This document shows, piece after piece, positions 1 to 64,000 of a DNA stretch of 64,000 nucleotides. Source of the stretch: Kosmotoga olearia TBF 19.5.1 (GTDB lineage: Bacteria; Thermotogota; Thermotogae; Petrotogales; Kosmotogaceae); the NCBI RefSeq assembly GCF_000023325.1, contig NC_012785.1, positions 1,550,001 to 1,614,000 of the forward strand, in the 5' to 3' direction. The position numbers and the translations under genes were made by a program. Under the pieces are notes generated by a model. That model did no database searches and was not told where the DNA came from. It was given only the letters and a program-made list of their open reading frames with translations. The stretch's first letter is position 1. The number at the start of each line of letters is the position of its first letter.

Positions 1-1
1 T

Positions 2-211
2 TATGAGATTGTCGTTTCAGCAGAAAGGGCTGAAGAATATCCAAAGGTTTTCACAGCCATCCATCTTAAATATATATTCAAGGGTAAGGAACTTCCGCAT
101 GATAAGATAGAAAAAGCGGTAAGGCTTTCACAGGAGAGATATTGTTCGGTTTCAGCAATGCTGGGGCAGGTTGCTAAGTTGACTTACGAAGTCGTATACG
201 AGGAGGAATAA
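2..211 (+). CDS. OsmC family protein, C-terminal part (5' end outside window)
   Basis: The open frame enters from the left edge and ends with TAA at 209-211, giving about 69 residues. The visible part holds the second conserved cysteine region of OsmC/Ohr-like proteins ([10 protein letters not shown]), followed by a beta-strand ending as in the family. OsmC proteins are small cytoplasmic thiol peroxidases or stress proteins; which subtype this is cannot be told without the N-terminal half and its first cysteine. The last codons contain AGGAGG (201-206), which serves as ribosome binding site for the next gene 3 nt downstream, so the two are translationally linked. Confidence 0.75.
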
Positions 212-214
212 TAC

Positions 215-1024
215 ATGGCAACTGCGAGAAATTTGGCAGAGACGATGAAGAAAGTGCGCGAGAACATGTCACATATAAAGCATAAGATACTCGTTATGTC
301 AGGAAAAGGCGGAGTTGGAAAATCCACTGTAGCCGTTAATCTGGCTGTGGCTCTTGCAGATGAAGGATTTAAAACAGGGTTGATAGATATTGATCTTCAT
401 GGTCCAAATGTCGCAAAAATGGTTGGTTTAAACAAAAAGCCGGTTGTTGTGGAAGATCAGATAATTCCCCAAGAGCTGCTCCCGAATTTGAAGGTTGTAT
501 CGTTGGCGAGTTTTGTTGAAGAAGATACGCCTGTCATCTGGCGAGGTCCCATGAAAACATCTGCGATATATCAGTTTCTTGGTGACGTAGCCTGGGGTGA
601 ACTTGATTTCCTGATTATTGATGCACCTCCCGGTACAGGTGATGAACCGTTAACGATCCTTCAAACTGTTCCGGATATTCGACCTCTTGTGGTCACGACC
701 CCACAAGAGGTTTCCGTTCTGGATGTTGGAAGAGCATTAAAGTTCGTAGAGTCAATGAAAAAAAAGCTGTTAGGAATAGTGGAAAATATGTCTTACATGG
801 TATGTCCGCATTGTGGTGGAAAAATAGAACTTTTCGGAAAGGGTGGAGGTGAAAAACTGGCCAAAGAGTTCTCTGCCACGCTTCTTGGACAGATTCCTTT
901 CGATCCAAAAGTTGTTTCAAATTCTGATAGAGGGGAAACAATAATCACTCATATGCGTGGTTCAATAGTGGAAAAATCTTTTAGGGATTTAGTAAAAAAG
1001 ATAGTTGAAGAGGTGGAGAGGTAA
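215..1024 (+). CDS. mrp: Mrp/NBP35-family P-loop ATPase (Fe-S cluster carrier)
   Basis: A 269-aa ATPase of the Mrp/ApbC/NBP35 family, which binds and transfers iron-sulfur clusters in the cytosol. The deviant Walker [10 protein letters not shown] lies near residues 30-38, switch motifs DIDLHGP and DAPPGTGD follow, and a C-terminal CPHCGG supplies the CxxC that bridges a cluster between two monomers. The ATG is preceded by AGGAGG inside the OsmC gene. The stop is 1 nt before the mtnA start, whose ribosome site lies in the end of this gene. It fits functionally with the SUF operon about 35 kb away. Family assignment is firm; client proteins are unknown. Confidence 0.93.
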
Positions 1025-1025
1025 A

Positions 1026-2069
1026 ATGTCGAAGTTAAAAACTATGACGTTGGAATGGACAGGTGAATCCGTTATTTTTATCGACCAGCGCAAACTCCCA
1101 ACCCAGGAAATTTACGTTGAATGCGAAACGTACGAAGATGTTTACGTGGCTATAAAGGATATGATCGTTCGCGGAGCTCCTGCTATCGGTGCAAGTGCTG
1201 CCTTCGGTTATGTTTTGGGAGCCCAAAAATTCAATGGGGCCTTCGATTCAGCTGAAGGGTTAGCCTATATGGAAAAGGTCAAAGAAAAACTAGCATCGAG
1301 CCGCCCAACGGCCGTTAATCTTTTCTGGGCTTTAGACAGAATGCATAGAACCTTTGAAAGTTTTAGAAATGAACCTGATGTAGTGAAGCTTTTAGAAGAA
1401 GAAGCTTTGAAAATTGCCTATGAAGATATAGAGGTTAACCGTGCCATCGGAAAGCATGGTGCTGAGGTCTTAAGAGACGGTGATACTGTTTTAACCCACT
1501 GTAATGCTGGAGCTCTTGCAACGGTAGATTATGGAACGGCCCTTGGTGTTATAAGAGCAGCGGTAGAACAAGGAAAGAAGATAAAGGTGTTCGCTGATGA
1601 GACAAGACCTTATCTTCAGGGTGCCAGGCTAACCGCATGGGAACTAATGAAGGATGGCATAGATGTTACTTTGATTTCTGATAATATGGCTGGCTGGGTA
1701 ATGAAAAAAGGATGGATTAATGCTGTTGTTGTCGGCGCTGACAGGATTGCAGCCAATGGAGATGTTGCAAATAAAATCGGGACGTACTCCGTTGCCATCC
1801 TCGCACAGAAACATGGTATTCCTTTTTATGTGGCGGCACCTTTATCAACGATTGATTTGAACACACCAACAGGTGATGAAATACCGATAGAGGAACGAAG
1901 TCATAGAGAGATCACCCACGTTCAGGGAGTCCAGATTGCTCCCGATAATATCAAATGTTATAATCCTGCTTTCGATGTTACACCCTCACACCTGATAACA
2001 GGTATAATAACAGAGAAGGGGATCGTTAGACCTCCATACGATGTGGAATTAAAAAAACTTTTTGAATGA
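1026..2069 (+). CDS. mtnA: S-methyl-5-thioribose-1-phosphate isomerase
   Basis: A 347-aa member of the aIF-2B-alpha-like isomerases that converts methylthioribose-1-phosphate to methylthioribulose-1-phosphate in methionine salvage. It has the N-terminal RGAPAIG substrate motif, the catalytic cysteine in THCNAG (about residue 159) and the catalytic aspartate in [10 protein letters not shown] (about residue 239). Loop KIGTY follows as usual. The ATG at 1026 is chosen over an upstream in-frame codon at 1005 because GGAGAGG sits just before it and the family starts here. The next genes of the salvage route are not adjacent. A strong hairpin terminator follows the stop within 30 nt. Confidence 0.94.
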
Positions 2070-2096
2070 GTGTTGGGATTTGATGTTCAATGTTAT

Positions 2097-2123
2097 CTGA
2101 CCCCCGTAAAGGGGGTCAGTTTT
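2097..2123 (+). terminator. Rho-independent terminator between mtnA and pullulanase
   Basis: A perfect 9-bp stem (CTGACCCCC / GGGGGTCAG) with a GTAAA loop is followed directly by TTTT. The T run touches the AGGAGGA ribosome site of the pullulanase gene, and no promoter-like sequence fits between them. The hairpin may therefore end mtnA transcripts, act as an attenuator in the pullulanase leader, or both. Confidence 0.85.
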
Positions 2124-2135
2124 AGGAGGAATTCT

Positions 2136-4217
2136 GTGGCGGACTTTGCGGTAATAAATTCACGTAGAGAAATACGCCTTTTTTCTTCTTCGATACCTTC
2201 TATTCTTCTGATAAACGGCAGGAGAGCTTCTTTCATTATTGATGAGTTTAATGGAGTGAAATTGATAAAAGTCGATTTTGATCTCTCCGTTTATGACGAA
2301 GTTATCATCGAACTGTCCAATGGTTTATCGGTACCAGCTTATCCTGTTGGGTTAATTGATGAATCCGAAATTACTTATGATGATTGGCTCGGTTATAAAA
2401 TTGAGGATGACAGCATTGTTTTAAAGGTCTGGGCACCGGGACCCCAGAGGCTTTTTATCGAAATTTTCGAATCTGAGAGTAGCGCAGATTTGCCAGTTGT
2501 TGTTCCTATGGAACTCGATAAAGAAACTGGTGTCTGGTCTGTGAAAATCAGTAAAAAATTTCTTAATTCCGCTTATCGTTATAGGATAGAGCGTTTTGGA
2601 AAAATCCTTTACTCTCCGGATCCATATGCCCCAGCTGCTACGGTTAACGGTAAACTTTCCTATATCCTCAAATTTGATGAATTTGTTCCGGAAGGTTGGG
2701 AAAGTGATGAAGGTCCGAAATTGGATTCTCCTGTCGATGCAATTATCTATGAAGCTCATGTCAAAGACCTTTCGACTTCCTGGACCGCTAACTTTCAAGA
2801 CCGTGGAAAATTTGTGTCTCTGTTAGAAGCTGACGCTTCCACTGTTTTGGGTGATAAAGCAGGTATAGCTCACATTCGCGAACTTGGTGCGACCCATATC
2901 CAGTTTCTGCCTCTTCAGGACTTTGGAAGTGTTGATGAGGTTGATGACAACGCTTATAACTGGGGTTATGACCCAATGCTTTATAACGTTCCAGAAGGTT
3001 CGTATTCAACCGATCCATGCTCTCCTGAAAGAAGAATCCTGGAATTTAGAAAACTGGTAAGTGCAGTACACAAAAACGGTCTAGGTGTAATACTCGACGT
3101 GGTTTACAACCACACTTATGTTATTGATACTCCTTTCAACAGACTTGTTCCCTATTACTATTACAGACTCAAGGAAAATGGCGAGTTTTCGAATGGTTCT
3201 GGTTGTGGCAATGAACTTGCGACAGAAAGAACTATGGTCAGAAAATTCATAATCGATTCATTGAAGCACTGGGTAAGGAATTATCATGTAGATGGTTTTC
3301 GTTTTGATCTAATGGCCCTTCTGGGAAAAAGTACTGTACTAGAAATTGAGCGAGAATTGAGACAGGTAAAAGAAGATCTTCTTCTTTACGGTGAACCATG
3401 GTCAGCTGCTTCGAGTTCTATAAAAGATGTGTGTCTCACAAAGGGTGAGCAAAGAAATATCAACATTGCGGTTTTCAACGATGATCTAAGAAATGCTCTC
3501 AAAGGCTATCCTGATGATGAATCAAAAGGATTTGTTTCCGGCGAACGCGGTTGGGAAACGGGCATTGTGATAGGTATGCTGGGGGAGATCGATTACTCGC
3601 ATGTTTTCAAGGGGTTTACTGCACACCCCACAGAAACCATTAATTATGCTTCTGCTCATGATAACCTCACCCTTTACGATAAACTTATCAAAAGCGTTCC
3701 AAAAATATCTTTCGAAGAAAGAAAAAGAATGGCAGCTCTGGCCCTCAGTATAATACTCACTTCTCAGGGAATAGCATTCATACATGCAGGTTCTGAGATG
3801 CTCAGAACAAAGTTTTTAGAAGAAAACAGTTATCGCTCTGGTAGCTTGATCAACGAACTGAATTATCTTCAAAAACGGATATACAGGGATTTTCACGAAT
3901 ATATACGGGGGTTGATTCTGCTCAGGAAGAACCATCTTCTTTTCAGACTTCGTACTGCAGATGAGGTAAGAAGACATGTTGAAGTACTCCACATTGCCGA
4001 TGGTTTTGTTTCAGTAAGATTGAAAGATGATCAAGAAGAGATTTTAGTAGCGCACAACGCTAGAAATGAAGCGGTTTCTTTAAACATTAGCGGGACTTGG
4101 AAGTTGCTGGTGTACGATTGTAAAATTGATCTGGATGGACAAAGAAAGGTACTGGATACCATTAAGGTGGAGAGATTGTCTACGACAGTGGCGATCAGGA
4201 TGAAAGATGAGAGATGA
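2136..4217 (+). CDS. pulA: Type I pullulanase (GH13, debranching enzyme)
   Basis: A 693-aa GH13 enzyme that cleaves alpha-1,6 links of pullulan and branched dextrins. An N-terminal beta-sandwich, including a CBM48-like part around residues 85-170, precedes the barrel. The barrel shows the type I pullulanase signature YNWGYDP (about residue 273), region I DVVYNH, region II GFRFDLMALLG with the nucleophile Asp, region III YGEPW with the acid/base Glu, and region IV SAHDN. No signal peptide is visible, so it probably acts inside the cell on imported oligosaccharides. GTG at 2136 is chosen because AGGAGGA lies 5 nt upstream; an in-frame GTG at 2070 would lie before the terminator hairpin. It complements the exported GH57 enzyme encoded 2.3 kb downstream. 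Confidence 0.94.
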   Translation: MADFAVINSRREIRLFSSSIPSILLINGRRASFIIDEFNGVKLIKVDFDLSVYDEVIIELSNGLSVPAYPVGLIDESEITYDDWLGYKIEDDSIVLKVWAPGPQRLFIEIFESESSADLPVVVPMELDKETGVWSVKISKKFLNSAYRYRIERFGKILYSPDPYAPAATVNGKLSYILKFDEFVPEGWESDEGPKLDSPVDAIIYEAHVKDLSTSWTANFQDRGKFVSLLEADASTVLGDKAGIAHIRELGATHIQFLPLQDFGSVDEVDDNAYNWGYDPMLYNVPEGSYSTDPCSPERRILEFRKLVSAVHKNGLGVILDVVYNHTYVIDTPFNRLVPYYYYRLKENGEFSNGSGCGNELATERTMVRKFIIDSLKHWVRNYHVDGFRFDLMALLGKSTVLEIERELRQVKEDLLLYGEPWSAASSSIKDVCLTKGEQRNINIAVFNDDLRNALKGYPDDESKGFVSGERGWETGIVIGMLGEIDYSHVFKGFTAHPTETINYASAHDNLTLYDKLIKSVPKISFEERKRMAALALSIILTSQGIAFIHAGSEMLRTKFLEENSYRSGSLINELNYLQKRIYRDFHEYIRGLILLRKNHLLFRLRTADEVRRHVEVLHIADGFVSVRLKDDQEEILVAHNARNEAVSLNISGTWKLLVYDCKIDLDGQRKVLDTIKVERLSTTVAIRMKDER

Positions 4218-4218
4218 G

Positions 4219-4504
4219 AGGCCGAGAACCGAGAGGGTGAGAAGGCGAGAGAGCGAGATCCGAGAATCCGAGAATCGGTATGCTTGCAAGTGCGTATCAA
4301 CTGCGAAGCAGTTCGAATCAACTCCGAAGGAGTTCGTGACAACTCAGAATGAGTTCGCTCCAATTCCGAAGGAATTCGTATCTGCCGTAAAGCGGCACTC
4401 GAACACCGGTTCTCGACGTTTTTTCTCACAACGTACAACCAACAACGTTTTTCACGCGCTAGCGTGCATACCGGATCTCGGATTCTCGGATCTCGGACTC
4501 TCGG
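4219..4504. repeat. Mosaic repeat element 1: phased mini-hairpin array with 39-bp inverted borders
   Basis: This 336-nt gap between the pullulanase stop and the glyA start holds no convincing gene. It contains (a) a GAGA-rich left arm with GAGA at 4224, 4231, 4239, 4247, 4255, 4262 and 4270; (b) inverted borders 4245-4283 and 4466-4504, matching at 34 of 39 positions; (c) five 15-nt hairpins starting at 4299, 4320, 4341, 4362 and 4383, exactly 21 nt apart, four of them with a GAA triloop; (d) a module at 4427-4481 that recurs almost unchanged at 36159-36212 in element 2. The borders resemble those of a miniature transposable element, but no target duplication is evident. Confidence 0.85.
4299..4397 (+). 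repeat. Array of five 21-nt phased GNA-type mini-hairpins
   Basis: Units are 4299-4313, 4320-4334, 4341-4355, 4362-4376 and 4383-4397. Each is a 6-bp stem with a 3-nt loop, separated by 6-nt linkers that mostly begin CG. Stems are AACTGC, AACTCC, AACTCA, AATTCC and TGCCGT, each with its matching 3' arm (the last has one G-T pair). Every sequence change in one arm is compensated in the other. Loops are GAA four times and AAA once. The first unit contains the heptamer GCGAAGC, known from DNA chemistry as an exceptionally stable mini-hairpin. Confidence 0.9.
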
Positions 4505-4553
4505 TGTTTTTCCGCACAACCTACAACCAATTTTAAATAAGGAGGTAATACCC

Positions 4554-5822
4554 GTGTGGGAATTGCTTGCAAAGGGCGATCCCGAGGTTTATGAGATCGT
4601 TATGAAGGAGCTTGGCAGGCAGGAGGAGGGTTTAGAGCTCATTGCTTCGGAGAATTTTGTTTCTCCTGCAGTTATGGAGGCAATGGGTTCGACTTTAACG
4701 AACAAATACGCTGAGGGATACCCAAGGAGGCGTTATTATGGAGGTTGTAAGTTTGTTGACGAAGCTGAACAACTTGCCAGAGAACGTGTGAAGAAACTTT
4801 TTAATTGTAAATACGCGAATGTTCAGCCTCACTCAGGTTCTCAAGCAAACATGGCAGCGTATCTTGCTGTGGCGAATCCCGGTGATACTATTATGGGAAT
4901 GTCGTTGAGCCATGGCGGACATCTAACCCACGGTTCACCGGTAAATTTTTCAGGGAAGCTTTTCAATATAGTATCCTATGGGGTTGATCTCGAAACAGAG
5001 GTTCTCGATTATGATGAGATAGAGAGACTGGCGCTTGAACATAAACCAAAGATCATTATTGCCGGTGGAAGTGCTTATTCAAGGATTATTGATTTTAAGC
5101 GCTTCAGGGAAATAGCTGATAAAGTCGGAGCTTATCTTATCGTTGATATGGCCCATTTTGCTGGGTTGGTTGCAGCCGGTCTTTATCCCAATCCAGTGGA
5201 TCATGCTCATATAGTTACTTCTACCACGCATAAGACCTTAAGGGGACCTCGAGGTGGTTTGATACTTACCAATGACGAGGAACTTTATAAAGCGATAAAC
5301 AAAGCGGTATTTCCGGGAATTCAAGGGGGACCGTTAATGCATGTGATAGCGGCCAAAGCGGTTGCTTTTGGTGAAGCTTTAAAGGATGAATTCAAAGAGT
5401 ATCAAATGAGAATTATTACAAACGCCAAAGCCCTGGCAAAAGAGCTGGAAAACCTTGGATTGAGAATCGTTTCCGGTGGAACAGATACCCATCTGTTCCT
5501 TGTTGATCTTAATCCGAAGAATGTAACCGGTAAAGCAGCCGAAAAAGCTCTTGAAAGTGCGGATATAACTGTCAACAAGAATACTATCCCGAAGGAAACG
5601 CGTTCCCCGTTTGTTACGAGCGGTATCAGAATTGGAACGCCTGCTGTTACTACCCGAGGCATGGGTGAAAGTGAGATGAAGGTTATTGCGGAGCTCATAG
5701 TGAAGGTTATAGATAATATTCAGGATGAAAAGGGAACAATACCGGAAGAAATAAGAGAAGAGGTAAAAAAAGCTGTCCATGAACTCACTGAAAAGTTCCC
5801 GTTGTACAAAGATCTTACGTGA
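4554..5822 (+). CDS. glyA: Serine hydroxymethyltransferase
   Basis: A 422-aa PLP enzyme that interconverts serine and glycine while loading tetrahydrofolate with a one-carbon unit. Diagnostic segments are LELIASENF, the [15 protein letters not shown] loop, PHSGSQAN, and the PLP lysine in [13 protein letters not shown] (about residue 227). The GTG at 4554 follows AAGGAGG by 8 nt and gives the usual start [11 protein letters not shown]; in-frame codons further upstream would translate the repeat element. upp follows after 14 nt, so both probably share a transcript whose leader may include the repeat element. Cytosolic; assignment is secure. Confidence 0.97.
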
Positions 5823-5827
5823 ATTGA

Positions 5828-6463
<636 letters not shown>

Positions 6464-6498
6464 ATATATATGTGTGTTTTTAACAAGGAGGGGAAAGT

Positions 6499-9400
6499 AT
6501 GAAAAAATTTTTGTGGGTAGGTTTGTTGATTTTTATTCTTGTACTCAGTGCATGTTCCGTACAGGAGAAGGGAGTTGTAAAGGTCCCTGGACCTTCTCCT
6601 AAGGGTACGACGCTCGTAACGTTCAATGTTACCCTGCCGGATAACACACCTGCCAGCGACAGGATATATCTTGCAGGTAACTTCAATGGCTGGGATCCCT
6701 CTTCTCCGAAATTCATTATGGAAAGAACGGGGAATACAGCTGTTTTGGTAGTTGAGATGCCGATTGGTATGGAGATAGAGTACAAATACACCAGGGGTGG
6801 ATGGAACCGGGTTGAGAAAGGTCCTGAAGGTGAAGAGATATCTAACAGAAAAGCCACCGTCACCGAAAATCTTGTATTGAATGACGTTGTTGCTTCCTGG
6901 GCAGATATACCACCAGCAGAGAAAGCAGAGGAACAACCTGAAGAACAAGCTGTGGAACCCGCTCAACCTGGAGAGGAAGTTCCCGTCACTTTTGTGGTTA
7001 CCGTTCCTGAAAACACTCCCGAGGGACCTATCTATATGGTCGGTAGTTTCAATGAATGGGTTCCGGGTGATCCAGCATATGAAATGAAACGCACGGGAAA
7101 CGTTGCGAAGATAACATTGAAATTACCAGCTGGTTCCACAATTGAATACAAATACGTAAGAGGTGACTGGGGAACCGTTGAAAAGGGACCCGAGGGAGAA
7201 GAGATACCGAATAGAACGGTCAAGGTTTCTCCTGGTTTGACAGTAGAAGATGTTGTAGCTTCCTGGGCTGATGTAGCGATAGAAGTGAAAACAGAGGTCC
7301 CGACTGGTACCCCAGCCAGGGTGATTTTTAAGGTTAAACTTCCGTGGAATACTCCACCGTTCGATGATATATACATAACGGGAACCTTCAACGGATGGAA
7401 GACGGGTGATCCCGATACCATACTTGAACGCAAGGGAGAAACGGCAACAATAACTCTTGATGCTAAGGTAGGAGACAGAATAGAGTACAAATACAATCGT
7501 GGTAGCTGGGAAACCGTTGAAAAGGACAAAGAAGGAAACGAGATTCCAAATAGAGTAGTTATCGTTGACAAAACAGAAGTAATTGTCGAAGATACCATTG
7601 AGTCATGGATTGACGTCCCTTACGAGGAAAAAACCGGTGAATCCGTCAAGACATCAAAACTTGCTGATCCTGAAAAACTCCTCGATGAAGTAACACCGGC
7701 TGATCCGAGTAAGGAGCCTTTGAAAGTAGTTTTGATATGGCATCAGCACCAGCCTCTTTACAAGATTCCAGGAACCCTTGATTATGAAATGCCGTGGGTT
7801 AGAGCCCATGCTGTTAACGATTATCCTTACATGGCGGATCTTATCGATCAGTATCTGACTAAAGGTAGCGTAACGATAAATCTCGTTCCAAGTTTGCTTC
7901 TTCAGATAAAAGAATACATCGAAGACGGCGCCATGGATAAATACCTGAGACTCTCGCTGAGTGAAGAGCTCTCACCTGAGGACAAACAGTTCATCATCGA
8001 TCACTTTTTCGATATAAACCCGAGGTTCGTTTCCAAGAGCCAGCGTTACTCCGAGCTCATGAAAAAGAAAAACAGAGGCGAAGAATTTACGGATCAAGAC
8101 ATTATGGACCTTAAAGTCCTCTGGAATCTTTACTGGATAAATATAGAATATATTGAGGCTGACGATGGGTTAAAAGCTCTTCTTGAAAAAGATGGAAATT
8201 ACACTATGGACGATCTTCTCTACGTCATCAATAAACAAATGGAAATAATGGGTACTGTGATAGAGAAACACAAGAAACTCTGGGAATCCGGGAAAGCCGA
8301 GATCATTACATCTCCTTTCTATCATCCAATCCTTCCGATACTTATCGATAAGGGTTGGAAAGAAGATGCCTACAATCAAATCAAACGCGGGCTCGATTAT
8401 TTTGAGGGAATCTTTGGAAAACGTCCGAAAGGTCTCTGGCCGTCTGAACAGGCGGTTCATAATGATTTGATCCCCATGCTTGATGAACTTGGTATAGACT
8501 GGATCGTTACAGACAAGGCAATTTTGCAGATGGCCGGTGTGGATACAGGAAATTATGCCAATCTCATGAAACCCTATAAGTTTGTCAATGGAGACAGTAA
8601 AATTATTGTTTTCTTCAGAGATACAGATCTTTCAGATAGGATAGGGTTCAGATACTCCCAGATGAATGCTGAAAACGCTGTAAAAGATTTCATATCCAGG
8701 CTCCATGAACTTCAGAGACTAAATAAAGATGGAAAAGCCGTCATAACGATCGCTCTGGATGGTGAGAACGCCTGGGAGCACTATCCAAACAACGGTAACG
8801 ACTTCAGGAAACTCTTCTACATGACCCTATCGAAAGATGATGCGATAGAACTCCTGACACCGAGTCAGTACATAGAAAAGTATGGCGTAGAAGAAACTCT
8901 CAATTTCCTTCCTACCGGATCCTGGGTTGGTGGTTCCCTCGATACCTGGATAGGCGAGAAAGAAGAAAATGAGGCCTGGGATAGAGTTGCTGCAGCGAGA
9001 GAACTTCTCATGTCTAAGAAGGACGAGCTTACTCCTGAGCAATTTGAGAAAGCACTCGATGCTCTTTACACAGCAGAAGGTTCGGATTGGTTCTGGTGGT
9101 ACGGACTCGATCAGGATGCCGGGAATAACGAATCCCTTTTCGATATGGCTTTCAAGAAGAGTTTGATACAGCTATATAAAACCATAGGAATCCCGGAAGA
9201 AGATATACCATCTTATCTCTTTGTGGTCAATAAAAAACCGGCTGTTTCAACATCAGGAGCAATCGGGATTGTTAAGCCAACACTCGATGGTTATATAGAA
9301 GAAGGTGAATGGGAGAAAGCCGCTTATTACAAAGATAATGGGCTTTCTACCATGGCTGCCGGTGACGATATGATAGCCGGCTTTTACGTTGGTCGCGATG

Positions 9401-10563
9401 CTGCCAACATTTATCTGGCAGTGCAGTTAAAGCGTGATCCAAAGTCCCTTATAGGCGAACCACTCTATCTGGAGATATACACCGATAGACCCAATGTCAG
9501 TGTTGTAAATGTTGAACCGAAATATCCTTTCAAAGATGACAAGGATTCTTTTGGCTTCGCACTTGCTAAGAGATTGTATGTAAGCTTTAAGAGTTGGAAT
9601 AGACTTCCTGGAAGGATAGCGGTTTACAACGCTACAGGAGACGGAAAATGGTCTGTTGATCCTGATAAGCCTTATGTTGAAAATGCGGTTGCTATAGGTG
9701 ATGTAGTCGAGATAAAAATACCGCTTGACGCCCTTGGAGTGAAAACTGGTGAAGAGTTCAATTTCATAGTTTCTATAAGCAACTCTAAAGCAAAATATCT
9801 ACTTGACTACTGTCCAAAGATGGGACCCGTGCATGTACAGATACCTCAGGCTGTTACCGGAAGAGTCGTCGCTTTCTTTGAAGATCCTAAGGGAGATGAC
9901 TATGGATTTGGAAGTTATGTGTATCCTTTAAACGCGGCCTTTGATCCTTTCAAAGGACTGTGGGATATTGAAAGTGTGAAGGTTCTTGAGAACGATCAAT
10001 CTGTTGTGTTCCAGTTCAAATTTGGAGAAATGACAAATCCGTGGAATGCTCCGAAAGGGTTCTCGCACCAGCTCATAAATATTTACATCGATGCTGTGGA
10101 AGGCGGAAGGACGGATACCTACAAAGCTGGTGCACGTGTTGCATTTTCACCTGAATATCCGTGGGATTATTTCATCAAGGTTGCCGGTTGGCCTTCCTAC
10201 GGTCAGCTTTTTGCTACCGCTGAAGGTGATGAGATACCGGATGCTGTTCAGGTAGAAGCTGATCCAGGTGAAAAACTCATAAACGTCATAATCAGCAAGG
10301 ATGTTCTTGGGAATCCTGAGACCATGGCGGTTTATATCCTTTCTGGCAGTCAGGATGGTTACGGGCCCGATCACTTCAGGGCTGTCACTCCGGAACCTTC
10401 TGATTGGACACTGGGAGGCTATCCGCTTGATGCTGGAGAGTTTGCGCCGTTTGTTCTGGATATAGTTGTTCCAGAAGGTTATTCTCAGGAGGAGATCCTT
10501 TCATCTTATGACAAAGAGCAGCAGAAATATGCAACGCTCGTTCCGGTTATCATAGAATTCTGA
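6499..10563 (+). CDS. Secreted GH57 amylopullulanase-type lipoprotein with three starch-binding domains
   Basis: A 1354-aa lipoprotein: signal sequence with lipobox LSAC puts the anchor Cys near residue 20. Three CBM20/CBM48-like beta domains follow (about residues 36-135, 158-250, 270-365), each with an NTP...IY..G.FN.W start and an EYKY.RG.W.. EKG/D.EG. EIPNR ending. The GH57 catalytic barrel starts near 405 with HQHQP (415-419), the nucleophile Glu in WPSEQAV (about 650), the acid/base Asp in the FFRDTDLSDR stretch (about 708) and ALDGENAWEHYP (about 753). The C-terminal third resembles the glucodextranase-type binding module found in GH57 amylopullulanases, duplicated in tandem. It would cut starch or pullulan at the cell surface. 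Strong AAGGAGGGG site before ATG; GC-rich terminator after. Exact specificity is inference. Confidence 0.88.
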   Translation: MKKFLWVGLLIFILVLSACSVQEKGVVKVPGPSPKGTTLVTFNVTLPDNTPASDRIYLAGNFNGWDPSSPKFIMERTGNTAVLVVEMPIGMEIEYKYTRGGWNRVEKGPEGEEISNRKATVTENLVLNDVVASWADIPPAEKAEEQPEEQAVEPAQPGEEVPVTFVVTVPENTPEGPIYMVGSFNEWVPGDPAYEMKRTGNVAKITLKLPAGSTIEYKYVRGDWGTVEKGPEGEEIPNRTVKVSPGLTVEDVVASWADVAIEVKTEVPTGTPARVIFKVKLPWNTPPFDDIYITGTFNGWKTGDPDTILERKGETATITLDAKVGDRIEYKYNRGSWETVEKDKEGNEIPNRVVIVDKTEVIVEDTIESWIDVPYEEKTGESVKTSKLADPEKLLDEVTPADPSKEPLKVVLIWHQHQPLYKIPGTLDYEMPWVRAHAVNDYPYMADLIDQYLTKGSVTINLVPSLLLQIKEYIEDGAMDKYLRLSLSEELSPEDKQFIIDHFFDINPRFVSKSQRYSELMKKKNRGEEFTDQDIMDLKVLWNLYWINIEYIEADDGLKALLEKDGNYTMDDLLYVINKQMEIMGTVIEKHKKLWESGKAEIITSPFYHPILPILIDKGWKEDAYNQIKRGLDYFEGIFGKRPKGLWPSEQAVHNDLIPMLDELGIDWIVTDKAILQMAGVDTGNYANLMKPYKFVNGDSKIIVFFRDTDLSDRIGFRYSQMNAENAVKDFISRLHELQRLNKDGKAVITIALDGENAWEHYPNNGNDFRKLFYMTLSKDDAIELLTPSQYIEKYGVEETLNFLPTGSWVGGSLDTWIGEKEENEAWDRVAAARELLMSKKDELTPEQFEKALDALYTAEGSDWFWWYGLDQDAGNNESLFDMAFKKSLIQLYKTIGIPEEDIPSYLFVVNKKPAVSTSGAIGIVKPTLDGYIEEGEWEKAAYYKDNGLSTMAAGDDMIAGFYVGRDAANIYLAVQLKRDPKSLIGEPLYLEIYTDRPNVSVVNVEPKYPFKDDKDSFGFALAKRLYVSFKSWNRLPGRIAVYNATGDGKWSVDPDKPYVENAVAIGDVVEIKIPLDALGVKTGEEFNFIVSISNSKAKYLLDYCPKMGPVHVQIPQAVTGRVVAFFEDPKGDDYGFGSYVYPLNAAFDPFKGLWDIESVKVLENDQSVVFQFKFGEMTNPWNAPKGFSHQLINIYIDAVEGGRTDTYKAGARVAFSPEYPWDYFIKVAGWPSYGQLFATAEGDEIPDAVQVEADPGEKLINVIISKDVLGNPETMAVYILSGSQDGYGPDHFRAVTPEPSDWTLGGYPLDAGEFAPFVLDIVVPEGYSQEEILSSYDKEQQKYATLVPVIIEF

Positions 10564-10585
10564 GTTTGTTTCCAAAAATTTGGAG

Positions 10586-10612
10586 CGCGGGGCATCTGCG
10601 CCCCGCGTTTTC
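10586..10612 (+). terminator. Terminator after the GH57 gene
   Basis: An 8-bp GC-only stem (CGCGGGGC / GCCCCGCG) with loop ATCTGC is followed by TTTTC. It lies 22 nt after the GH57 stop and 43 nt before the tdk start. Confidence 0.9.
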
Positions 10613-10654
10613 TTGATTGTTAATTATGATATTTGGTGGCATCGGAGGTGCAAA

Positions 10655-11221
10655 ATGATAGGGAAGCTCACTTTGATCGTAGGGCCGATGTATTCCGGAA
10701 AAACTTCTGAATTGTTGTCACTAGTTGAAATATACTCTCTTGGAAAAAAGAAATACCTGGTTTTCAAGCCTGAAATCGATACTAGATATTCTGTCGATCA
10801 TGTTGTAAGCCATACCGGGCAAAAAGTTCCAGCAATAACTATTCCAAGTGCCAGCAAATTGTTAGAAAAATTCGACGACATAAATGAAAAACTCGACGCA
10901 ATTTTCATTGATGAGGTCCATTTCTTTGATATCGACATTATTGATGTCATCAAAAAAATTATCCTTAAAGGTGTCGATGTCTTTTGTGTTGGACTTGACA
11001 TGAGCTATAAGCACAGACCGTTCCAGACCACTGCATCTCTTATGGCAATAGCAGATGAGGTTATAAAGAAAAAGGCCGTTTGCCATGTCTGTGGGGAGTA
11101 TAAAGCAGTTGTTTCTCATAAAACGGTCAACAATTCTGGAAGCGAAATTGATGTTGGCGGAATGGAAAAATACATTGCTGTATGCAGGGAATGTTATCTT
11201 AAGCTTAATGGTTCGTTGTAG
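10655..11221 (+). CDS. tdk: Thymidine kinase (type II)
   Basis: A 188-aa tetrameric-type thymidine kinase making dTMP from thymidine with ATP. The P-loop GPMYSGKT is at residues 10-17, the Walker B-like FIDEVHFFD near 85, the lasso/substrate region GLDMSYKHRPF near 112, and a zinc site is formed by CHVCG and CREC (the usual four-cysteine pattern). ATG at 10655 follows GGAGG by 7 nt; an earlier in-frame codon would lie inside the terminator hairpin. Monocistronic by position, with a weak AT-rich hairpin downstream. Confidence 0.95.
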   Translation: MIGKLTLIVGPMYSGKTSELLSLVEIYSLGKKKYLVFKPEIDTRYSVDHVVSHTGQKVPAITIPSASKLLEKFDDINEKLDAIFIDEVHFFDIDIIDVIKKIILKGVDVFCVGLDMSYKHRPFQTTASLMAIADEVIKKKAVCHVCGEYKAVVSHKTVNNSGSEIDVGGMEKYIAVCRECYLKLNGSL

Positions 11222-11277
11222 TAGCATATATCTTTAAGAGTTTTAGCAGTTGTGTAAACGTTATACGTGAAGTTTTT

Positions 11278-11306
11278 CGGTTAATTAAGTTTATTAACCG
11301 CGTTTT
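11278..11306 (+). terminator. Possible weak terminator after tdk
   Basis: An 8-bp AT-rich stem (CGGTTAAT / ATTAACCG, loop TAAGTTT) followed by CGTTTTC. It lies in the ~200-nt gap between tdk and ffh, which holds no gene. Stem stability is low for a thermophile, so the call is tentative. Confidence 0.35.
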
Positions 11307-11388
11307 CGCAACAGAATCTTAACCTAAGTAAGAGATAATCTCAAGCGTTGTTAGAAAAAGCTTCACCAAAAGGTATTTTGGTCTGGTG

Positions 11389-11394
11389 TATACT
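11389..11394 (+). promoter_or_regulatory. Putative -10 box for the ffh operon
   Basis: TATACT lies 25 nt before the ffh ATG, with TG immediately upstream. No good -35 is present at 16-18 nt. It would start a short leader holding the GGAGG site and supports the ATG at 11420 over the in-frame TTG at 11348. Confidence 0.4.
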
Positions 11395-11419
11395 ATTCCG
11401 GCATGCCGGAGGTGTTTTG

Positions 11420-12736
11420 ATGTTTGAATCGCTACAGGAGAAACTAAGCAGAGCATTCAAGACGTTAAGCGGTAAAGGGAGAATAACAGAAAGTAATATA
11501 AAAGAGGCTGTTAAGCAGATAAAACTTTCTTTGCTGGAAGCTGATGTTAATTATAAAGTTGTCAAGGAATTTATCAAATCAGTTCAGGAAAAAGCTCTGG
11601 GCGAAGAAGTTCTGAAGAGTTTTACGCCTGATCAGCAGTTTATAAAAATAGTACGTGATGAACTGATAAAGGTTCTTGGTGAAAAGAAAGTCGGGTTGAA
11701 TTTATCCGGAAGCCCGGCGAAGATAATGCTGGTGGGTCTTCAGGGAAGCGGAAAGACTACTACCAGTGCAAAGCTTGCGTTAATGCTGAAAAAAGAAGGA
11801 AAACATCCGTTGCTCGTTGCTGCCGATGTCTACAGACCGGCCGCTGTTGACCAGCTCATCCAGCTGGGAAAACAGATAGAGGTTCCCGTTTATACGGGAG
11901 ACAGAAAGGATCCGTTGAAGATTGTGCAGGAAGCTTTGGATGAGGCTGTAAAAAATGTTCATGATGTGATTATTTTTGATACGGCGGGTCGATTGCATGT
12001 TGACGAAAAGATGATGGAAGAAGTCAGGAGGATCGCTGAAATTGTTAAGCCTGACGAAATTTTGATGGTTATCGATGCAATGACTGGTCAGGATGCGGTC
12101 AATTCCGCTAAGAAGTTCAATGATGAACTTGAGTTGACAGGATTTGTAGTTACGAAAATTGACGGTGACGCCAGGGGTGGAGTGATACTTTCTGTAAGGC
12201 ATGTTACCGGGAAACCTGTAAAATTTGTTGGTATTTCCGAAAAGATGGATGGGCTTGAATACTTCTATCCCGATAGAATAGCTGGCAGGATACTCGGGAT
12301 GGGAGATGTCTTGAGTTTGATCGATAAATTGCAGGCATCGGTGGATCAGGAAAAAGCAAAAAAACTCGAGGAGAAGTTCGCTAAGAACAAATTTGATCTG
12401 GAAGACTTTTTGGAACAGTTGAGAGAAATAAAAAAGCTTGGTTCAATTGGTGAGATCCTGGAAATGATTCCAGGTGCCCCGAAGAATGTTGACTTTTCTG
12501 CGGGTGAGAAAAGTCTTAAGCAAACAGAAGCGATCATATCGTCCATGACTCGAGAGGAACGACGAAATCCGAAAATCATTAACTACAGTCGTAAACAGAG
12601 AATTGCGCGTGGAAGCGGGACATCTGTAACAGAGGTAAATAAAGTGCTTCGTTCTTACGATCAGATGAAGCAGATGATGAAGAAGCTGAATAAGGCACCA
12701 AAGTTTATGAAAAAATTCAAAGGATTTCCATTCTAA
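11420..12736 (+). CDS. ffh: Signal recognition particle protein Ffh (SRP54)
   Basis: A 438-aa GTPase that binds SRP RNA and signal sequences for co-translational targeting. N-domain helices (residues 1-90) lead to the G domain with GLQGSGKTT (about 107), DVYRPAAVDQL, DTAGRLHVDE, TKIDGDARGG and KFVGISEKMDGLE; the M domain after 300 is methionine-rich at the end (DQMKQMMKKLNK) and carries the SRP-RNA helix-turn-helix SRKQRIARGSGTSVTEV. GGAGG lies 7 nt before the chosen ATG. It heads a translation/export operon running to lepB. Confidence 0.97.
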   Translation: MFESLQEKLSRAFKTLSGKGRITESNIKEAVKQIKLSLLEADVNYKVVKEFIKSVQEKALGEEVLKSFTPDQQFIKIVRDELIKVLGEKKVGLNLSGSPAKIMLVGLQGSGKTTTSAKLALMLKKEGKHPLLVAADVYRPAAVDQLIQLGKQIEVPVYTGDRKDPLKIVQEALDEAVKNVHDVIIFDTAGRLHVDEKMMEEVRRIAEIVKPDEILMVIDAMTGQDAVNSAKKFNDELELTGFVVTKIDGDARGGVILSVRHVTGKPVKFVGISEKMDGLEYFYPDRIAGRILGMGDVLSLIDKLQASVDQEKAKKLEEKFAKNKFDLEDFLEQLREIKKLGSIGEILEMIPGAPKNVDFSAGEKSLKQTEAIISSMTREERRNPKIINYSRKQRIARGSGTSVTEVNKVLRSYDQMKQMMKKLNKAPKFMKKFKGFPF

Positions 12737-12766
12737 ATATATATATGTTCAGGAGGTGTGTTCTAG

Positions 12767-13060
12767 ATGGTAAAAATTCGTCTAACAAGGATGGGAAGAA
12801 GAAACAGGCCTTTCTACCGAATCGTTGTTGTGGACTCCAGAAAAAGGCGTGACGGTGCTTACATTGATTCACTGGGTTTCTATGATCCTGTTAAGGATCC
12901 TGCTGTTATGTCTGTTGATGTCGAAAAAGCGGTTGAGTGGATTCTTAAAGGTGCTCAGCCAACAGACACAGCTAGATCTATTCTTTCCAAATTTGGCGTC
13001 ATGAAGAAAGTACACGAAATTAAGTACGGGAAAAAAACTGAAGAAGAAGGGAACGAGTAA
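12767..13060 (+). CDS. rpsP: 30S ribosomal protein S16
   Basis: A 97-aa S16 beginning [30 protein letters not shown], the family signature, with the expected [18 protein letters not shown] near residue 65. A full AGGAGGTG site lies 8 nt before ATG. The stop codon TAA shares its last A with the ATG of the KH-domain gene. The ffh-rpsP-khpA-rimM-trmD order is widespread in bacteria and supports each assignment. Confidence 0.97.
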
Positions 13061-13293
13061 TGAAGGAAGTTCTTGAGTATATCCTCAAGGGTATCGTGAA
13101 GGATCCTTCCTCCGTGGAAGTGGTGGAGACCGTTGATGAGAATGGTACTAAGGTTTACGAAATCCATGCTTCGGAGGAGGACATAGGGCAGATAATAGGA
13201 AAAGATGGTAGAACCATCAAGTCGATAAACATCCTGGTGAATGCCCTTGCGGGAGCTTCCAGGGAAAACTTCACGTTAAAGGTGATTAGATGA
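13060..13293 (+). CDS. khpA: KH-domain RNA-binding protein KhpA
   Basis: A 77-aa single-KH protein. The GxxG loop is in IGKDGRTIKSINIL (about residues 47-60), and [21 protein letters not shown] is the usual N-terminus. In other bacteria KhpA pairs with KhpB (Jag) and binds RNA to affect cell elongation and translation. It overlaps rpsP by 1 nt and rimM by 4 nt, so translation is tightly coupled. KhpB is not in this window. Confidence 0.93.
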   Translation: MKEVLEYILKGIVKDPSSVEVVETVDENGTKVYEIHASEEDIGQIIGKDGRTIKSINILVNALAGASRENFTLKVIR

Positions 13294-13892
13294 TTAAAGA
13301 ATTTCGGGATCTGATAGATAGTATGATCCCGGTGGGCAAGGTTGTTAAACCCCACGGACTTCGCGGGGAAGTGAAAATGAAATCTTTAACCAATCAGCTC
13401 AAGGTCTTTGAGACTTTGAAGAAGGTTTTGTTGTATGATGAAAAAGCGGGAACAGTTGTGAGAGCTGAAATCGATACTATCAGGCGTGCTGGTAAAGGGT
13501 ATATAGTGCATTTTAAGGGTTTTAAGAGCGTGGAAGCTGCGGAACGTATTCGGGGTTTTTACGTTTACGCACCGCTCAATGTTTTACCTCCGCTTAAAGA
13601 AGGGGAGTATTACTTTTACCAGCTTCTAGACTGTGAGGTCTATGATCCAGAGGGAGAATATATTGGAAAGGTTACGGATATAATCGAAACCGGAGCCAAC
13701 GATGTTATTGTGGTCACGAAGGAACTTCCGGATTTTACTGTCGAAGAAGAGTTGATACCTGTGATCAAGGATTACATAGTAGAATTTCGTTTTAAGGATA
13801 AGAAGATTGTAGCGAAACGCCTTGAATACCTTACTCTGGAAGGTAAAGAGGATAACGACGATGAAAATCAGCGTATTGACGATATTTCCTAA
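13290..13892 (+). CDS. rimM: Ribosome maturation factor RimM
   Basis: A 200-aa factor for 30S head assembly that binds S19. It has the N-terminal VGKVVKPHGLRGEVKMKSLT, a VxxxVxAYVxAP-like linker (FYVYAPLNVLPPLKEGEYYFYQLLDCEV) and the C-terminal PRC barrel. ATG at 13290 overlaps the KhpA stop as ATGA and has AAAGGTGAT upstream; a second ATG at residue 12 is possible and closer to the family's usual start. Its 3' end overlaps trmD by 32 nt in another frame. Confidence 0.94.
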   Translation: MIKEFRDLIDSMIPVGKVVKPHGLRGEVKMKSLTNQLKVFETLKKVLLYDEKAGTVVRAEIDTIRRAGKGYIVHFKGFKSVEAAERIRGFYVYAPLNVLPPLKEGEYYFYQLLDCEVYDPEGEYIGKVTDIIETGANDVIVVTKELPDFTVEEELIPVIKDYIVEFRFKDKKIVAKRLEYLTLEGKEDNDDENQRIDDIS

Positions 13893-14607
13893 AATGTTTT
13901 CGGTAATAACGGATTGGGGCGTTATATCCCGGGCAATAAAAGAAGGGAAAATAGTTTTTGAAGCCATCGATCTCAGGGATTTCACTACTGATAAACACCG
14001 TACAACCGATGATTATCCTTACGGTGGTGGTAGTGGATTGGTGATGAAGGTCGATCCTTTTTTCAAAGCTTATGATCACATTGTGGAGGTTAATGAGGCG
14101 AAACCCTATGTTGTTTTAACTTCTCCTCAGGGAAGGGTCTTTAACAACAACATTGCTAAAGAACTTTCTACCCATGATCACATCCTTTTTTTGTGTGGTA
14201 GATATGAAGGTATTGATGAAAGAATCACGACCATTGTGGATGATGAACTATCCATTGGAGATTTTGTCCTGAGTGGTGGTGAATTGGCTGCAATGGTAAT
14301 GATAGAAGCAATTTCGCGATTTATTCCGGGTGTTGTGGGAGACACAGATTCTGTTGTGAATGATTCCTTCTATAACGATTTGCTGGATTATCCGCATTAC
14401 ACACGCCCCAGAACAATCCGTGGATTGGATGTACCGGAGGTTCTTCTTAGTGGAGATCATGAGAGGATAGAACTATACAGAAAGAAAGAAAGTCTCAGGA
14501 GAACAATGGAAAGGCGTCCGGACCTGTTTTTGAAGCATGAATTTGACGAAATGGATAAAAAGGCACTCCTATTGTTGTTTAAGGAGTTGATGTCTGGTGT
14601 TGAATAA
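13861..14607 (+). CDS. trmD: tRNA (guanine37-N1)-methyltransferase TrmD
   Basis: A 248-aa SPOUT knot enzyme that methylates G37 of tRNAs with SAM to prevent frameshifting. Visible motifs are MKISVLTIFPKMF, YPYGGGSGLVMKVDP, the knot SPQGRVFNNN and CGRYEGIDERI, SIGDFVLSGGELAAM, and a C-terminal TRPRTIRGLDVPEVLLSGDH. The start lies within rimM; the ATG gives the canonical family N-terminus, whereas an upstream in-frame ATG at 13822 does not. Confidence 0.97.
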   Translation: MKISVLTIFPKMFSVITDWGVISRAIKEGKIVFEAIDLRDFTTDKHRTTDDYPYGGGSGLVMKVDPFFKAYDHIVEVNEAKPYVVLTSPQGRVFNNNIAKELSTHDHILFLCGRYEGIDERITTIVDDELSIGDFVLSGGELAAMVMIEAISRFIPGVVGDTDSVVNDSFYNDLLDYPHYTRPRTIRGLDVPEVLLSGDHERIELYRKKESLRRTMERRPDLFLKHEFDEMDKKALLLLFKELMSGVE

Positions 14608-15163
14608 CATATACGTTGCGCTCGTACACTATCCCGTTTTGGGAAGAAATGGTAGGATAGTTTCCAGTGCAGTGACAAATCTGGACGTTCATGATATAGC
14701 CAGAACCTGTCGCACATATCATATTAAAGGTTATTATGTTGTCTCAAACTTGCCAGCGCAAAGAGAAATAGTTGAAAATGTTCTCAATTACTGGCTGAAG
14801 GATTTCGGTAAGGAATATAATCCCAACAGGAGCGAAGCGCTGACGGTTGTCAGAACGGCAAGCTATCTCGAAGATGCTCTTGAAGATATTGAGAAAATTG
14901 AAGGTGTGAAACCTAAGCTAATTTTCACTTCAGCCAGGAAGGGTCCGGACAGGATTAGCTATGAAGCTATGTCGAAGATCGTAAAGACTTCAAAAGAGCC
15001 GTTCCTATTTCTTTTTGGTACCAGTTGGGGATTACCAAAAGAAATATTGGACCTTTGTGATTATGCTTTAGAACCCATTAGAGGAAATGCAAGTTTTAAT
15101 CATCTGTCGGTTAGGGCCGCTGTGGCCATAATTCTAGATAGAATAATTGGTGAAGATATATAA
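14597..15163 (+). CDS. SPOUT-class RNA methyltransferase (TM1570-like)
   Basis: A 188-aa protein of the Thermotoga TM1570 type (Pfam 'SAM-dependent RNA methyltransferase' group). Knot motifs near the C-terminus are [16 protein letters not shown] and [25 protein letters not shown]. The N-terminal half starts [34 protein letters not shown], typical of the group. Start is GTG at 14597 (AAGGAG 10 nt upstream) or TTG at 14600; it overlaps trmD by 11 nt. The RNA target is not known. The conserved position after trmD suggests tRNA or rRNA modification (inference). Confidence 0.85.
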
Positions 15164-15179
15164 GTTAGGAGGGATTGAG

Positions 15180-15527
15180 ATGGATCAGTACATCAGAGCG
15201 ATTGAGAGTCAGTACATAAGAAAAGATTTTCCAGAATTTAGACCGGGAGATACTGTCAGGGTTTACGTTAAGGTCAGAGAAGGCAACAGGGAAAGGACAC
15301 AGGCCTTTGAAGGTATTGTTATCAAGATCAGAGGCGGCGGTGTTGGCAAGACTTTTACTGTTAGAAGAATTGGTGCTGGTGGTATAGGAGTAGAAAGAAT
15401 CTTCCCATTTGCAAGCCCCGCTGTTGAGAAAGTTCAGGTTTTGAGGAAAGGGAAAGTTAGAAGGGCCAAGCTTTATTACGTGAGAAACATTAGAGGAAAA
15501 ATAAGAATCAAGGAGCGAAGGGATTGA
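15180..15527 (+). CDS. rplS: 50S ribosomal protein L19
   Basis: A 115-aa L19 with [28 protein letters not shown], the [29 protein letters not shown] block and a basic C-terminus ([24 protein letters not shown]). AGGAGGG lies 7 nt before the ATG at 15180; an in-frame codon 33 nt upstream would overlap the preceding gene and is not family-like. The stop overlaps the lepB start (TTGA). Confidence 0.97.
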
Positions 15528-16390
15528 GTCCGGTGGCTAAAACTGCGCCGGCAACTAATGAATCAAGAGTCGTTCGTGAAATCAAAGAATGGGGAAAGGC
15601 CCTTCTTTACGCTATCATTTTCGGAACAATAATCAGGCTCTTTATGTTTGAAACAATGATGGTCCCCACCGAATCAATGGTGCCCACGATTGATCCGGGG
15701 GACCGTCTTTTTGTTGAAAAAATAACCTATCAACTAAGAGAGCCTGATTATGGGGATATTGTTGTTTTCTGGGTTCCCTTTGTTGATAAGGAATCTCTCA
15801 AGATGTTGAGGGCTTTTGATAAATTTATGGATCTGTTTTCTCCGAAAGAATTCAAAGGACATGTGAAATATGTTAAAAGACTTGTAGGAAAACCCGGAGA
15901 TGTTTTGGAGCTTAGAGTTGCACCAGAATACAAGCATCTCGAATACGAACTTCAAAAATATCCTCTGGATAGAAATCCGAGATACCAGCTCTATGTGAAT
16001 GGCAAACCTTTACCGGAAGTTGCAGATATAAGATACTCAAAAGAAGGTATATTTGCAGACAAGGATTTTTATCTTGGCCTTGCTCATCCGGAAAGGGTTG
16101 GATACTCTTTCTATAAAGATTTCTTTAGGGCTTACAGCAATGTGATCGATTATCGTGGTTATTACGATGATGTTCTGGCACGGTTGCCTCTACAAGACTA
16201 TATCATCTACGATCCTGTGACGAAGAATATCAAGATAAAGATACCCGATGGTTTTTATTTCTTCATGGGTGATAATACGCTCAACAGTTTCGATAGCAGA
16301 TATTTTGGTTTTGTTCCTTACAAGAATATCGTTGGAGAACCTATGTTGAGGATATGGAAATTGTCGAGATTTGGACCGTTGAATGAGTAG
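15524..16390 (+). CDS. lepB: Signal peptidase I
   Basis: A 288-aa membrane serine protease that removes signal peptides. One membrane anchor (about residues 26-45) leads into the catalytic Ser in PTESMVPT (about residue 51), the substrate region [11 protein letters not shown], the general-base Lys in [12 protein letters not shown] (about 118) and the C-terminal box [17 protein letters not shown]. An insertion of about 100 residues between the Lys box and the last box enlarges the beta domain. TTG at 15524 overlaps the L19 stop and follows AAGGAG by 8 nt; a GTG three codons on is an alternative. It ends the ffh operon and would process the many exported proteins encoded here. Confidence 0.95.
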
Positions 16391-16401
16391 TTATAAAGAA
16401 G

Positions 16402-16428
16402 AAAACCGGGGATTTTCCCCGGTTTTTT
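16402..16428 (+). terminator. Terminator after lepB
   Basis: A 10-bp stem (AAAACCGGGG / CCCCGGTTTT, loop ATTTT) ending in six T. Its last T is also the final base (complement of the CCA A) of the opposing tRNA-Ser gene, so the terminator and the tRNA 3' end abut. On the minus strand it has an A-run/T-run flank and may also end tRNA-Ser transcripts. Confidence 0.9.
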
Positions 16429-16516
16429 GGCGGAGGCGGTGGGACTCGAACCCACACGGGGCGTTCACCCCACCGGTTTTCAAGACCGGCTCCTTAGCCA
16501 ATTAGGATACGCCTCC
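16428..16516 (-). tRNA. tRNA-Ser (anticodon UGA)
   Basis: Read on the minus strand: acceptor GGAGGCG pairs with CGCCTCC, discriminator G, encoded CCA. Anticodon stem CCGGT/ACCGG with loop CTTGAAA gives anticodon UGA. A long variable arm (class II) with a GGGG...CCCC helix and a GGTTCGAGTCC T-arm confirm serine. Length is 89 nt including CCA. A consensus promoter lies 16-44 nt upstream. Confidence 0.95.
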
Positions 16517-16531
16517 ACGCCATCATGTGTC

Positions 16532-16560
16532 ATTATAACTCAAAAAGATAACGGTATCAA
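16532..16560 (-). promoter_or_regulatory. Promoter of tRNA-Ser
   Basis: On the minus strand TTGATA (16560-16555), a 17-nt spacer and TATAAT (16537-16532), placing the start about 8 nt before the mature tRNA 5' end. It is back-to-back with folE2, whose ATG is only 13 nt beyond the -35. Confidence 0.85.
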
Positions 16561-16572
16561 GGGGTAATAATT

Positions 16573-17346
16573 ATGAGAGATGTACAGAGCGAAAAGGATC
16601 ACAGAAATATTCCAATAAATATGGTTGGGATAAAAGGATTGAAATACCCCATCATTGTTATGGATAGAACCAATAAAAGGCAACATACCATAGGCACTTT
16701 CAATCTTTTTGTTGATCTGCCCAAGGATTTTCGCGGTACCCATATGTCAAGGTTCGTTGAGGTTCTGGACAGGCATAACATGAAAGTGACACCAAAAAAC
16801 ATGGAATCTATCCTTGATGACATGCGAGAAGCTCTGAAGGCCACGGTTGCACATGTTACTGTAGATTTTCCGTATTTCATAAGAAAGAACGCACCTATAA
16901 GTGGAATAGGAAGCTACAGCAGTTATAATTGCGGTTTTATTTCCACGAAAAACAAAGAATTCGATTTTATCCTGAAAGTAGAGGTTCCTGTGCTCACGGT
17001 ATGCCCCTGTTCTAAAGAGATTAGCGATCGAGGAGCGCATAATCAAAGGGCTATGGTGAATGTGCAGGTAAGAATGAATTCCCTCGTGTGGATAGAAGAA
17101 ATAATAGAAATGGTGGAAGATGCTGCCAGCGCTCCCATTTTTACTCTTCTCAAAAGGGAAGATGAAAAATTCATTACAGAAGTTTCTTACGATAATCCAA
17201 GATTTGTTGAGGATGTTTCTCGAGAGGTTGTTCTAAGGTTCATGAATGATCCCAGAATAAGCTGGTATAGAGTGGAGGTTTCAAGTCAGGAATCGATTCA
17301 TAATCATGAGGCGTATGCCTGCATCGAAAAGGGTAAATCGTTATGA
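16573..17346 (+). CDS. folE2: GTP cyclohydrolase IB (FolE2)
   Basis: A 257-aa zinc-independent type of GTP cyclohydrolase I for folate or queuosine precursors. It carries the FolE2 features KYPIIVMDRTNKRQHTIGTFNLFVDLP near the start, GTHMSRFVEVL, the conserved cysteine/histidine site in TVCPCSKEISDRGAHNQRA (about residues 140-158) and a C-terminal VSSQESIHNHEAYA with the metal-binding His. The ribosome site is weak (AAGGGG). rsmG overlaps its stop as ATGA, so it heads folE2-rsmG-rsmI-M50-like. No clear forward promoter is seen between the lepB terminator and this gene. Confidence 0.94.
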   Translation: MRDVQSEKDHRNIPINMVGIKGLKYPIIVMDRTNKRQHTIGTFNLFVDLPKDFRGTHMSRFVEVLDRHNMKVTPKNMESILDDMREALKATVAHVTVDFPYFIRKNAPISGIGSYSSYNCGFISTKNKEFDFILKVEVPVLTVCPCSKEISDRGAHNQRAMVNVQVRMNSLVWIEEIIEMVEDAASAPIFTLLKREDEKFITEVSYDNPRFVEDVSREVVLRFMNDPRISWYRVEVSSQESIHNHEAYACIEKGKSL

Positions 17347-18017
17347 TCGAACTCGACGAAAAAAAGGAAGAGCTTCTCACACGATTCTTAAAAGAGATTA
17401 TTTCTTCAAAACACAATCTTACAGCTATAAAAGACTTTAAACAGGCTTACATTAAACATGTGGAAGATGTACTGTTAGCGGTACGGAAGCTGAATCTTTG
17501 CGGGAGATATATAGATATAGGCACAGGTGGCGGTGTTCCCGGAATCGTTTGTGCTGTACTTTTCCCTGAAGCGGAATGGTACCTTCTCGATTCCGTAGGG
17601 AAAAAAGTACAGGAAATCGAAAGAATATCACTGCTCCTGGGATTGAGTAACGTTCATTTCATAGTCGGGAGAGCGGAAGAGGTTGCGAAAGGTTATGCGG
17701 AATTTTTTGACGGAGCTTTTTTAAGGGCTGTTGGAAGAGCCGATATTTCTTTGGAATATGGTACTCCTTTTGTCTGTAGAACAGGGATAGTATATCTTTT
17801 CAAAGGGCCGTTGTGGAGAGAAGAAAAGGAGTATGCCGAAAGAGCCGCGAAAATTCTTAACCTACAGTTGAAATTCGAAAAATCCTACTATTTGAGTGAT
17901 GGTGCAGAAAGATTTTTAGTGGGTTACGAAAGAACCGGAGAACTTCCGGCGGGAATTCCGCGAAGACCAGGAATCCCTAAAAAGAGGCCTCTTGGGGGAA
18001 AGTGGAATGGAAAATAA
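17343..18017 (+). CDS. rsmG: 16S rRNA (guanine527-N7)-methyltransferase RsmG (GidB)
   Basis: A 224-aa Rossmann-fold SAM methyltransferase. SAM motif YIDIGTGGGVPGIVCAVLFPEA (residues ~56-76) and the NLTAIKD motif near residue 27 are diagnostic; LLDSVGKKVQEIERI binds SAM ribose. Start ATG overlaps the folE2 stop by 4 nt. The C-terminus ends in a proline/arginine-rich stretch (IPRRPGIPKKRPLGGKW) as in the family. rsmI overlaps the 3' end by 11 nt. Confidence 0.93.
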   Translation: MIELDEKKEELLTRFLKEIISSKHNLTAIKDFKQAYIKHVEDVLLAVRKLNLCGRYIDIGTGGGVPGIVCAVLFPEAEWYLLDSVGKKVQEIERISLLLGLSNVHFIVGRAEEVAKGYAEFFDGAFLRAVGRADISLEYGTPFVCRTGIVYLFKGPLWREEKEYAERAAKILNLQLKFEKSYYLSDGAERFLVGYERTGELPAGIPRRPGIPKKRPLGGKWNGK

Positions 18018-18711
18018 GGGTAAACTATGGATCGTTTCAACACCAATAGGCAATCTTGAGGACATAACCTTCAGGGCTGTAAAAATCCTTCAATCAGTGA
18101 ATTTGATACTCGCAGAAGACACAAGAAGGACAAAAGGGCTTTTGACCCATCTCGGCATAACGGAAAAGAAACTGATATCGCTCAATGAACACAACCAGGA
18201 AAAACGGATCGCTCGGGTGCTTGAAGGGTTGGAAAATGGTGAGGCTGTTGCATTAGTCAGCGATGCAGGGATGCCTGTAATTTCGGACCCCGGATACAAG
18301 CTGGTAAACGCATGTATCGATCATGGATTTGAGGTGGATTCAGCTCCCGGTCCAAGCGCTGTTACAACAGCCGTTGCTTTGAGTGGTTTCCCTGGGTCAA
18401 AATTTACCTTTTTAGGATTCTTACCTCGCGGGAAAAAGCGTAGAAGAATCTTCCGAAAGATTGCCGAGGGGCTTTATGAGGATTCTTTAATTGTGTTTTT
18501 TGAATCTCCATATAGGCTTCTGGAAAGCCTTAAGGATTGGTTAGAGATCGTTGGTGATAGAAGGGGCTTCGTTGGAAGGGAATTGACGAAGATACATCAG
18601 GAACTGGTGTATGGGACCCTGTCAGAGATTCTTGAGCATTTCAGCAAAGAGAAGGTTCTCGGAGAGATCACGGTGGTAATTTCCAGCAAAGGGGAAAGTG
18701 GTGGTTTTTGA
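18007..18711 (+). CDS. rsmI: 16S rRNA (cytidine1402-2'-O)-methyltransferase RsmI
   Basis: A 234-aa tetrapyrrole-methylase-fold enzyme modifying C1402 in the ribosomal P site. Signatures are STPIGNLEDITFRAVKIL, LAEDTRRTKGLLTHLGI, VALVSDAGMPVISDPGYKLV and GPSAVTTAVALSGFP. ATG at 18007 gives the usual N-terminus; TTG at 17992 is also in frame. It overlaps rsmG by 11 nt. Confidence 0.95.
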   Translation: MENKGKLWIVSTPIGNLEDITFRAVKILQSVNLILAEDTRRTKGLLTHLGITEKKLISLNEHNQEKRIARVLEGLENGEAVALVSDAGMPVISDPGYKLVNACIDHGFEVDSAPGPSAVTTAVALSGFPGSKFTFLGFLPRGKKRRRIFRKIAEGLYEDSLIVFFESPYRLLESLKDWLEIVGDRRGFVGRELTKIHQELVYGTLSEILEHFSKEKVLGEITVVISSKGESGGF

Positions 18712-18712
18712 T

Positions 18713-19348
18713 ATGATACGTAATTTCATTTCTTTAACCCCTGCGGTTATTTCTGTTATCTTTATTCGTGAATATGCCCGCTATCTTTTGGGAAAGGCCT
18801 TCAGCGGGAATTCTAAGCTCGAAAAGCCTGGGTTCGTAAAACGAATAGATCCATTGGGTATGCTGATGCTGTATTTCTTTCATTTTGGTTGGTCCAGGCC
18901 TTATCCGTTGAACTACTGGAAAATCAAGAAAAGAGGCACATGGAAGGCTTTACTAACAGCCACATCAGGTTCCATTGCAAATTTTTTATTTGGATTAACG
19001 GTAGGGTTGGTATTTTATCTAACGGGTGCTCACAATTACTCGTCGTTTTTTGCTGATCCGGTGTATAACCCGGGGTCACCACTTCTTAATTATTTTTCCG
19101 ATGTTCTTTACTGGACAATGATCACGCACCTGAACACCTCTCTCTTCAATCTGCTACCTTTTCCACCTCTTGATGGGTCGAATGTATTTACCATATTGCT
19201 TCCAGAAAGATACCTCATATGGCTGGCCAAATATGAGATTTATGGGGTTTTGACTTTGATAGTACTATCGCTTCTGGGAGTCATTCAGATGATAATGTGG
19301 CCGGTAACCCGGTTTGTTGAGTTTTTAGCGCATCTGGCGGCGTTTTGA
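18713..19348 (+). CDS. M50-like (site-2 protease fold) membrane protein lacking the HExxH zinc motif
   Basis: A 211-aa polytopic protein aligned by eye to the short M50 proteases of the YwhC type. Family marks are kept: a first membrane helix, DPLGMLMLYFFHFGWSRPYPLNY (family: FGWAKPVPVN), a small-residue helix ATSGSIANFLFG, and NLLPFPPLDGSNV with the Asp that is normally the third zinc ligand. The HExxH in the first helix reads REYAR (residues 19-23), so two zinc ligands are replaced by Arg. It is probably not a zinc protease. ATG lies 1 nt after the rsmI stop. Convergent with the next minus-strand gene, 8 nt apart. Confidence 0.75.
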   Translation: MIRNFISLTPAVISVIFIREYARYLLGKAFSGNSKLEKPGFVKRIDPLGMLMLYFFHFGWSRPYPLNYWKIKKRGTWKALLTATSGSIANFLFGLTVGLVFYLTGAHNYSSFFADPVYNPGSPLLNYFSDVLYWTMITHLNTSLFNLLPFPPLDGSNVFTILLPERYLIWLAKYEIYGVLTLIVLSLLGVIQMIMWPVTRFVEFLAHLAAF

Positions 19349-19356
19349 AATGAGAA

Positions 19357-21831
19357 TCATTGAAGTTTTACCCGATGGTGTTTATGCCTTCTTCTGGAGT
19401 AAGCTACTCCAAATCTGATACCTATCCAGAAGGCAATGAAAGCAACTATAAAAATTAGAAATGCAGGTGAAAGATACCAGGGATAGACTTTGATTTTCAA
19501 GGAATAAACGTTTCCGCCAGTATCTTCAACGGTAATTGTCATGGTTCTTTTTTCCTTAAAGGGAATCAGTATTTTCGTTATAGTTCCTTCGAGTGAAGTT
19601 ATTTCACCGTTGTATGAGATTTTTTTCAAGCCGAAATCATCTTTAATCTCTATTTCACGTGTAGTGAAGTACCCATCGTTCACATTTATAGTTGGAGGTT
19701 CGACATCGTACACTACTTCAATAAAGGTTTGCGCCATATTGCCAGCAAGGTCAATCGCTTTTATGGAAAGGAGCTTTCTTGCTCCTGGTTCAAGTTGAGG
19801 GATCTTGGCAAAGAAGTGTTCTCCTTTTTTAAAGATCCGTTTGTCGTCAACCATCACGGAATCAACACCGAAGTTATCCCAAACATCGAACTCGATTTCC
19901 TTTGCGGTTCTATCGTTAAACACAAATCTCTCTGGAGCTTTTATCACAGGTGGTTCGTTGTCTTTCACTATCACAATCTTTTGCATAGCGATATTTCCAG
20001 CTAGATCAACTATCGATACATTTACAATATTTTCCCCATTTTTCAAGAGTTTGATGGGTATGAACTTCATTGAAGGATCGAAGGGTTGATTATCAATAGT
20101 TATTTCATTGATTCCGGTATTATCGGTTGCGTTTACAGTAAGTATTATTTCAGATTCTTTGGTAAAGTGTGGATAATTAAGAGATTGGATGTTAGGAGAA
20201 TCAAAGTCCCCATAGATCTCAATCGTTTCAACGGTAGTGTTGCCGGCAAGGTCCTCCGTTCTTACAACGAAAACATTTTTCCCCTTTTTGATTTCCAATT
20301 CAGTTTCAAAGTTATAAGTGTCGTCTTCTATTCTGAAAAGTTTGTCTCCAACCTGTACGCTCAAAAGTTGCAAATTATCCTGTGCGTATCCACTCAGGAT
20401 AATTTTACGTTTGTTGGTGTATTTTGGTGTCTCTGAAAGCTCCAGGCTTGGTGGAAGGCTGTCAAGAAAGATGCTTTTGGTTATGGGCCCGAATATTCTT
20501 CCAAAATAATCTATATATTCAAGAACAAGCTCGTTATAACCGTCTTTCAAGGTAAGTGGCACGGTTAGGTCAGGGTCAGCCATTTTGAAGGTATTTCCGT
20601 TGACTTTAACATATCTGAGAGGGACTCCTCCTTTGTGGGCGAAACTTACAGTGATGTTCGTTTTGTTTGTCAACGAAGGAAGCTTTGTTTCAATTAAAGG
20701 TCCAGGTAGCTTTGAAAAAACCACATACCCGGAAATCAATTCGGAGAATTCCGGGGAAGTGACTACAAAGAGCCATACCCCCTTTTCCAGCATGCGGGGT
20801 TGTATTGGAAGAGGGCCCACTCTGTATTTTGCGCTCCACGAATCGTAGAAGCCATTGGATGATATCAGCTCTATCCTGAGCTTTGTTCCGATTCTGAGTC
20901 TTTCTTCGCCTGATAGGTCGAAATCAAGTTCGAGCTGGCCGTCGCTAATGGGATTTTTCCGCAGGTACCAATGAACGTTCATTTTGGGAGCAAAAAAGTC
21001 ATAAACCTCCGGGGGATCATTTTCGTACCTGAACTCGATGAGATTTTCATTGAAATTCCCGAGTCCCTGAAAGTTTATAATCTTGGACTGACGTATAAGC
21101 TGGAATATTTCAGCTGTTACTTTGTGCAGGTCTTTTTTCTGGCTGGAAAAAAGGAGTCCATAATTCGTAGAATGTAAGATTTTTTTCGGCGTTTGGGTAG
21201 ATTTCCAGTTCCCGATAAAGAAAGGGATCGTTCCACTTTCATGTATCAAAGAAATCGCATAATCTTCATTGAAAAAACTCCCACTATTGGAACCATCGCC
21301 TATGATGAGGAGAATCTTGATCCCCTCCTGGTATTTCAGGTATGAAGATACGGTGCATACCGCGTCGGTAAGCCTTGTGCTTTCGTTATTGTAAGTTCTG
21401 TGTGTAAGGAGGGGAATGCTCCTGGTGGCAAGTTCAAATTCTACGGGCGGGGTTATGAAATCTATTGAAGTAGCGTAGCTCCATAAAGTGAAAACGGGAG
21501 GAACGAGGAAATCCTTTGAAAATTCTTTTAGAATGTTTTCAAGGAAATCTGCCTCAATTTCCTCCTGAATCAAGATTCCTACGACCAATCTGGTTTTTGA
21601 TCTTAGAAGTTCTTCGGTAAATATGTTACTTTTAATACCGTCGATATAGACTTCACTAACCTCGCCTTCTACGGGGGTTAATAAAGCCCTGACTCTCGGA
21701 TATTCAGTAAAATCCAATCCCAACAAACTAACCTCTTCTCCAGAAAGTACGGAGAAGAAGGTTAGAAAGAAAAGGAAAAAAAGAAAATGCTTAGTTCTCA
21801 CTATCACGCAACCTTTCTTCAATGAATTCAA
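19357..21831 (-). CDS. Secreted/membrane protein with degenerate vWA domain and bacterial Ig-like repeats
   Basis: An 824-aa protein: N-terminal signal peptide (KHFLFFLFFLTFFSVLSG), a short LDFTEYPRVRALL module also found in the 43-55 kb proteins, then a vWA-like domain. The metal-site DxSxS is lost, but STRLTDA and IGDGSNSGSF keep the Thr and Asp positions. Four or five Ig-like repeats follow (about residues 370-770), each near an N/D-N-T/L-G-I turn (for example ATDNTGINEITID). One C-terminal membrane helix (about residues 786-806) ends in a basic His/Arg tail, so the bulk lies outside the membrane. The gene overlaps nrnA by 41 nt. The start is uncertain: TTG 21831 has AGGAGG only 3 nt upstream; TTG 21822 and GTG 21807 or 21801 are alternatives. 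Function unknown. Confidence 0.7.
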   Translation of the reverse strand: MNSLKKGCVIVRTKHFLFFLFFLTFFSVLSGEEVSLLGLDFTEYPRVRALLTPVEGEVSEVYIDGIKSNIFTEELLRSKTRLVVGILIQEEIEADFLENILKEFSKDFLVPPVFTLWSYATSIDFITPPVEFELATRSIPLLTHRTYNNESTRLTDAVCTVSSYLKYQEGIKILLIIGDGSNSGSFFNEDYAISLIHESGTIPFFIGNWKSTQTPKKILHSTNYGLLFSSQKKDLHKVTAEIFQLIRQSKIINFQGLGNFNENLIEFRYENDPPEVYDFFAPKMNVHWYLRKNPISDGQLELDFDLSGEERLRIGTKLRIELISSNGFYDSWSAKYRVGPLPIQPRMLEKGVWLFVVTSPEFSELISGYVVFSKLPGPLIETKLPSLTNKTNITVSFAHKGGVPLRYVKVNGNTFKMADPDLTVPLTLKDGYNELVLEYIDYFGRIFGPITKSIFLDSLPPSLELSETPKYTNKRKIILSGYAQDNLQLLSVQVGDKLFRIEDDTYNFETELEIKKGKNVFVVRTEDLAGNTTVETIEIYGDFDSPNIQSLNYPHFTKESEIILTVNATDNTGINEITIDNQPFDPSMKFIPIKLLKNGENIVNVSIVDLAGNIAMQKIVIVKDNEPPVIKAPERFVFNDRTAKEIEFDVWDNFGVDSVMVDDKRIFKKGEHFFAKIPQLEPGARKLLSIKAIDLAGNMAQTFIEVVYDVEPPTINVNDGYFTTREIEIKDDFGLKKISYNGEITSLEGTITKILIPFKEKRTMTITVEDTGGNVYSLKIKVYPWYLSPAFLIFIVAFIAFWIGIRFGVAYSRRRHKHHRVKLQ

Positions 21832-22771
21832 TAACCTCCTTGATAGCTTTTAAAAGTTCTCCCTCGTATTTTAAGGTAAATCCTGCGGCTCTTTCATGCC
21901 CGCCACCGCCAAAAGCAAGAGCCACCTCACTCACATCAAAATAGCATTTTGATCTTAAGCTCACATGAGCCTCCCCTTTGGAAGCTTCCGAGGCGAACAT
22001 AGCGACCTCAACCGTATTTATGGAACGCAATTCCCCAACGAACCCTATGAAATCGTTGGTGGTCATTCCATATTTATCGAAGCTCTCTTTTTCTAAGTAT
22101 GAATAGGCAAATTTCCCATCGCAACATAGTTTAAGTTTCGCCAATGCCTCTCTTTCCAGATAAAACTCTTCGATTCTTCTGCTATCGAGGATTATTCTTG
22201 ATACTACGTCAGGCCTGGCGCCCTGCCTTACCAGATCAGCAGCGTCTTCGAAAACAGAGGCATCAACACTGGAGTATCTGAAAAAACCTGTGTCTGTGGC
22301 TATACCGAGATAATTCAAGAGAGCAAGCTCTTCGTCGTAGTTCACGTCCAGCAATTTCAAAAGGTGATAGACCATCTGGGCTGTGCTGGAGTATTTCGGA
22401 TCGACCCAACATACGTTCCCAAAATAAGTGTTTGTTTTGTGATGGTCGATAACGATGGTTCTTATACCGCTCTTCATCAGGGATTGAAACCCACCTATTC
22501 TGTCAGGAGAAGAAGCATCAACCACTATCAAAAGATCTGAAAGCTGAAGTTCTTCGGAGTAAGGGATTATCTTATCAACGTGTGGAAATTCATAAAATTT
22601 AGATGGAATTTCCCAATCAATGGCAGGTGTAACCTTTTTTCCCAGTTTTTCTAATCCAAGGCTCAGCGACATGACCGAAGATATACAATCACCATCAGGC
22701 ATGATATGACCGCATACAACGATTTTTTTTGCTTGTTCGATTTCAGACATGAGTGAATTCATTGTTCGCAT
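21791..22771 (-). CDS. nrnA: DHH/DHHA1 phosphoesterase (NrnA-like oligoribonuclease/pAp phosphatase)
   Basis: A 326-aa cytosolic phosphoesterase of the NrnA group, which degrades short RNA or cyclic-dinucleotide products and pAp. Metal-site motifs in order: GHIMPDGDCISS, VVDASSPDRIG, VIDHHKTN (the DHH), GTDTGFFRYSS, and the C-terminal DHHA1 motif GGGGHERAAGF. GGAGG lies 8 nt before ATG. It sits between punA (13 nt upstream) and the vWA-like gene (overlapping), giving a three-gene operon. RecJ, a larger DHH exonuclease, is encoded elsewhere in the window. Confidence 0.92.
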   Translation of the reverse strand: MRTMNSLMSEIEQAKKIVVCGHIMPDGDCISSVMSLSLGLEKLGKKVTPAIDWEIPSKFYEFPHVDKIIPYSEELQLSDLLIVVDASSPDRIGGFQSLMKSGIRTIVIDHHKTNTYFGNVCWVDPKYSSTAQMVYHLLKLLDVNYDEELALLNYLGIATDTGFFRYSSVDASVFEDAADLVRQGARPDVVSRIILDSRRIEEFYLEREALAKLKLCCDGKFAYSYLEKESFDKYGMTTNDFIGFVGELRSINTVEVAMFASEASKGEAHVSLRSKCYFDVSEVALAFGGGGHERAAGFTLKYEGELLKAIKEVIEFIEERLRDSEN

Positions 22772-22784
22772 TATTCATCCTCCT

Positions 22785-23591
22785 TTAAACTTCTAAAGCT
22801 ATGCCTACGACTTTGCTGAAAGCGCTTTTGACTCTTTGAGCTGTCTGGACAACCTCTTCATGGACGAGTTTTTTGTCTAATATACCTGAAGCCATGTTCG
22901 TTATGCAAGAAAAAGCTATGAGATTTATACCGCAATGTCTCGCGGCAATTATCTCAGGAACTGTTGACATTCCAACCATGTCAGCTCCCGAAAATTCGTA
23001 AGCCTTTATCTCGGCTGGTGTTTCGTAGGATGGACCGGTAACCCACACATATGTTCCGCGTTTTAGTTTTATTCCCCTGGATTCAGCAGTTTTTTCGACT
23101 TTTTCAAGCCAATCGAAGTCGATTGTTTTCGACATATCAGGAAATCTGACACCGTATCTTTCGTCATTAGGGCCGATGAGTGGATTTCTGAAAGCGAAAT
23201 TTATAATATCTGTTATTGCCACTATATCTCCGGGTTCGAAGGAACGATTTATACCACCTGCGGCATTGGTTATTATGAGACGCGAAATTCCCATTTCTTT
23301 GAAAACATAGATCGGTGTCACAACATCTTTTATTTCGTGGCCTTCATAATAGTGGAAACGACCGTCCATGGCTATAACGTTTTTTCCATGGAATTTTCCG
23401 AGAACGAATCTTCCTGCGTGTCCTTCAACAGTACTTTGAGGAAAACCTTCCAGTTCGGAATATGAAATAGCATGGGAATCTTCAAAATATTTTGTTAGAT
23501 ATCCCAATCCAGATCCAAGAATCAGAGCGAATTCAGGCTTTACGTTTGTGCGTTCAAGAAGGTGTTTTGCAAGTTTTTTGTAGTCTTTCAT
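22785..23591 (-). CDS. punA: Purine-nucleoside phosphorylase (class I trimeric type)
   Basis: A 268-aa salvage enzyme that splits purine ribonucleosides with phosphate. Features: ILGSGLGYL phosphate loop, VEGHAGRFVLGKFHGKNV, MDGRFHYYEGH, NAAGGINRSFEPGDIV, the purine site GPSYETPAEIKAYEFSGADMVGMSTVPEIIAA and the late FSCITNMASGI. A GGAGGA site lies 7 nt before the ATG at 23591 but too close to the ATG at 23597, so the former is preferred. Divergent from acpP. Confidence 0.93.
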   Translation of the reverse strand: MKDYKKLAKHLLERTNVKPEFALILGSGLGYLTKYFEDSHAISYSELEGFPQSTVEGHAGRFVLGKFHGKNVIAMDGRFHYYEGHEIKDVVTPIYVFKEMGISRLIITNAAGGINRSFEPGDIVAITDIINFAFRNPLIGPNDERYGVRFPDMSKTIDFDWLEKVEKTAESRGIKLKRGTYVWVTGPSYETPAEIKAYEFSGADMVGMSTVPEIIAARHCGINLIAFSCITNMASGILDKKLVHEEVVQTAQRVKSAFSKVVGIALEV

Positions 23592-23663
23592 ACTCATTCC
23601 TCCATATTAAAAAATCTTTAATCATAAGTATATACCCAAACATAAGTTTTTTGGTAGGCATTA

Positions 23664-23691
23664 TTGATTATATAACAAGCCGTGGTAGAAT
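23664..23691 (+). promoter_or_regulatory. Upstream promoter of acpP (P1)
   Basis: TTGATT (23664-23669), 16-nt spacer, TAGAAT (23686-23691). Together with the second promoter 40 nt downstream it gives tandem starts in front of acpP. Confidence 0.55.
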
Positions 23692-23703
23692 ACTCAGAGT
23701 CAG

Positions 23704-23732
23704 TTGACTTTAATGATAGCTATGCCTATAAT
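23704..23732 (+). promoter_or_regulatory. Main promoter of acpP (P2)
   Basis: TTGACT (23704-23709), exactly 17 nt, then a perfect TATAAT (23727-23732). The leader of about 40 nt ends with GGGAGGAG before the ATG. Confidence 0.9.
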
Positions 23733-23777
23733 TGTGGCGAAGATTTATCAAAAGTTGAATTGAAGGGAGGAGTAAAA

Positions 23778-24035
23778 ATGAGCTCTGAAGAAATATTTGA
23801 AAAAGTGAGGGAAATCATTTCTGACAAACTGGGAGTAGAAATTGACGATATCGATCTCAGTTCCGATCTTACTGAGGATCTTGGAGCTGACTCCCTGGAT
23901 CTGGTAGATCTTGTTATGGCTTTTGAAGACGAGTTTGGCATTAAAGTGGATGATGAGCAAATCGAAGGAATATCAGTGGTTGGAGACATTGTTAATTACA
24001 TCGCGAAGGTTTTAGGAGCGGAAGACGAGGAATGA
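23778..24035 (+). CDS. acpP: Acyl carrier protein
   Basis: An 85-aa acidic carrier protein for fatty acid synthesis. The phosphopantetheine serine is in GADSLDLVDLVMAFE (about residue 39). ATG at 23778 follows GGGAGG and gives the usual start; in-frame codons further up would extend past both promoters. Flanked by its own promoters and a strong terminator, so monocistronic. No other fatty-acid genes are adjacent. Confidence 0.97.
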   Translation: MSSEEIFEKVREIISDKLGVEIDDIDLSSDLTEDLGADSLDLVDLVMAFEDEFGIKVDDEQIEGISVVGDIVNYIAKVLGAEDEE

Positions 24036-24050
24036 TGTTAGGTAGCATTA

Positions 24051-24079
24051 AAAAACGGGGAGTTTTACTCCCCGTTTTT
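24051..24079 (+). terminator. Terminator after acpP
   Basis: A 12-bp stem (AAAAACGGGGAG / CTCCCCGTTTTT, loop TTTTA) with a five-T tail. The following pseudouridine synthase starts 17 nt later, so it must be reached by read-through. Confidence 0.92.
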
Positions 24080-24095
24080 GAAAGGAACGAAAGAA

Positions 24096-24995
24096 ATGAA
24101 GTACTTTGAAAAACAGTTCAAGGTGGATGAAAAAACTTTCTACAGAAGACTCGATAAATTTTTGAGGCATGTCTTGCCGGATTTGAAATTGTCATCCATT
24201 TATAAGCTTCTGAGAAAGGGAAACGTGAGGGTAAATGGAAAAAGAATAAAGGCCCCTTCTTATGAACTTTCGTTGGGGGATGTTGTCGCCGTGAATTATC
24301 GGGGTAACATTGAATACTTGAAACGTTTGAAAGAATCTCGTGAGCTCATTCCACATAATTTGCCTATAAAAATATTGTATGAAGATGAAAGTTTTTTAGC
24401 AGTGGACAAACCTGCAGGGCTTGCTGTACACCCCGGTAAAGGAGTGCAGATAGTTACCCTTATTGAAGGACTACTTGCGTATGGAAAAAGAAATGGGTTC
24501 AAACCTTTTTTGGTACATAGATTGGATAAACATACGTCGGGGGTGCTGCTGGTTGCAAAGTCGCCGCAGGCTGCACGAGAATTAACAGCTATGTTTAGAG
24601 AGAAGAGAATTGATAAGAGATACGTTACTCTTGTCAAAGGTCTTCCCGAAAAATCCCGGGCGTATCTGAAAGATGTAATTGATGGTTTGAGAGAAGAGTC
24701 AGAGTATATTGTTAAGAAAGCGTATTCAGGATGTTCTTTTCTTGAGGTGAGGTTATTTACCGGGAAAAAGCATCAAATAAGGCGGCAAATGGCAAAAATT
24801 GGGCACCCTGTCGTAGGAGACGATGTTTATGGCGATAGGGAGTTCAACAGAAATTTTAAGAAGCGCTATGAACTGAAGCGTTATTTTCTCCATTGTATGA
24901 AAATGGGATTCATTCACCCTAAAACAGGGCATTACGTTGAGGTTCTTTCTGAACTTCCCGATGACCTGAAAAAGGTTCTTGAAAAACTGTCATGA
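24096..24995 (+). CDS. RluA-family pseudouridine synthase with S4 domain
   Basis: A 299-aa enzyme that isomerises uridine in rRNA or tRNA. The S4 RNA-binding domain spans about residues 12-70 (RRLDKFLRHVLPDL, LLRKGNVRVNGKRIK). The catalytic domain has AVDKPAGLAVHPGKG and the catalytic Asp in VHRLDKHTSGVLLVAK (about residue 142), then LFTGKKHQIRRQMAKIGHPVVGDDVYG. ATG at 24096 follows AAAGGA; an in-frame TTG lies inside the acpP terminator. RluC versus RluD specificity cannot be decided here. It overlaps the next gene by 4 nt. Confidence 0.93.
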   Translation: MKYFEKQFKVDEKTFYRRLDKFLRHVLPDLKLSSIYKLLRKGNVRVNGKRIKAPSYELSLGDVVAVNYRGNIEYLKRLKESRELIPHNLPIKILYEDESFLAVDKPAGLAVHPGKGVQIVTLIEGLLAYGKRNGFKPFLVHRLDKHTSGVLLVAKSPQAARELTAMFREKRIDKRYVTLVKGLPEKSRAYLKDVIDGLREESEYIVKKAYSGCSFLEVRLFTGKKHQIRRQMAKIGHPVVGDDVYGDREFNRNFKKRYELKRYFLHCMKMGFIHPKTGHYVEVLSELPDDLKKVLEKLS

Positions 24996-25759
24996 AAAAA
25001 AGGTTTTTGATCCTTATTTTTATTTGTATTGCCATTATCTCATTCCCGGCGTTGAGGATTGACGAGAACTTTCAGAATGCATATAGAGAATTGCAGGAAC
25101 TTTTCAAGATCGCACCACGGTATTATCTTAGAATTGATGAAAACCAGGCTCAACCGATGACCGTTGACAATGATAGGTTTTACATGATTATACTTCCCGG
25201 AAGCATTTCTATGGAAACGGCCAGGCACGAGATGGCACATGTTTTCTTCTTCGAATTGTGCAAACTGAACGGCCTTTCACCAGAAGACTTTCCGATATGG
25301 TATCATGAACTTGTAGCAAGCTGGTTCCAGGTGCTTGGTGGTAGAGACATCAAATTATTGCCTTTGAAAAGCATTTTTTTTGATTTTTTTGCTTGTGTCG
25401 ACGAATATCCTTCATTAGAGGATACTAAAGCTTTTTATTTGTCGATAAGAAGTTTTGCCTTATTTCTTGATAAACGTTTCGATTTCAAGAATTTTGTACT
25501 AAACACCTTGAACGTGGCGAAAAGGACAGGCTTCTCAGGTGTTAAACTATTTAATGAAGACCCGAAAATACTTCTGAGAAAATGGCGTTTTTGGAAGTTA
25601 CTTCCATATTTGTTGTATACATTGCTCGTGATCTTACTGGTTTACATCGTGTCGGGAAGGAGAGATGACCGTTGGCGGGGTTCAGAGTTAGGGGAAACCG
25701 GAGAAAAAGAAGTAATCGAAAACAAAGAATTCCAGGACTACGATCACCCAGAAGATTGA
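24992..25759 (+). CDS. Membrane-anchored MA-type (gluzincin-like) metallopeptidase
   Basis: A 255-aa protein with signal-like N-terminus (KKRFLILIFICIAIISFP), a zinc motif ARHEMAHVFF (HExxH, about residues 78-82) and a third-ligand candidate Glu in WYHELVASWFQ about 25 residues later, the HExxH...E layout of the peptidase MA group. A single membrane helix near the C-terminus (PYLLYTLLVILLVYIVSG) leaves a short acidic cytosolic tail. Start overlaps the preceding stop (ATGA). The tail region overlaps the next gene by 88 nt in another frame. Substrate unknown. Confidence 0.72.
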   Translation: MKKRFLILIFICIAIISFPALRIDENFQNAYRELQELFKIAPRYYLRIDENQAQPMTVDNDRFYMIILPGSISMETARHEMAHVFFFELCKLNGLSPEDFPIWYHELVASWFQVLGGRDIKLLPLKSIFFDFFACVDEYPSLEDTKAFYLSIRSFALFLDKRFDFKNFVLNTLNVAKRTGFSGVKLFNEDPKILLRKWRFWKLLPYLLYTLLVILLVYIVSGRRDDRWRGSELGETGEKEVIENKEFQDYDHPED

Positions 25760-27219
25760 TTTTCTTTCTTTTTTTGATATTCGCGGCTCTTCTTTTTGTT
25801 GATTATGTCCCTGAAAGAATAGATTCTGACAGAAGAACTGCGGAAGCAGCTTTGATTCTTGAAGAACCTGTTGATGGCGTTGAGGGTTATACACTGTTTT
25901 CTTCTGTAGATTTAGCAGACGCTGATTTTCAGAAAAGTGAACGCAGAGTACTTCTTATAGATCTTAAGAAAGACTGGAAAGAACTGGAACGACTTGTTAA
26001 GGAAAACCAGGTGGTAATTCTTACAGGTATTCCTCCGAAAACCCCTGAAGAAGTGGCGCAGTTACTCGATGAGAATCAGGTACTGTCTGGATATATTGAA
26101 TTCGATGAACGCGGCGCCTTTGTTCAGGAAGTGATGAAGCACCGTAAATACCCTTCCCTGGTGTTTCGGGTTCATCTGTTGAAACCAAAGGAATATCCCA
26201 ATTATGATCTGGATTCAGCGGTTATCAGATACATCAGGGCTGTGCGGGAACGAAAAGTAGACGCTTTGCTTTTCATGGAAGGGAAGTCAGAAACACTGGA
26301 TTACAGTCAGCTTGTGAAATCTGTAAAAGCGGAACTTGAAAAAGAGAAGTTGCTTGGCGAAGAAATAGTCCCTGTTCTTTACGATGTTGCCAATTCAAAA
26401 ATTCTGGCAAGGACAACGGGATTTTTCGCTATAGCATCCTGGAATCCCTTCCTTGCTATTGGTTATCTGATAGTTCTTTTGATATCTTCCACATTATCTC
26501 TAACCTATCTGGCTGTTGTAGGAGAAATCGCACTTTTTGTTGTAATAATACGGCTCTCGAGTAGAATACGCAGCGTGTTTATCACTGTTCTTTTGTTTTT
26601 CCTGGCCTCGTTGGGATTGGGTCTGGCAATAAATGCCCAGATGACTTCTCCTGCTTATCAGAACGGTATTGAACTGTTCAGAGGCGTTAAATTATCACTT
26701 ATAGCGTTACCTGCTATAATATTTTTCCTTGGCTTTTTCAGAAGAAGAGAGAAAAAACTCAACATCACAGACATGCTGCTGCTTGTGCTTGCTGTTCTTG
26801 CAGGGATATATTATCTTTTGAGAAGTGGAAATTATTCTTTTGTCCTTTCAGTTGAAAGAACTCTGAGAGATATCCTGGACAAATATCTCGTGGTAAGGCC
26901 AAGGTTTAAAGAACTGATTGGATATCCTTTCCTGATATTTGCGGCGAATACAGGGTTTACCAATACAGGTAAACTCGGGGCTGTGCTGCCAACCCTTGGA
27001 AGTGTGGCTTTTGTTTCTGTTGTGAATACATTTTGTCACGCTACAGCACCGTTGTGGACCATTTTGCTTAGAAGTGTTTATGGCTTTATTTTTGGAAGTG
27101 CTATAGGATTTGTATTTCTTTTCATATCAAAGTTTTCGAAGAAAAGACTTTCTGAGAGTAGCGAAGAAATCGAAGATGAATTGAACGAAGTCCCCTCAAA
27201 AAAGTCTAAAAAAACGTGA
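25672..27219 (+). CDS. Polytopic membrane protein, DUF5693-like
   Basis: A 515-aa protein with a basic N-terminus, one early membrane helix (about residues 28-45), an outside domain of about 215 residues (YTLFSSVDLADADF..., a TIM-barrel-like stretch) and then seven or eight membrane helices (265-500), ending in a charged tail. This matches the DUF5693 group from Firmicutes and Thermotogae; function unknown. Start is TTG at 25672, justified by AAGGAGAG 8 nt upstream, even though it lies 88 nt inside the preceding gene. Codon usage continues unchanged through the overlap. The link with the metallopeptidase may mean an envelope role (inference). Confidence 0.72.
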   Translation: MAGFRVRGNRRKRSNRKQRIPGLRSPRRLIFFLFLIFAALLFVDYVPERIDSDRRTAEAALILEEPVDGVEGYTLFSSVDLADADFQKSERRVLLIDLKKDWKELERLVKENQVVILTGIPPKTPEEVAQLLDENQVLSGYIEFDERGAFVQEVMKHRKYPSLVFRVHLLKPKEYPNYDLDSAVIRYIRAVRERKVDALLFMEGKSETLDYSQLVKSVKAELEKEKLLGEEIVPVLYDVANSKILARTTGFFAIASWNPFLAIGYLIVLLISSTLSLTYLAVVGEIALFVVIIRLSSRIRSVFITVLLFFLASLGLGLAINAQMTSPAYQNGIELFRGVKLSLIALPAIIFFLGFFRRREKKLNITDMLLLVLAVLAGIYYLLRSGNYSFVLSVERTLRDILDKYLVVRPRFKELIGYPFLIFAANTGFTNTGKLGAVLPTLGSVAFVSVVNTFCHATAPLWTILLRSVYGFIFGSAIGFVFLFISKFSKKRLSESSEEIEDELNEVPSKKSKKT

Positions 27220-27232
27220 AAGGAGGGGTTTT

Positions 27233-28834
27233 ATGAGTCGTAAGGTTTTAATCGCTGGTATTCTCGTTTTTATATTTGCGGCCATAGGATTTGCTGTCAA
27301 CTACGATATTCAAAAGGTTATCATCGTTCCGGTGCCGGAGAGCGAACTGCAGGTTTCTATCTGGTTGGATAAAGATCCTGGAGCAGTCTACAAAAAGGGC
27401 GAAGAGGTTAAGGTGTACTTTAAAGTCAATAAAGATGCCTATGTAGCTATATACGATATAATGCCAGATGGAAGCATCCAGCTAATATTCCCAAACAGGT
27501 ACGATGCCAGCAATTATCTTAAAGCCGGGAAAGTTTACAGCTTGCCAACCGAAAAAGCTTCGAAGGTTTATCGCTTGATAGTTTCGGGTGATCCTGGAAA
27601 AGAGATATTCCAGATTGTTGCTTCTACTTCACCATTGACTTTCATCGAAGATATGGTAAAACGATTCAGCAAGGAAATTTTTCCGAAGTCTAGATTTAAA
27701 GCCGAAAAGTTTGTTGAAGAACTTGTGAGACCTTTCATATCTGAGACGGAATACGCCGTCAACAGCACGTTCTTTTATGTAGATCGAAGCCCGGATATAG
27801 GTACTCTTAAAGTATCAACCTATCCTTCGAATGCTTCTATTTACATCGATGGTAGCTATTTTGGGAAAACACCTCTTGAGATACGGGTTGAAGAAGGGCT
27901 TCATGTTGTTAGTGTTTATAAACCAGGTTATAAGATGAATACCGTGAAAGTGAACGTTTACTCCGGGAGAACGACGAATGTTTCTTTGAAACTCATACCT
28001 GATCGTAAAACCTATTCTTTATCCCTTTCAACTGTTCCCGCGGATGCCCGGGTATACCTCGATGGAACTTACGTGGGTAACAGCCCCATAACACTTTCTG
28101 TGAGTAAAGGGTTACATTCTCTGAAAATTGAAAAAGAAGGATATCAAACCTATATAGAAACGATTCAAATAAGCGGCAACACCAGTAAACGAATAGTGCT
28201 CAATGAACTCGCCCGGAAATATAGCCTCACCATTAAGAGTTCGCCTTCCGGGGCTTCTCTGTACATTGACGGTGCTTATGTTGGCCAAACACCGATAACA
28301 TTGAACCTGGAATCGGGGAGACACAAAATTCTTTTGCGTGCAGAGGGTTATGAGGATTACACAGACACGATTTACCTTTATTCCAACAAAACAGTTAACG
28401 TATCGCTTGTGGCTAAGAACGCTTACCTGACGGTGAAAAGCGATCCTAGAGATGCCTCTGTTTATATTGACGGTGTTTATGTTGGCCAAACTCCGTTAAG
28501 CCTTACGCTTCTTTCCGGAAAGCACAGTGTAAAGATAATTAGGGAAGGTTATCTGACCGTTGAAAAGGAGATTGTTCTGTCAGCGGGTGAAAAATCTGTG
28601 TTAAATGTTACCCTTCAACCGGAAGGTGCAAGGGTCTACGTTGAAACGAATCCGACCGGGGCCAGGATCTTTGTGGATGGTTATGACCTTGGCTATTCCA
28701 ACAAATGGTTGACACTTGAACCTGGTTATCACGAGATCCTTTTGGTAAAAGAAGGATATCATTTCGTATATCTGATAAAATATTTTGAAAGAAGGGTTTA
28801 TACTCTGAGTTTTGATTTGTACCCTATTGAATAG
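27233..28834 (+). CDS. Exported PEGA-repeat protein with DUF4384-like domain
   Basis: A 533-aa protein: signal peptide (residues 1-22), a DUF4384-like domain (about 36-135: VSIWLDKDPGAVYKKGEEVKVYF, IFPNRYD), a linker, then five PEGA repeats (about 195-530), each with YIDG.Y.G.TP and a G.H.V/I....GY turn. PEGA modules are surface beta domains of unknown ligand. Two units have nearly identical DNA at 28262-28290 and 28463-28492, a sign of recent duplication or conversion. AAGGAGGGG precedes ATG. The same PEGA type begins the 1706-aa vWA protein near 55 kb. Confidence 0.85.
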   Translation: MSRKVLIAGILVFIFAAIGFAVNYDIQKVIIVPVPESELQVSIWLDKDPGAVYKKGEEVKVYFKVNKDAYVAIYDIMPDGSIQLIFPNRYDASNYLKAGKVYSLPTEKASKVYRLIVSGDPGKEIFQIVASTSPLTFIEDMVKRFSKEIFPKSRFKAEKFVEELVRPFISETEYAVNSTFFYVDRSPDIGTLKVSTYPSNASIYIDGSYFGKTPLEIRVEEGLHVVSVYKPGYKMNTVKVNVYSGRTTNVSLKLIPDRKTYSLSLSTVPADARVYLDGTYVGNSPITLSVSKGLHSLKIEKEGYQTYIETIQISGNTSKRIVLNELARKYSLTIKSSPSGASLYIDGAYVGQTPITLNLESGRHKILLRAEGYEDYTDTIYLYSNKTVNVSLVAKNAYLTVKSDPRDASVYIDGVYVGQTPLSLTLLSGKHSVKIIREGYLTVEKEIVLSAGEKSVLNVTLQPEGARVYVETNPTGARIFVDGYDLGYSNKWLTLEPGYHEILLVKEGYHFVYLIKYFERRVYTLSFDLYPIE

Positions 28835-28850
28835 ATTAGGTAGATTCTAT

Positions 28851-28888
28851 AAAGCTGTCACCGGAGAATCTTTCCGGTGGCAGCTTTT
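28851..28888. terminator. Shared bidirectional terminator between convergent genes
   Basis: A 15-bp stem (28851-28865 with 28873-28887, one wobble pair), A-rich on the left and T-rich on the right. It ends the PEGA gene and also lies inside the last codons of the minus-strand pseudouridine synthase, whose stop is at 28858-28860. Confidence 0.85.
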
Positions 28889-29565
28889 ATTTCTTCTTCA
28901 GTTAGAATTCTCCATTCTCCTTCATGCAGGTCCCCGGGTAAATGATAGCCACCTATTCGGATCCTTTTTAGATCGACCACATTATTTTTCAGTGCGCTTT
29001 TCACCATACGGCGTATCTCGTGATATTTTCCTTCTGTGAGGACAATTGAAAATGTTACAATATCTATAAATTGTACTGATTCAGCTCTTGCGTACTCTCC
29101 CTTTCCGATGTCAACATGCTGGAGAAGAATCTGAAGCTGCTCAGGCAAAATTTTCTCCTCTACTTTCACAATGTATTCCTTTTCTATCTTTTTCCTTGGT
29201 GAAATAATCTCATGCACGAAATTACCATCGTTGCTCAGTAACAAAAGCCCTCTTGAATTTTTGTCCAATCTTCCTGCAATAGATAGTTTGGAGGAGAAGA
29301 CCTCATTGATCAGATCGTAAACACTTAATCCTTCCGTCCTGCTTTTGGAGCAAACATACCCTACAGGTTTGTTCATGGCAATGTAGAGTTTACCATAAGG
29401 GACTATCCGGTTCCCATCAAGGAATATTGATGAATTTTCCGGGATTTTGAACTCCGGGTTCCTGATCTTAGCTCCATTAACTTCTACCCTTCCCGTCTTT
29501 ATTAATTTTCGGCTCTGTCTTCGAGAAATTCCACCGAATCTGGATAAAAAAGTATCAAGCCTCAT
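28858..29565 (-). CDS. RsuA/RluB-family pseudouridine synthase
   Basis: A 235-aa enzyme with an N-terminal S4 domain (MRLDTFLSRFGGISRRQSRKLIKTGRVEVNG) and the catalytic Asp in AGRLDKNSRGLLLLSNDG (about residue 100), plus YIAMNKPVGYVCS and GKYHEIRRM. It isomerises uridine in 16S or 23S rRNA; RsuA, RluB and RluE subtypes are not separable by eye. ATG at 29565 follows AGGTGGGG; an in-frame GTG three codons earlier overlaps that site. The 3' end is part of a terminator hairpin. Confidence 0.92.
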   Translation of the reverse strand: MRLDTFLSRFGGISRRQSRKLIKTGRVEVNGAKIRNPEFKIPENSSIFLDGNRIVPYGKLYIAMNKPVGYVCSKSRTEGLSVYDLINEVFSSKLSIAGRLDKNSRGLLLLSNDGNFVHEIISPRKKIEKEYIVKVEEKILPEQLQILLQHVDIGKGEYARAESVQFIDIVTFSIVLTEGKYHEIRRMVKSALKNNVVDLKRIRIGGYHLPGDLHEGEWRILTEEEIKAATGKILR

Positions 29566-29615
29566 TTTCCCCACCTTTTCCCTGGATTATATTATTGTAC
29601 ATCATACATTTTGTG

Positions 29616-29648
29616 TTGACTTCCATATCTGAGTTGAGATGGTATAAT
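29616..29648 (+). promoter_or_regulatory. Possible recJ promoter
   Basis: A perfect TATAAT at 29643-29648 lies 35 nt before the recJ ATG. The nearest good -35, TTGACT at 29616-29621, is 21 nt away, longer than usual, so the -10 may act alone or with an activator. Confidence 0.45.
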
Positions 29649-29683
29649 TGTTACAAAAGAAAAAAGGGAGAAGGTGAAATAAA

Positions 29684-32600
29684 ATGAGAAAGGAGTGGGT
29701 GCTCCTTAACGCTGATGGTACCCAGGTGAATCACCTTGTGGAGTATCTAGGCATTGAGGCTTTTCTTGCAAAACTTCTTGTGAACAGAGGAATAACGGAT
29801 GTAACTGAGGCGTTGAAGTACTTAAACCCCGATCGAACACTCCTTCACGATCCTTTCCTTATGAAAGACATGAAGAAAGCTGTAAAAACTATAATAGAAG
29901 CTGGTGAACGCGGTGATTCCATCGTCGTGTTTGGAGACTATGATGTTGATGGTGTCACCAGTACCGCATTACTGTATCTAGCCATGAAAAAGATGGGATT
30001 CAACGTAAGCTATTATATCCCTTTAAGGCTTGAAGAAGGTTATGGATTGAGCCGGGCAGCTATCGAGGAGCTCTATTCGCAGGGACATCGTTTGTTGATA
30101 ACCGTTGACTGTGGTGTCACATCTTTCGATGAAATTGAATTCGCCAAAAAACTGGGGCTTAAAGTCGTTGTCACAGACCATCACGAAGTGAAGGATAAAC
30201 TTCCACTGGCTGAAGCTATTGTTAATCCCAAACGTCCTGATGACAATTATCCTTTTAAAGGGCTGGCTGGTGTCGGTGTGGCCTTCAAACTTCTCAGTGC
30301 TTTGAATGAGACCCTTAGAATGCCATTGAATCCTGAAGATTATCTGGATATAGTTGCTCTGGGCACAATAGCGGATATCGTCCCGTTGAGGGACGAGAAC
30401 AGATTTATCGTTCGGGAAGGTACCAAGAAAATCCAGAAGGAACCATTGCTAGGATTGAAGATCTTATTGAGTTATCTGAGGATAAATCCTGATAATCTAA
30501 CGGCTCAGGATATAGCATTCAAGATCGCGCCAAAACTCAATGCTGCCGGAAGAATGGATTCTGCAGTTGTAGCACTGGAACTATTGATAAGCGAGGACAA
30601 AGCTCAGGCAATGCGTACAGCTTCAAGACTCCTTCAGCACAATCAAAATCGTCAGATGATCGAGGCCAAAATTTTTGAACAAGCGACAAAAGAAATTGAA
30701 TCCAATGTCTCGATGAAGGATAATTTCGTGGTTGTCTTGTCAGGTGAAAACTGGCATCTAGGTGTTTTAGGGATCGTTGCATCTCGCCTTGTCGCTCAAT
30801 ATAATCGGCCGGTTTTTCTGATTTCTACTTCCGATGGTGAGGGGAAAGGTTCTGCCCGAAGTCCATCTGGAATAAGTATAATCTCGCTTTTGAATAAAAC
30901 TGCGGATATTCTGGACGAGTACGGTGGCCACGAAATGGCTGCTGGGTTTAGTATAAAAAAAGAAAAGATCCCGGAGTTCAGAAAACGTCTTAACGAAGCT
31001 TACATGGACATCTACGGGGAAGAATTGCCAACGTATAAGATAGAGGTTGACGATGTTCTAACCCTGGAATCCATATCACCGGAAACTCTTAAAAAAATTG
31101 ATATGCTCAGACCTTTTGGTCATTCCAATCCTGAACCAAAGTTTCTTTTCAAAGGATTGAATATCGAAAGAACGAAAAGTTTTGGTTCTGGCGGTGGGCA
31201 TATAAAAATGATTCTTCGCTCTGGAGAACGGAAGACGCTTGCGGTTGGATTCGGAATGAACGGACTTTTTGATGAATTCAAATATGTCAAACCCAACTTA
31301 CTGAAGCTCGATGCGGTTGCCAGTATAAAGCAGGACAATGGATATGGAATTCAGGGTATGAAACTTTCCCTTGTAGATGCGAGGATTTACATAGATCATG
31401 TGTTTGAAGAAGAGGTCAGAGACAAGAATTTTGTTTTTGAATTCATAAGGGATTGGAAGAATCAGAAACCATACTCTTCGCAGAGCACAGATGTGTCATC
31501 TGTTGTAGCTGATCTGGAAAAAAAGCTTTCTCATAAGGCTCCTGATTTTCTGAACGTAAGTACCAGATTTCCATGGGGAATATTTGGAAGTATAAGGTTG
31601 AAGCACCCTTTCCTTGCCTGGAGGATCTTAAAAAATTATCAGAAAGGTCTCAAAACAGTAATTGTTTCAAGTGTAAACACTACACTAGCACATACATTTT
31701 ACTCTCTCCAGCATTATCTTGATCCCATAAACCCGGTTTATGCCAATTCCCTATACAGGGGAAAGATCGATGAACCTGTGATGTTTGTGACCCTACCACT
31801 ACTGATGGAGCATTTTGATGTGTTCAAAGACTCTTTCGATGAGATAATTTTTGATGAACCAACTTACATCATATCCGGTATATACAAAGAGCATCCAGAT
31901 TTAGAGGCTTTTCTGGAGGTACTTCCAAAGATTCTCGATAAAGCTGGATTTACCGGAAGTGTTCTCACAGATAATTTGAAGAGTTTCCTCTCTTCTTTGA
32001 GGGTTTCTTACGTGTATCGTCCTGCTGTCATAAAAAGGGTGGGAATAATAGACAATCGCGGAACTAGAAAGAAAGTGGAACAGGTTTTGTCACTTGTGAG
32101 GCATGGGGAGAATGTGGCGGTTGTCGTTGATACGCCTCATAAAACGGTTACTCTTGCGCGAACCCTTGGTTCAAGGTTGTCTCATACCCTTCAAAACGGT
32201 GAGTTGATTTTTTACAACTACCTCTTGAAAGATTTTCAGAGGGCGAGCATATATTCTCTTGTTGAACGTCAGAAGATAAAGGTCTTGATATCCACTCCAT
32301 CTAACGATGGGTTAGGAGTCATGCTTGGTAATTCTAACATCGTTTTTTACAACGCACCGAGGAGTTTTCTCGAGATACTTGATGCTGTTACTATGAAACC
32401 TGGTGAAGAGTCTGATTTGTTCTTAAACCTCGCTTTCAATAAAAATGATCTGTTGTCAAACACCAATGAAATTGATCGATTGTTTCCCACTGTTGAAGAA
32501 CTGCAGGCCATATACCAGGATTTAAAGGACGTTCTTCCTGCTTCTGAAAAAGATGTGAAGCGCGCTCTCGGATTCGAAGATGGAATCTCAAGGGTTTATC

Positions 32601-32827
32601 TCTCGATGCTTGAGGATATGGGGCTCGTTGCCTATGATGCCGACATCTGGCACATCGTTAAAAACAAAGAACTATCAAGGGACTCCGTTGTCAAAACCCT
32701 GAGATACAGGGAAGGTATAGCAGAAAAACGTATGGCCAGATGGTTTGCGTCCAGATTATCTACCACCACTACTCGCGCTCTTTTAAGAAGTCTTATGAAC
32801 GGAGGAGAGGTGTTAAAGATTGGATGA
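29684..32827 (+). CDS. recJ: Single-stranded-DNA exonuclease RecJ with long helicase-like C-terminal extension
   Basis: A 1047-aa protein, about twice the length of E. coli RecJ. The nuclease core has FGDYDVDGVTSTALLYLA (about residue 85), TVDCGVTSFDE, VVTDHHEVKD, ALGTIADIVPL and the DHHA1 motif GGHEMAAGF (about 418-426), then an OB-like domain to about 580. The remaining 450 residues look like a superfamily-2 helicase without a Walker A: DEIIFDEPTYI (motif II-like), VLTDNL, VAVVVDTPHKTVTLARTLG and VLISTPSNDGLGVMLGNSNIVFYNAP (motif V-like). Similar C-terminal additions occur in Firmicutes RecJ. It acts 5'-3' in recombination and repair. The 3' end overlaps the next gene by 8 nt. Confidence 0.93.
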   Translation: MRKEWVLLNADGTQVNHLVEYLGIEAFLAKLLVNRGITDVTEALKYLNPDRTLLHDPFLMKDMKKAVKTIIEAGERGDSIVVFGDYDVDGVTSTALLYLAMKKMGFNVSYYIPLRLEEGYGLSRAAIEELYSQGHRLLITVDCGVTSFDEIEFAKKLGLKVVVTDHHEVKDKLPLAEAIVNPKRPDDNYPFKGLAGVGVAFKLLSALNETLRMPLNPEDYLDIVALGTIADIVPLRDENRFIVREGTKKIQKEPLLGLKILLSYLRINPDNLTAQDIAFKIAPKLNAAGRMDSAVVALELLISEDKAQAMRTASRLLQHNQNRQMIEAKIFEQATKEIESNVSMKDNFVVVLSGENWHLGVLGIVASRLVAQYNRPVFLISTSDGEGKGSARSPSGISIISLLNKTADILDEYGGHEMAAGFSIKKEKIPEFRKRLNEAYMDIYGEELPTYKIEVDDVLTLESISPETLKKIDMLRPFGHSNPEPKFLFKGLNIERTKSFGSGGGHIKMILRSGERKTLAVGFGMNGLFDEFKYVKPNLLKLDAVASIKQDNGYGIQGMKLSLVDARIYIDHVFEEEVRDKNFVFEFIRDWKNQKPYSSQSTDVSSVVADLEKKLSHKAPDFLNVSTRFPWGIFGSIRLKHPFLAWRILKNYQKGLKTVIVSSVNTTLAHTFYSLQHYLDPINPVYANSLYRGKIDEPVMFVTLPLLMEHFDVFKDSFDEIIFDEPTYIISGIYKEHPDLEAFLEVLPKILDKAGFTGSVLTDNLKSFLSSLRVSYVYRPAVIKRVGIIDNRGTRKKVEQVLSLVRHGENVAVVVDTPHKTVTLARTLGSRLSHTLQNGELIFYNYLLKDFQRASIYSLVERQKIKVLISTPSNDGLGVMLGNSNIVFYNAPRSFLEILDAVTMKPGEESDLFLNLAFNKNDLLSNTNEIDRLFPTVEELQAIYQDLKDVLPASEKDVKRALGFEDGISRVYLSMLEDMGLVAYDADIWHIVKNKELSRDSVVKTLRYREGIAEKRMARWFASRLSTTTTRALLRSLMNGGEVLKIG

Positions 32828-33092
32828 CGTTCTCGATTTAGATGCTGTTATCGTTGTTGCACAATCTGAGGCATATAACTGTGCTAAACTTTTGAGAAAC
32901 AATGATATCTTTTGTAAGTTGTTCCCAACTCCACCATCAGTATTTCCGGGTTGTTCTTTGGCTTTGGCTGTGAGTTCATTGAAGTTGCAAAAAGCTATGC
33001 AAATCCTAAGAAACGAAGACATGAAGGTCATCAAATACTCATATCTGGAAGGGAATATAATTGAAAGCTTTTACGAAAGTTCTTGGTATTGA
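32820..33092 (+). CDS. Small DUF3343-like protein (putative Se/S carrier-like)
   Basis: A 90-aa protein, start TTG at 32820 inside the end of recJ, with GGAGGAGAGGTG upstream. VIVVAQSEAYNCAKLLRNNDIFCKLFPTPPSVFPGCSLALAVS matches the DUF3343 pattern of an early hydrophobic strand, a PTPP turn, and a CG/GC-S-L-A-L motif with one cysteine (about residue 46). Some relatives are proposed to carry selenium or sulfur; this is not shown here. It overlaps the next gene by 32 nt. The overlaps on both sides indicate a coupled recJ-DUF3343-ruvX transcript. Confidence 0.7.
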   Translation: MDDVLDLDAVIVVAQSEAYNCAKLLRNNDIFCKLFPTPPSVFPGCSLALAVSSLKLQKAMQILRNEDMKVIKYSYLEGNIIESFYESSWY

Positions 33093-33774
33093 TTATGGTA
33101 CGAAGAATATAGGACTTGCCATCGCAGTAAGCTTTGTGGCGATTCCCATGGAACCAATAAAACAAGAGGGATATAAAAAATCTCTCAAGAAAATCGTACA
33201 GGAAAAAGCTGTGGAAGCCATAGTGATTGGGCTCCCTCTTTCTATGTCCGGGAGATTTAGCGAGAGTACTTTGAAAGCTATTTCTTTTGCTGTCAAACTG
33301 AAGAAACACTTCAAGCTACCGATTTTTATGGTAGATGAGAGATTGAGTACGGTGTCTGCAAGGAAGGTTAGCGAGCTCGATGGTAAAGAATTCAGACGAT
33401 ATAAAGATTCTCTCAGTGCGTTGGAGATTTTAAACCGTTATCTCGAAAATCCAATGCAGGCATACGAGATAAGAGATAATTTTCCAGAGTGCAGAATTGT
33501 TTTGGAAGAAAGGATCGATTTAAAGGGGAAAAAAGTGCTCCTTTTCGATCCACCGACCGTTAATATCGAAAATCTGGAGGAATTTTCCGTAGCGTCTGTG
33601 GATATTTATACGTCTGATCCAGCTCTGTATTTGTTCTTTCGGCGTAAAGGTTTTTTTCCAAAGAATTTAATGGATGATATTGAATTTATGAGTTACGATA
33701 TAATTGTTCTCGAAACTTCGCGAGATCTTGTTTCTGGTTTCCGGGGAAAGATTCTGGAATTCTTGTGCTCGTAG
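33061..33774 (+). CDS. ruvX: YqgF/RuvX-like RNase H-fold protein with extra C-terminal domain
   Basis: A 237-aa protein. Residues 1-135 are a YqgF/RuvX domain: LGIDYGTKNIGLAIA with the first catalytic Asp, AIVIGLPLSMSGRFSE, FMVDERLSTVSA and a late KDSLSALEIL with Asp. RuvX is involved in pre-16S rRNA processing or Holliday junction metabolism. The standard protein is about 135-150 aa; the last 100 residues (from ENPMQAYEIRDNF) are an added alpha/beta domain I do not recognise. TTG start follows GGAAGGG by 7 nt. The last three codons and the stop lie inside the following tRNA gene. Confidence 0.8.
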   Translation: MKAFTKVLGIDYGTKNIGLAIAVSFVAIPMEPIKQEGYKKSLKKIVQEKAVEAIVIGLPLSMSGRFSESTLKAISFAVKLKKHFKLPIFMVDERLSTVSARKVSELDGKEFRRYKDSLSALEILNRYLENPMQAYEIRDNFPECRIVLEERIDLKGKKVLLFDPPTVNIENLEEFSVASVDIYTSDPALYLFFRRKGFFPKNLMDDIEFMSYDIIVLETSRDLVSGFRGKILEFLCS

Positions 33775-33840
33775 CTCAATGGATAGAGCGCTGGACTCCG
33801 GATCCAGAGGCTGTGGGTTCGAATCCCACCGAGCACGCCA
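33765..33840 (+). tRNA. tRNA-Arg (anticodon CCG)
   Basis: Acceptor GTGCTCG pairs with CGAGCAC, discriminator G, encoded CCA. D-arm AGCTC...GAGC, anticodon stem CTGGA/TCCAG with loop CTCCGGA giving CCG, short variable loop, T-arm TGGGTTCGAATCCCA. Length 76 nt. The first 10 nt overlap the coding sequence and stop codon of the upstream gene. mreB follows 35 nt later. Confidence 0.96.
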
Positions 33841-33875
33841 ATTATTGAAATTGAAATCGAATAGGAGGTAGCCAG

Positions 33876-34886
33876 ATGAGGAAGGGAGATCTTGGAATCG
33901 ATCTTGGAACATCAAGTTTGCTGGTTTACCAGAAAGACAAAGGGATAGTTATAGATGAACCTTCAGTGATAGCTGTTGACAGAAAAACAAAGAAAATCAT
34001 AGCCATAGGATTGCAAGCTAAGGAAATGATCGGTAAAACCCCAAAAGATATCATGGCTGTACGTCCTGTCAGGGATGGTGTTATAGCCGACTATCACATA
34101 ATCGAACAGGCTTTGAAAGAACTTTTAGGAAGAACGAAACCGCGTTTTTCTTTTTACCGCCCTTCTGTAATTGTTGGAGTGCCAGCCAAGGTAACCAGTG
34201 TCGAAAGGCGGGCGGTTATCGAAGCTGCGACTAGCGCCGGAGCAGGACGTGTTTACCTGGTTCTGGAACCGGTAGCGGCTGCCATCGGTGCGGGGCTGGA
34301 TATATTTGATTCCACGGGAAATCTTGTGGTGGACATCGGTGGTGGGACCAGCGACATTGCTGTTATAAGTCTGGGCGGGATAGTTGTATCTCGTTCTTTA
34401 AGAGTTGCTGGTGACGCTATGAACGAAGCAATAATAAAATATGTCAAAAGAAAATACAAATTCCACATCGGTGAGACCACAGCTGAAGAGGTAAAAATCA
34501 GGATAGGTAAAGCTTTCCCAACATTGGAAAATTACGAGCTTGAAGTGAAAGGTAGAGATGCCGTTAACGGCTTGCCCGGGAATTTGAGGCTAACTTCTGA
34601 AGATGTTCTTGAAGCGATTACACCTATACTTCAGGAGCTTATCGTAAATCTAAGACAGGCCCTTGAAGAGACACCCCCAGAGATAGCTTCGGATATCATT
34701 GATGGAGGAATTGTTCTTGCTGGTGGTGGTTCAATGATTCGGGGACTGCCCGAGCTTTTTATTCAAGAAACCGGTATATCAACCATAGTAGCTCCTGATC
34801 CTCGAACATGTGTTGCTTATGGTCTTGGAAAACTATTGGATGAAGAAAAAAATCTCGAACGTGTTGCCGTGAAAGCAGGCAGATAG
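33876..34886 (+). CDS. mreB: Rod-shape-determining protein MreB
   Basis: A 336-aa bacterial actin. Phosphate 1 motif LGIDLGTSSLLVY, NEPSVIAV-like DEPSVIAVDR, phosphate 2 NLVVDIGGGTSDIAVISLGG, and the adenosine motif GIVLAGGGSMIRGLPEL are in order. A full AGGAGGT site is 9 nt before ATG. It organises cell-wall synthesis along the rod. No mreC or mreD follows; the next gene is on the opposite strand with the stops 2 nt apart. Confidence 0.96.
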   Translation: MRKGDLGIDLGTSSLLVYQKDKGIVIDEPSVIAVDRKTKKIIAIGLQAKEMIGKTPKDIMAVRPVRDGVIADYHIIEQALKELLGRTKPRFSFYRPSVIVGVPAKVTSVERRAVIEAATSAGAGRVYLVLEPVAAAIGAGLDIFDSTGNLVVDIGGGTSDIAVISLGGIVVSRSLRVAGDAMNEAIIKYVKRKYKFHIGETTAEEVKIRIGKAFPTLENYELEVKGRDAVNGLPGNLRLTSEDVLEAITPILQELIVNLRQALEETPPEIASDIIDGGIVLAGGGSMIRGLPELFIQETGISTIVAPDPRTCVAYGLGKLLDEEKNLERVAVKAGR

Positions 34887-34888
34887 AT

Positions 34889-35713
34889 TCAGGTGTTGCT
34901 TTCTATCTTCTTGCCTTCCAATTTGCTAATAGCGATGGAAAGCATTGCTCCCAGAACCAAACCTACAGATATCTCAAAGAATCTTGTTTCTTTCCCCGGC
35001 CTCGACAGGAGATCGGGGAAGGAACCTAGCATTAGTCCCATAAGAAAACTGAAAGTCTTTCCTGGCATCTTTTTAAGTAGCATTCTTATGATTCTCGTTA
35101 TGAATATCGTTCCTATGACTATTCCAACTGCTACAAAGAGAAGGATCAACAGGTCAAGGTCGTTAATAGCGGAAATGATCCTTTCATATTCTCCCATTAT
35201 CAGCAGCACAAAAGAGCCACTGAGTCCTGGTAAAATCATCGATGCGGCCCCCACAAACCCTGCCAGCCAATCGTAAAGTAAAAGAGAGATTGAATGGTTT
35301 GAATGAGCAGGATAGCCCGCATTTGGAACGTTTCCCCAGAGCGACAACAAAAGCACTAAAAGTACTCCAGCAACAAGGGAAATAATCTTTTTTGGAGTAA
35401 ACTTTCCGATTCTTATGTATACGCTTGGAATTCCTCCAGCAACAAGCCCGGCGAAAAAACCATATGTTAATGATGGAAAAGTGTCAATGGAGTACTCAAC
35501 CAGGCGGGAAAATGCAAATATCCCGACCGCTATTCCTGCAACAAGTTGAAAGAGAAACAGAAGATCTTTCTTCTTAAATTTCAGTTCAGTCAGAGTTGCA
35601 ATTGAATTCATAAGCCTTCCGTATATTCCACTAACGAGTGCAATTGTTCCACCACTGACACCTGGAATGAGGTTTGCTATCCCCATCAATAAGCCTATCA
35701 AAGAGTTAATCAA
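34889..35713 (-). CDS. DUF368 membrane protein (PopT-type undecaprenyl-phosphate transporter family)
   Basis: A 274-aa protein with about eight membrane helices and an inverted duplicated motif: ANLIPGVSGGTIALVSGIY near the start and ASMILPGLSGSFVLLIMGEY about 150 residues later. DUF368 proteins have been linked to recycling of undecaprenyl phosphate across the membrane, which would fit next to mreB. Start TTG at 35713 is supported by AAGGAGGT 7 nt upstream and by a promoter whose -10 ends at 35735, which would leave an ATG at 35734 at or before the transcript start. Confidence 0.85.
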   Translation of the reverse strand: MINSLIGLLMGIANLIPGVSGGTIALVSGIYGRLMNSIATLTELKFKKKDLLFLFQLVAGIAVGIFAFSRLVEYSIDTFPSLTYGFFAGLVAGGIPSVYIRIGKFTPKKIISLVAGVLLVLLLSLWGNVPNAGYPAHSNHSISLLLYDWLAGFVGAASMILPGLSGSFVLLIMGEYERIISAINDLDLLILLFVAVGIVIGTIFITRIIRMLLKKMPGKTFSFLMGLMLGSFPDLLSRPGKETRFFEISVGLVLGAMLSIAISKLEGKKIESNT

Positions 35714-35734
35714 AAAGGCACCTCCTTCTTGCAT

Positions 35735-35763
35735 ATTTTAACAAAACTACCAGTTTTTGTAAA
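35735..35763 (-). promoter_or_regulatory. Promoter of the DUF368 gene
   Basis: On the minus strand TTTACA (35763-35758), 17 nt, TAAAAT (35740-35735). The transcript would begin near 35728, just before the AAGGAGGT site. Confidence 0.7.
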
Positions 35764-35784
35764 ACCTACTAATAAAGTCGGTAT

Positions 35785-35795
35785 TATGATACAAT
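35785..35795 (+). promoter_or_regulatory. Possible -10 region for the suf operon
   Basis: Overlapping TATGAT (35785) and TACAAT (35790) with no good -35. If used, the suf transcript would carry the whole repeat element 2 as a leader of about 450 nt. Confidence 0.3.
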
Positions 35796-35902
35796 TAGTA
35801 AGGCAAATATCGAGATCCGAGAACCGAGAGACCGAGAGGGCGAGAATCGGTAGTCGCTGCGCGACCGAGGCTCACGACGTTGTCAATTAGCGAAGCGACA
35901 CG

Positions 35903-35979
35903 AACCGCAAGCGGTTGTAACGAACTCCTGCGGAGTTGACTCGAACCACTACGTGGTTGTTCCGAACTGCTTCGCAGTT
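35903..35979 (-). repeat. Phased mini-hairpin array, inverted relative to element 1
   Basis: Stems are AACCGC, AACTCC, AACCAC and AACTGC with their exact complements; on the minus strand the full loops read GCA, GTA and GAA. The AACTGC/GCAGTT unit is the reverse complement of the first hairpin in element 1, showing that the array is flipped while the shared right-hand module is not. Confidence 0.88.
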
Positions 35980-36085
35980 GATAAGCGCTGAGATGAAAAG
36001 AGAGAATAAAAGAACGAAGTTGGATGTTGGAGATCGGAGATTAGATAAAGAGCGGGTATAGGGTCTAGAGTATAGAAAGTTCAAA

Positions 36086-36120
36086 AACTAACAACTATCA
36101 ACTGACAACTGGCAACTGAG
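36086..36120 (+). repeat. AACTNNC heptad tandem array
   Basis: AACT occurs at 36086, 36093, 36100, 36107 and 36114, exactly every 7 nt, followed by AAC, ATC, GAC, GGC and GAG. It shares the AACT core with the hairpin stems. Confidence 0.8.
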
Positions 36121-36253
36121 AAATCGGGTGTAGGGTTTAGAAAAAAAGACGTACAGCGCACAACGTATAACCAACAACGTTTTCACGCGCTAGCGGGCAT
36201 ACCGGATCTCGGTTCTCGAATTCTTGGATCTCGAAAGTATTGGAGGGATTATG

Positions 36254-36997
36254 ATGAGTTTACTCGAGATAAGGAATCTTCGTGCTGGTCTTGTTGAAGA
36301 AAACAAGGAGATTTTGAAAGGTGTAAATTTGAGCGTAAAACAGGGAGAAATCCACGCAATAATGGGACCCAACGGCAGCGGGAAATCCACGCTTGCCAAT
36401 GTAATAATGGGAAATCCAAAGTATAAGGTTATAGATGGAGAGATTCTTTTCGAGGGAGAAAGTATTCTGGATCTTCCCGTAGACGAAAGAGCTAGAAGAG
36501 GTATTTTCCTTTCTTTCCAGTACCCACAGGAGATTCCCGGTATCAGAACGAGAAACTTTCTTATTTCTGTTAAGCAGTTCATGGGTTCTAAAGAACCGAT
36601 GCTGAGGTTAAGTAGAGAGATTGAACGTTTCTCAGCAGAAGTGGCTCTTGATAAAGCTTTTCTGGACAGGTACCTGAACGTTGGGTTTTCTGGCGGGGAG
36701 AAAAAGAAGAGCGAAATCCTTCAGATGGCTTTTCTAAAGCCTAAGCTGGCGATCCTGGATGAAATTGATTCAGGGCTTGATGTTGATGCTTTAAAGACAG
36801 TGGCAGAAGCGATAATGAGGTTTAAAACAGAGGATATGGCAATTATTCTCATAACCCATTATGAAAGGCTTCTTGAATACATAAAGCCCGATGTTGTGCA
36901 CGTTTATGTGGATGGGCGGGTTATTATTAGTGACGGTGCGGAACTTGCCAGAAAAGTGGAAGAAAAGGGATATGGTTTTCTAACGGAAAGGGTTTAG
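36254..36997 (+). CDS. sufC: Fe-S cluster assembly ATPase SufC
   Basis: A 247-aa ABC-type ATPase of the SUF machine. Walker A GPNGSGKST, Q-loop SFQYPQEIPG, signature FSGGEKKKSEILQM and Walker B LAILDEIDSGLDVDAL are all intact. ATG at 36254 is 6 nt after GGAGGG; the ATG one codon earlier is only 3 nt away. First gene of sufC-sufB-sufD-sufS-sufU; its leader contains repeat element 2. Confidence 0.97.
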   Translation: MSLLEIRNLRAGLVEENKEILKGVNLSVKQGEIHAIMGPNGSGKSTLANVIMGNPKYKVIDGEILFEGESILDLPVDERARRGIFLSFQYPQEIPGIRTRNFLISVKQFMGSKEPMLRLSREIERFSAEVALDKAFLDRYLNVGFSGGEKKKSEILQMAFLKPKLAILDEIDSGLDVDALKTVAEAIMRFKTEDMAIILITHYERLLEYIKPDVVHVYVDGRVIISDGAELARKVEEKGYGFLTERV

Positions 36998-37007
36998 AGG
37001 TGGTAGT

Positions 37008-38402
37008 ATGAGCGAGAAAATTCATATAGATGATTCGCGATTTAATTTTCGAACTGATACGAGTTATCAATATAAGAGCGCCCCGGGTTTGAACAAAGAA
37101 ATTATTCGTGATATTTCCCGACATAAAGATGAGCCACACTGGATGTTAGAGAAACGTCTCGAATCGTTGAGAATATTCGAGGAACTTCACGATCCAAATT
37201 TCGGTGTCGATACCAGTTCTCTCGATATCGGGGAAATAATTCCCTATTTGAAACCTGATGCTGGAAAAGAGACCTCATGGGAAGAGGTGCCTGATGAAAT
37301 AAAAGAGACCTTCGAAAAGCTTGGTATTCCTCAGGCCGAAAGGAAAGCCCTTGCTGGAGTTGGAGCCCAGTATGATTCTGAGGTCGTGTATCAGCATATA
37401 AAGAATGAACTCGAGGAAATCGGTGTCATCTTTCTTGATATGGAAACGGCGGTAAAAAAATATCCTGAGCTGGTGAAAAAGTATTTCATGAGGCTGGTCC
37501 CGGCGACAGACCATAAATATGCGGCTTTACACGGAGCTATCTGGAGCGGTGGCTCTTTTGTTTATGTTCCGGAAAATGTCAGAGTTCCGCTCCCTCTACA
37601 GGCGTATTTCAGAATGAATATGGCGGGGACCGGGCAGTTTGAGCACACGCTCATAATCGCTGACAGGGGAAGCGAGTTACACTTCATTGAAGGATGTTCA
37701 GCGCCGCGATACAATGTTCATAATCTTCACGCAGGAATGGTGGAGATATATGTTATGGAGGGTGCCAAGGTCAGATACTCAACAATACAGAACTGGTCGA
37801 AAAACACCTACAACCTCAATACAAAGCGGGCTCTCGTTGAAAAAGATGGCGTGATGGAATGGGTATCCGGTTCTATGGGAAGTATGAAGACCATGCTTTA
37901 TCCGACGACGATACTTAATGGTGAAGGTGCCAGAGCCCAGCATCTTGCTATAACATATGCCGGACCCGGCCAACATATGGATACGGGCTCCAAGGTTGTT
38001 CACCTTGCCCCCAATACCAGTTCAACTGTTGATGCGAGAAGTATAAGTATCGGAGGAGGCTGGGCTTTCTATCGAGGACTCTTATATGTTTCGGAGAATG
38101 CGGAAAGTACCAAAGCCTCCGTACAGTGTACAGCTCTTATGATGGACAATGATTCAAAATCAGATACTGTTCCTATAATAGATGTAAGGACGGATAAGGC
38201 CGATATCGGTCACGAGGCACGGATTGGAAGAATCAGTGAAGATCAGATTTATTACCTGATGACAAGGGGACTTTCTGAGGCCGAAGCGAGAGCCATGATC
38301 GTTCGAGGGTTTATGGAACCGATTACGAGAGAGCTGCCCATTGAATACGCTGTTGAATTGAATCGGCTCATAAATCTTGAAATTGAGAGCAGCATAGGTT
38401 AG
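37008..38402 (+). CDS. sufB: Fe-S cluster assembly scaffold SufB
   Basis: A 464-aa scaffold that builds the cluster with SufC and SufD. The YQYKSAPGLN-KEIIRDIS start, GVGAQYDSEVVYQHI, the beta-helix with EGCSAPRYNVHNLHAG and the C-terminal SISEDQIYYLMTRGLSEAEA-like segment (RISEDQIYYLMTRGLSEAEARAMIVRGF) are typical. GAGGTGG precedes ATG. Gaps to neighbours are 10 and 12 nt. Confidence 0.97.
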   Translation: MSEKIHIDDSRFNFRTDTSYQYKSAPGLNKEIIRDISRHKDEPHWMLEKRLESLRIFEELHDPNFGVDTSSLDIGEIIPYLKPDAGKETSWEEVPDEIKETFEKLGIPQAERKALAGVGAQYDSEVVYQHIKNELEEIGVIFLDMETAVKKYPELVKKYFMRLVPATDHKYAALHGAIWSGGSFVYVPENVRVPLPLQAYFRMNMAGTGQFEHTLIIADRGSELHFIEGCSAPRYNVHNLHAGMVEIYVMEGAKVRYSTIQNWSKNTYNLNTKRALVEKDGVMEWVSGSMGSMKTMLYPTTILNGEGARAQHLAITYAGPGQHMDTGSKVVHLAPNTSSTVDARSISIGGGWAFYRGLLYVSENAESTKASVQCTALMMDNDSKSDTVPIIDVRTDKADIGHEARIGRISEDQIYYLMTRGLSEAEARAMIVRGFMEPITRELPIEYAVELNRLINLEIESSIG

Positions 38403-38414
38403 GAGTGGTGTGCA

Positions 38415-39617
38415 GTGGAAAAGACATTGAACCTCGTCCATAATGAGTTCAAAATGGTCGAACCTGTAATAGAAAGGAAAAGCTTACCAGATTATGACTT
38501 GAGCGTGTTTGAGGTTTCGATAAAAAACACGTCGGAGTATGCGGAGGTTTTTAAACGTAAGAGTTTTGATAAATACCGTAAACTTAAATTTCCCGTATGG
38601 AAGCGTGCTAAGTTAGATGGGTTTAAGCTTCCGGAGTACCCTGAAATGACCGAGCTTGAAATAAATGGTCCGAAGATCTGGAAACCTTTTAACCTCATGG
38701 GTGCTGAGGATTATGAACTTCTGGAAAAGCTAGAATTCCAGGGTTCAGACGAGAAGTTTGTGCTCCTTTCAGATACCTTTTCTTCGTCAGGTGTCATAGT
38801 CAGAACAGAACCCGGAAAATACTACGAGACCCCGCTTGAGGTAAAGCGTTATGGTAAAGCTTCGATAGCTTCCAGCCTTTTTTATGTTTCGAGAGGTTCT
38901 TTTCTGACACTCATAATAAACAATTCTGAAGAAGCGGAATTCGTATCTGAAGCCAGCAGATTTTATATCGAAGATAACGCAAACCTGAACATACTTTTCC
39001 TTCAGAATGATTCTTTAAGGGGATACAACTTCAGTAATAATTTTTATATTTTGGGGGAAAACGCAAAACTCAGGATCTACGATGTTTTGCTTGATGGCAA
39101 TGTATCTGCACCATATCATCTGGTGAAGGTCATCGGGAAAAGGACAGAGGTCAATATTCTGTCAGCATTTTTTGCTTCCGGGGGTATGGTAATCGATGCG
39201 CTGTACACGACGAGGCTTGTCGCCCCGGAATCCACTGCTAAAATTAAGGGTATAGGTGCTGTTGCCGGTGGATCGAAGGTCGTTTTCAGGGGAACGGTTG
39301 ACATAAAAAAAGGTGCGAAGAATTCTTCGGGTGATGAGCACAGTGATGTTATCATTCTTTCAAAAGAAGCGATAGTTCAGGCGATTCCCAGTTTGCTCGT
39401 TGATGAAAATGAAGTCAATGCATCGCACGCAGCCAGTGTTGGAACCATCGATGCAGAAAAGATGTATTATTTGATGTCGAGAGGATTACCAGAAGAGGAG
39501 GCCCTTAAACTCATAGTTATGGGAAGTTTTAATCCTGTCTTAGAAAAGATAGCAGATGAATTTGGTAAAGATTATGCAAGGAGGGTTTACGATGTTATCC
39601 AGGAACGAATTGAATGA
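38415..39617 (+). CDS. sufD: Fe-S cluster assembly protein SufD
   Basis: A 400-aa SufB-like beta-helix protein with the shared C-terminal motif SVGTIDAEKMYYLMSRGLPEEEALKLIVMGSF. The N-terminal half is less conserved, as usual for SufD. GTG start at 38415 has AGGAG 8 nt upstream. The 3' end overlaps the sufS start by 26 nt. Confidence 0.93.
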   Translation: MEKTLNLVHNEFKMVEPVIERKSLPDYDLSVFEVSIKNTSEYAEVFKRKSFDKYRKLKFPVWKRAKLDGFKLPEYPEMTELEINGPKIWKPFNLMGAEDYELLEKLEFQGSDEKFVLLSDTFSSSGVIVRTEPGKYYETPLEVKRYGKASIASSLFYVSRGSFLTLIINNSEEAEFVSEASRFYIEDNANLNILFLQNDSLRGYNFSNNFYILGENAKLRIYDVLLDGNVSAPYHLVKVIGKRTEVNILSAFFASGGMVIDALYTTRLVAPESTAKIKGIGAVAGGSKVVFRGTVDIKKGAKNSSGDEHSDVIILSKEAIVQAIPSLLVDENEVNASHAASVGTIDAEKMYYLMSRGLPEEEALKLIVMGSFNPVLEKIADEFGKDYARRVYDVIQERIE

Positions 39618-40815
39618 TCTTGCGAAAAGCATAAAAAGAGATTTTCCTATATTTGAAATCCATCCGGGGCTTGTATATCTAGATAACGCTGCGACAACTC
39701 AAAAACCAGCCTCTGTAATAGAAAGACAAAGCAGGTTTTATGATCATTCTAACGCTAACGTGCACAGAGCTGTTCATTCCCTGGCCGAGGAGGCAACAGA
39801 CCTGTATGAGCAAGCCAGACAAAGGATAGCCAGCTTCATAAATTCCAGGTCCGAAGAGGTTATCTTCACTCGAGGAACCACGGAATCTATTAATCTTCTT
39901 GCTTATTCTTTTGCTAAATCCGGGATGGTGAAGAGCTTTGTGGTTCCAACATTTGAACATCACAGTAATTATGTTCCATGGCAGCAGATCTCCAAGATAT
40001 TTGGTATCAAGTTTTTACCCTTAAGATTGGATGGATTGGAAGTTCCGTTAGAAAAGATCAAAGAATCGCTAGAAACGTTGAAGGACCCTTTTGTCTTTTC
40101 TATGACGGGGTTAACGAATGCATTGGGCAAAAGGACCCCTTTCGAGGAAATCGTAAAACTCGTACATGAGCATGGCGGTTATTTTATTCTTGATGGTGCT
40201 CAGTTGATTCCACATGAGCCTTTTGATTTTGCCGGAACCGGGGTTGACTTTTTGGCTTTCTCCGGGCACAAGATGCTTGGGCCGATGGGGATTGGAGTCC
40301 TTGTGGGGAAAGAAGAGATACTCAAGCGATTGCCTCCATTTCTTTATGGTGGAGAAATGATCGATAGGGTAGGTATGGAAGATACCAGTTTCGCTCCTTT
40401 GCCGTACAAATTTGAGGCTGGTACGCAGAACGTTGCTGGCGCTATAGTTTTAGCAACAGCAATTGACTATCTTGAAAAATTTGATAGAGAAGAATTAAAG
40501 AACCACATTCAGAACCTTACCGATTATGCCAGAGAAAAAATCTCCTCTATAGACGGCCTCAGGATTTACAGTCCTTCTGATTCACATGGGATCATTAGTT
40601 TCGCTCATGATAATATCCATTCTCATGATCTCGCCGAACTTTTGAGCAGACTTTCCGGGGTTGCCGTAAGAAGTGGGCATCATTGTGCCCAACTTCAATT
40701 AAAGGAACTTGGGGTTGTCTCCCTTTGTAGAGCTTCTTTCTACATTTACAATGTTTTTGAAGATGTTGATAGGCTTGCGGAAGGGATAAGGAAAGCTTTG
40801 AGGTGGTTTGCATGA
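39592..40815 (+). CDS. sufS: Cysteine desulfurase SufS (group II)
   Basis: A 407-aa PLP enzyme that takes sulfur from cysteine for cluster assembly. VYLDNAATTQKPASVI, NVHRAVHSLAEEAT, TRGTTESINLLA, the PLP lysine in FSGHKMLGPMGIGVL (about residue 227) and the persulfide cysteine in SGHHCAQLQL (about residue 365) are present. ATG at 39592 has AAGGAGGG upstream and lies inside sufD; an in-frame start at 39556 lacks such a site. Confidence 0.96.
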   Translation: MLSRNELNDLAKSIKRDFPIFEIHPGLVYLDNAATTQKPASVIERQSRFYDHSNANVHRAVHSLAEEATDLYEQARQRIASFINSRSEEVIFTRGTTESINLLAYSFAKSGMVKSFVVPTFEHHSNYVPWQQISKIFGIKFLPLRLDGLEVPLEKIKESLETLKDPFVFSMTGLTNALGKRTPFEEIVKLVHEHGGYFILDGAQLIPHEPFDFAGTGVDFLAFSGHKMLGPMGIGVLVGKEEILKRLPPFLYGGEMIDRVGMEDTSFAPLPYKFEAGTQNVAGAIVLATAIDYLEKFDREELKNHIQNLTDYAREKISSIDGLRIYSPSDSHGIISFAHDNIHSHDLAELLSRLSGVAVRSGHHCAQLQLKELGVVSLCRASFYIYNVFEDVDRLAEGIRKALRWFA

Positions 40816-41252
40816 GTGTAGAGGATCTTTATTCTGAATTTATTTTATATCATTACAAGAACTCACCTTACAAAGGTGTACTGGAAGACGCAACCAATGA
40901 TGAAGAAGGGAAGAACCTTTCCTGTGGTGATCAGATACATGTTTATGTGAAGTTTAATGACAACAAAATTGAGACAATATCCTTTGATGGGCATGGTTGC
41001 GCCATAAGTATGGCATCGGCTTCAATAATGGCAGAAACCCTTTCGGGAAAATCAGTAGAAGAGGCCAGACTGATCATGGAGGAATTTTTTAAAATGCTGA
41101 AGGGAGAGAATCACAATTTAGATATTCTAGGAGATGCTGCTATCTTTGACAACGTGAAGAGGTTTCCAATGAGAGTTAAATGTGCTTCACTTGCCTGGAG
41201 AACATTAGAGAGAATAATTGACGAAAGGGAACAAAAAAAGGCCGGTGAATAA
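40812..41252 (+). CDS. sufU: SufU-type sulfur-transfer / scaffold protein
   Basis: A 146-aa IscU-like protein that accepts persulfide sulfur from SufS. Zinc/cluster ligands are Cys38 in NLSCGDQ, Cys in GHGCAISMASASIM and Cys in VKCASLAWRTLE; the insertion of about 20 residues between the second and third ligands is the SufU mark. ATGA overlap with sufS. The terminator hairpin includes the stop codon in its loop. Confidence 0.94.
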   Translation: MSVEDLYSEFILYHYKNSPYKGVLEDATNDEEGKNLSCGDQIHVYVKFNDNKIETISFDGHGCAISMASASIMAETLSGKSVEEARLIMEEFFKMLKGENHNLDILGDAAIFDNVKRFPMRVKCASLAWRTLERIIDEREQKKAGE

Positions 41253-41274
41253 CACCGGCTTAATGTCCTTTTTT
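41241..41274 (+). terminator. Terminator at the end of the suf operon
   Basis: A 7-bp stem GCCGGTG/CACCGGC with loop AATAA that includes the sufU stop, then TTAATGTCC and six T. The T run is displaced by about 9 nt, so efficiency may be modest. Confidence 0.65.
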
Positions 41275-41389
41275 CCTGCTGAAGTAACCCCTGCCGTAAT
41301 TATACATTTTTTTTACCGGTAATTTCAACATTTAGTAGAATAATGAAGGAGTTCGATCCCTGTAGAATGAAGTGTTTCATCTGAAATCC

Positions 41390-41418
41390 TTGACTTAAAA
41401 CAATATTTTTAGTATAGT
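41390..41418 (+). promoter_or_regulatory. Promoter of the cold-shock gene
   Basis: TTGACT (41390-41395), 17-nt AT-rich spacer, TATAGT (41413-41418). Transcript start would be near 41425, giving a leader of about 55 nt. Confidence 0.85.
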
Positions 41419-41424
41419 TGAATA

Positions 41425-41478
41425 GTCCGTAAGGACGTAATGCAAGCCCCACAAAAGGGGTGTAACTGAGGAGGAGTA
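41425..41478 (+). promoter_or_regulatory. Structured 5' leader of the cold-shock gene
   Basis: Two small hairpins lie between the predicted start and the ribosome site: GTCC-GTAA-GGAC (41425-41436, GNRA-type loop) and CCCC-ACAAAA-GGGG (41447-41460). GAGGAGGAG follows at 41469. The layout resembles temperature-responsive csp leaders, but sequence alone does not show a switch. Confidence 0.5.
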
Positions 41479-41480
41479 AA

Positions 41481-41684
41481 ATGAAAGGTACAGTCAAGTG
41501 GTTCAGCGGTAAGAAGGGCTACGGCTTTATCACTATGGACGATGGTGGGGATATTTTCGTTCATTTCAGTGCCATTGAAATGGATGGTTACAAGACGCTT
41601 AACGAAGGTCAGAGAGTTGAATTTGAGATTGAAGAAGGCCCGAAAGGTCGTCCACAAGCCGCAAAGGTTAGAGTCATAGAATGA
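41481..41684 (+). CDS. csp: Cold-shock domain protein (CspA family)
   Basis: A 67-aa single OB-fold RNA chaperone. RNP1 KGYGFITM (about residues 13-20) and RNP2 DIFVHFSAI (about 25-33) are intact, with start [13 protein letters not shown]. Own promoter, structured leader and strong terminator make it monocistronic. Confidence 0.97.
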
Positions 41685-41701
41685 AACAAAAATCATAAAA
41701 T

Positions 41702-41733
41702 AAGGCGCCTGTTTCGGCGCCTTTCTTTTTTTT
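41702..41733. terminator. Terminator after csp, probably bidirectional
   Basis: An 8-bp stem AAGGCGCC/GGCGCCTT with loop TGTTTC and a long T run on the plus strand. On the minus strand it follows the aminotransferase stop by about 25 nt and has TTATTTTATGATTTTT after the stem. Confidence 0.88.
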
Positions 41734-41757
41734 GTCTCTCTTTTATCTGGTGAATCT

Positions 41758-42948
41758 TTACAAACTGCCCAGGTATTTTTCAAGGCCTAACCTGATTATC
41801 TCACAGGCTTTTCGAAGGTTTTCTGCGGAGAGGACGTAAGCGATTCTTATTTCAGATGCTCCCATTCCCGGAGTCGCGTAAAAGCCTTGTAAAGGAGCGA
41901 CCATAGTGGTTTCTCCACCAACATCAAAATCGGTTAACATCCAGCGCACGAAATCTTCCGAGTTTTTCACGGGTAGTTTTACGGAGATATAAAAAGCTCC
42001 TTCTGGTTTTTGCATTATCACTCCATCTATCTTCGAGAGTTCTTCAAAAACAATATCCCTTCGTTTCTGGTATTCTTCCCTTATGTTGTCGGTGTAATCT
42101 TTACCGAGGTTGAGAAGTCCTATTGTCCCCACCTGTGCCATTGTCGGGGGTGAAAGCCTTGCCTGAGCGAATTTCATGACGGTATTGTACAGTTCTTTGT
42201 TTTTGGTAAGAAAAGTTCCTACACGTGCACCGCAGGCACTGTATCTTTTCGAAATGCTGTCCACAATGATGATTCTTTCGCTCTCATCCAGCGACAAAAC
42301 AGGAACGGTGTTTTTCCCATCAAAAACGAATTCCCTGTACACCTCATCTGTTATAACAAAAAGATCGTGAGCTCTGGCAAAGTCAAGCAGAGCTTCTAGC
42401 TCTTCTCTGGTGTAAACCACACCTGTGGGGTTGGAAGGGTTGGAAAATATTATTCCCCGGGTTTTATTACTCAGAGCTTTTTCGAAGAGCTCTATAGGTG
42501 GTAATCTGTAACCGTCGGTTACGTTGGCACTTACGGGAACAAGTTTTACATTGAGCATACTGGCAAAACCTTTGTAATTGGCGTAGAAAGGCTCTATGAC
42601 AATCAGCTCATCACCTGGATCAGCTATACTTCCTATAGCAAATATAATTGCTTCGCTTCCGCCATTGGTGACTATAATCTCATCCGGGCTGACGTCGATT
42701 CCCCAGGAACGGTAGTATTTTGAGAAAGCTTCTCTGAGGTTGTAGATGCCAGCTGAATGTGAATAGGCGACAACCTCTTCAGAGTGATTGCGAATAGCAT
42801 TGAAGAAAACTTCTGGGGTTGGAATGTCCGGTTGCCCGATGTTGAGATGGTAAACCTTTATTCCTCGCTTTTTTGCGATTTCGGCATAAGGCACAAGCTT
42901 CCTTATGGGCGATGCTGGCATGTTCACACCGCGAGAAGAGATTTTCAT
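41758..42948 (-). CDS. Class I/II PLP aminotransferase
   Basis: A 396-aa aspartate/aromatic-type aminotransferase. VYHLNIGQPDIPTP near the start, VTNGGSEAI, SNPSNPTGVVYTREEL, DEVYREFVFDG and the PLP lysine in VDSISKRYSACGARVG (about residue 235) are present. The amino acid substrate is not clear. ATG at 42948 follows GGAGGG by 7 nt; an in-frame TTG six codons earlier precedes that site. It lies 33 nt after the last vWA gene on the same strand and may be co-transcribed with it. Confidence 0.93.
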   Translation of the reverse strand: MKISSRGVNMPASPIRKLVPYAEIAKKRGIKVYHLNIGQPDIPTPEVFFNAIRNHSEEVVAYSHSAGIYNLREAFSKYYRSWGIDVSPDEIIVTNGGSEAIIFAIGSIADPGDELIVIEPFYANYKGFASMLNVKLVPVSANVTDGYRLPPIELFEKALSNKTRGIIFSNPSNPTGVVYTREELEALLDFARAHDLFVITDEVYREFVFDGKNTVPVLSLDESERIIIVDSISKRYSACGARVGTFLTKNKELYNTVMKFAQARLSPPTMAQVGTIGLLNLGKDYTDNIREEYQKRRDIVFEELSKIDGVIMQKPEGAFYISVKLPVKNSEDFVRWMLTDFDVGGETTMVAPLQGFYATPGMGASEIRIAYVLSAENLRKACEIIRLGLEKYLGSL

Positions 42949-42981
42949 TACTTTCCCTCCATTCAATATTTAATTATTTAA

Positions 42982-44442
42982 TTATTTTACCGACATTTCG
43001 TACACATCCATCCAGTCACTTCCAGTACCTTCGGGATCGTTGTTTTCTTCGTTAGATAATGAAAGTGTGAACTCCTTTTCCAGGATTTTCCTTTCTTCCA
43101 GAAAAATGGTGACACGAAATGATACAGGTTGTTCTCCTCTACAATAATGAACGCGTATCTTATAATTTCCGGGAACCACCGCATCTGCAGCCAGGGTGTA
43201 TATCTCTTTGCCCGGACCTTTTTGGGAATCTTCGGTCAAAGTTCCAAGATTCTTTGGGTTTAAAAAATACACGTATTCATCGGGTTCAAAGACGTAGAGA
43301 TCCAGATCTGCATCCTGTTTTTCCCATTCCAGGCACACTTTAAAAAAAATCTTTGTGCTTCTTTCACAGATTATGCGTATGTTTTTTTCATCTTCTCCCC
43401 AGATAGATGAGGCCGCTATTTTCAGGTTGTGGATTCCCGGGGTCGGAAAGAGAGAGAGGCTAAAAGAACTTCCATCAACGGTAATCTCTATGGGTTCAGC
43501 ACCAAGGTACGCTGAAAGTCTATCGAAGGGGCCGATAATTGTTCCGGAAATTGCCAATTCTTCTCCTTCTGGAATCACCAGTTCGTTATCAGGAACTTCT
43601 AACTGAATTTTCGGAGGGTTTTTATACGCAGCGAAAAAATCGGCTTTTGTTTTTCCGATCTTCACCTCATGAAATCCGGTGAAAAGATCATGTGAGTTAA
43701 AGGTTACTTGGTAATATACCTCATGCAACTCTTCGAGTGTGTCTGCTAAGAATACGGCATTTTCGTAATCAAACAAACCGCCTCCAGTTTCTCTGGCAAT
43801 TGATAGCAGAGAAACGATATTTTCAGACAGACCGCCGCTGGTTATTAGAAATAGTGGAATTCCTTTGGAGAGCAAAACGGATTCCAATGAATCCAGTAGA
43901 TCAATTTCAATATGGATTTCTTCATCGGTAATCAGAAAAAGGATGGAAGGGTTATTTTCCATTTCGAGAATATTTAAGATAATCGTAATCGGTCTTTCGA
44001 AACTTTCGCCAACATTCTCGAAGGTTTTTCTCACGAGGGGGAGGAGCTCTTCGTGGTTTTGTGTAACGGATAGGTAATTCATGCTGTCGGCAAAACCGAC
44101 AATGTGATAGACAAGATCGCCGCTAAAAAGCTGAGAGACCACGTTGGATACGGTTATTATCGAATTTTTGACATCTTCAATATAAGGATTCATCGAACCG
44201 GAATTGTCGATAATGAAATAAACATTCAGTTGGTCCAATGGCGAAGATGAGACAATTTCCCATTTAGCACCTACTATTTCACCGTCATCTTCTATCACAG
44301 GATAAGATCCCGTTGGAAAGCCTTTGAAATGCACAAACAAGCTAATTGCAGGATAAGCACTGGCATCGACCGATTCAAGATGCCAGCCTCCCAACACGAT
44401 TTCTGATAGTATTAAAAAGATTAAAAGAAACTTCTTGATCAT
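42982..44442 (-). CDS. Secreted vWA protein with Ig-like and YfaP/DUF2135-like domains
   Basis: A 486-aa protein: signal peptide (MIKKFLLIFLILSEIVLG), a short VDASAYPAISLFV module (about residues 25-70), a vWA domain with MIDAS motif DNSGSM (79-84) and ITDEE (about 170), an Ig-like domain (about 270-350), and a C-terminal YfaP/DUF2135-like domain from DADLDLYVFEP to YKIRVHYCRGE (about 370-440). The end, DPEGTGSDWMDVYEM, recurs after the same domain in the two larger neighbours. Start overlaps the preceding gene as ATGA with GAAGGA upstream. Last gene of the four-gene vWA operon. Ligand and role unknown. Confidence 0.82.
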   Translation of the reverse strand: MIKKFLLIFLILSEIVLGGWHLESVDASAYPAISLFVHFKGFPTGSYPVIEDDGEIVGAKWEIVSSSPLDQLNVYFIIDNSGSMNPYIEDVKNSIITVSNVVSQLFSGDLVYHIVGFADSMNYLSVTQNHEELLPLVRKTFENVGESFERPITIILNILEMENNPSILFLITDEEIHIEIDLLDSLESVLLSKGIPLFLITSGGLSENIVSLLSIARETGGGLFDYENAVFLADTLEELHEVYYQVTFNSHDLFTGFHEVKIGKTKADFFAAYKNPPKIQLEVPDNELVIPEGEELAISGTIIGPFDRLSAYLGAEPIEITVDGSSFSLSLFPTPGIHNLKIAASSIWGEDEKNIRIICERSTKIFFKVCLEWEKQDADLDLYVFEPDEYVYFLNPKNLGTLTEDSQKGPGKEIYTLAADAVVPGNYKIRVHYCRGEQPVSFRVTIFLEERKILEKEFTLSLSNEENNDPEGTGSDWMDVYEMSVK

Positions 44443-47400
44443 TTTCCTTCACCAATTTGTAGTTCTATTTTTTCTCCTGATTCAAAGCGTAATTCAATCA
44501 GACCGTTGGCTTTCGGTGTTGTTCCGATGATTGATTTTACACCGGGGAAGTAGTCGTAGTAAATACCTTTTCTTTCCTCAAAATATCTTCCACTGCCAGG
44601 TGGGGTTTGAGCGTAGAAATTTTTGGTTGGCATTATGATGACATCTGCAGCATTTAGAGGGATGTTGTATCCGGTGAGGAGTAATTCAGTATCTCCGTCA
44701 GCATTGTAATCAAAAAATTCCATACTGTTGAAGGAGCCTGGATGCCAGAGCTCAGCTTTGAGCTCCCCGCGTCTTGTTAAACAGGTTACTACTGAATAGG
44801 TCGGTTCTCCCGAATCTTCATCGAATGAATTAAAGAAAATTGCTATGGTTAACCCTTCTGAATCAGTGAAGATTGAAACATTCTTCCCACATTCATTCGT
44901 TTTGTTTTTTGAATCTTTTTCAAAGTCATAGTTTGGCAGGAATCCAAAGACATTTTTTTCTCCAAAGTTGTATTCCCATAGAATTCTATTATCAGAACTG
45001 AGAGCTGTGATGACGATATTACTTTTAGCAGGATCAGATCTCACTTTTAGTTTTCTAAAAAGGAGTACATCATCTACGCTGTCATTGTTCAGATCTACCC
45101 GTTTAAATTTAATTTCCTCAGTGTTTTCAAACTCCCGGAGCCATACTTTGTTGCGTTTTAAGTTGTCTGAGAAAGCCTCGACAATGTTACCTGATACGTT
45201 GAAATAAACCTGCTCAGGAACTTTTGGTTTTTTCCACTCAGAAAGTCTGGAATAATTGAACCCTTTCAATTGTCTTACGGCAAACATCTCGTAGTTCTTG
45301 TCTGGTAGTATTTTTATAACTCCCGTCGAATAAACAGTTGCTATATGCTCGACCTTTCCCGAGGAATCTTTACCCCATACTTCGTAGAAGGCTTTCTCCA
45401 GCGGGAAGAGGGTCAGAATGATATAGTCATCTTTTAAATAAGCGGATTCAATTGCAGGAGAATCAACGATCCTTTCCTGAAGTTCCAGCAATGTTTTTAA
45501 GAATTTACCAAACAATTTTTTCCCGGTATTTCCGATGTAAACATCAGAAGTGAATAGATCGCCGATGTACGCAATTATTGAATTCTTTATATTCCAGACC
45601 AATGGAACATAATAAGGAATAAGTTCAGTTTTTCTGGTTTTTTCTGAGACGATGGCAGAATCCATAAGGATCAAAGGAAGGTTGTATTCAGTAAATCCAG
45701 CGACGCTGAGGGTACTGACGCCATCAGGATAATTGACCAGGGAAAGGTCCAGCAAATTTTCAGTAGAAAGCTCTGCATCGTGAATCATAGCCAATGTTGG
45801 AAGAGCTACGTTGTCGAAAAGAGCGTCGGGATCATAATAGATGTTGGTGGGGATAACATAGCTTTTAGCAGGAATGGCTACATCGTAGGTTGTGATCATT
45901 CCGATACCTTCCAGTACGTACAGTGCCCCGCCGGAAAGCAAGATTTTCACGCCATTGTCTATAGCAACATTTATGACGTTCTTGAGGTAGTCGTTAAACA
46001 GTTTTTGAATCTCAAGTCTGCTGAGATTCGAGAATCCAATGAACAATATTCTGGAGTTCTTGATTATTTCTGGATTTCTTTTCAGTTTTTCCAGAGAGAC
46101 CGGTTTGCTTTCAATTCCGAAGGAGTTGAAAAATTGCCTGACTTCATCGGTGGAACTTTTTACATTATTGACTATGAGGGCATCCTTGATTTCAGAGAAC
46201 CTACGAACGATGAATATCGGAGAGGAAACTCTGAATTTCTTTGTGGTGTCAAAATCCTGCAAATCAACGCCATTAACGATCCATCCATCAAACAACATGG
46301 GTTCGGGTTCCCGGGCATCGAGAGTCAAAAGCCTGCCAGCCTCAACCCAATAGATCTTTTCTTTTCCAATGTAGTTGCCATTTTCATCGACATCTCTAAC
46401 AACCACTTTCACAAACTTTTTGAAAAGAGCTGAAACGGTTGTGGGTTCATTCAGGGTAACGGTAATGGTAGGATCCTGACAGTTGTCGTCCCACTGGAAG
46501 AATTCATACTTCGTATCATATCCCTCTATCAGGTCGCTTTCATCTGTTTCAAAAATCAGCCGATTGACAGTGATTGTTACTTTTGAACCGATCCCAAAAG
46601 CACCAATAAATCCAGCTTTTCTTTCAACCCCACTTACGTTGAACGTGACGAGGTCCTCAATTTCATCTGGTAAATTCGTTTTTAGCTTCAGAGAAACATC
46701 TGGAAGTTTGATTTCAACAGGGGCAAAGTCTCTCCAATCATTGCCTGTGGCATCCGGTGCTGCGTTTTCAGGGTTAGCCTGGCTCTTTTCAAAGGAAAAA
46801 TCCTTTTCGTAGATAACGTTATTTGAAAGTTTGCCGCTCATTTTAACGATGATCTTACCTTCGATTGTTCCTTCAGCGCCGTTGTTTGCGTAATAGTGGA
46901 CTCGAGGGATATACAAACCCGGAAGCATTTCTTCGAAGGGAAGTTCATAACTCTCCATTCTTTCTTTTGTTGTGGCATACAATTTTCCCGGAGATTCGGG
47001 GTCCATAAAATATATGGTTCTTCCATCCGGGAGAGTGACATAAAGATCCAGGTCAGCTCCTGGATCATTCCATTGGAGAATGAAAAGTAAGGAGTTGCCT
47101 TCTGGATACGTTACTCTCGTTTCAACCACGGTTTTTCCGCTGGCATTCTCTGCAACCACAGAGATAATATTCTCACCCGGGAAGAGAAGCAGATTTTCAT
47201 GAAACTCTCCGTCTGTCAGATTTACCACGTGTTTTTCCACAAATATTTTTTCTCCGGTGGTGCCGATTCTTTCGTGAACAATGGAGACTTCATCTAAATC
47301 TTCACCTTCAACGATTCCTGACACCAGAGTATATGGTTTTGAAACCACAGTGTTGTGTTCGGGAGTTAAAAGTGTTATTTTCGGTGGTTTTTGATAGGTT

Positions 47401-48221
47401 AACTTTGCGACCTTCAGATCGAGAAGTTCAAAAATACTTTTATCCATCTGTTTTGGCGCGTCGTTATCTATTATTTTCAATGAAAAGTCAAATACATCCG
47501 GTAATTTGCCAAAGGGGAGAGCGAATTCATAGAAGTAGTAACCATTTTGGAGTTTGGAAACTATTTTGAAATCCTGTCTGCTTCCATTCAGGATGATATG
47601 AGGATCAACATTCATAAAGTTTCCAGGGAGAATGCGGATCTTCTGGTCGTTTATTATGATTTCAACGGCATCGCCATAATCGATAGTGCTTATGTCATAG
47701 GCTGGAAGAGGTACATCGTCCCTAATCAATAGGAGGCCGTATAAAACCCCGTCATGATAGGCTAGCTTAAAAGCACCACTTAGGTCGACATCGCCGGCAA
47801 CCGCTTTTCCATGTACCTTTCCGTCGTCGTAGAGGAAACGTATTCCGGGTATGCGATTCCAATCTGTAATATTGCCATCTATTACGGGAATGTCTGAAAT
47901 TGGTGGTACGTAAACATGGACAGAATTATCTGCAAAAGTTGGGGGTACGTACGTTTTATCATCTCCGGCTGCATTTATCTTAACACTATCTCTGAAATGC
48001 GACGTAACATTACTCAGGAACCAAATTTTTTGTAAAGAGCCGTTCTGTTGGGAATAAAGGATGTCCACATCCTTACCATTTTCTTTGACCTCAGAAATTT
48101 CTGTCGAAGTAACCGTTAGACATATGACAGGAAATCCAGAAAGGTCTATTTCGAGGATTTGCCCCAATCCTATACCAACTAACAGAAGAATGAAAAAAAG
48201 AATTGGCCAGCGTTTGTTCAT
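44439..48221 (-). CDS. Large secreted multidomain protein (CBM9/DOMON-like, Ig, YfaP/DUF2135-like, FG-GAP-like)
   Basis: A 1260-aa protein. After a signal peptide comes the EIDLSGFPVICLTVTS module followed by VKENGKDV, here without a vWA domain. A CBM9/DOMON-like domain (about 105-265: VIDGNITDWNRI, YGDAVEIIIND), an Ig-like domain, the YfaP-like domain (about 385-480: GADLDLYVTLPDG, YIPRVHYYANN) and the tail PDATGNDWRDF follow. Later parts include a repeat-type beta region, a flavodoxin-like stretch (ALIVNNVKSSTDEV, SRILFIGFSN) and a C-terminal FG-GAP-like repeat region with DLNNDSVDDV. ATG at 48221 lies 10 nt after GGGGG; ATG 48230 and TTG 48242 are alternatives. Third gene of the operon. 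Confidence 0.75.
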   Translation of the reverse strand: MNKRWPILFFILLLVGIGLGQILEIDLSGFPVICLTVTSTEISEVKENGKDVDILYSQQNGSLQKIWFLSNVTSHFRDSVKINAAGDDKTYVPPTFADNSVHVYVPPISDIPVIDGNITDWNRIPGIRFLYDDGKVHGKAVAGDVDLSGAFKLAYHDGVLYGLLLIRDDVPLPAYDISTIDYGDAVEIIINDQKIRILPGNFMNVDPHIILNGSRQDFKIVSKLQNGYYFYEFALPFGKLPDVFDFSLKIIDNDAPKQMDKSIFELLDLKVAKLTYQKPPKITLLTPEHNTVVSKPYTLVSGIVEGEDLDEVSIVHERIGTTGEKIFVEKHVVNLTDGEFHENLLLFPGENIISVVAENASGKTVVETRVTYPEGNSLLFILQWNDPGADLDLYVTLPDGRTIYFMDPESPGKLYATTKERMESYELPFEEMLPGLYIPRVHYYANNGAEGTIEGKIIVKMSGKLSNNVIYEKDFSFEKSQANPENAAPDATGNDWRDFAPVEIKLPDVSLKLKTNLPDEIEDLVTFNVSGVERKAGFIGAFGIGSKVTITVNRLIFETDESDLIEGYDTKYEFFQWDDNCQDPTITVTLNEPTTVSALFKKFVKVVVRDVDENGNYIGKEKIYWVEAGRLLTLDAREPEPMLFDGWIVNGVDLQDFDTTKKFRVSSPIFIVRRFSEIKDALIVNNVKSSTDEVRQFFNSFGIESKPVSLEKLKRNPEIIKNSRILFIGFSNLSRLEIQKLFNDYLKNVINVAIDNGVKILLSGGALYVLEGIGMITTYDVAIPAKSYVIPTNIYYDPDALFDNVALPTLAMIHDAELSTENLLDLSLVNYPDGVSTLSVAGFTEYNLPLILMDSAIVSEKTRKTELIPYYVPLVWNIKNSIIAYIGDLFTSDVYIGNTGKKLFGKFLKTLLELQERIVDSPAIESAYLKDDYIILTLFPLEKAFYEVWGKDSSGKVEHIATVYSTGVIKILPDKNYEMFAVRQLKGFNYSRLSEWKKPKVPEQVYFNVSGNIVEAFSDNLKRNKVWLREFENTEEIKFKRVDLNNDSVDDVLLFRKLKVRSDPAKSNIVITALSSDNRILWEYNFGEKNVFGFLPNYDFEKDSKNKTNECGKNVSIFTDSEGLTIAIFFNSFDEDSGEPTYSVVTCLTRRGELKAELWHPGSFNSMEFFDYNADGDTELLLTGYNIPLNAADVIIMPTKNFYAQTPPGSGRYFEERKGIYYDYFPGVKSIIGTTPKANGLIELRFESGEKIELQIGEGK

Positions 48222-48235
48222 AGGATTCATACCCC

Positions 48236-50074
48236 CTACCAAATGTTTTCTATCGGAAATTTCTTACCTGATTCATCGATGAAAACAATTGTTTTCTCCT
48301 TTATTTCAAGGTTCTGGAACCCCTTAGCTTTTTCAAATACTTTGTAAAAAATCTCTTCAGCTTTTCGTTGGCCCAGCCCATAGTATGGTATTGCCTGGCC
48401 AGAAACCTTCCGACCATCTAAAATGCCAACAACTGTCTGGTAATCAAACTCAGCGTTCTCTCCGGCAAAGACGATTTCGCTAATACCGTCGCCGTTTAGA
48501 TCGATAACGTAAAGCTCTTTTAGATGCCCAGGGTGATAGTATCTACCTTCTACAATGCCCTCGAGAGATACCACTGCTAATATGGAAGGGAACCACGGAA
48601 CATGGTTCAACACGACAACAATCTCCGATCGGCCGTCGTCATTTACATCGCCGATTCGAATTCTGGTGATTTCAAAAGAATCGTCAGGCCAGAAAACGGA
48701 GTCATCACTTAATTTTACCTTCCACAATAGTTCGCCTTTTTCATTGAATAGGTAGAGGGTTCCCTTATCTGTAGCACCGGTTCCTGCAATTATTTCCCTT
48801 GTCCCGTCTCCATCGATATCTTCTACGAGTTTTGTTTTTATGGTGATTCCAAATCTTTCTTGAAGTTCTGTTATATCGATTGCTGCTTGTTGTTGTACCT
48901 GAGGCTGCACGATCTTTTTAACGGTTTTTTCGATAATCACCGATTTGGGTTTATCTATGACCCTGAAACTCACCTTTGAGTCATTAGAAAGCCTTCCATC
49001 ACTGACATGACACTCCATTACATACACTCCGGTGGCTTCCGGTGTTATTAAAAGTTCGGTGGAGGTTGCATTGAGCAATTCACCATTTAATTTCCAATTG
49101 TAGTTCAATGCGTCACCATCAGGATCGTGGGCGTCAACGGATAATCTTACGTTTTCACCTGGATACACGATGGGAGGAATCGCTGAAAAGCTATCTATGA
49201 CCGGCGGGGAGTTAAGTCTTTCCGGAGAAGTATAACTGGCTGTAAGTATCTTATCACCTGCAGAGACTTCTATAAAGTGCTTTCTGTCGAAATCGAAGTT
49301 AGGTGTTCGGAATTCAACGAGTCTCGTTCTGAAATTAAGGTTTGCCAGCTCTTCGAAAGCTTTGTTCGGACCAGCTATCTTGAAAATGTTGAAGAACTTT
49401 CCACCTAAACTTTCAGAAATTTTCACGTATTCGGGTTCTGGTGGGACGAGTAATAACAGTTCCACCCCTTTTCCGTTCAGTTCGTCAATCAACCCATTGA
49501 CCGAAACATTCGAGTAAGCAGTTCCGTCTTCAACAAAGTGTGCAGGAGCGTTGGTGATCAGCACAATTACTTTTTTCGCTTTGACATCGAAAGGAAGATT
49601 AGAGGCCATAGAAAGGGCATCCAGAGATATCTCGGGATCATCTCCGCCACCAAAAGGCACAACATCTCTAAGCCAGCTAATAAACACATCGTCGCGGGAA
49701 GTAAAACCTTTCAGCTCTCTTATCTCATCTCCGAAGGTAACTAACGCATAGCGTAGTCGAAGCCCTTCTTCTTTTAATTTCTTGATGGCCTTTTCCATGA
49801 GATCATCCATAATTCCAATTACATTTCTCATGCTTCCTGAAGAATCCAGAACGATAACAATATCCATATCGGAGATAAAAGCTTTGTCCGGTGTTTTAAA
49901 CCAGAAGTCAACTTCTATTCCGTCCTCTTTAACACAATCTATGGTTGCGTCGGAAGAGATGTAAAAAGAAACTAGAGGATAATGTTTCAGGTCAATCCCG
50001 GATATCTGTCCAGAGAACGAACTGGTGAATAGAGCCAGAAATAAAATTAACGCTGACAGGTTAACGATTTTCAT
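48236..50074 (-). CDS. Secreted vWA protein with PKD-like domain and FG-GAP-type calcium repeats
   Basis: A 612-aa protein: signal peptide, GIDLKHYPLVSFYI module with VKEDG, vWA domain with MIDAS DSSGSM (about 77-82), a PKD/cadherin-like domain (about 296-395, DPDGDALNYNWKLNG) and at least three calcium-type repeats (DIDGDGTREI, DVNDDGRSEI, DLNGDGISEI; about 420-550). All domain types suggest extracytoplasmic, calcium-dependent binding. ATG at 50074 has GGTGAT four nt upstream; ATG at 50086 lacks a site. It overlaps the next operon gene in the region of its stop. Function unknown. Confidence 0.8.
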   Translation of the reverse strand: MKIVNLSALILFLALFTSSFSGQISGIDLKHYPLVSFYISSDATIDCVKEDGIEVDFWFKTPDKAFISDMDIVIVLDSSGSMRNVIGIMDDLMEKAIKKLKEEGLRLRYALVTFGDEIRELKGFTSRDDVFISWLRDVVPFGGGDDPEISLDALSMASNLPFDVKAKKVIVLITNAPAHFVEDGTAYSNVSVNGLIDELNGKGVELLLLVPPEPEYVKISESLGGKFFNIFKIAGPNKAFEELANLNFRTRLVEFRTPNFDFDRKHFIEVSAGDKILTASYTSPERLNSPPVIDSFSAIPPIVYPGENVRLSVDAHDPDGDALNYNWKLNGELLNATSTELLITPEATGVYVMECHVSDGRLSNDSKVSFRVIDKPKSVIIEKTVKKIVQPQVQQQAAIDITELQERFGITIKTKLVEDIDGDGTREIIAGTGATDKGTLYLFNEKGELLWKVKLSDDSVFWPDDSFEITRIRIGDVNDDGRSEIVVVLNHVPWFPSILAVVSLEGIVEGRYYHPGHLKELYVIDLNGDGISEIVFAGENAEFDYQTVVGILDGRKVSGQAIPYYGLGQRKAEEIFYKVFEKAKGFQNLEIKEKTIVFIDESGKKFPIENIW

Positions 50075-50079
50075 GTCTA

Positions 50080-53000
50080 TCACCATCCGATCGTCTTTTG
50101 TGAGAGGTTTCCTGCAAGATCTCTGGCTACTACCTTAAGCTTTGAAACATCGTTCATGGAGAAGGTCTTTATTATTTCAAAATGATTCTCCCTGTTATGA
50201 ATGTCTCCTATACTGTATGTGGTATCACCAATGGAAACGGATTTGATAACGAAGTTGTCAGATACGGTGATTTTTACCATCACTTCGTTCCCTTGTGTGG
50301 AGAGTATGGTGGTTTCAATGAGAGGAGGGGCTGAATCAACAAAAATTTCATGTGTTTTTGTGTCTGTAAGACCGTGGATGTCTTCAACCATAACGAAGAA
50401 AACCGAATGACCATCAGGGAAGTAACGGGTTTCTTTGAAGGAAAGGTTCTTCCTTCCATAGCACTGCACGACTTTGCTGGAGATATTCCAGTAATCAGCA
50501 CTTGTTACCACAACGTTAAGTCCCTTGTTGTCTGTCGCGGTGATTGTTATTTCAACGTGATTTCGCTGTGTAACCAGTATTTCAGGAATGTTTGTTTCAA
50601 CCACAGGACGTTCTTTATCCGGGAGCAAGAGCTCAACAGTGCTAGCATCGTACCAATCGCTGCCATTTGCGGAAGGGCGAGTATTATCTGGATCGAAGTA
50701 AGTCAATGTCGCTTCTTTTTCAAAATGTATGCCGAATCCGTTTGCCTTTATCTTGAATTTTACCGGATTAGGTATTTTTTCTGAATGATAGTAATGTACT
50801 CTGATTTTGTAGGTTCCTTCGGCTGGAACCTTGTTCTTGCCATAGGAAAGAACATAACGTTCTACCTTTTGTTTACCACCAATGTACTCTCTCTCATCCA
50901 TGGTTAGATTTCCGCATTCGGAACCTCTGTTAGCGAAATAGACAATATTCTCTCCGGGTTCATACACGTACAGATCGAGATCGGCATCTTCATTATCCCA
51001 GCTTAGTTCCACGGTAAGTGCTTCAGTACCATGGAAATAATTCATATGAAGACTTTTTCCACCGATCCCGGTTCTTGATTTTGCAATGACATGGATGGTG
51101 TTTTTGCCAGGTTGTAGAGTAATGGGTATTGCAAAGGTTCCACCTTCAATGGTTTTTGGAGGATTCTCGCTGCCGTTAACACTTACCCGGATACTTCCGG
51201 TTTCATTCTCGGGTTTTGAGACTTTTCCAGATAATTCAAGGCTTGAGGTTGCTATGGCACCACCGTAATCCTGGTCGAAAATAATTTCTATCCAGTTTAA
51301 AGTACCAGCGGTTCTCTTGCCAGCCATATCTATGACAGCGTAATTCAACCCCTTTTTGACTTCTTCAACCGGTATCGAAAACTCCCGGTTTCTTTCGCCA
51401 TTCAGTTTGAATATCTTTTTTCCGATCTGGAGATATTTGATCCCGGAGTCATCACTGAAGATGAGCTTGACTTTTGTTTCTTCACCTAATATAAGGTCAT
51501 AGTCGACAACCGGGGCACTTTTATCCACGTACACATACCTGTATGTTATTGTGGTATTTCCAGAACCATCCGTTACTTCTATTTTCAATTCTTTGGATTT
51601 TGCAATTTCGACTTCAAATCTATCTGAAACCGTTTGTGGGAGATCGTAATTTTTTGAAAGCCCTTCAACGGTTATCGTTGCGATACCGCTTATATCAGTG
51701 GCTGAAACGGTCATTTTTACTTTGCCTGATACGATAGTGCTTTCGAGTTTAACGGATACTTCGGGGCCGTCACTATCACGTTCAACAGTAAAACTTTTCG
51801 ATGACGAATTTCCGGCCGCATCAATCGCCTCTACTACGATCGTTTTCATGGGTTTATCGTCGAGGAATATTTCATGGATGGCTTCGTAGATTTTCGAGGC
51901 GCCCACGTTAACAGGGGTTCCATCTATTAGCACTTTTGAAAGCCGGGTATTGTCGGTGACATGGATATTTAACTTCGCAAAATCTGAACCGGACGTTCTT
52001 CGACCGGTAATTGTAATTTCTGGCGCTTTGGTGTCATAAATAACATAGAATTTCTTTTGAGTGATCTTTCCCGAAACGTCAATGACGGTTGCTATGACAG
52101 ATTTTGTTTTTCTGTCAGTGGTGTATTCAACTCTCTGCAGCTCGTTATCAGGGTCAAAGGCAACTTCTTTGCCGTCAAGCAATACTTTCTCTATCCTGGT
52201 ATCATCCTTCATTTTGAAGGAGATTATAACGGTATTCTTTGAAGTGAAGAAATAGTCTGCAATGATCAGGGTTGGTGGTTCTAAATCACACACTAGATTG
52301 AGTTTTACGCTACCAAGTTTGTTCATTCCTAAATCGAGCATTTTGATTTCCAGTTCGTTCATCCCTTTGATAGACGAATAGACCGTAACTCCGCGGATTG
52401 AGGGGCTCATCAGATCAATGTAAAGCGCGAAGGGAATATTGTTTACATTAAAGATAGCGCCGTAAGGTGTAGAGGTAGAAACCCTGATTGGGGTTTTAGT
52501 GTTTTCACCCACTGTGAGATTCTTTTGTAATGGTTTTTCCAGGTTCAATAAGCCGTTTATCTTTGCACCGGTAAGTGGATAAAGGAATCTGGTGTCTTCT
52601 GGATCGATGCTTTTTAAGGCTATCAGGTTTTTTTGCAATTTATCACGATTTTTACGGGAAGCTTCCAGTAAAATCATGGTTTTCAGAAGGACCTCGTTTT
52701 TAGAAGGTTTCAGTGTTTTTCTGGCTAAATAAGACAATGCGTTTTTTATGCCTTCTTCATTCCACACTTTGGTTATTTCCCATGAATACCGCAATTCATC
52801 TAAACCGGGGTATTTTTCTGCTGTGGCGATCGCTTCTTTCATTAGTTCTGTATTGGAGGTTGCGAACCCAACCGCAAACAGTGTCCCAAGGGTGATCGGA
52901 TCACCATACTTTTCGTTTACAATCCTTTCAGCGAGTTTCAGGGCTTTGTCATCCATGGAGTTTCTCAGGTAGGCTTCAGCGATCGCTCTTATTAGATAAG

Positions 53001-55200
53001 GGTCACGGGCGTTTTCCAGGAATTTATCTGCAATCGCAAGGGTCAATGCGGGTTCATTTAAAAGCGAATAGAATATTTTAAGCGCTGCAACCTTTTCTTC
53101 GAAGGCGTGTGGCGAGGAAACAGCTTTGAGCGCCTGCTGACTCAAATCGTATTTTCCGGCAAAAAGATATGCGAGAGATTCGGCTACGAGGATTTCATCG
53201 CTGCGGTTTTCTTTCGGTATCGTTTCTATAAATCGTGTAAGATCGATCAACTTAGTTATAGAATTATTGACATATGCGGCTTTAAGAGTTATTTCGACGT
53301 ACAGTTCTGAAAGTTTTTGTCTCTCGTTTTCATCAATTTTTGCTTTATCCAGGAACGCTTTCAATACTTTGCTGGCTTCTGTATAGTAGCCCCTGGCCAG
53401 GTATTCATCAACGATTTCAATAATTGATACAGCTTTCACTGCTTTTCGGGTGAAATAATCAAGTGCCCGGATTTCAACAAAGTAGTTTCCGGCTTCCGGC
53501 GGGAGAAGCTCTACGTTAGCAGTGCCTTCAAAGGTAACAGTTTTTTTATCGATGATGTTTTCTGTTTCATCCAGCAATATAATGTCTGTTTTCAGGGGTT
53601 CGGTCATTGTTGCCAGTGAAGTTATTCCGATTTCAAATGGAATACCAGCGGTAACAGTGGAAGGAACCGTCATTGAAAGGGAGATCTCAGGCAATGGAAT
53701 AACAAACACACCTTCTATTGAAGTATCAGGAGTATCCAGTCGTAGTTTGGCCAATCTCGCACCCTGAGTTTTGTATTTTAGTAAATAAATATTCTCAAAG
53801 GTTTCGAGAAGACTATTAAAAGCAGTTTTTAGATTATCTATCGTTGGAGATTTCAGGAACATTCCACCGGTAGATCTTGCAAGCGTACCAAGGCTGAACT
53901 CGTCTATTCTGGTTCCGAGACCAATTGCAAAAATAACAACATTATTTTCTCTGGCCAGACGGATTACTTCAGATAACGTCTTTTCACTTCCGGGGGCGGT
54001 ATCTCCATAGTTGGCATCGACTCCGTCAGTAACGAGTATCAAAAATCGTGGACCTGAACGTTCTGAGAGTAGTTCTATGCCTTTTGCAACGGTGTCATAA
54101 AGAGGTGTTGCACCTCTTGCTTTTATAATAGCAAGGGCTCTTTTCAGCTGTTCTCTATCGCGGGTGAAGTTTTTTAAAACCTCTATTTCAGTATCGAAAG
54201 CGATCAAGGCAAGCTCACTGTTTTCGGGAAGCAGGTCAAGGAAATATGAAGCAGCATCCTTGGCTTTTTCCATAACGGGTTTCATACTTCCACTTCTATC
54301 AACTTCAAGGACGAAGTTCAACGAAGGTTCCTTTTTCAACGCTTCCAGACTCTGGAGATCTATCCTTCCTGAAGGTTCAAGAATGTAAGCGTCGCTGTGT
54401 AGAAGTACTTCTTCGCTGATAGGTTTATTTATATCTGTGTAAGCTCTGAATAATATCTTTATTTCCGGGTAGTCTTCTATGTTGATATTTAAAAACTCTA
54501 TTTTTCCTGTTCTCTCACTATAAACCCGATTGAGCAATTGGTATCTTATTTCGCCCAGGTGAGACAGAAAGGTCACCATGAAATCCTGTGAAAAATTTTC
54601 TCTTAACCCTTCCACATTAACCTTTGAGCTTCTTGAATAAATGGGGGTATCTGGATCAACGAAGCTGTAAAGCTTTGTGGAGATCTCAAACACATGCACG
54701 GTATCTTCATCTTCAGAAGAGATCCGGGTAACCTCCAGTTTAATGTACCAATCGTATCCGACTATTTCGGAGACTTTTTCAGGCGAAAGAGAACCTTCTG
54801 ATAATTCCACGGAAAGGTTACAGTTTTGTAAAATATTCTCCAGGCTGTTTTTGATTTCTCTGTAAAGCCATTCCCTTGGTTCGAATCTCATTACATCATA
54901 ACTTAAAAGTATCCTTCCAATCTTTAGTGTGAAATCCTGCCTTATCTTCAGATTGAATGAAAGCTGAACTTTTTGATTTTCCGCTATATAAACATATTTT
55001 TCTGAGGGTTCAAATCCTTTAAGTTGCACAGCTACACGGTGGTAACCGGGCACAACCCAGAATTCAAAGGGTGTGTATCCAAGATGAGTACCATCAATAT
55101 AAACCTTCGCGTCGGATGGATAGGTTTCAACCTGAAGAAGACCGTAAGAAAAAGAGACGACAGAAAATAATACAAACAACGTGAGAAATAATTTTCTCAT
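50080..55200 (-). CDS. Giant secreted PEGA-vWA-TPR-like-Ig-YfaP protein
   Basis: A 1706-aa protein heading the operon. Order: signal peptide (1-20), PEGA domain (21-85, YIDGTHLGYTPFEF), an alpha/beta stretch, the NIEDYPEIKILF module (about 240), vWA domain with complete MIDAS (DRSGSM 301-306, TPLYDT 365, TDGVDAN 391), a helical TPR-like region (about 600-850), four or more Ig-like repeats (about 1040-1340), the YfaP/DUF2135-like domain (DADLDLYVYEP, about 1400-1500), the tail SANGSDWYD, and two last Ig-like repeats. No C-terminal anchor is seen. A consensus promoter and AAGGGGGAAGG precede ATG. Likely a surface or periplasmic scaffold (inference). Confidence 0.82.
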   Translation of the reverse strand: MRKLFLTLFVLFSVVSFSYGLLQVETYPSDAKVYIDGTHLGYTPFEFWVVPGYHRVAVQLKGFEPSEKYVYIAENQKVQLSFNLKIRQDFTLKIGRILLSYDVMRFEPREWLYREIKNSLENILQNCNLSVELSEGSLSPEKVSEIVGYDWYIKLEVTRISSEDEDTVHVFEISTKLYSFVDPDTPIYSRSSKVNVEGLRENFSQDFMVTFLSHLGEIRYQLLNRVYSERTGKIEFLNINIEDYPEIKILFRAYTDINKPISEEVLLHSDAYILEPSGRIDLQSLEALKKEPSLNFVLEVDRSGSMKPVMEKAKDAASYFLDLLPENSELALIAFDTEIEVLKNFTRDREQLKRALAIIKARGATPLYDTVAKGIELLSERSGPRFLILVTDGVDANYGDTAPGSEKTLSEVIRLARENNVVIFAIGLGTRIDEFSLGTLARSTGGMFLKSPTIDNLKTAFNSLLETFENIYLLKYKTQGARLAKLRLDTPDTSIEGVFVIPLPEISLSMTVPSTVTAGIPFEIGITSLATMTEPLKTDIILLDETENIIDKKTVTFEGTANVELLPPEAGNYFVEIRALDYFTRKAVKAVSIIEIVDEYLARGYYTEASKVLKAFLDKAKIDENERQKLSELYVEITLKAAYVNNSITKLIDLTRFIETIPKENRSDEILVAESLAYLFAGKYDLSQQALKAVSSPHAFEEKVAALKIFYSLLNEPALTLAIADKFLENARDPYLIRAIAEAYLRNSMDDKALKLAERIVNEKYGDPITLGTLFAVGFATSNTELMKEAIATAEKYPGLDELRYSWEITKVWNEEGIKNALSYLARKTLKPSKNEVLLKTMILLEASRKNRDKLQKNLIALKSIDPEDTRFLYPLTGAKINGLLNLEKPLQKNLTVGENTKTPIRVSTSTPYGAIFNVNNIPFALYIDLMSPSIRGVTVYSSIKGMNELEIKMLDLGMNKLGSVKLNLVCDLEPPTLIIADYFFTSKNTVIISFKMKDDTRIEKVLLDGKEVAFDPDNELQRVEYTTDRKTKSVIATVIDVSGKITQKKFYVIYDTKAPEITITGRRTSGSDFAKLNIHVTDNTRLSKVLIDGTPVNVGASKIYEAIHEIFLDDKPMKTIVVEAIDAAGNSSSKSFTVERDSDGPEVSVKLESTIVSGKVKMTVSATDISGIATITVEGLSKNYDLPQTVSDRFEVEIAKSKELKIEVTDGSGNTTITYRYVYVDKSAPVVDYDLILGEETKVKLIFSDDSGIKYLQIGKKIFKLNGERNREFSIPVEEVKKGLNYAVIDMAGKRTAGTLNWIEIIFDQDYGGAIATSSLELSGKVSKPENETGSIRVSVNGSENPPKTIEGGTFAIPITLQPGKNTIHVIAKSRTGIGGKSLHMNYFHGTEALTVELSWDNEDADLDLYVYEPGENIVYFANRGSECGNLTMDEREYIGGKQKVERYVLSYGKNKVPAEGTYKIRVHYYHSEKIPNPVKFKIKANGFGIHFEKEATLTYFDPDNTRPSANGSDWYDASTVELLLPDKERPVVETNIPEILVTQRNHVEITITATDNKGLNVVVTSADYWNISSKVVQCYGRKNLSFKETRYFPDGHSVFFVMVEDIHGLTDTKTHEIFVDSAPPLIETTILSTQGNEVMVKITVSDNFVIKSVSIGDTTYSIGDIHNRENHFEIIKTFSMNDVSKLKVVARDLAGNLSQKTIGW

Positions 55201-55230
55201 TGAACCTTCCCCCTTATCTTTCTTTTCTCC

Positions 55231-55258
55231 ATTATATGATAACTTTGATTCATTTCAA
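55231..55258 (-). promoter_or_regulatory. Promoter of the vWA operon
   Basis: On the minus strand TTGAAA (55258-55253), 16 nt, perfect TATAAT (55236-55231), about 25 nt before the ribosome site of the 1706-aa gene. No other promoter-like site is evident inside the four overlapping genes. Confidence 0.8.
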
Positions 55259-55289
55259 AAGATTAAATGAACGGAACGCATCGGGGATA

Positions 55290-57023
55290 TCAGGATCCTA
55301 ATTCCAGTATGTGCAGGATCTTATAGTATCCATCCTCTATCTTTGCTGCTTCAGGAAGTCCGCCTTTTTCCAGTAACGAAAAAAGCTTAAGTAAAAACTC
55401 TTTTGGATTTGTAGGGATTATTTCTAAAGCGGAATCTACGTCAAGCAATCTATTGTCCTGAGCTCTGGAAAGAAAAAGGGCGGTTTCAAAGTGGAACTCT
55501 TTTATTTCATCAATAACTTCTTCCAGGAACCATTCGCTATTAAAATTCAATCCGCCGAGATACCATAGGTAAACCCGGTAAAGTATTCTAAACAAGGCAG
55601 TAGCCGAACCGTTTCCGGAAACAAGGAAAGGAAAACGATAAGAAAGGAGCATTGCTTCTGGAATATTTTCCCTTAGTGATACGAGCAGCCCAAAGAATAA
55701 TTCAACCATTGAGAGGTCCGGTTCTATTGATTCCGGGATTTCGCCGGTAAGAAGTCTTATTGCTCTATTAGAGAGTTCAGGATTATTTGATTTGGATAAA
55801 TAATTCAGCAGATGTCTATAATCAACTTTGCCGAAATTAACAAACTCCTGGTTTTTCATATCTGTAGCGTCTATCAGTTTATCAAACAAAAGTTCTAACT
55901 CGCCGGAATTGTACTTTTTTGCCAGGCTCCTCATGACAGGGTTTTCAAATTCTGTATTAACCTGTGAGTGTCTTTGGACCATTCCTTCATACAATGCAAT
56001 TTCTTTTTTTAGTTCGTAAATGCTCTCATCCGGAAGTTCATCTATCAATTTCCGGGCTTGCTTAAAATCACCTAAAAGTGTAAAAGATCTTGAAAGGACC
56101 ACGGTGGCTTTGTAGTCTTTTGTTTCATTATAGTATTTTTCGAGATGTTCTACGGCGTCTTCTACCAGTCCCATATTTCGTTCCAGTAATCCTAGTTCGT
56201 ACAAAATCTCCACTGCTTGCGTCATCTCGTATGCCTTTTTTAAGTCGTTATAAGCGCCTAAAAAATCTCCCAATCTTGTTTTGGAGAAAGCTCTGTTATA
56301 GTAGAATTCCCACCGCTCTTCTTTTTTTAGCCCTTCGCTGAACGCTTGTTCTGCAAGTGCATAATTTTGTTTTTCGTTGTATATAACCCCTTTTCTCAGG
56401 TACAAATCTGCCGAAAGCGGGAATTTCTTTGAAGTGTTCTCGATTATCTTCAAGGCAGAATCTAGCATTCCGGAGACAATATAGGTGTCTATAATCCCGA
56501 GAAGGGGGAGAGAGAATTCCCCCTGTGCCCTTTCCAGGGATAGTATGTAGAATTTAACAGCATCGTCATATTCGCCTTTTTTCTGCATAAGCCGCCCTAG
56601 CTCGTAATAGCCCAGATAAAAATCTTCTTTAAGCTCAACGGATTTTCTCAACTCAATTTCCGCTAAACCTAATTCGCCTTTTTTCCTCAGTAAAAGCCCT
56701 TTGTAAAAGTGATATCTGTAATCTTCTTTGATTTTTTTTGCTTTTTCCAGCCATTTTTCGGCTTCTCCAAGATTGTTTGTGTTTAATGCTTTCTTGAATT
56801 TCTCATAGCAGAAATAAACGAGATATGACCCATAATAATCGTCCTTTGAAACGGAATATTGGGCATCTAAACCTTTTATTATCACGTCCAGGTCAATTTT
56901 CTCTTCATCTATGATTTTTGGTAAATCTTCCAGAAGTACTGGAAGTTTTACTGGAAGGTTCTGGCGTTTTGCTGCATCTGGTTTAAGAGGCATGTAAACA
57001 ATAACCTTTTTTGGTTTGTTCAC
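55290..57023 (-). CDS. Cytoplasmic TPR-repeat protein
   Basis: A 577-aa protein without signal peptide or membrane helix. TPR units run from about residue 65 to 330 (for example YHFYKGLLLRKKGELGLAEIELRKSVEL and GYYELGRLMQKKGEYDDAVKFYILSLE), followed by a helical region of unclear family. The N-terminus (KKVIVYMPLKPDAA) is a short beta stretch. GTG start has GGAGGT 6 nt upstream. It lies upstream of, and on the same strand as, the vWA operon, but that operon has its own promoter. Partner unknown. Confidence 0.8.
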   Translation of the reverse strand: MNKPKKVIVYMPLKPDAAKRQNLPVKLPVLLEDLPKIIDEEKIDLDVIIKGLDAQYSVSKDDYYGSYLVYFCYEKFKKALNTNNLGEAEKWLEKAKKIKEDYRYHFYKGLLLRKKGELGLAEIELRKSVELKEDFYLGYYELGRLMQKKGEYDDAVKFYILSLERAQGEFSLPLLGIIDTYIVSGMLDSALKIIENTSKKFPLSADLYLRKGVIYNEKQNYALAEQAFSEGLKKEERWEFYYNRAFSKTRLGDFLGAYNDLKKAYEMTQAVEILYELGLLERNMGLVEDAVEHLEKYYNETKDYKATVVLSRSFTLLGDFKQARKLIDELPDESIYELKKEIALYEGMVQRHSQVNTEFENPVMRSLAKKYNSGELELLFDKLIDATDMKNQEFVNFGKVDYRHLLNYLSKSNNPELSNRAIRLLTGEIPESIEPDLSMVELFFGLLVSLRENIPEAMLLSYRFPFLVSGNGSATALFRILYRVYLWYLGGLNFNSEWFLEEVIDEIKEFHFETALFLSRAQDNRLLDVDSALEIIPTNPKEFLLKLFSLLEKGGLPEAAKIEDGYYKILHILELGS

Positions 57024-57049
57024 CCTGCACCTCCGGGAGTATTATTTTT

Positions 57050-57077
57050 TTCACCTTTCCACACTTTATAGTATAAT
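57050..57077 (+). promoter_or_regulatory. Probable promoter of secG-tyrS
   Basis: TATAAT at 57072-57077 with a weak TTCACC 16 nt upstream. It lies 38 nt before the secG ATG and is divergent from the TPR gene. Confidence 0.55.
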
Positions 57078-57114
57078 ACTAACTGAACATCATAATATTA
57101 CAGGAGGTATAGAG

Positions 57115-57366
57115 ATGATAGCACTCTCATATGTTTTGATAGGTGTCCACGTAGTGTTGAGTGTACTCCTAACCTTTTTCGTGTTGAGTCAAATGTCGAA
57201 GAGTTCTGAATTAGGTGCGGCTTTTGGCAGTGGTGCTTCTCATACGATGTTTGGAAGGAAAAAGGGTCTGGACACCGCCGGGAAGATCACCCTCGGCCTT
57301 TCCATCGCTTTTATGGTGAACAGCGTTATTTTGACATTTGTTATCTCAAAAGCATTCCCGTCGTAA
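57115..57366 (+). CDS. secG: Preprotein translocase subunit SecG
   Basis: An 83-aa two-helix membrane protein of the SecYEG channel. Helix 1 (about 6-26), the conserved cytosolic loop SSELGAAFGSGASHTMFGRKKGLD and helix 2 (about 58-78) are typical. AGGAGG lies 8 nt before ATG at 57115. tyrS follows after 10 nt. Confidence 0.95.
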   Translation: MIALSYVLIGVHVVLSVLLTFFVLSQMSKSSELGAAFGSGASHTMFGRKKGLDTAGKITLGLSIAFMVNSVILTFVISKAFPS

Positions 57367-57376
57367 GGTGATAATC

Positions 57377-58570
57377 TTGGAAGTACCGGAAAAACAATTG
57401 CAGATACTTAAAAGGAACTCCGTTTCCTTGATTTCGGAGGAAGAATTAATTGAAAGATTGAAGCTCGGAAGGCCGCTTCGAGTCAAGCTTGGAGTTGATC
57501 CTTCAAGACCGGATCTTCATCTTGGCCATGCAGTTGTTCTCAGGAAACTCCGGGAATTTCAGGACCTCGGCCATCACGTTATTTTGATAATAGGTGATTT
57601 TACGGCTCGAATTGGCGACCCTTCCGGTCGCTCGAAAACCCGCCCGATGCTCTCAAAAGAAGAAGCGAAACAGAATGCCATCACCTACAGTCAGCAAGCC
57701 TTTAAAATCCTCGATCGAGATAAAACAGAGATAAAGTTTAATTCTGAATGGCTGGATGGTATGAGTTTTGAAGATGTGATACGGCTTTCGGCTAAGTATA
57801 CCGTTGCGAGGATGCTTGAAAGAAATGATTTCGAGAAGCGGTATAAGAATAACGAACCTATAAGCATAGCAGAGTTTCTTTACCCGCTTGCCCAGGCTTA
57901 TGATTCGGTGGTGGTCAAAGCGGATGTGGAGATCGGCGGTGACGACCAGTTCTTCAATTTTGTTGTTGCGCGTAAGATTCAGGAAGAATATGGTTTGCAA
58001 CCCCAGGTCATTCTCACCATGCCTCTCATAGAGGGAACCGACGGCAATTTGAAAATGTCCAAGAGCTATGGCAATTATGTTGCCTTTGAAGACCCTCCAG
58101 AGGAAATGTTTGGAAAACTCATGTCGATTCCCGATACCTTAATAATTAAATATATGAGGTTGCTCACAGACATTCCTGAAGAGCGGATTCTCCAATACGA
58201 AAGGGATATAAAATCAAGGAAAATCAATCCACGGGATGTAAAAATGTTGCTGGCTTTTGAGATAACAAGATTTTTCCACGGTGAAGAAGCTGCGGTGCGT
58301 GCAAGGGAGAATTTCATAAAAGTTTTCAGAAAAAAGGAACTTCCCAGTGAAATACCTGAAATTAAAGTAAAAGAATCCGAACTATCTCTTGTAGATCTGA
58401 TGGTTAAATATGCTAATATTTCATCAAAAAGCGAGGCCAGACGGTTGATTTCTCAAGGCGGTGTTCGGCTGAACAACACGGTGATAAAAGATATTCATGC
58501 TAAGGTCGCAGTATCCAATGGGGACATACTACGTATCGGTAAACGTAGATTCTTCAAGATTTCGTGCTAA
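57377..58570 (+). CDS. tyrS: Tyrosyl-tRNA synthetase
   Basis: A 397-aa class I synthetase. HIGH motif as DLHLGHAVVLRKL (about residue 47), KMSKS as GNLKMSKSYGN (about 222), and a C-terminal S4 domain (SKSEARRLISQGGVRLNN). This is the shorter bacterial TyrZ-like subgroup. TTG at 57377 follows AAGGTGAT by 4 nt, the same spacing as elsewhere in this window; GTG at 57368 overlaps that site. Confidence 0.95.
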   Translation: MEVPEKQLQILKRNSVSLISEEELIERLKLGRPLRVKLGVDPSRPDLHLGHAVVLRKLREFQDLGHHVILIIGDFTARIGDPSGRSKTRPMLSKEEAKQNAITYSQQAFKILDRDKTEIKFNSEWLDGMSFEDVIRLSAKYTVARMLERNDFEKRYKNNEPISIAEFLYPLAQAYDSVVVKADVEIGGDDQFFNFVVARKIQEEYGLQPQVILTMPLIEGTDGNLKMSKSYGNYVAFEDPPEEMFGKLMSIPDTLIIKYMRLLTDIPEERILQYERDIKSRKINPRDVKMLLAFEITRFFHGEEAAVRARENFIKVFRKKELPSEIPEIKVKESELSLVDLMVKYANISSKSEARRLISQGGVRLNNTVIKDIHAKVAVSNGDILRIGKRRFFKISC

Positions 58571-58588
58571 ACTTATAGAAATCAAAAC

Positions 58589-58618
58589 TTGAACAAGTTG
58601 GCCTGCATACTGTATAAT
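58589..58618 (+). promoter_or_regulatory. Promoter of the SLH/Omp-alpha-like gene
   Basis: TTGAAC (58589-58594), 18 nt, TATAAT (58613-58618), about 30 nt before a strong AAAGGGGGTAGG ribosome site. Confidence 0.8.
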
Positions 58619-58668
58619 AAATTCGTGCTTTAGGCAGATTTACAACTTTCCGAAAGGGGGTAGGTTCC

Positions 58669-59913
58669 ATGAAAAAACTTTCCTTGGTATTGGTCCTTGC
58701 CCTTGTTGGCGTGGTGTTCGCCTTTGCGGTAGACTATACGGACGTTCCAGAGGGGCACTGGGCTTACAATGCGGTAATGAAAGCAACAGCTGCGGGATTA
58801 CTTCAGGGATTCCCGGATGGTACATTCAGAGGAACGGATAGTGTAACGAGGTATCAGTTAGCGGAAGCTATGGCAAAGCTCCTCGAGTACTCCGATGCAG
58901 GAGACGCTAAGCTTCAGGAACTCGTTTTTGCTTTGACGAAAAAGGTAGCCGGTCTTTCCCTTGATATTTCTGAGGTTGTAAAGGGAATTGAGGGAACTTC
59001 AAAGAGCCTTTCTGATGCCGTTGCATTGCTCAATGCACATGACGCAGATATAACCGCTCTGAAGAAGAAGCTTACCGATACCGAAATTACGGTCAAGCTC
59101 CTCGGTCAGGCTATCGCAAAGTTGAGGAAGGATCTTAAAGATGAAGCTGCGGCCATTGAAGAAATCAAGGCCCAGAATTTTGTAACATCCGAGCAACTGG
59201 ATGAAAAGCTCTCCATGCTTTACACGAAAGTTCTAATGCTTCAGAAAGAAGAGAGCAAGAATAACGCCGCGATAATGGCTGAGGTAGGTAAACTCAACGA
59301 GAACGTTGAGGTTATCTTTGATCAGGTTGACTCCAACGTGTTTTCCATAATGGGGCTTGAAAAAGAACTCGCTGGTGTTAAAGCCTCTCTGGACAATTAC
59401 GTTACCAAGGACGACTTCGAATACGTAGTGAACGTTACAAACAAACTCAGCGCGGATATGTTTACAATGCAAAGAAACTATGGCAAGAGAATTGGTAAGC
59501 TCGAAGAAGCTGCTTCCGATTACGCTTTGAAAGCTGATCTTGATGCCTTGAAGAGCTCGGTGAATCAAGATATCGAGGTCATCTTTGATCAGATCGATTC
59601 CAATGTCTTCGATATCATGGATCTCGAGAAGAAGGTAGGGAATCTTGAGGCTGCTCTGAATGCTACAAACGAAGAGCTTGCCGCTTTGAAGGCCGAAGTT
59701 GTGACACCTGATCAGCTCTCAGAGAAACTCAACTTCCTCTACAAAAAGATAAATATCGTTGAAGCCAATGCCAAAGATGACGTTGAGACTCTCAAAGCAA
59801 CCATTGCCGATCTTGAGGCCAAGCTTGAAGCAAGCGATAAGAAAGCAAACTTTGCAACGATCCTTTCAATTGTTTCAGCTGCAATAACAGCTATCGTACT
59901 TATGACCCAGTAA
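58669..59913 (+). CDS. SLH-domain coiled-coil toga anchor (Omp-alpha-like)
   Basis: A 414-aa protein: signal peptide (1-20), one S-layer homology domain (about 22-70, YTDVPEGHWAYNAVMKATAAGLLQGFPDGTFRGTDSVTRYQLAEAMAKLL), a long heptad-rich coiled coil (about 75-390) with an internally repeated segment around VEVIFDQVDSNVFSIMGLEK and IEVIFDQIDSNVFDIMDLEK, and a C-terminal hydrophobic helix (ATILSIVSAAITAIVLMTQ). This is the architecture of Thermotoga Omp-alpha, a rod spacing the outer toga from the cell body. SLH would bind the cell wall and the C-terminal helix the toga. The porin-like gene follows. Confidence 0.88.
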   Translation: MKKLSLVLVLALVGVVFAFAVDYTDVPEGHWAYNAVMKATAAGLLQGFPDGTFRGTDSVTRYQLAEAMAKLLEYSDAGDAKLQELVFALTKKVAGLSLDISEVVKGIEGTSKSLSDAVALLNAHDADITALKKKLTDTEITVKLLGQAIAKLRKDLKDEAAAIEEIKAQNFVTSEQLDEKLSMLYTKVLMLQKEESKNNAAIMAEVGKLNENVEVIFDQVDSNVFSIMGLEKELAGVKASLDNYVTKDDFEYVVNVTNKLSADMFTMQRNYGKRIGKLEEAASDYALKADLDALKSSVNQDIEVIFDQIDSNVFDIMDLEKKVGNLEAALNATNEELAALKAEVVTPDQLSEKLNFLYKKINIVEANAKDDVETLKATIADLEAKLEASDKKANFATILSIVSAAITAIVLMTQ

Positions 59914-59928
59914 ACGATTGATTGATTT

Positions 59929-59965
59929 GTGGCCTGCTGCAAAGGAAGCGGGCCACGATTTGATT
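59929..59965 (+). terminator. Possible terminator between the two toga genes
   Basis: A 10-bp stem GTGGCCTGCT/AGCGGGCCAC (one wobble pair) followed by GATTTGATT, a poor T run. The TTGATT of the next promoter overlaps it. Confidence 0.5.
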
Positions 59966-59989
59966 CAACGTATTGGTTTGTGTTAAAAT
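59960..59989 (+). promoter_or_regulatory. Possible promoter of the porin-like gene
   Basis: TTGATT (59960-59965), 18 nt, TAAAAT (59984-59989), about 23 nt before the AAAAGGGGG ribosome site. Confidence 0.55.
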
Positions 59990-60029
59990 ACGAGTGCGCA
60001 TATCATTCTTTAAAAGGGGGTAAGTGTGC

Positions 60030-61109
60030 ATGAAGAAACTTCTGGTTATTCTAACTCTGGTTGTCGCTATGACAGCTTTCGCTGGCTCAGCATCTGTCAG
60101 CCTTGGTGGTTCAACATTGTTTGAAGTTAAGCTTGACAAAGACGGCTTACACACCAATATGTTCATGTGGGATCAATGGGCAGCCTTTGGCGTTGACGCT
60201 GGAAATGTCAGTGTAAGCCTCGACTTTGACGGTAATCTCACATTGAACGGCATTTCTCTTTCCAACGATCACTTTGCTGCCGACTGGTACTCCTCAATGG
60301 CATTCCAGGGTGACTACAGTAAATGGTGGTTCGTTGAAGTCGATGATGGCGCTTGGGAACCAACAGCTATCTTTGAATTGAAAGACCTTGGCCTTTCCGT
60401 TGCTACTCAGGAAGGCGACAAGGTTCTTGCGAAGTTTGCTGTTGATCCTGTAAACGTTGCCGCTCAGATCAGCCTCGATGCAAGTGGATTTGCTGGTGCT
60501 GCTGCTGAGGTTAGCTCCGAAAATGTTTTTGCCGGCCTTGGCTTCAGAGTTGGTTTCAAAACCGGTGGCGATTACACTGTAAACGCCTGGTACAAAAACG
60601 CTTTTGGTCCTGTTGATGTCGATGCTTACATGAGATACTCCAACTTCAACGGTCAGTATGTTGGTATCATTGGTCACTACACACACGATCTCGGCAAAAT
60701 TGGTGCAAAGGTTGAATATGACATTGAAAATTCTGAACCTCTGTTCGCGGCAAGGTTCGATGGCACTTACGAATTTGATCCTGTGACTCTCACCGTCAGA
60801 GTCGGTTCTGGTAGCTACGCAGATTGGGATGCTATATACTGGGAAGAATTCCATGGTGATCTCACAGCTGCTGCTACCGATGTTTCCGTAAGAGGCATCG
60901 TGAGTGTTGGGCTTCCACTTGGAATTGATGGAATCCTTGCAGCCCCAACCCTTACGGTTCAGGCAGATTACTACCTTGGCGATGGCAGCATGCAGATTCC
61001 TGTAAGCATTTCTTCGAAGCTTTACGACCTTCTCAGCGTAAAAGCTGGTGTGGATCTTCTTGATCTTACAGGCTGGTATGCATACGTAGGTTACTACGCT
61101 GCGTTCTGA
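60030..61109 (+). CDS. Porin-like beta-barrel toga protein (Omp-beta-like)
   Basis: A 359-aa protein with signal peptide MKKLLVILTLVVAMTAFAG and then alternating hydrophobic/polar strands rich in Gly, Asp and aromatic residues (for example VNAWYKNAFGPVDVDAYMRYSNFN). It ends YVGYYAAF, with the terminal Phe typical of outer-membrane barrels. No alpha membrane helix after the signal. In Thermotoga an Omp-alpha rod and Omp-beta porin are found together, so the pairing here supports a toga porin. ATG at 60030 follows AAAAGGGGG; GTG at 60024 is also in frame. Confidence 0.82.
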   Translation: MKKLLVILTLVVAMTAFAGSASVSLGGSTLFEVKLDKDGLHTNMFMWDQWAAFGVDAGNVSVSLDFDGNLTLNGISLSNDHFAADWYSSMAFQGDYSKWWFVEVDDGAWEPTAIFELKDLGLSVATQEGDKVLAKFAVDPVNVAAQISLDASGFAGAAAEVSSENVFAGLGFRVGFKTGGDYTVNAWYKNAFGPVDVDAYMRYSNFNGQYVGIIGHYTHDLGKIGAKVEYDIENSEPLFAARFDGTYEFDPVTLTVRVGSGSYADWDAIYWEEFHGDLTAAATDVSVRGIVSVGLPLGIDGILAAPTLTVQADYYLGDGSMQIPVSISSKLYDLLSVKAGVDLLDLTGWYAYVGYYAAF

Positions 61110-61135
61110 TATTTAGGTTATAGATACGCTGTGAA

Positions 61136-61170
61136 AAACCCCCGACCAATGTACGGCCGGGGGTTTATTT
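61136..61170 (+). terminator. Terminator after the porin-like gene
   Basis: A stem AAACCCCCG/CGGGGGTTT enclosing a 13-nt loop, followed by ATTTATG. It lies 27 nt after the stop. Confidence 0.85.
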
Positions 61171-61214
61171 ATGTATAGTATAGATGATGGCAAAATAGAA
61201 AGATGAGGTGGCAA

Positions 61215-61274
61215 ATGTCTTTCACAGAATTAAAGAGAAAACTGAGCACCATTGAATTTATGTTGTTTCATTAA
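61215..61274 (+). CDS. Possible 19-aa peptide gene
   Basis: A 19-codon frame (MSFTELKRKLSTIEFMLFH) with GAGGTGG four nt before ATG, 30 nt ahead of the next gene. It may be a leader peptide, the remnant of a larger gene, or chance. No homology can be judged. Confidence 0.3.
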   Translation: MSFTELKRKLSTIEFMLFH

Positions 61275-61304
61275 TAGCATTTTCGTTTGTTTGGGAGTGA
61301 AAGC

Positions 61305-61736
61305 ATGAGACTTTTGAGTTTGATCGTCGGGGATTTATTGCTTCTTTTGGCGCTGGTATTTCTGGGAATCCTTTTTACGGCGCTTGTGTACGAGATAATT
61401 TTTCCAAACGAAGCCAGGGAGTTGTCGCTGAATACTGGAATTCATTTTTTGATGATAGTGACGCTTTTGACTCAGGGGATAATCTTTCAAATTGGTTCTA
61501 TCAATCCAGAAAAAAGTATTTTGAAGCTTTTTACCGTTTTTAGTTCTATTGCGAGTCTGTTTTTATTTTTGATCGGTGTAGTTACCGTAAACCTTAATTG
61601 GTGGATCAAACCGGTTGAATCTCTTCTGGACATCCATCTTCATTTTGCTACGCCTCTGAGCATTTTACTCCTGGTTGTTCTGGTGTTCCTTGTCCCTTTT
61701 TCTTTGCTTTCATTTTCTTCTGATGATAAAAAGTGA
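61305..61736 (+). CDS. Small four-helix membrane protein of unknown function
   Basis: A 143-aa hydrophobic protein with four predicted membrane helices (about residues 5-28, 47-66, 76-98 and 112-136) and a charged end SSDDKK. GGGAGTG precedes the ATG at 61305. I do not recognise the family. It is the last chromosomal gene before the insertion-sequence cluster. Confidence 0.6.
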   Translation: MRLLSLIVGDLLLLLALVFLGILFTALVYEIIFPNEARELSLNTGIHFLMIVTLLTQGIIFQIGSINPEKSILKLFTVFSSIASLFLFLIGVVTVNLNWWIKPVESLLDIHLHFATPLSILLLVVLVFLVPFSLLSFSSDDKK

Positions 61737-61822
61737 GATTTCCTTATTACCATCCTCTTTATTGTAGTAATTTCTAGTTGTTTACTGTTTTATTATGATC
61801 CGGATCATATCTTTTTGAATTA

Positions 61823-62214
61823 GGGTGTCTCAAAAATCAGTAACAGCCAATAATATCAGCCACCTTTCTGTGAGGACGGCTGTTCAAGATATTGAACATA
61901 ACACAAAGATTGTATGCCAATATGGCCAAACCCAATACCGCATCATAATTCCTGTTTCTCACATACCAAATGTATTCCAGATTGAAATATTCTTGTAGAA
62001 TGTTAATCGTTCTCTCTATCTCCCAACGGTTTTTATACTTCTCCGCATATATTTGCCTCAATTGAATGCCCAGCCAACGAGCCTGACACTGTTTTTCCAG
62101 TGATACACCTTTCCTTTTGTTTGTGTCTATTACTGGTATCATGCTACTACAATCGAATATATAACGGTATATCTGTTGCGAATCATATGCGCTGTCTGCG
62201 AGGAAATATGTGTA
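61823..62214 (-). mobile_element. Remnant of a DDE (IS4/IS5-type) insertion sequence, interrupted
   Basis: The plus-strand sequence GGGTGTCTCA at 61823 looks like the outer end of an IS. It is followed on the minus strand by the C-terminal part of a DDE transposase ending at 61837. The other end is cut off near 62209-62214, where the terminal repeats of an IS21-type element begin. Confidence 0.7.
61837..62214 (-). pseudogene. DDE transposase, C-terminal fragment
   Basis: About 125 codons are preserved: FLADSAYDSQQIYRYIF (second-Asp region), a YKNRWEIERTINILQEYFNLEYIW segment with the catalytic Glu, and a hydrophobic end. The N-terminal half, with the first catalytic Asp, is missing because another element has inserted. 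The open frame continues for about 30 codons into the IS21 end, but that part is not transposase. Cannot be active alone. Confidence 0.8.
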
Positions 62215-63642
62215 TGGCAAAATAAAAATACAGCAAGTGGCAGGATAAAAATCCAGCGGTAAGGGAAAGAAAAAGATCATTGCCAGCACCCGGAAAATCA
62301 ATTACCCTTTAATTGCACACCAAAACAGTTAAAGGGGGTTAGAAAGGAGTGCTGACAATGATCCAGGTACATCATATCAAATATCTACGTGAATTTAAAG
62401 GGAAGTCGCTAAGAAATATAGCCAACGAAACTGGCCACGATTTCAGAACGGTGAAGAAATATGACGAAATGGATGATTTCAACGAGTATGTTCAACGTAG
62501 AAAGAGGACTTCCAAGCTCGATCCGTACAAGCCCAAAATAGATGAATGGCTGGAAGAAGATAAAAAGGTAAAGGCAAAACAACGTCATACTGCTAGAAGG
62601 ATTTACAAGAGACTATGTGAGGAATATCCGAATTTTCCGCTCAGCGAACGTACGGTAAGAGCATATGTGAGAAAGAAAAAGAAGGAATTGTATTCCAACG
62701 AAGGTTATTTACCTCTTGACCATCCTGGTGGTGAAGCTCAAGCAGATTTTGGACAGGCTGAGTTCATTGAAAAGGGTAAGGGAACGACGCTGCATTATCT
62801 GAATCTTTCTTTTCCATACAGCAACGGGGGATACTTTCAACTGTTTAGAGGGGAAAACCTTGAATGTTTGCTCGAGGGGCTGAAGAACATATTCGAACAT
62901 ATTGGAAAGGTTCCTCGGCGTATATGGTTCGACAACCTATCTCCCGTGGTGAAAAAAATTCTGGATGGAGGGGAAAGGGAGGTAACGGAGAAGTTTTACA
63001 GATTCTGTCAACATTATGGTTTTGAACCTGTGTTTTGTAATCCTGGTTGTGGCAATGAAAAAGGCAATGTGGAAAACAAGGTTGGATATAACAGGCGGAA
63101 CTTCTTTGTTCCCATACCCAGGATAGAGAATCTTGAAGATTACAACAAAGAGCTCTTAATCCTCTCGGAGAAAGATATGGAAAGACCCCATTACCGAAAG
63201 GAAAAGAGCATTAAAGAACTGTTTTTAGAAGAAAAGAAAAAGATGCTCCTACTCAACGAAAAACCTCTGGATATTTCCAGGGTACAGAAAGCAAAGACAG
63301 ACAAGTATGGGATGCTTCGTTTTGAAAACAACAGATACTCCGTGTCACCAAAACATACTGAAACAGAAGTGTGGTTGAAGATAGGGGCATCGGAAATAGA
63401 GATACTGGATGAAGACTACAAAGTGCTCGTAAAACATCCCAGGTTATACGGACACAACCTCCAATCTCTGAATTGGTATCCATACCTTGAGACCTTGAGC
63501 AGGAGGCCACGTGCATTGAAATATACAGGATTTTACAGGGAATTATCTCCTATTTGGCAAGAATACTTTGAATCCTGTGATTACCAGGAAAAGAAAAACA
63601 GCTTGAAGTTGTTGGTCAAAATGCTACGTGAAACAGATATGG
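62209..63642 (+). mobile_element. IS21-family element, truncated (left end and istA)
   Basis: Its left end carries two direct repeats of 22-23 nt (62215-62237 and 62238-62259, core ATAAAAAT.CAGC), typical multiple terminal repeats of IS21. istA follows. No istB and no right end are present because a second IS21-type element starts at 63643. Confidence 0.78.
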
Positions 63643-63665
63643 TGTCGACATCGATTATAAAATAG
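62358..63665 (+). pseudogene. istA: IS21 transposase IstA, probably 3'-truncated
   Basis: A 435-aa frame. N-terminal helix-turn-helix (IKYLREFKGKSLRNIANETGHDFRTVKKY), DDE catalytic domain with Asp in AQADFGQAE, Asp in IWFDNLSPVV and Glu in GCGNEKGNVENKVGY, then the RYSV beta domain. The catalytic triad is intact. The last seven codons (VSTSIIK) come from the left end of the next element, so the native C-terminus is lost, and no istB follows. ATG at 62358 has AAAGGAG upstream; GTG at 62349 overlaps it. Confidence 0.82.
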
Positions 63666-64000
63666 TAAAAACGTCGGTCAAAAATGAGCAAAAACATCGG
63701 TAAGAATTGAGTAGTAACATCTGAATATCTCAGATAGAAAAGGAGGTATTCAGATGTTAACGGAAAAGCAGGTCTTTGAAATCAGAATATTGTACAGAGA
63801 GGGGTTAAGCAAGCTAGCAATAGCCAGGCGCCTTGGCATTGCTCCCAACACCGTAAAGAAATATCTTGAAAAGGAGTGGTGTCAAATGGCAAAAAGAGGT
63901 TCGAAACTGGATCCTTTCAAGGATTACATCGAGAAAAGGCTCCAGGAGTATCCCGAACTTACAGCGACAGTGTTGTTTAAGGAATTGGTGGAGAGAGGTT
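63643..64000 (+). mobile_element. Second IS21-family element (left part, continues beyond window)
   Basis: Begins TGTCGACATCGATTATAAAA, followed by two direct repeats of about 23 nt (63665-63688 and 63689-63711, core AAAAAC.TCGGT), a different set from the first element. istA starts at 63754. Confidence 0.8.
63754..64000 (+). CDS. istA: IS21 transposase IstA, N-terminal part (runs off window)
   Basis: 82 codons are visible. The helix-turn-helix region FEIRILYREGLSKLAIARRLGIAPNTVKKYL and the SKLDPFKDYIEKRL linker are typical of IstA. AGGAGGT lies 6 nt before ATG. The sequence differs from the istA just upstream, so the two elements are distinct members of the family. Confidence 0.88.
   Translation, partial: MLTEKQVFEIRILYREGLSKLAIARRLGIAPNTVKKYLEKEWCQMAKRGSKLDPFKDYIEKRLQEYPELTATVLFKELVERG

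Follow-up and report, generated by a model that had tools for sequence, protein, structure and literature searches.

An ordered mini-hairpin array as the probable core of a mosaic extragenic palindrome family in Kosmotogaceae

In Kosmotoga olearia TBF 19.5.1 an array of five DNA mini-hairpins between a pullulanase-like gene and glyA probably forms the core of a single member of a family of composite extragenic repeats, which has multiplied in the K. olearia lineage and occurs in smaller numbers in other Kosmotogaceae. The family is dispersed, intergenic and modular, and this copy was inserted at the pullulanase-glyA junction after divergence; furthermore, arrays are able to move between genera along with a gene, and they exchange units with one another in register. 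These elements probably constitute a Kosmotogaceae mosaic extragenic palindrome family that spread as DNA, with the hairpins kept by single-stranded DNA processes. The original prediction is confirmed as an observation and partly supported in its interpretation.

The array and its inserted mosaic

The window, which is the whole 64-kb stretch analysed, spans positions 1,550,001-1,614,000 of a single 2,302,126-bp contig. Within it five mini-hairpins start at 4299, 4320, 4341, 4362 and 4383, so that the predicted 15-nt palindromes and their 21-nt spacing are exact. All lie on the forward strand, and units 1-4 are perfect 6-bp/GAA/6-bp palindromes, including the GAA loop foreseen for four units. 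Unit 1 (4299-4313) is of type AACTGC, unit 2 (4320-4334) of type AACTCC and unit 3 (4341-4355) of type AACTCA, a variant found identically in six phased units, while unit 4 (4362-4376) carries AATTCC, a compensated variant of type AATCCC. Unit 5 (4383-4397; TGCCGTAAAGCGGCA, TGCCGT-AAA-GCGGCA), elsewhere the terminal type TGCCGC, has five Watson-Crick pairs and a T-G closing (wobble) pair around an AAA loop. No phased arrays were found in 20 first-order Markov copies of the window, and the same loose scan of the real sequence returned three matches, namely this array, a second array at 35917-35979 and a two-unit match at 51672. The last is imperfect and unrelated to the arrays, and was dropped.

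The array is contained in a mosaic repeat of ~330 bp (4207-4535, approximate edges) between an upstream pullulanase-like alpha-amylase family gene (2070-4217, forward strand; PF00128, CBM_48) and downstream glyA, encoding serine hydroxymethyltransferase (4554-5822, forward strand; PF00464, E=2.1e-175). This gap measures 336 nt in K. olearia, and 1, 15, 16 and 13 nt in relatives L169, L171, L173 and L174, respectively. Because the flanking genes are only 1-16 nt apart in these four relatives, comparison of the junctions identifies the mosaic as an insertion, gained after the split from them. Its array is bracketed by a 50-nt inverted repeat, with a left arm at 4246-4295 (forward strand; a CCGAGAATCCGAGAAT module, then a TATGC..GTGCGTATC head) that is 84% complementary to the right arm at 4454-4503 (forward strand; CACGCGCTAGCGTGCATACCGG followed by TCTCGGATTCTCGG repeats), and which is the basis of a long stem in both RNA and DNA folds.

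A second mosaic, at about 35810-36234, lies between the promoter side of a DUF368-type gene and sufC and has inverted ends TCGAGATCC / GGATCTCGA. Its array (35903-35979, reverse strand) has the order AACTGC, AACCAC, AACTCC, then AACCGC with a 2-nt loop. This mosaic occupies the suf operon leader, with a promoter-like TATTATGATACAATTAG stretch on one side and the sufC start on the other, and is missing from the matching stretch in relative L177 and from a shorter one in L179. Inverted modules of CCGAGA type frame the two window mosaics, and at the pullulanase-glyA and sufC loci the empty sites are too diverged for insertion ends or target duplications to be read. A scan for promoters and terminators returned nothing. 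The mosaics have further modules made of short-period repeats, including AACTGAC, CGGATCT, ACGTACAACCTACAACC and CTATACCCTAGACC (window 36086-36119 and 4472-4504; loci L004 and L014).

A dispersed family with fixed unit order and an invariant linker

Arrays were read from searches together with 44 sampled stretches of the genome. Using the array region as query we obtained 142 genomic matches, and the family is dispersed at ~80 genomic places, with 67 arrays of at least two units in the sampled stretches, window included. The pattern AACTCC-GNA-GGAGTT-CGNNNCA, allowing at most one mismatch, occurs at 92 genomic places, compared with 1 for the reversed control pattern. From left to right the stem types follow the order (ATCGAC), AACTGC, AACCAC, AACTCC, AACTCT or AACTCA, ACCGGC and AATCCC, after which come a terminal hairpin with a 5-bp stem (TGCCGC or CGCTGC) and repeats of CTCTCGG; 226 order pairs were concordant and 3 discordant, against a mean of 115 and a maximum of 143 concordant pairs in shuffles. 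The units of one array are arranged head-to-tail with the loop always on one strand.

Linker length was exactly 6 nt in 130 of 130 adjacent library-hairpin pairs, and all detected unit spacings were 21 or 42. Loops had 3 nt in 202 units, 2 nt in 12 and 4 nt in 3 (n=217). Since the linker is invariant while the loop varies, the constant measure in the arrays is the linker, and not helical phase as such. Together, fixed order and the 6-nt linker form an architectural rule. With a 21-nt unit, 6-nt linkers and stems that differ inside an array, the arrays do not fit the CRISPR pattern of near-identical direct repeats and unique, evenly sized spacers.

With mechanically predicted genes, 23 of the 67 arrays lie in convergent, 26 in tandem and 13 in divergent gaps, with 5 unresolved. 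The arrays showed no strand preference relative to genes, and a rough count on either side of the skew change, used in place of a located origin, showed none by replichore. Approximately 25 of the 67 cluster at genome 1.21-1.44 Mb, often as runs of a single orientation.

Conservation of pairing and competing explanations

Within unit types, mean pairwise mismatch was 0.060 in stems, 0.534 at linker positions 3-5 and 0.111 at linker positions 1, 2 and 6, which bears out the expectation that structure is kept over linker sequence. At loop positions 1-3 it was 0.183, 0.449 and 0.000, the last value being partly a product of selection because units were oriented by requiring A, although unselected loop counts also strongly favour A. 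Loops are (G/A)NA and the closing pair is C-G in 227 of 258 units, in agreement with the predicted heat-stable, C-G closed GNA loop; such loops form very stable DNA mini-hairpins, with GCGAAGC melting near 78 °C (PMC4686876). With DNA energy parameters for 65 °C the two strands came out practically alike, which neither favours nor disfavours the idea that it is the GNA strand that folds.

Covariation across the copies, proposed as a check, was found: there were 20 compensated double changes, compared with a mean of 2.9 and a maximum of 7 when arms were shuffled within types. Many of these go back to one change that was then inherited in several copies (AACTCA six times, ACTGGC six times), leaving about eight distinct changes. 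Among the copies compared, the nearest sister of the window array lies at genome 1,341,457. Over 91 bp, loops account for two of the differences between them and linkers for three, and the stem of unit 4 differs by one compensated pair, AATCCC/GGGATT to AATTCC/GGAATT. On this comparison unit 4 is a genuine compensated change, with the remaining between-unit differences at 4299-4397 mostly representing a common, inherited repertoire of unit types in constant order, not independent compensation. This carries a warning that apparent covariation between units can arise by copying ready-made units. The claim that every stem change is compensated therefore stands for units 1-4, but not for unit 5 with its T-G closing pair, nor for the 53 single-sided stem changes found genome-wide (11 G-T, 22 A-C and 20 other). 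Set against the outcomes named beforehand as refuting the original prediction, the picture is mixed: some changes are uncompensated, and this locus is an insertion, yet many copies occur and not one. Selection on RNA pairing would hardly leave G-T without preference, and the pattern fits processes at the DNA level; among these is template switching, reported to generate hairpins and also to repair them (PMC8794818). Inverted loops, a possible product of intrastrand template switching, were not seen in phased arrays.

Other readings of the arrays fit these data less well. The arrays could be REP-type elements moved by a resident Y1 tyrosine transposase (RAYT) that recognises the mini-hairpins as single-stranded DNA, and indeed the genome has two RAYT-like Y1-type transposase genes (PF01797; L041 and L042), both with a common degenerate array fragment at the 3' end and one with a full array ~100 bp away, while in a Mesotoga-type relative the sole strong array adjoins a piece resembling a RAYT gene end. 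However, of the 67 arrays a single one neighbours a RAYT gene, the relatives' RAYT genes lack array units at the ends examined and are near GGGACAGAC-type palindromes instead, the GTAG tag is absent from the arrays, and RAYT presence across relatives does not follow array presence. The array-RAYT link thus appears weak and we regard this reading as unlikely; no mobilising enzyme tied to the arrays was found.

Less probable again is a transcribed RNA element that acts on adjacent genes, for example as an attenuator or as a signal for processing or stability. Both window copies would fall within a transcript, and the full region folds as RNA better than shuffles (z -6.6), largely through the 50-nt inverted repeat, but the DNA fold is about equal (z -6.1). 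Furthermore, arrays in tandem gaps are split 14 with and 12 against transcription, 13 arrays lie in divergent gaps, and the single changes (11 G-T against 22 A-C) have no G-U preference. Arrays are missing at matching gene junctions in relatives, and an Rfam search of the window found no array match, only two tRNAs. With neither G-T preference nor strand bias, the folded RNA signal originally suggested is disfavoured. The other original suggestion, that 21 bp makes two helical turns and places all hairpins on one face, would suit a phased double-stranded protein-binding platform such as a nucleoid or topoisomerase site, and all detected spacings are multiples of 21, with conserved CG..C linker ends. 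Yet in 15 of 217 units a 2- or 4-nt loop upsets the phase, linkers never change length (0 of 130), and the loop ends ((G/A)NA) are asymmetric, unlike a symmetric duplex site. This weakens the helical argument and makes such a platform the most improbable of the three.

For a mosaic palindrome family spread as DNA, we propose that mobilisation and recombination between modules would have distributed the mosaics. The GNA strand may fold into heat-stable mini-hairpins when single-stranded, during replication, during repair or on encounter with a hairpin-reading enzyme, and this would keep stems paired, through folding selection and/or template-switch correction of imperfect palindromes. The pullulanase-glyA insertion would not itself require a function; it moves glyA away from the upstream gene, and its long inverted repeat would be part of the RNA if both genes are still cotranscribed. 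Passive repeats do not ordinarily require such regularity as the fixed order and invariant 6-nt linker display, however, and the arrays may have a recognised function. As a speculation in which we place little confidence, the ordered mini-hairpins could be one object, a hairpin 'ladder', for a dedicated single-strand DNA machine of mobilisation, capture or repair; no description of such a ladder in bacteria was found. K. olearia reportedly grows at 20 to 79 °C. The family is rule-like in its fixed order, invariant linker and C-G closed GNA loops, in a setting where DNA hairpin stability matters, and its many copies, empty sites and cross-genus pair can be used to study the spread of palindromes and the maintenance of pairing in the absence of RNA selection.

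Spread among relatives and comparison with known repeats

The matches between near-identical copies end inside modules or inside the array, with breakpoints placed as would be expected of recombination between repeats. A 1,598-bp block comprising an ATPase gene and an array is 97.6% identical between K. olearia and G006, a member of the same family and another GTDB genus (L022, L094), and identity at this level across genera suggests recent horizontal transfer. Inside the block an AACTCT unit in G006 stands in phase with an ACCGGC unit in K. olearia, with the flanking linkers changed and their length kept, so the block points to transfer between genera as well as to an in-register swap of a whole unit. 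Such replacement would produce apparent covariation without point compensation. Relatives also have linker subfamilies of their own on the common stems, CATAAC in G006 and CAGAGC in G008, which marks them as separately amplified.

A pattern scan covering 84,980 species and 2.9 million viral contigs, which targets particular stems and may leave out records very near the window's genome, found phased arrays in Thermotogae records only. Pattern matches in other phyla were each inspected and were single chance matches, not arrays, and a search of phage and plasmid collections for arrays returned nothing. G004 and G041, genomes of different families, have a nearly identical array contig (L024/L026); one may be mis-binned, and they were not counted as independent. 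Elsewhere in K. olearia a group II intron (RF02001, 99.7 bits; L091:2757-2919, genome 1320356-1320518) starts right after an array's terminal hairpin and TTTCTCGG, and a sister array at 1334506 is without the intron at the matching place.

We found no published description of the arrays in the literature searched, and the portions seen of the K. olearia and K. pacifica papers make no mention of them. Both K. olearia and M. prima have been recorded as having CGTC-3 REPs (PMC3733652). The arrays share with REP and BIME elements short palindromes in many copies that are intergenic, clustered and frequent in convergent and tandem gaps, and with 67 arrays and 92 AACTCC-type matches they are high-copy and extragenic as REPs are. 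However, CGTC REPs have 8-9 bp stems, 4-5 nt loops, a terminal tag and a 20-40 bp unit (PMC3733652), whereas the arrays have 6-bp stems, 3-nt loops and 15-nt head-to-tail units with no fewer than six distinct stems in a set order. No terminal unpaired GTAG/CGTC tag was found on the arrays, whose units are flanked by CGNNNC linkers, and the alternating palindrome orientation of BIMEs is not seen. CGTC-3 REPs are a different element from the mini-hairpin arrays. In several mosaics a CGTC-type element is a neighbouring module beside the array.

The inverted CCGAGA frames and clean insertions of both window mosaics may liken them to MITEs, elements bounded by terminal inverted repeats and a target-site duplication, but there are no defined ends common to all copies. 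Hairpins maintained by template switching (PMC8794818) are similar in their compensated changes and in not favouring G-U intermediates, although no loop inversions were seen in phased units. Neisserial intergenic mosaics (dRS3 with interleaved repeats) are likewise large, built of several short repeat families and reshuffled by recombination; dRS3 is a single repeat, whereas the Kosmotoga core is an ordered heteromeric hairpin array. Overall, by analogy, the family resembles the mosaic extragenic repeats of other bacteria, and its new part would be this ordered heteromeric hairpin array.
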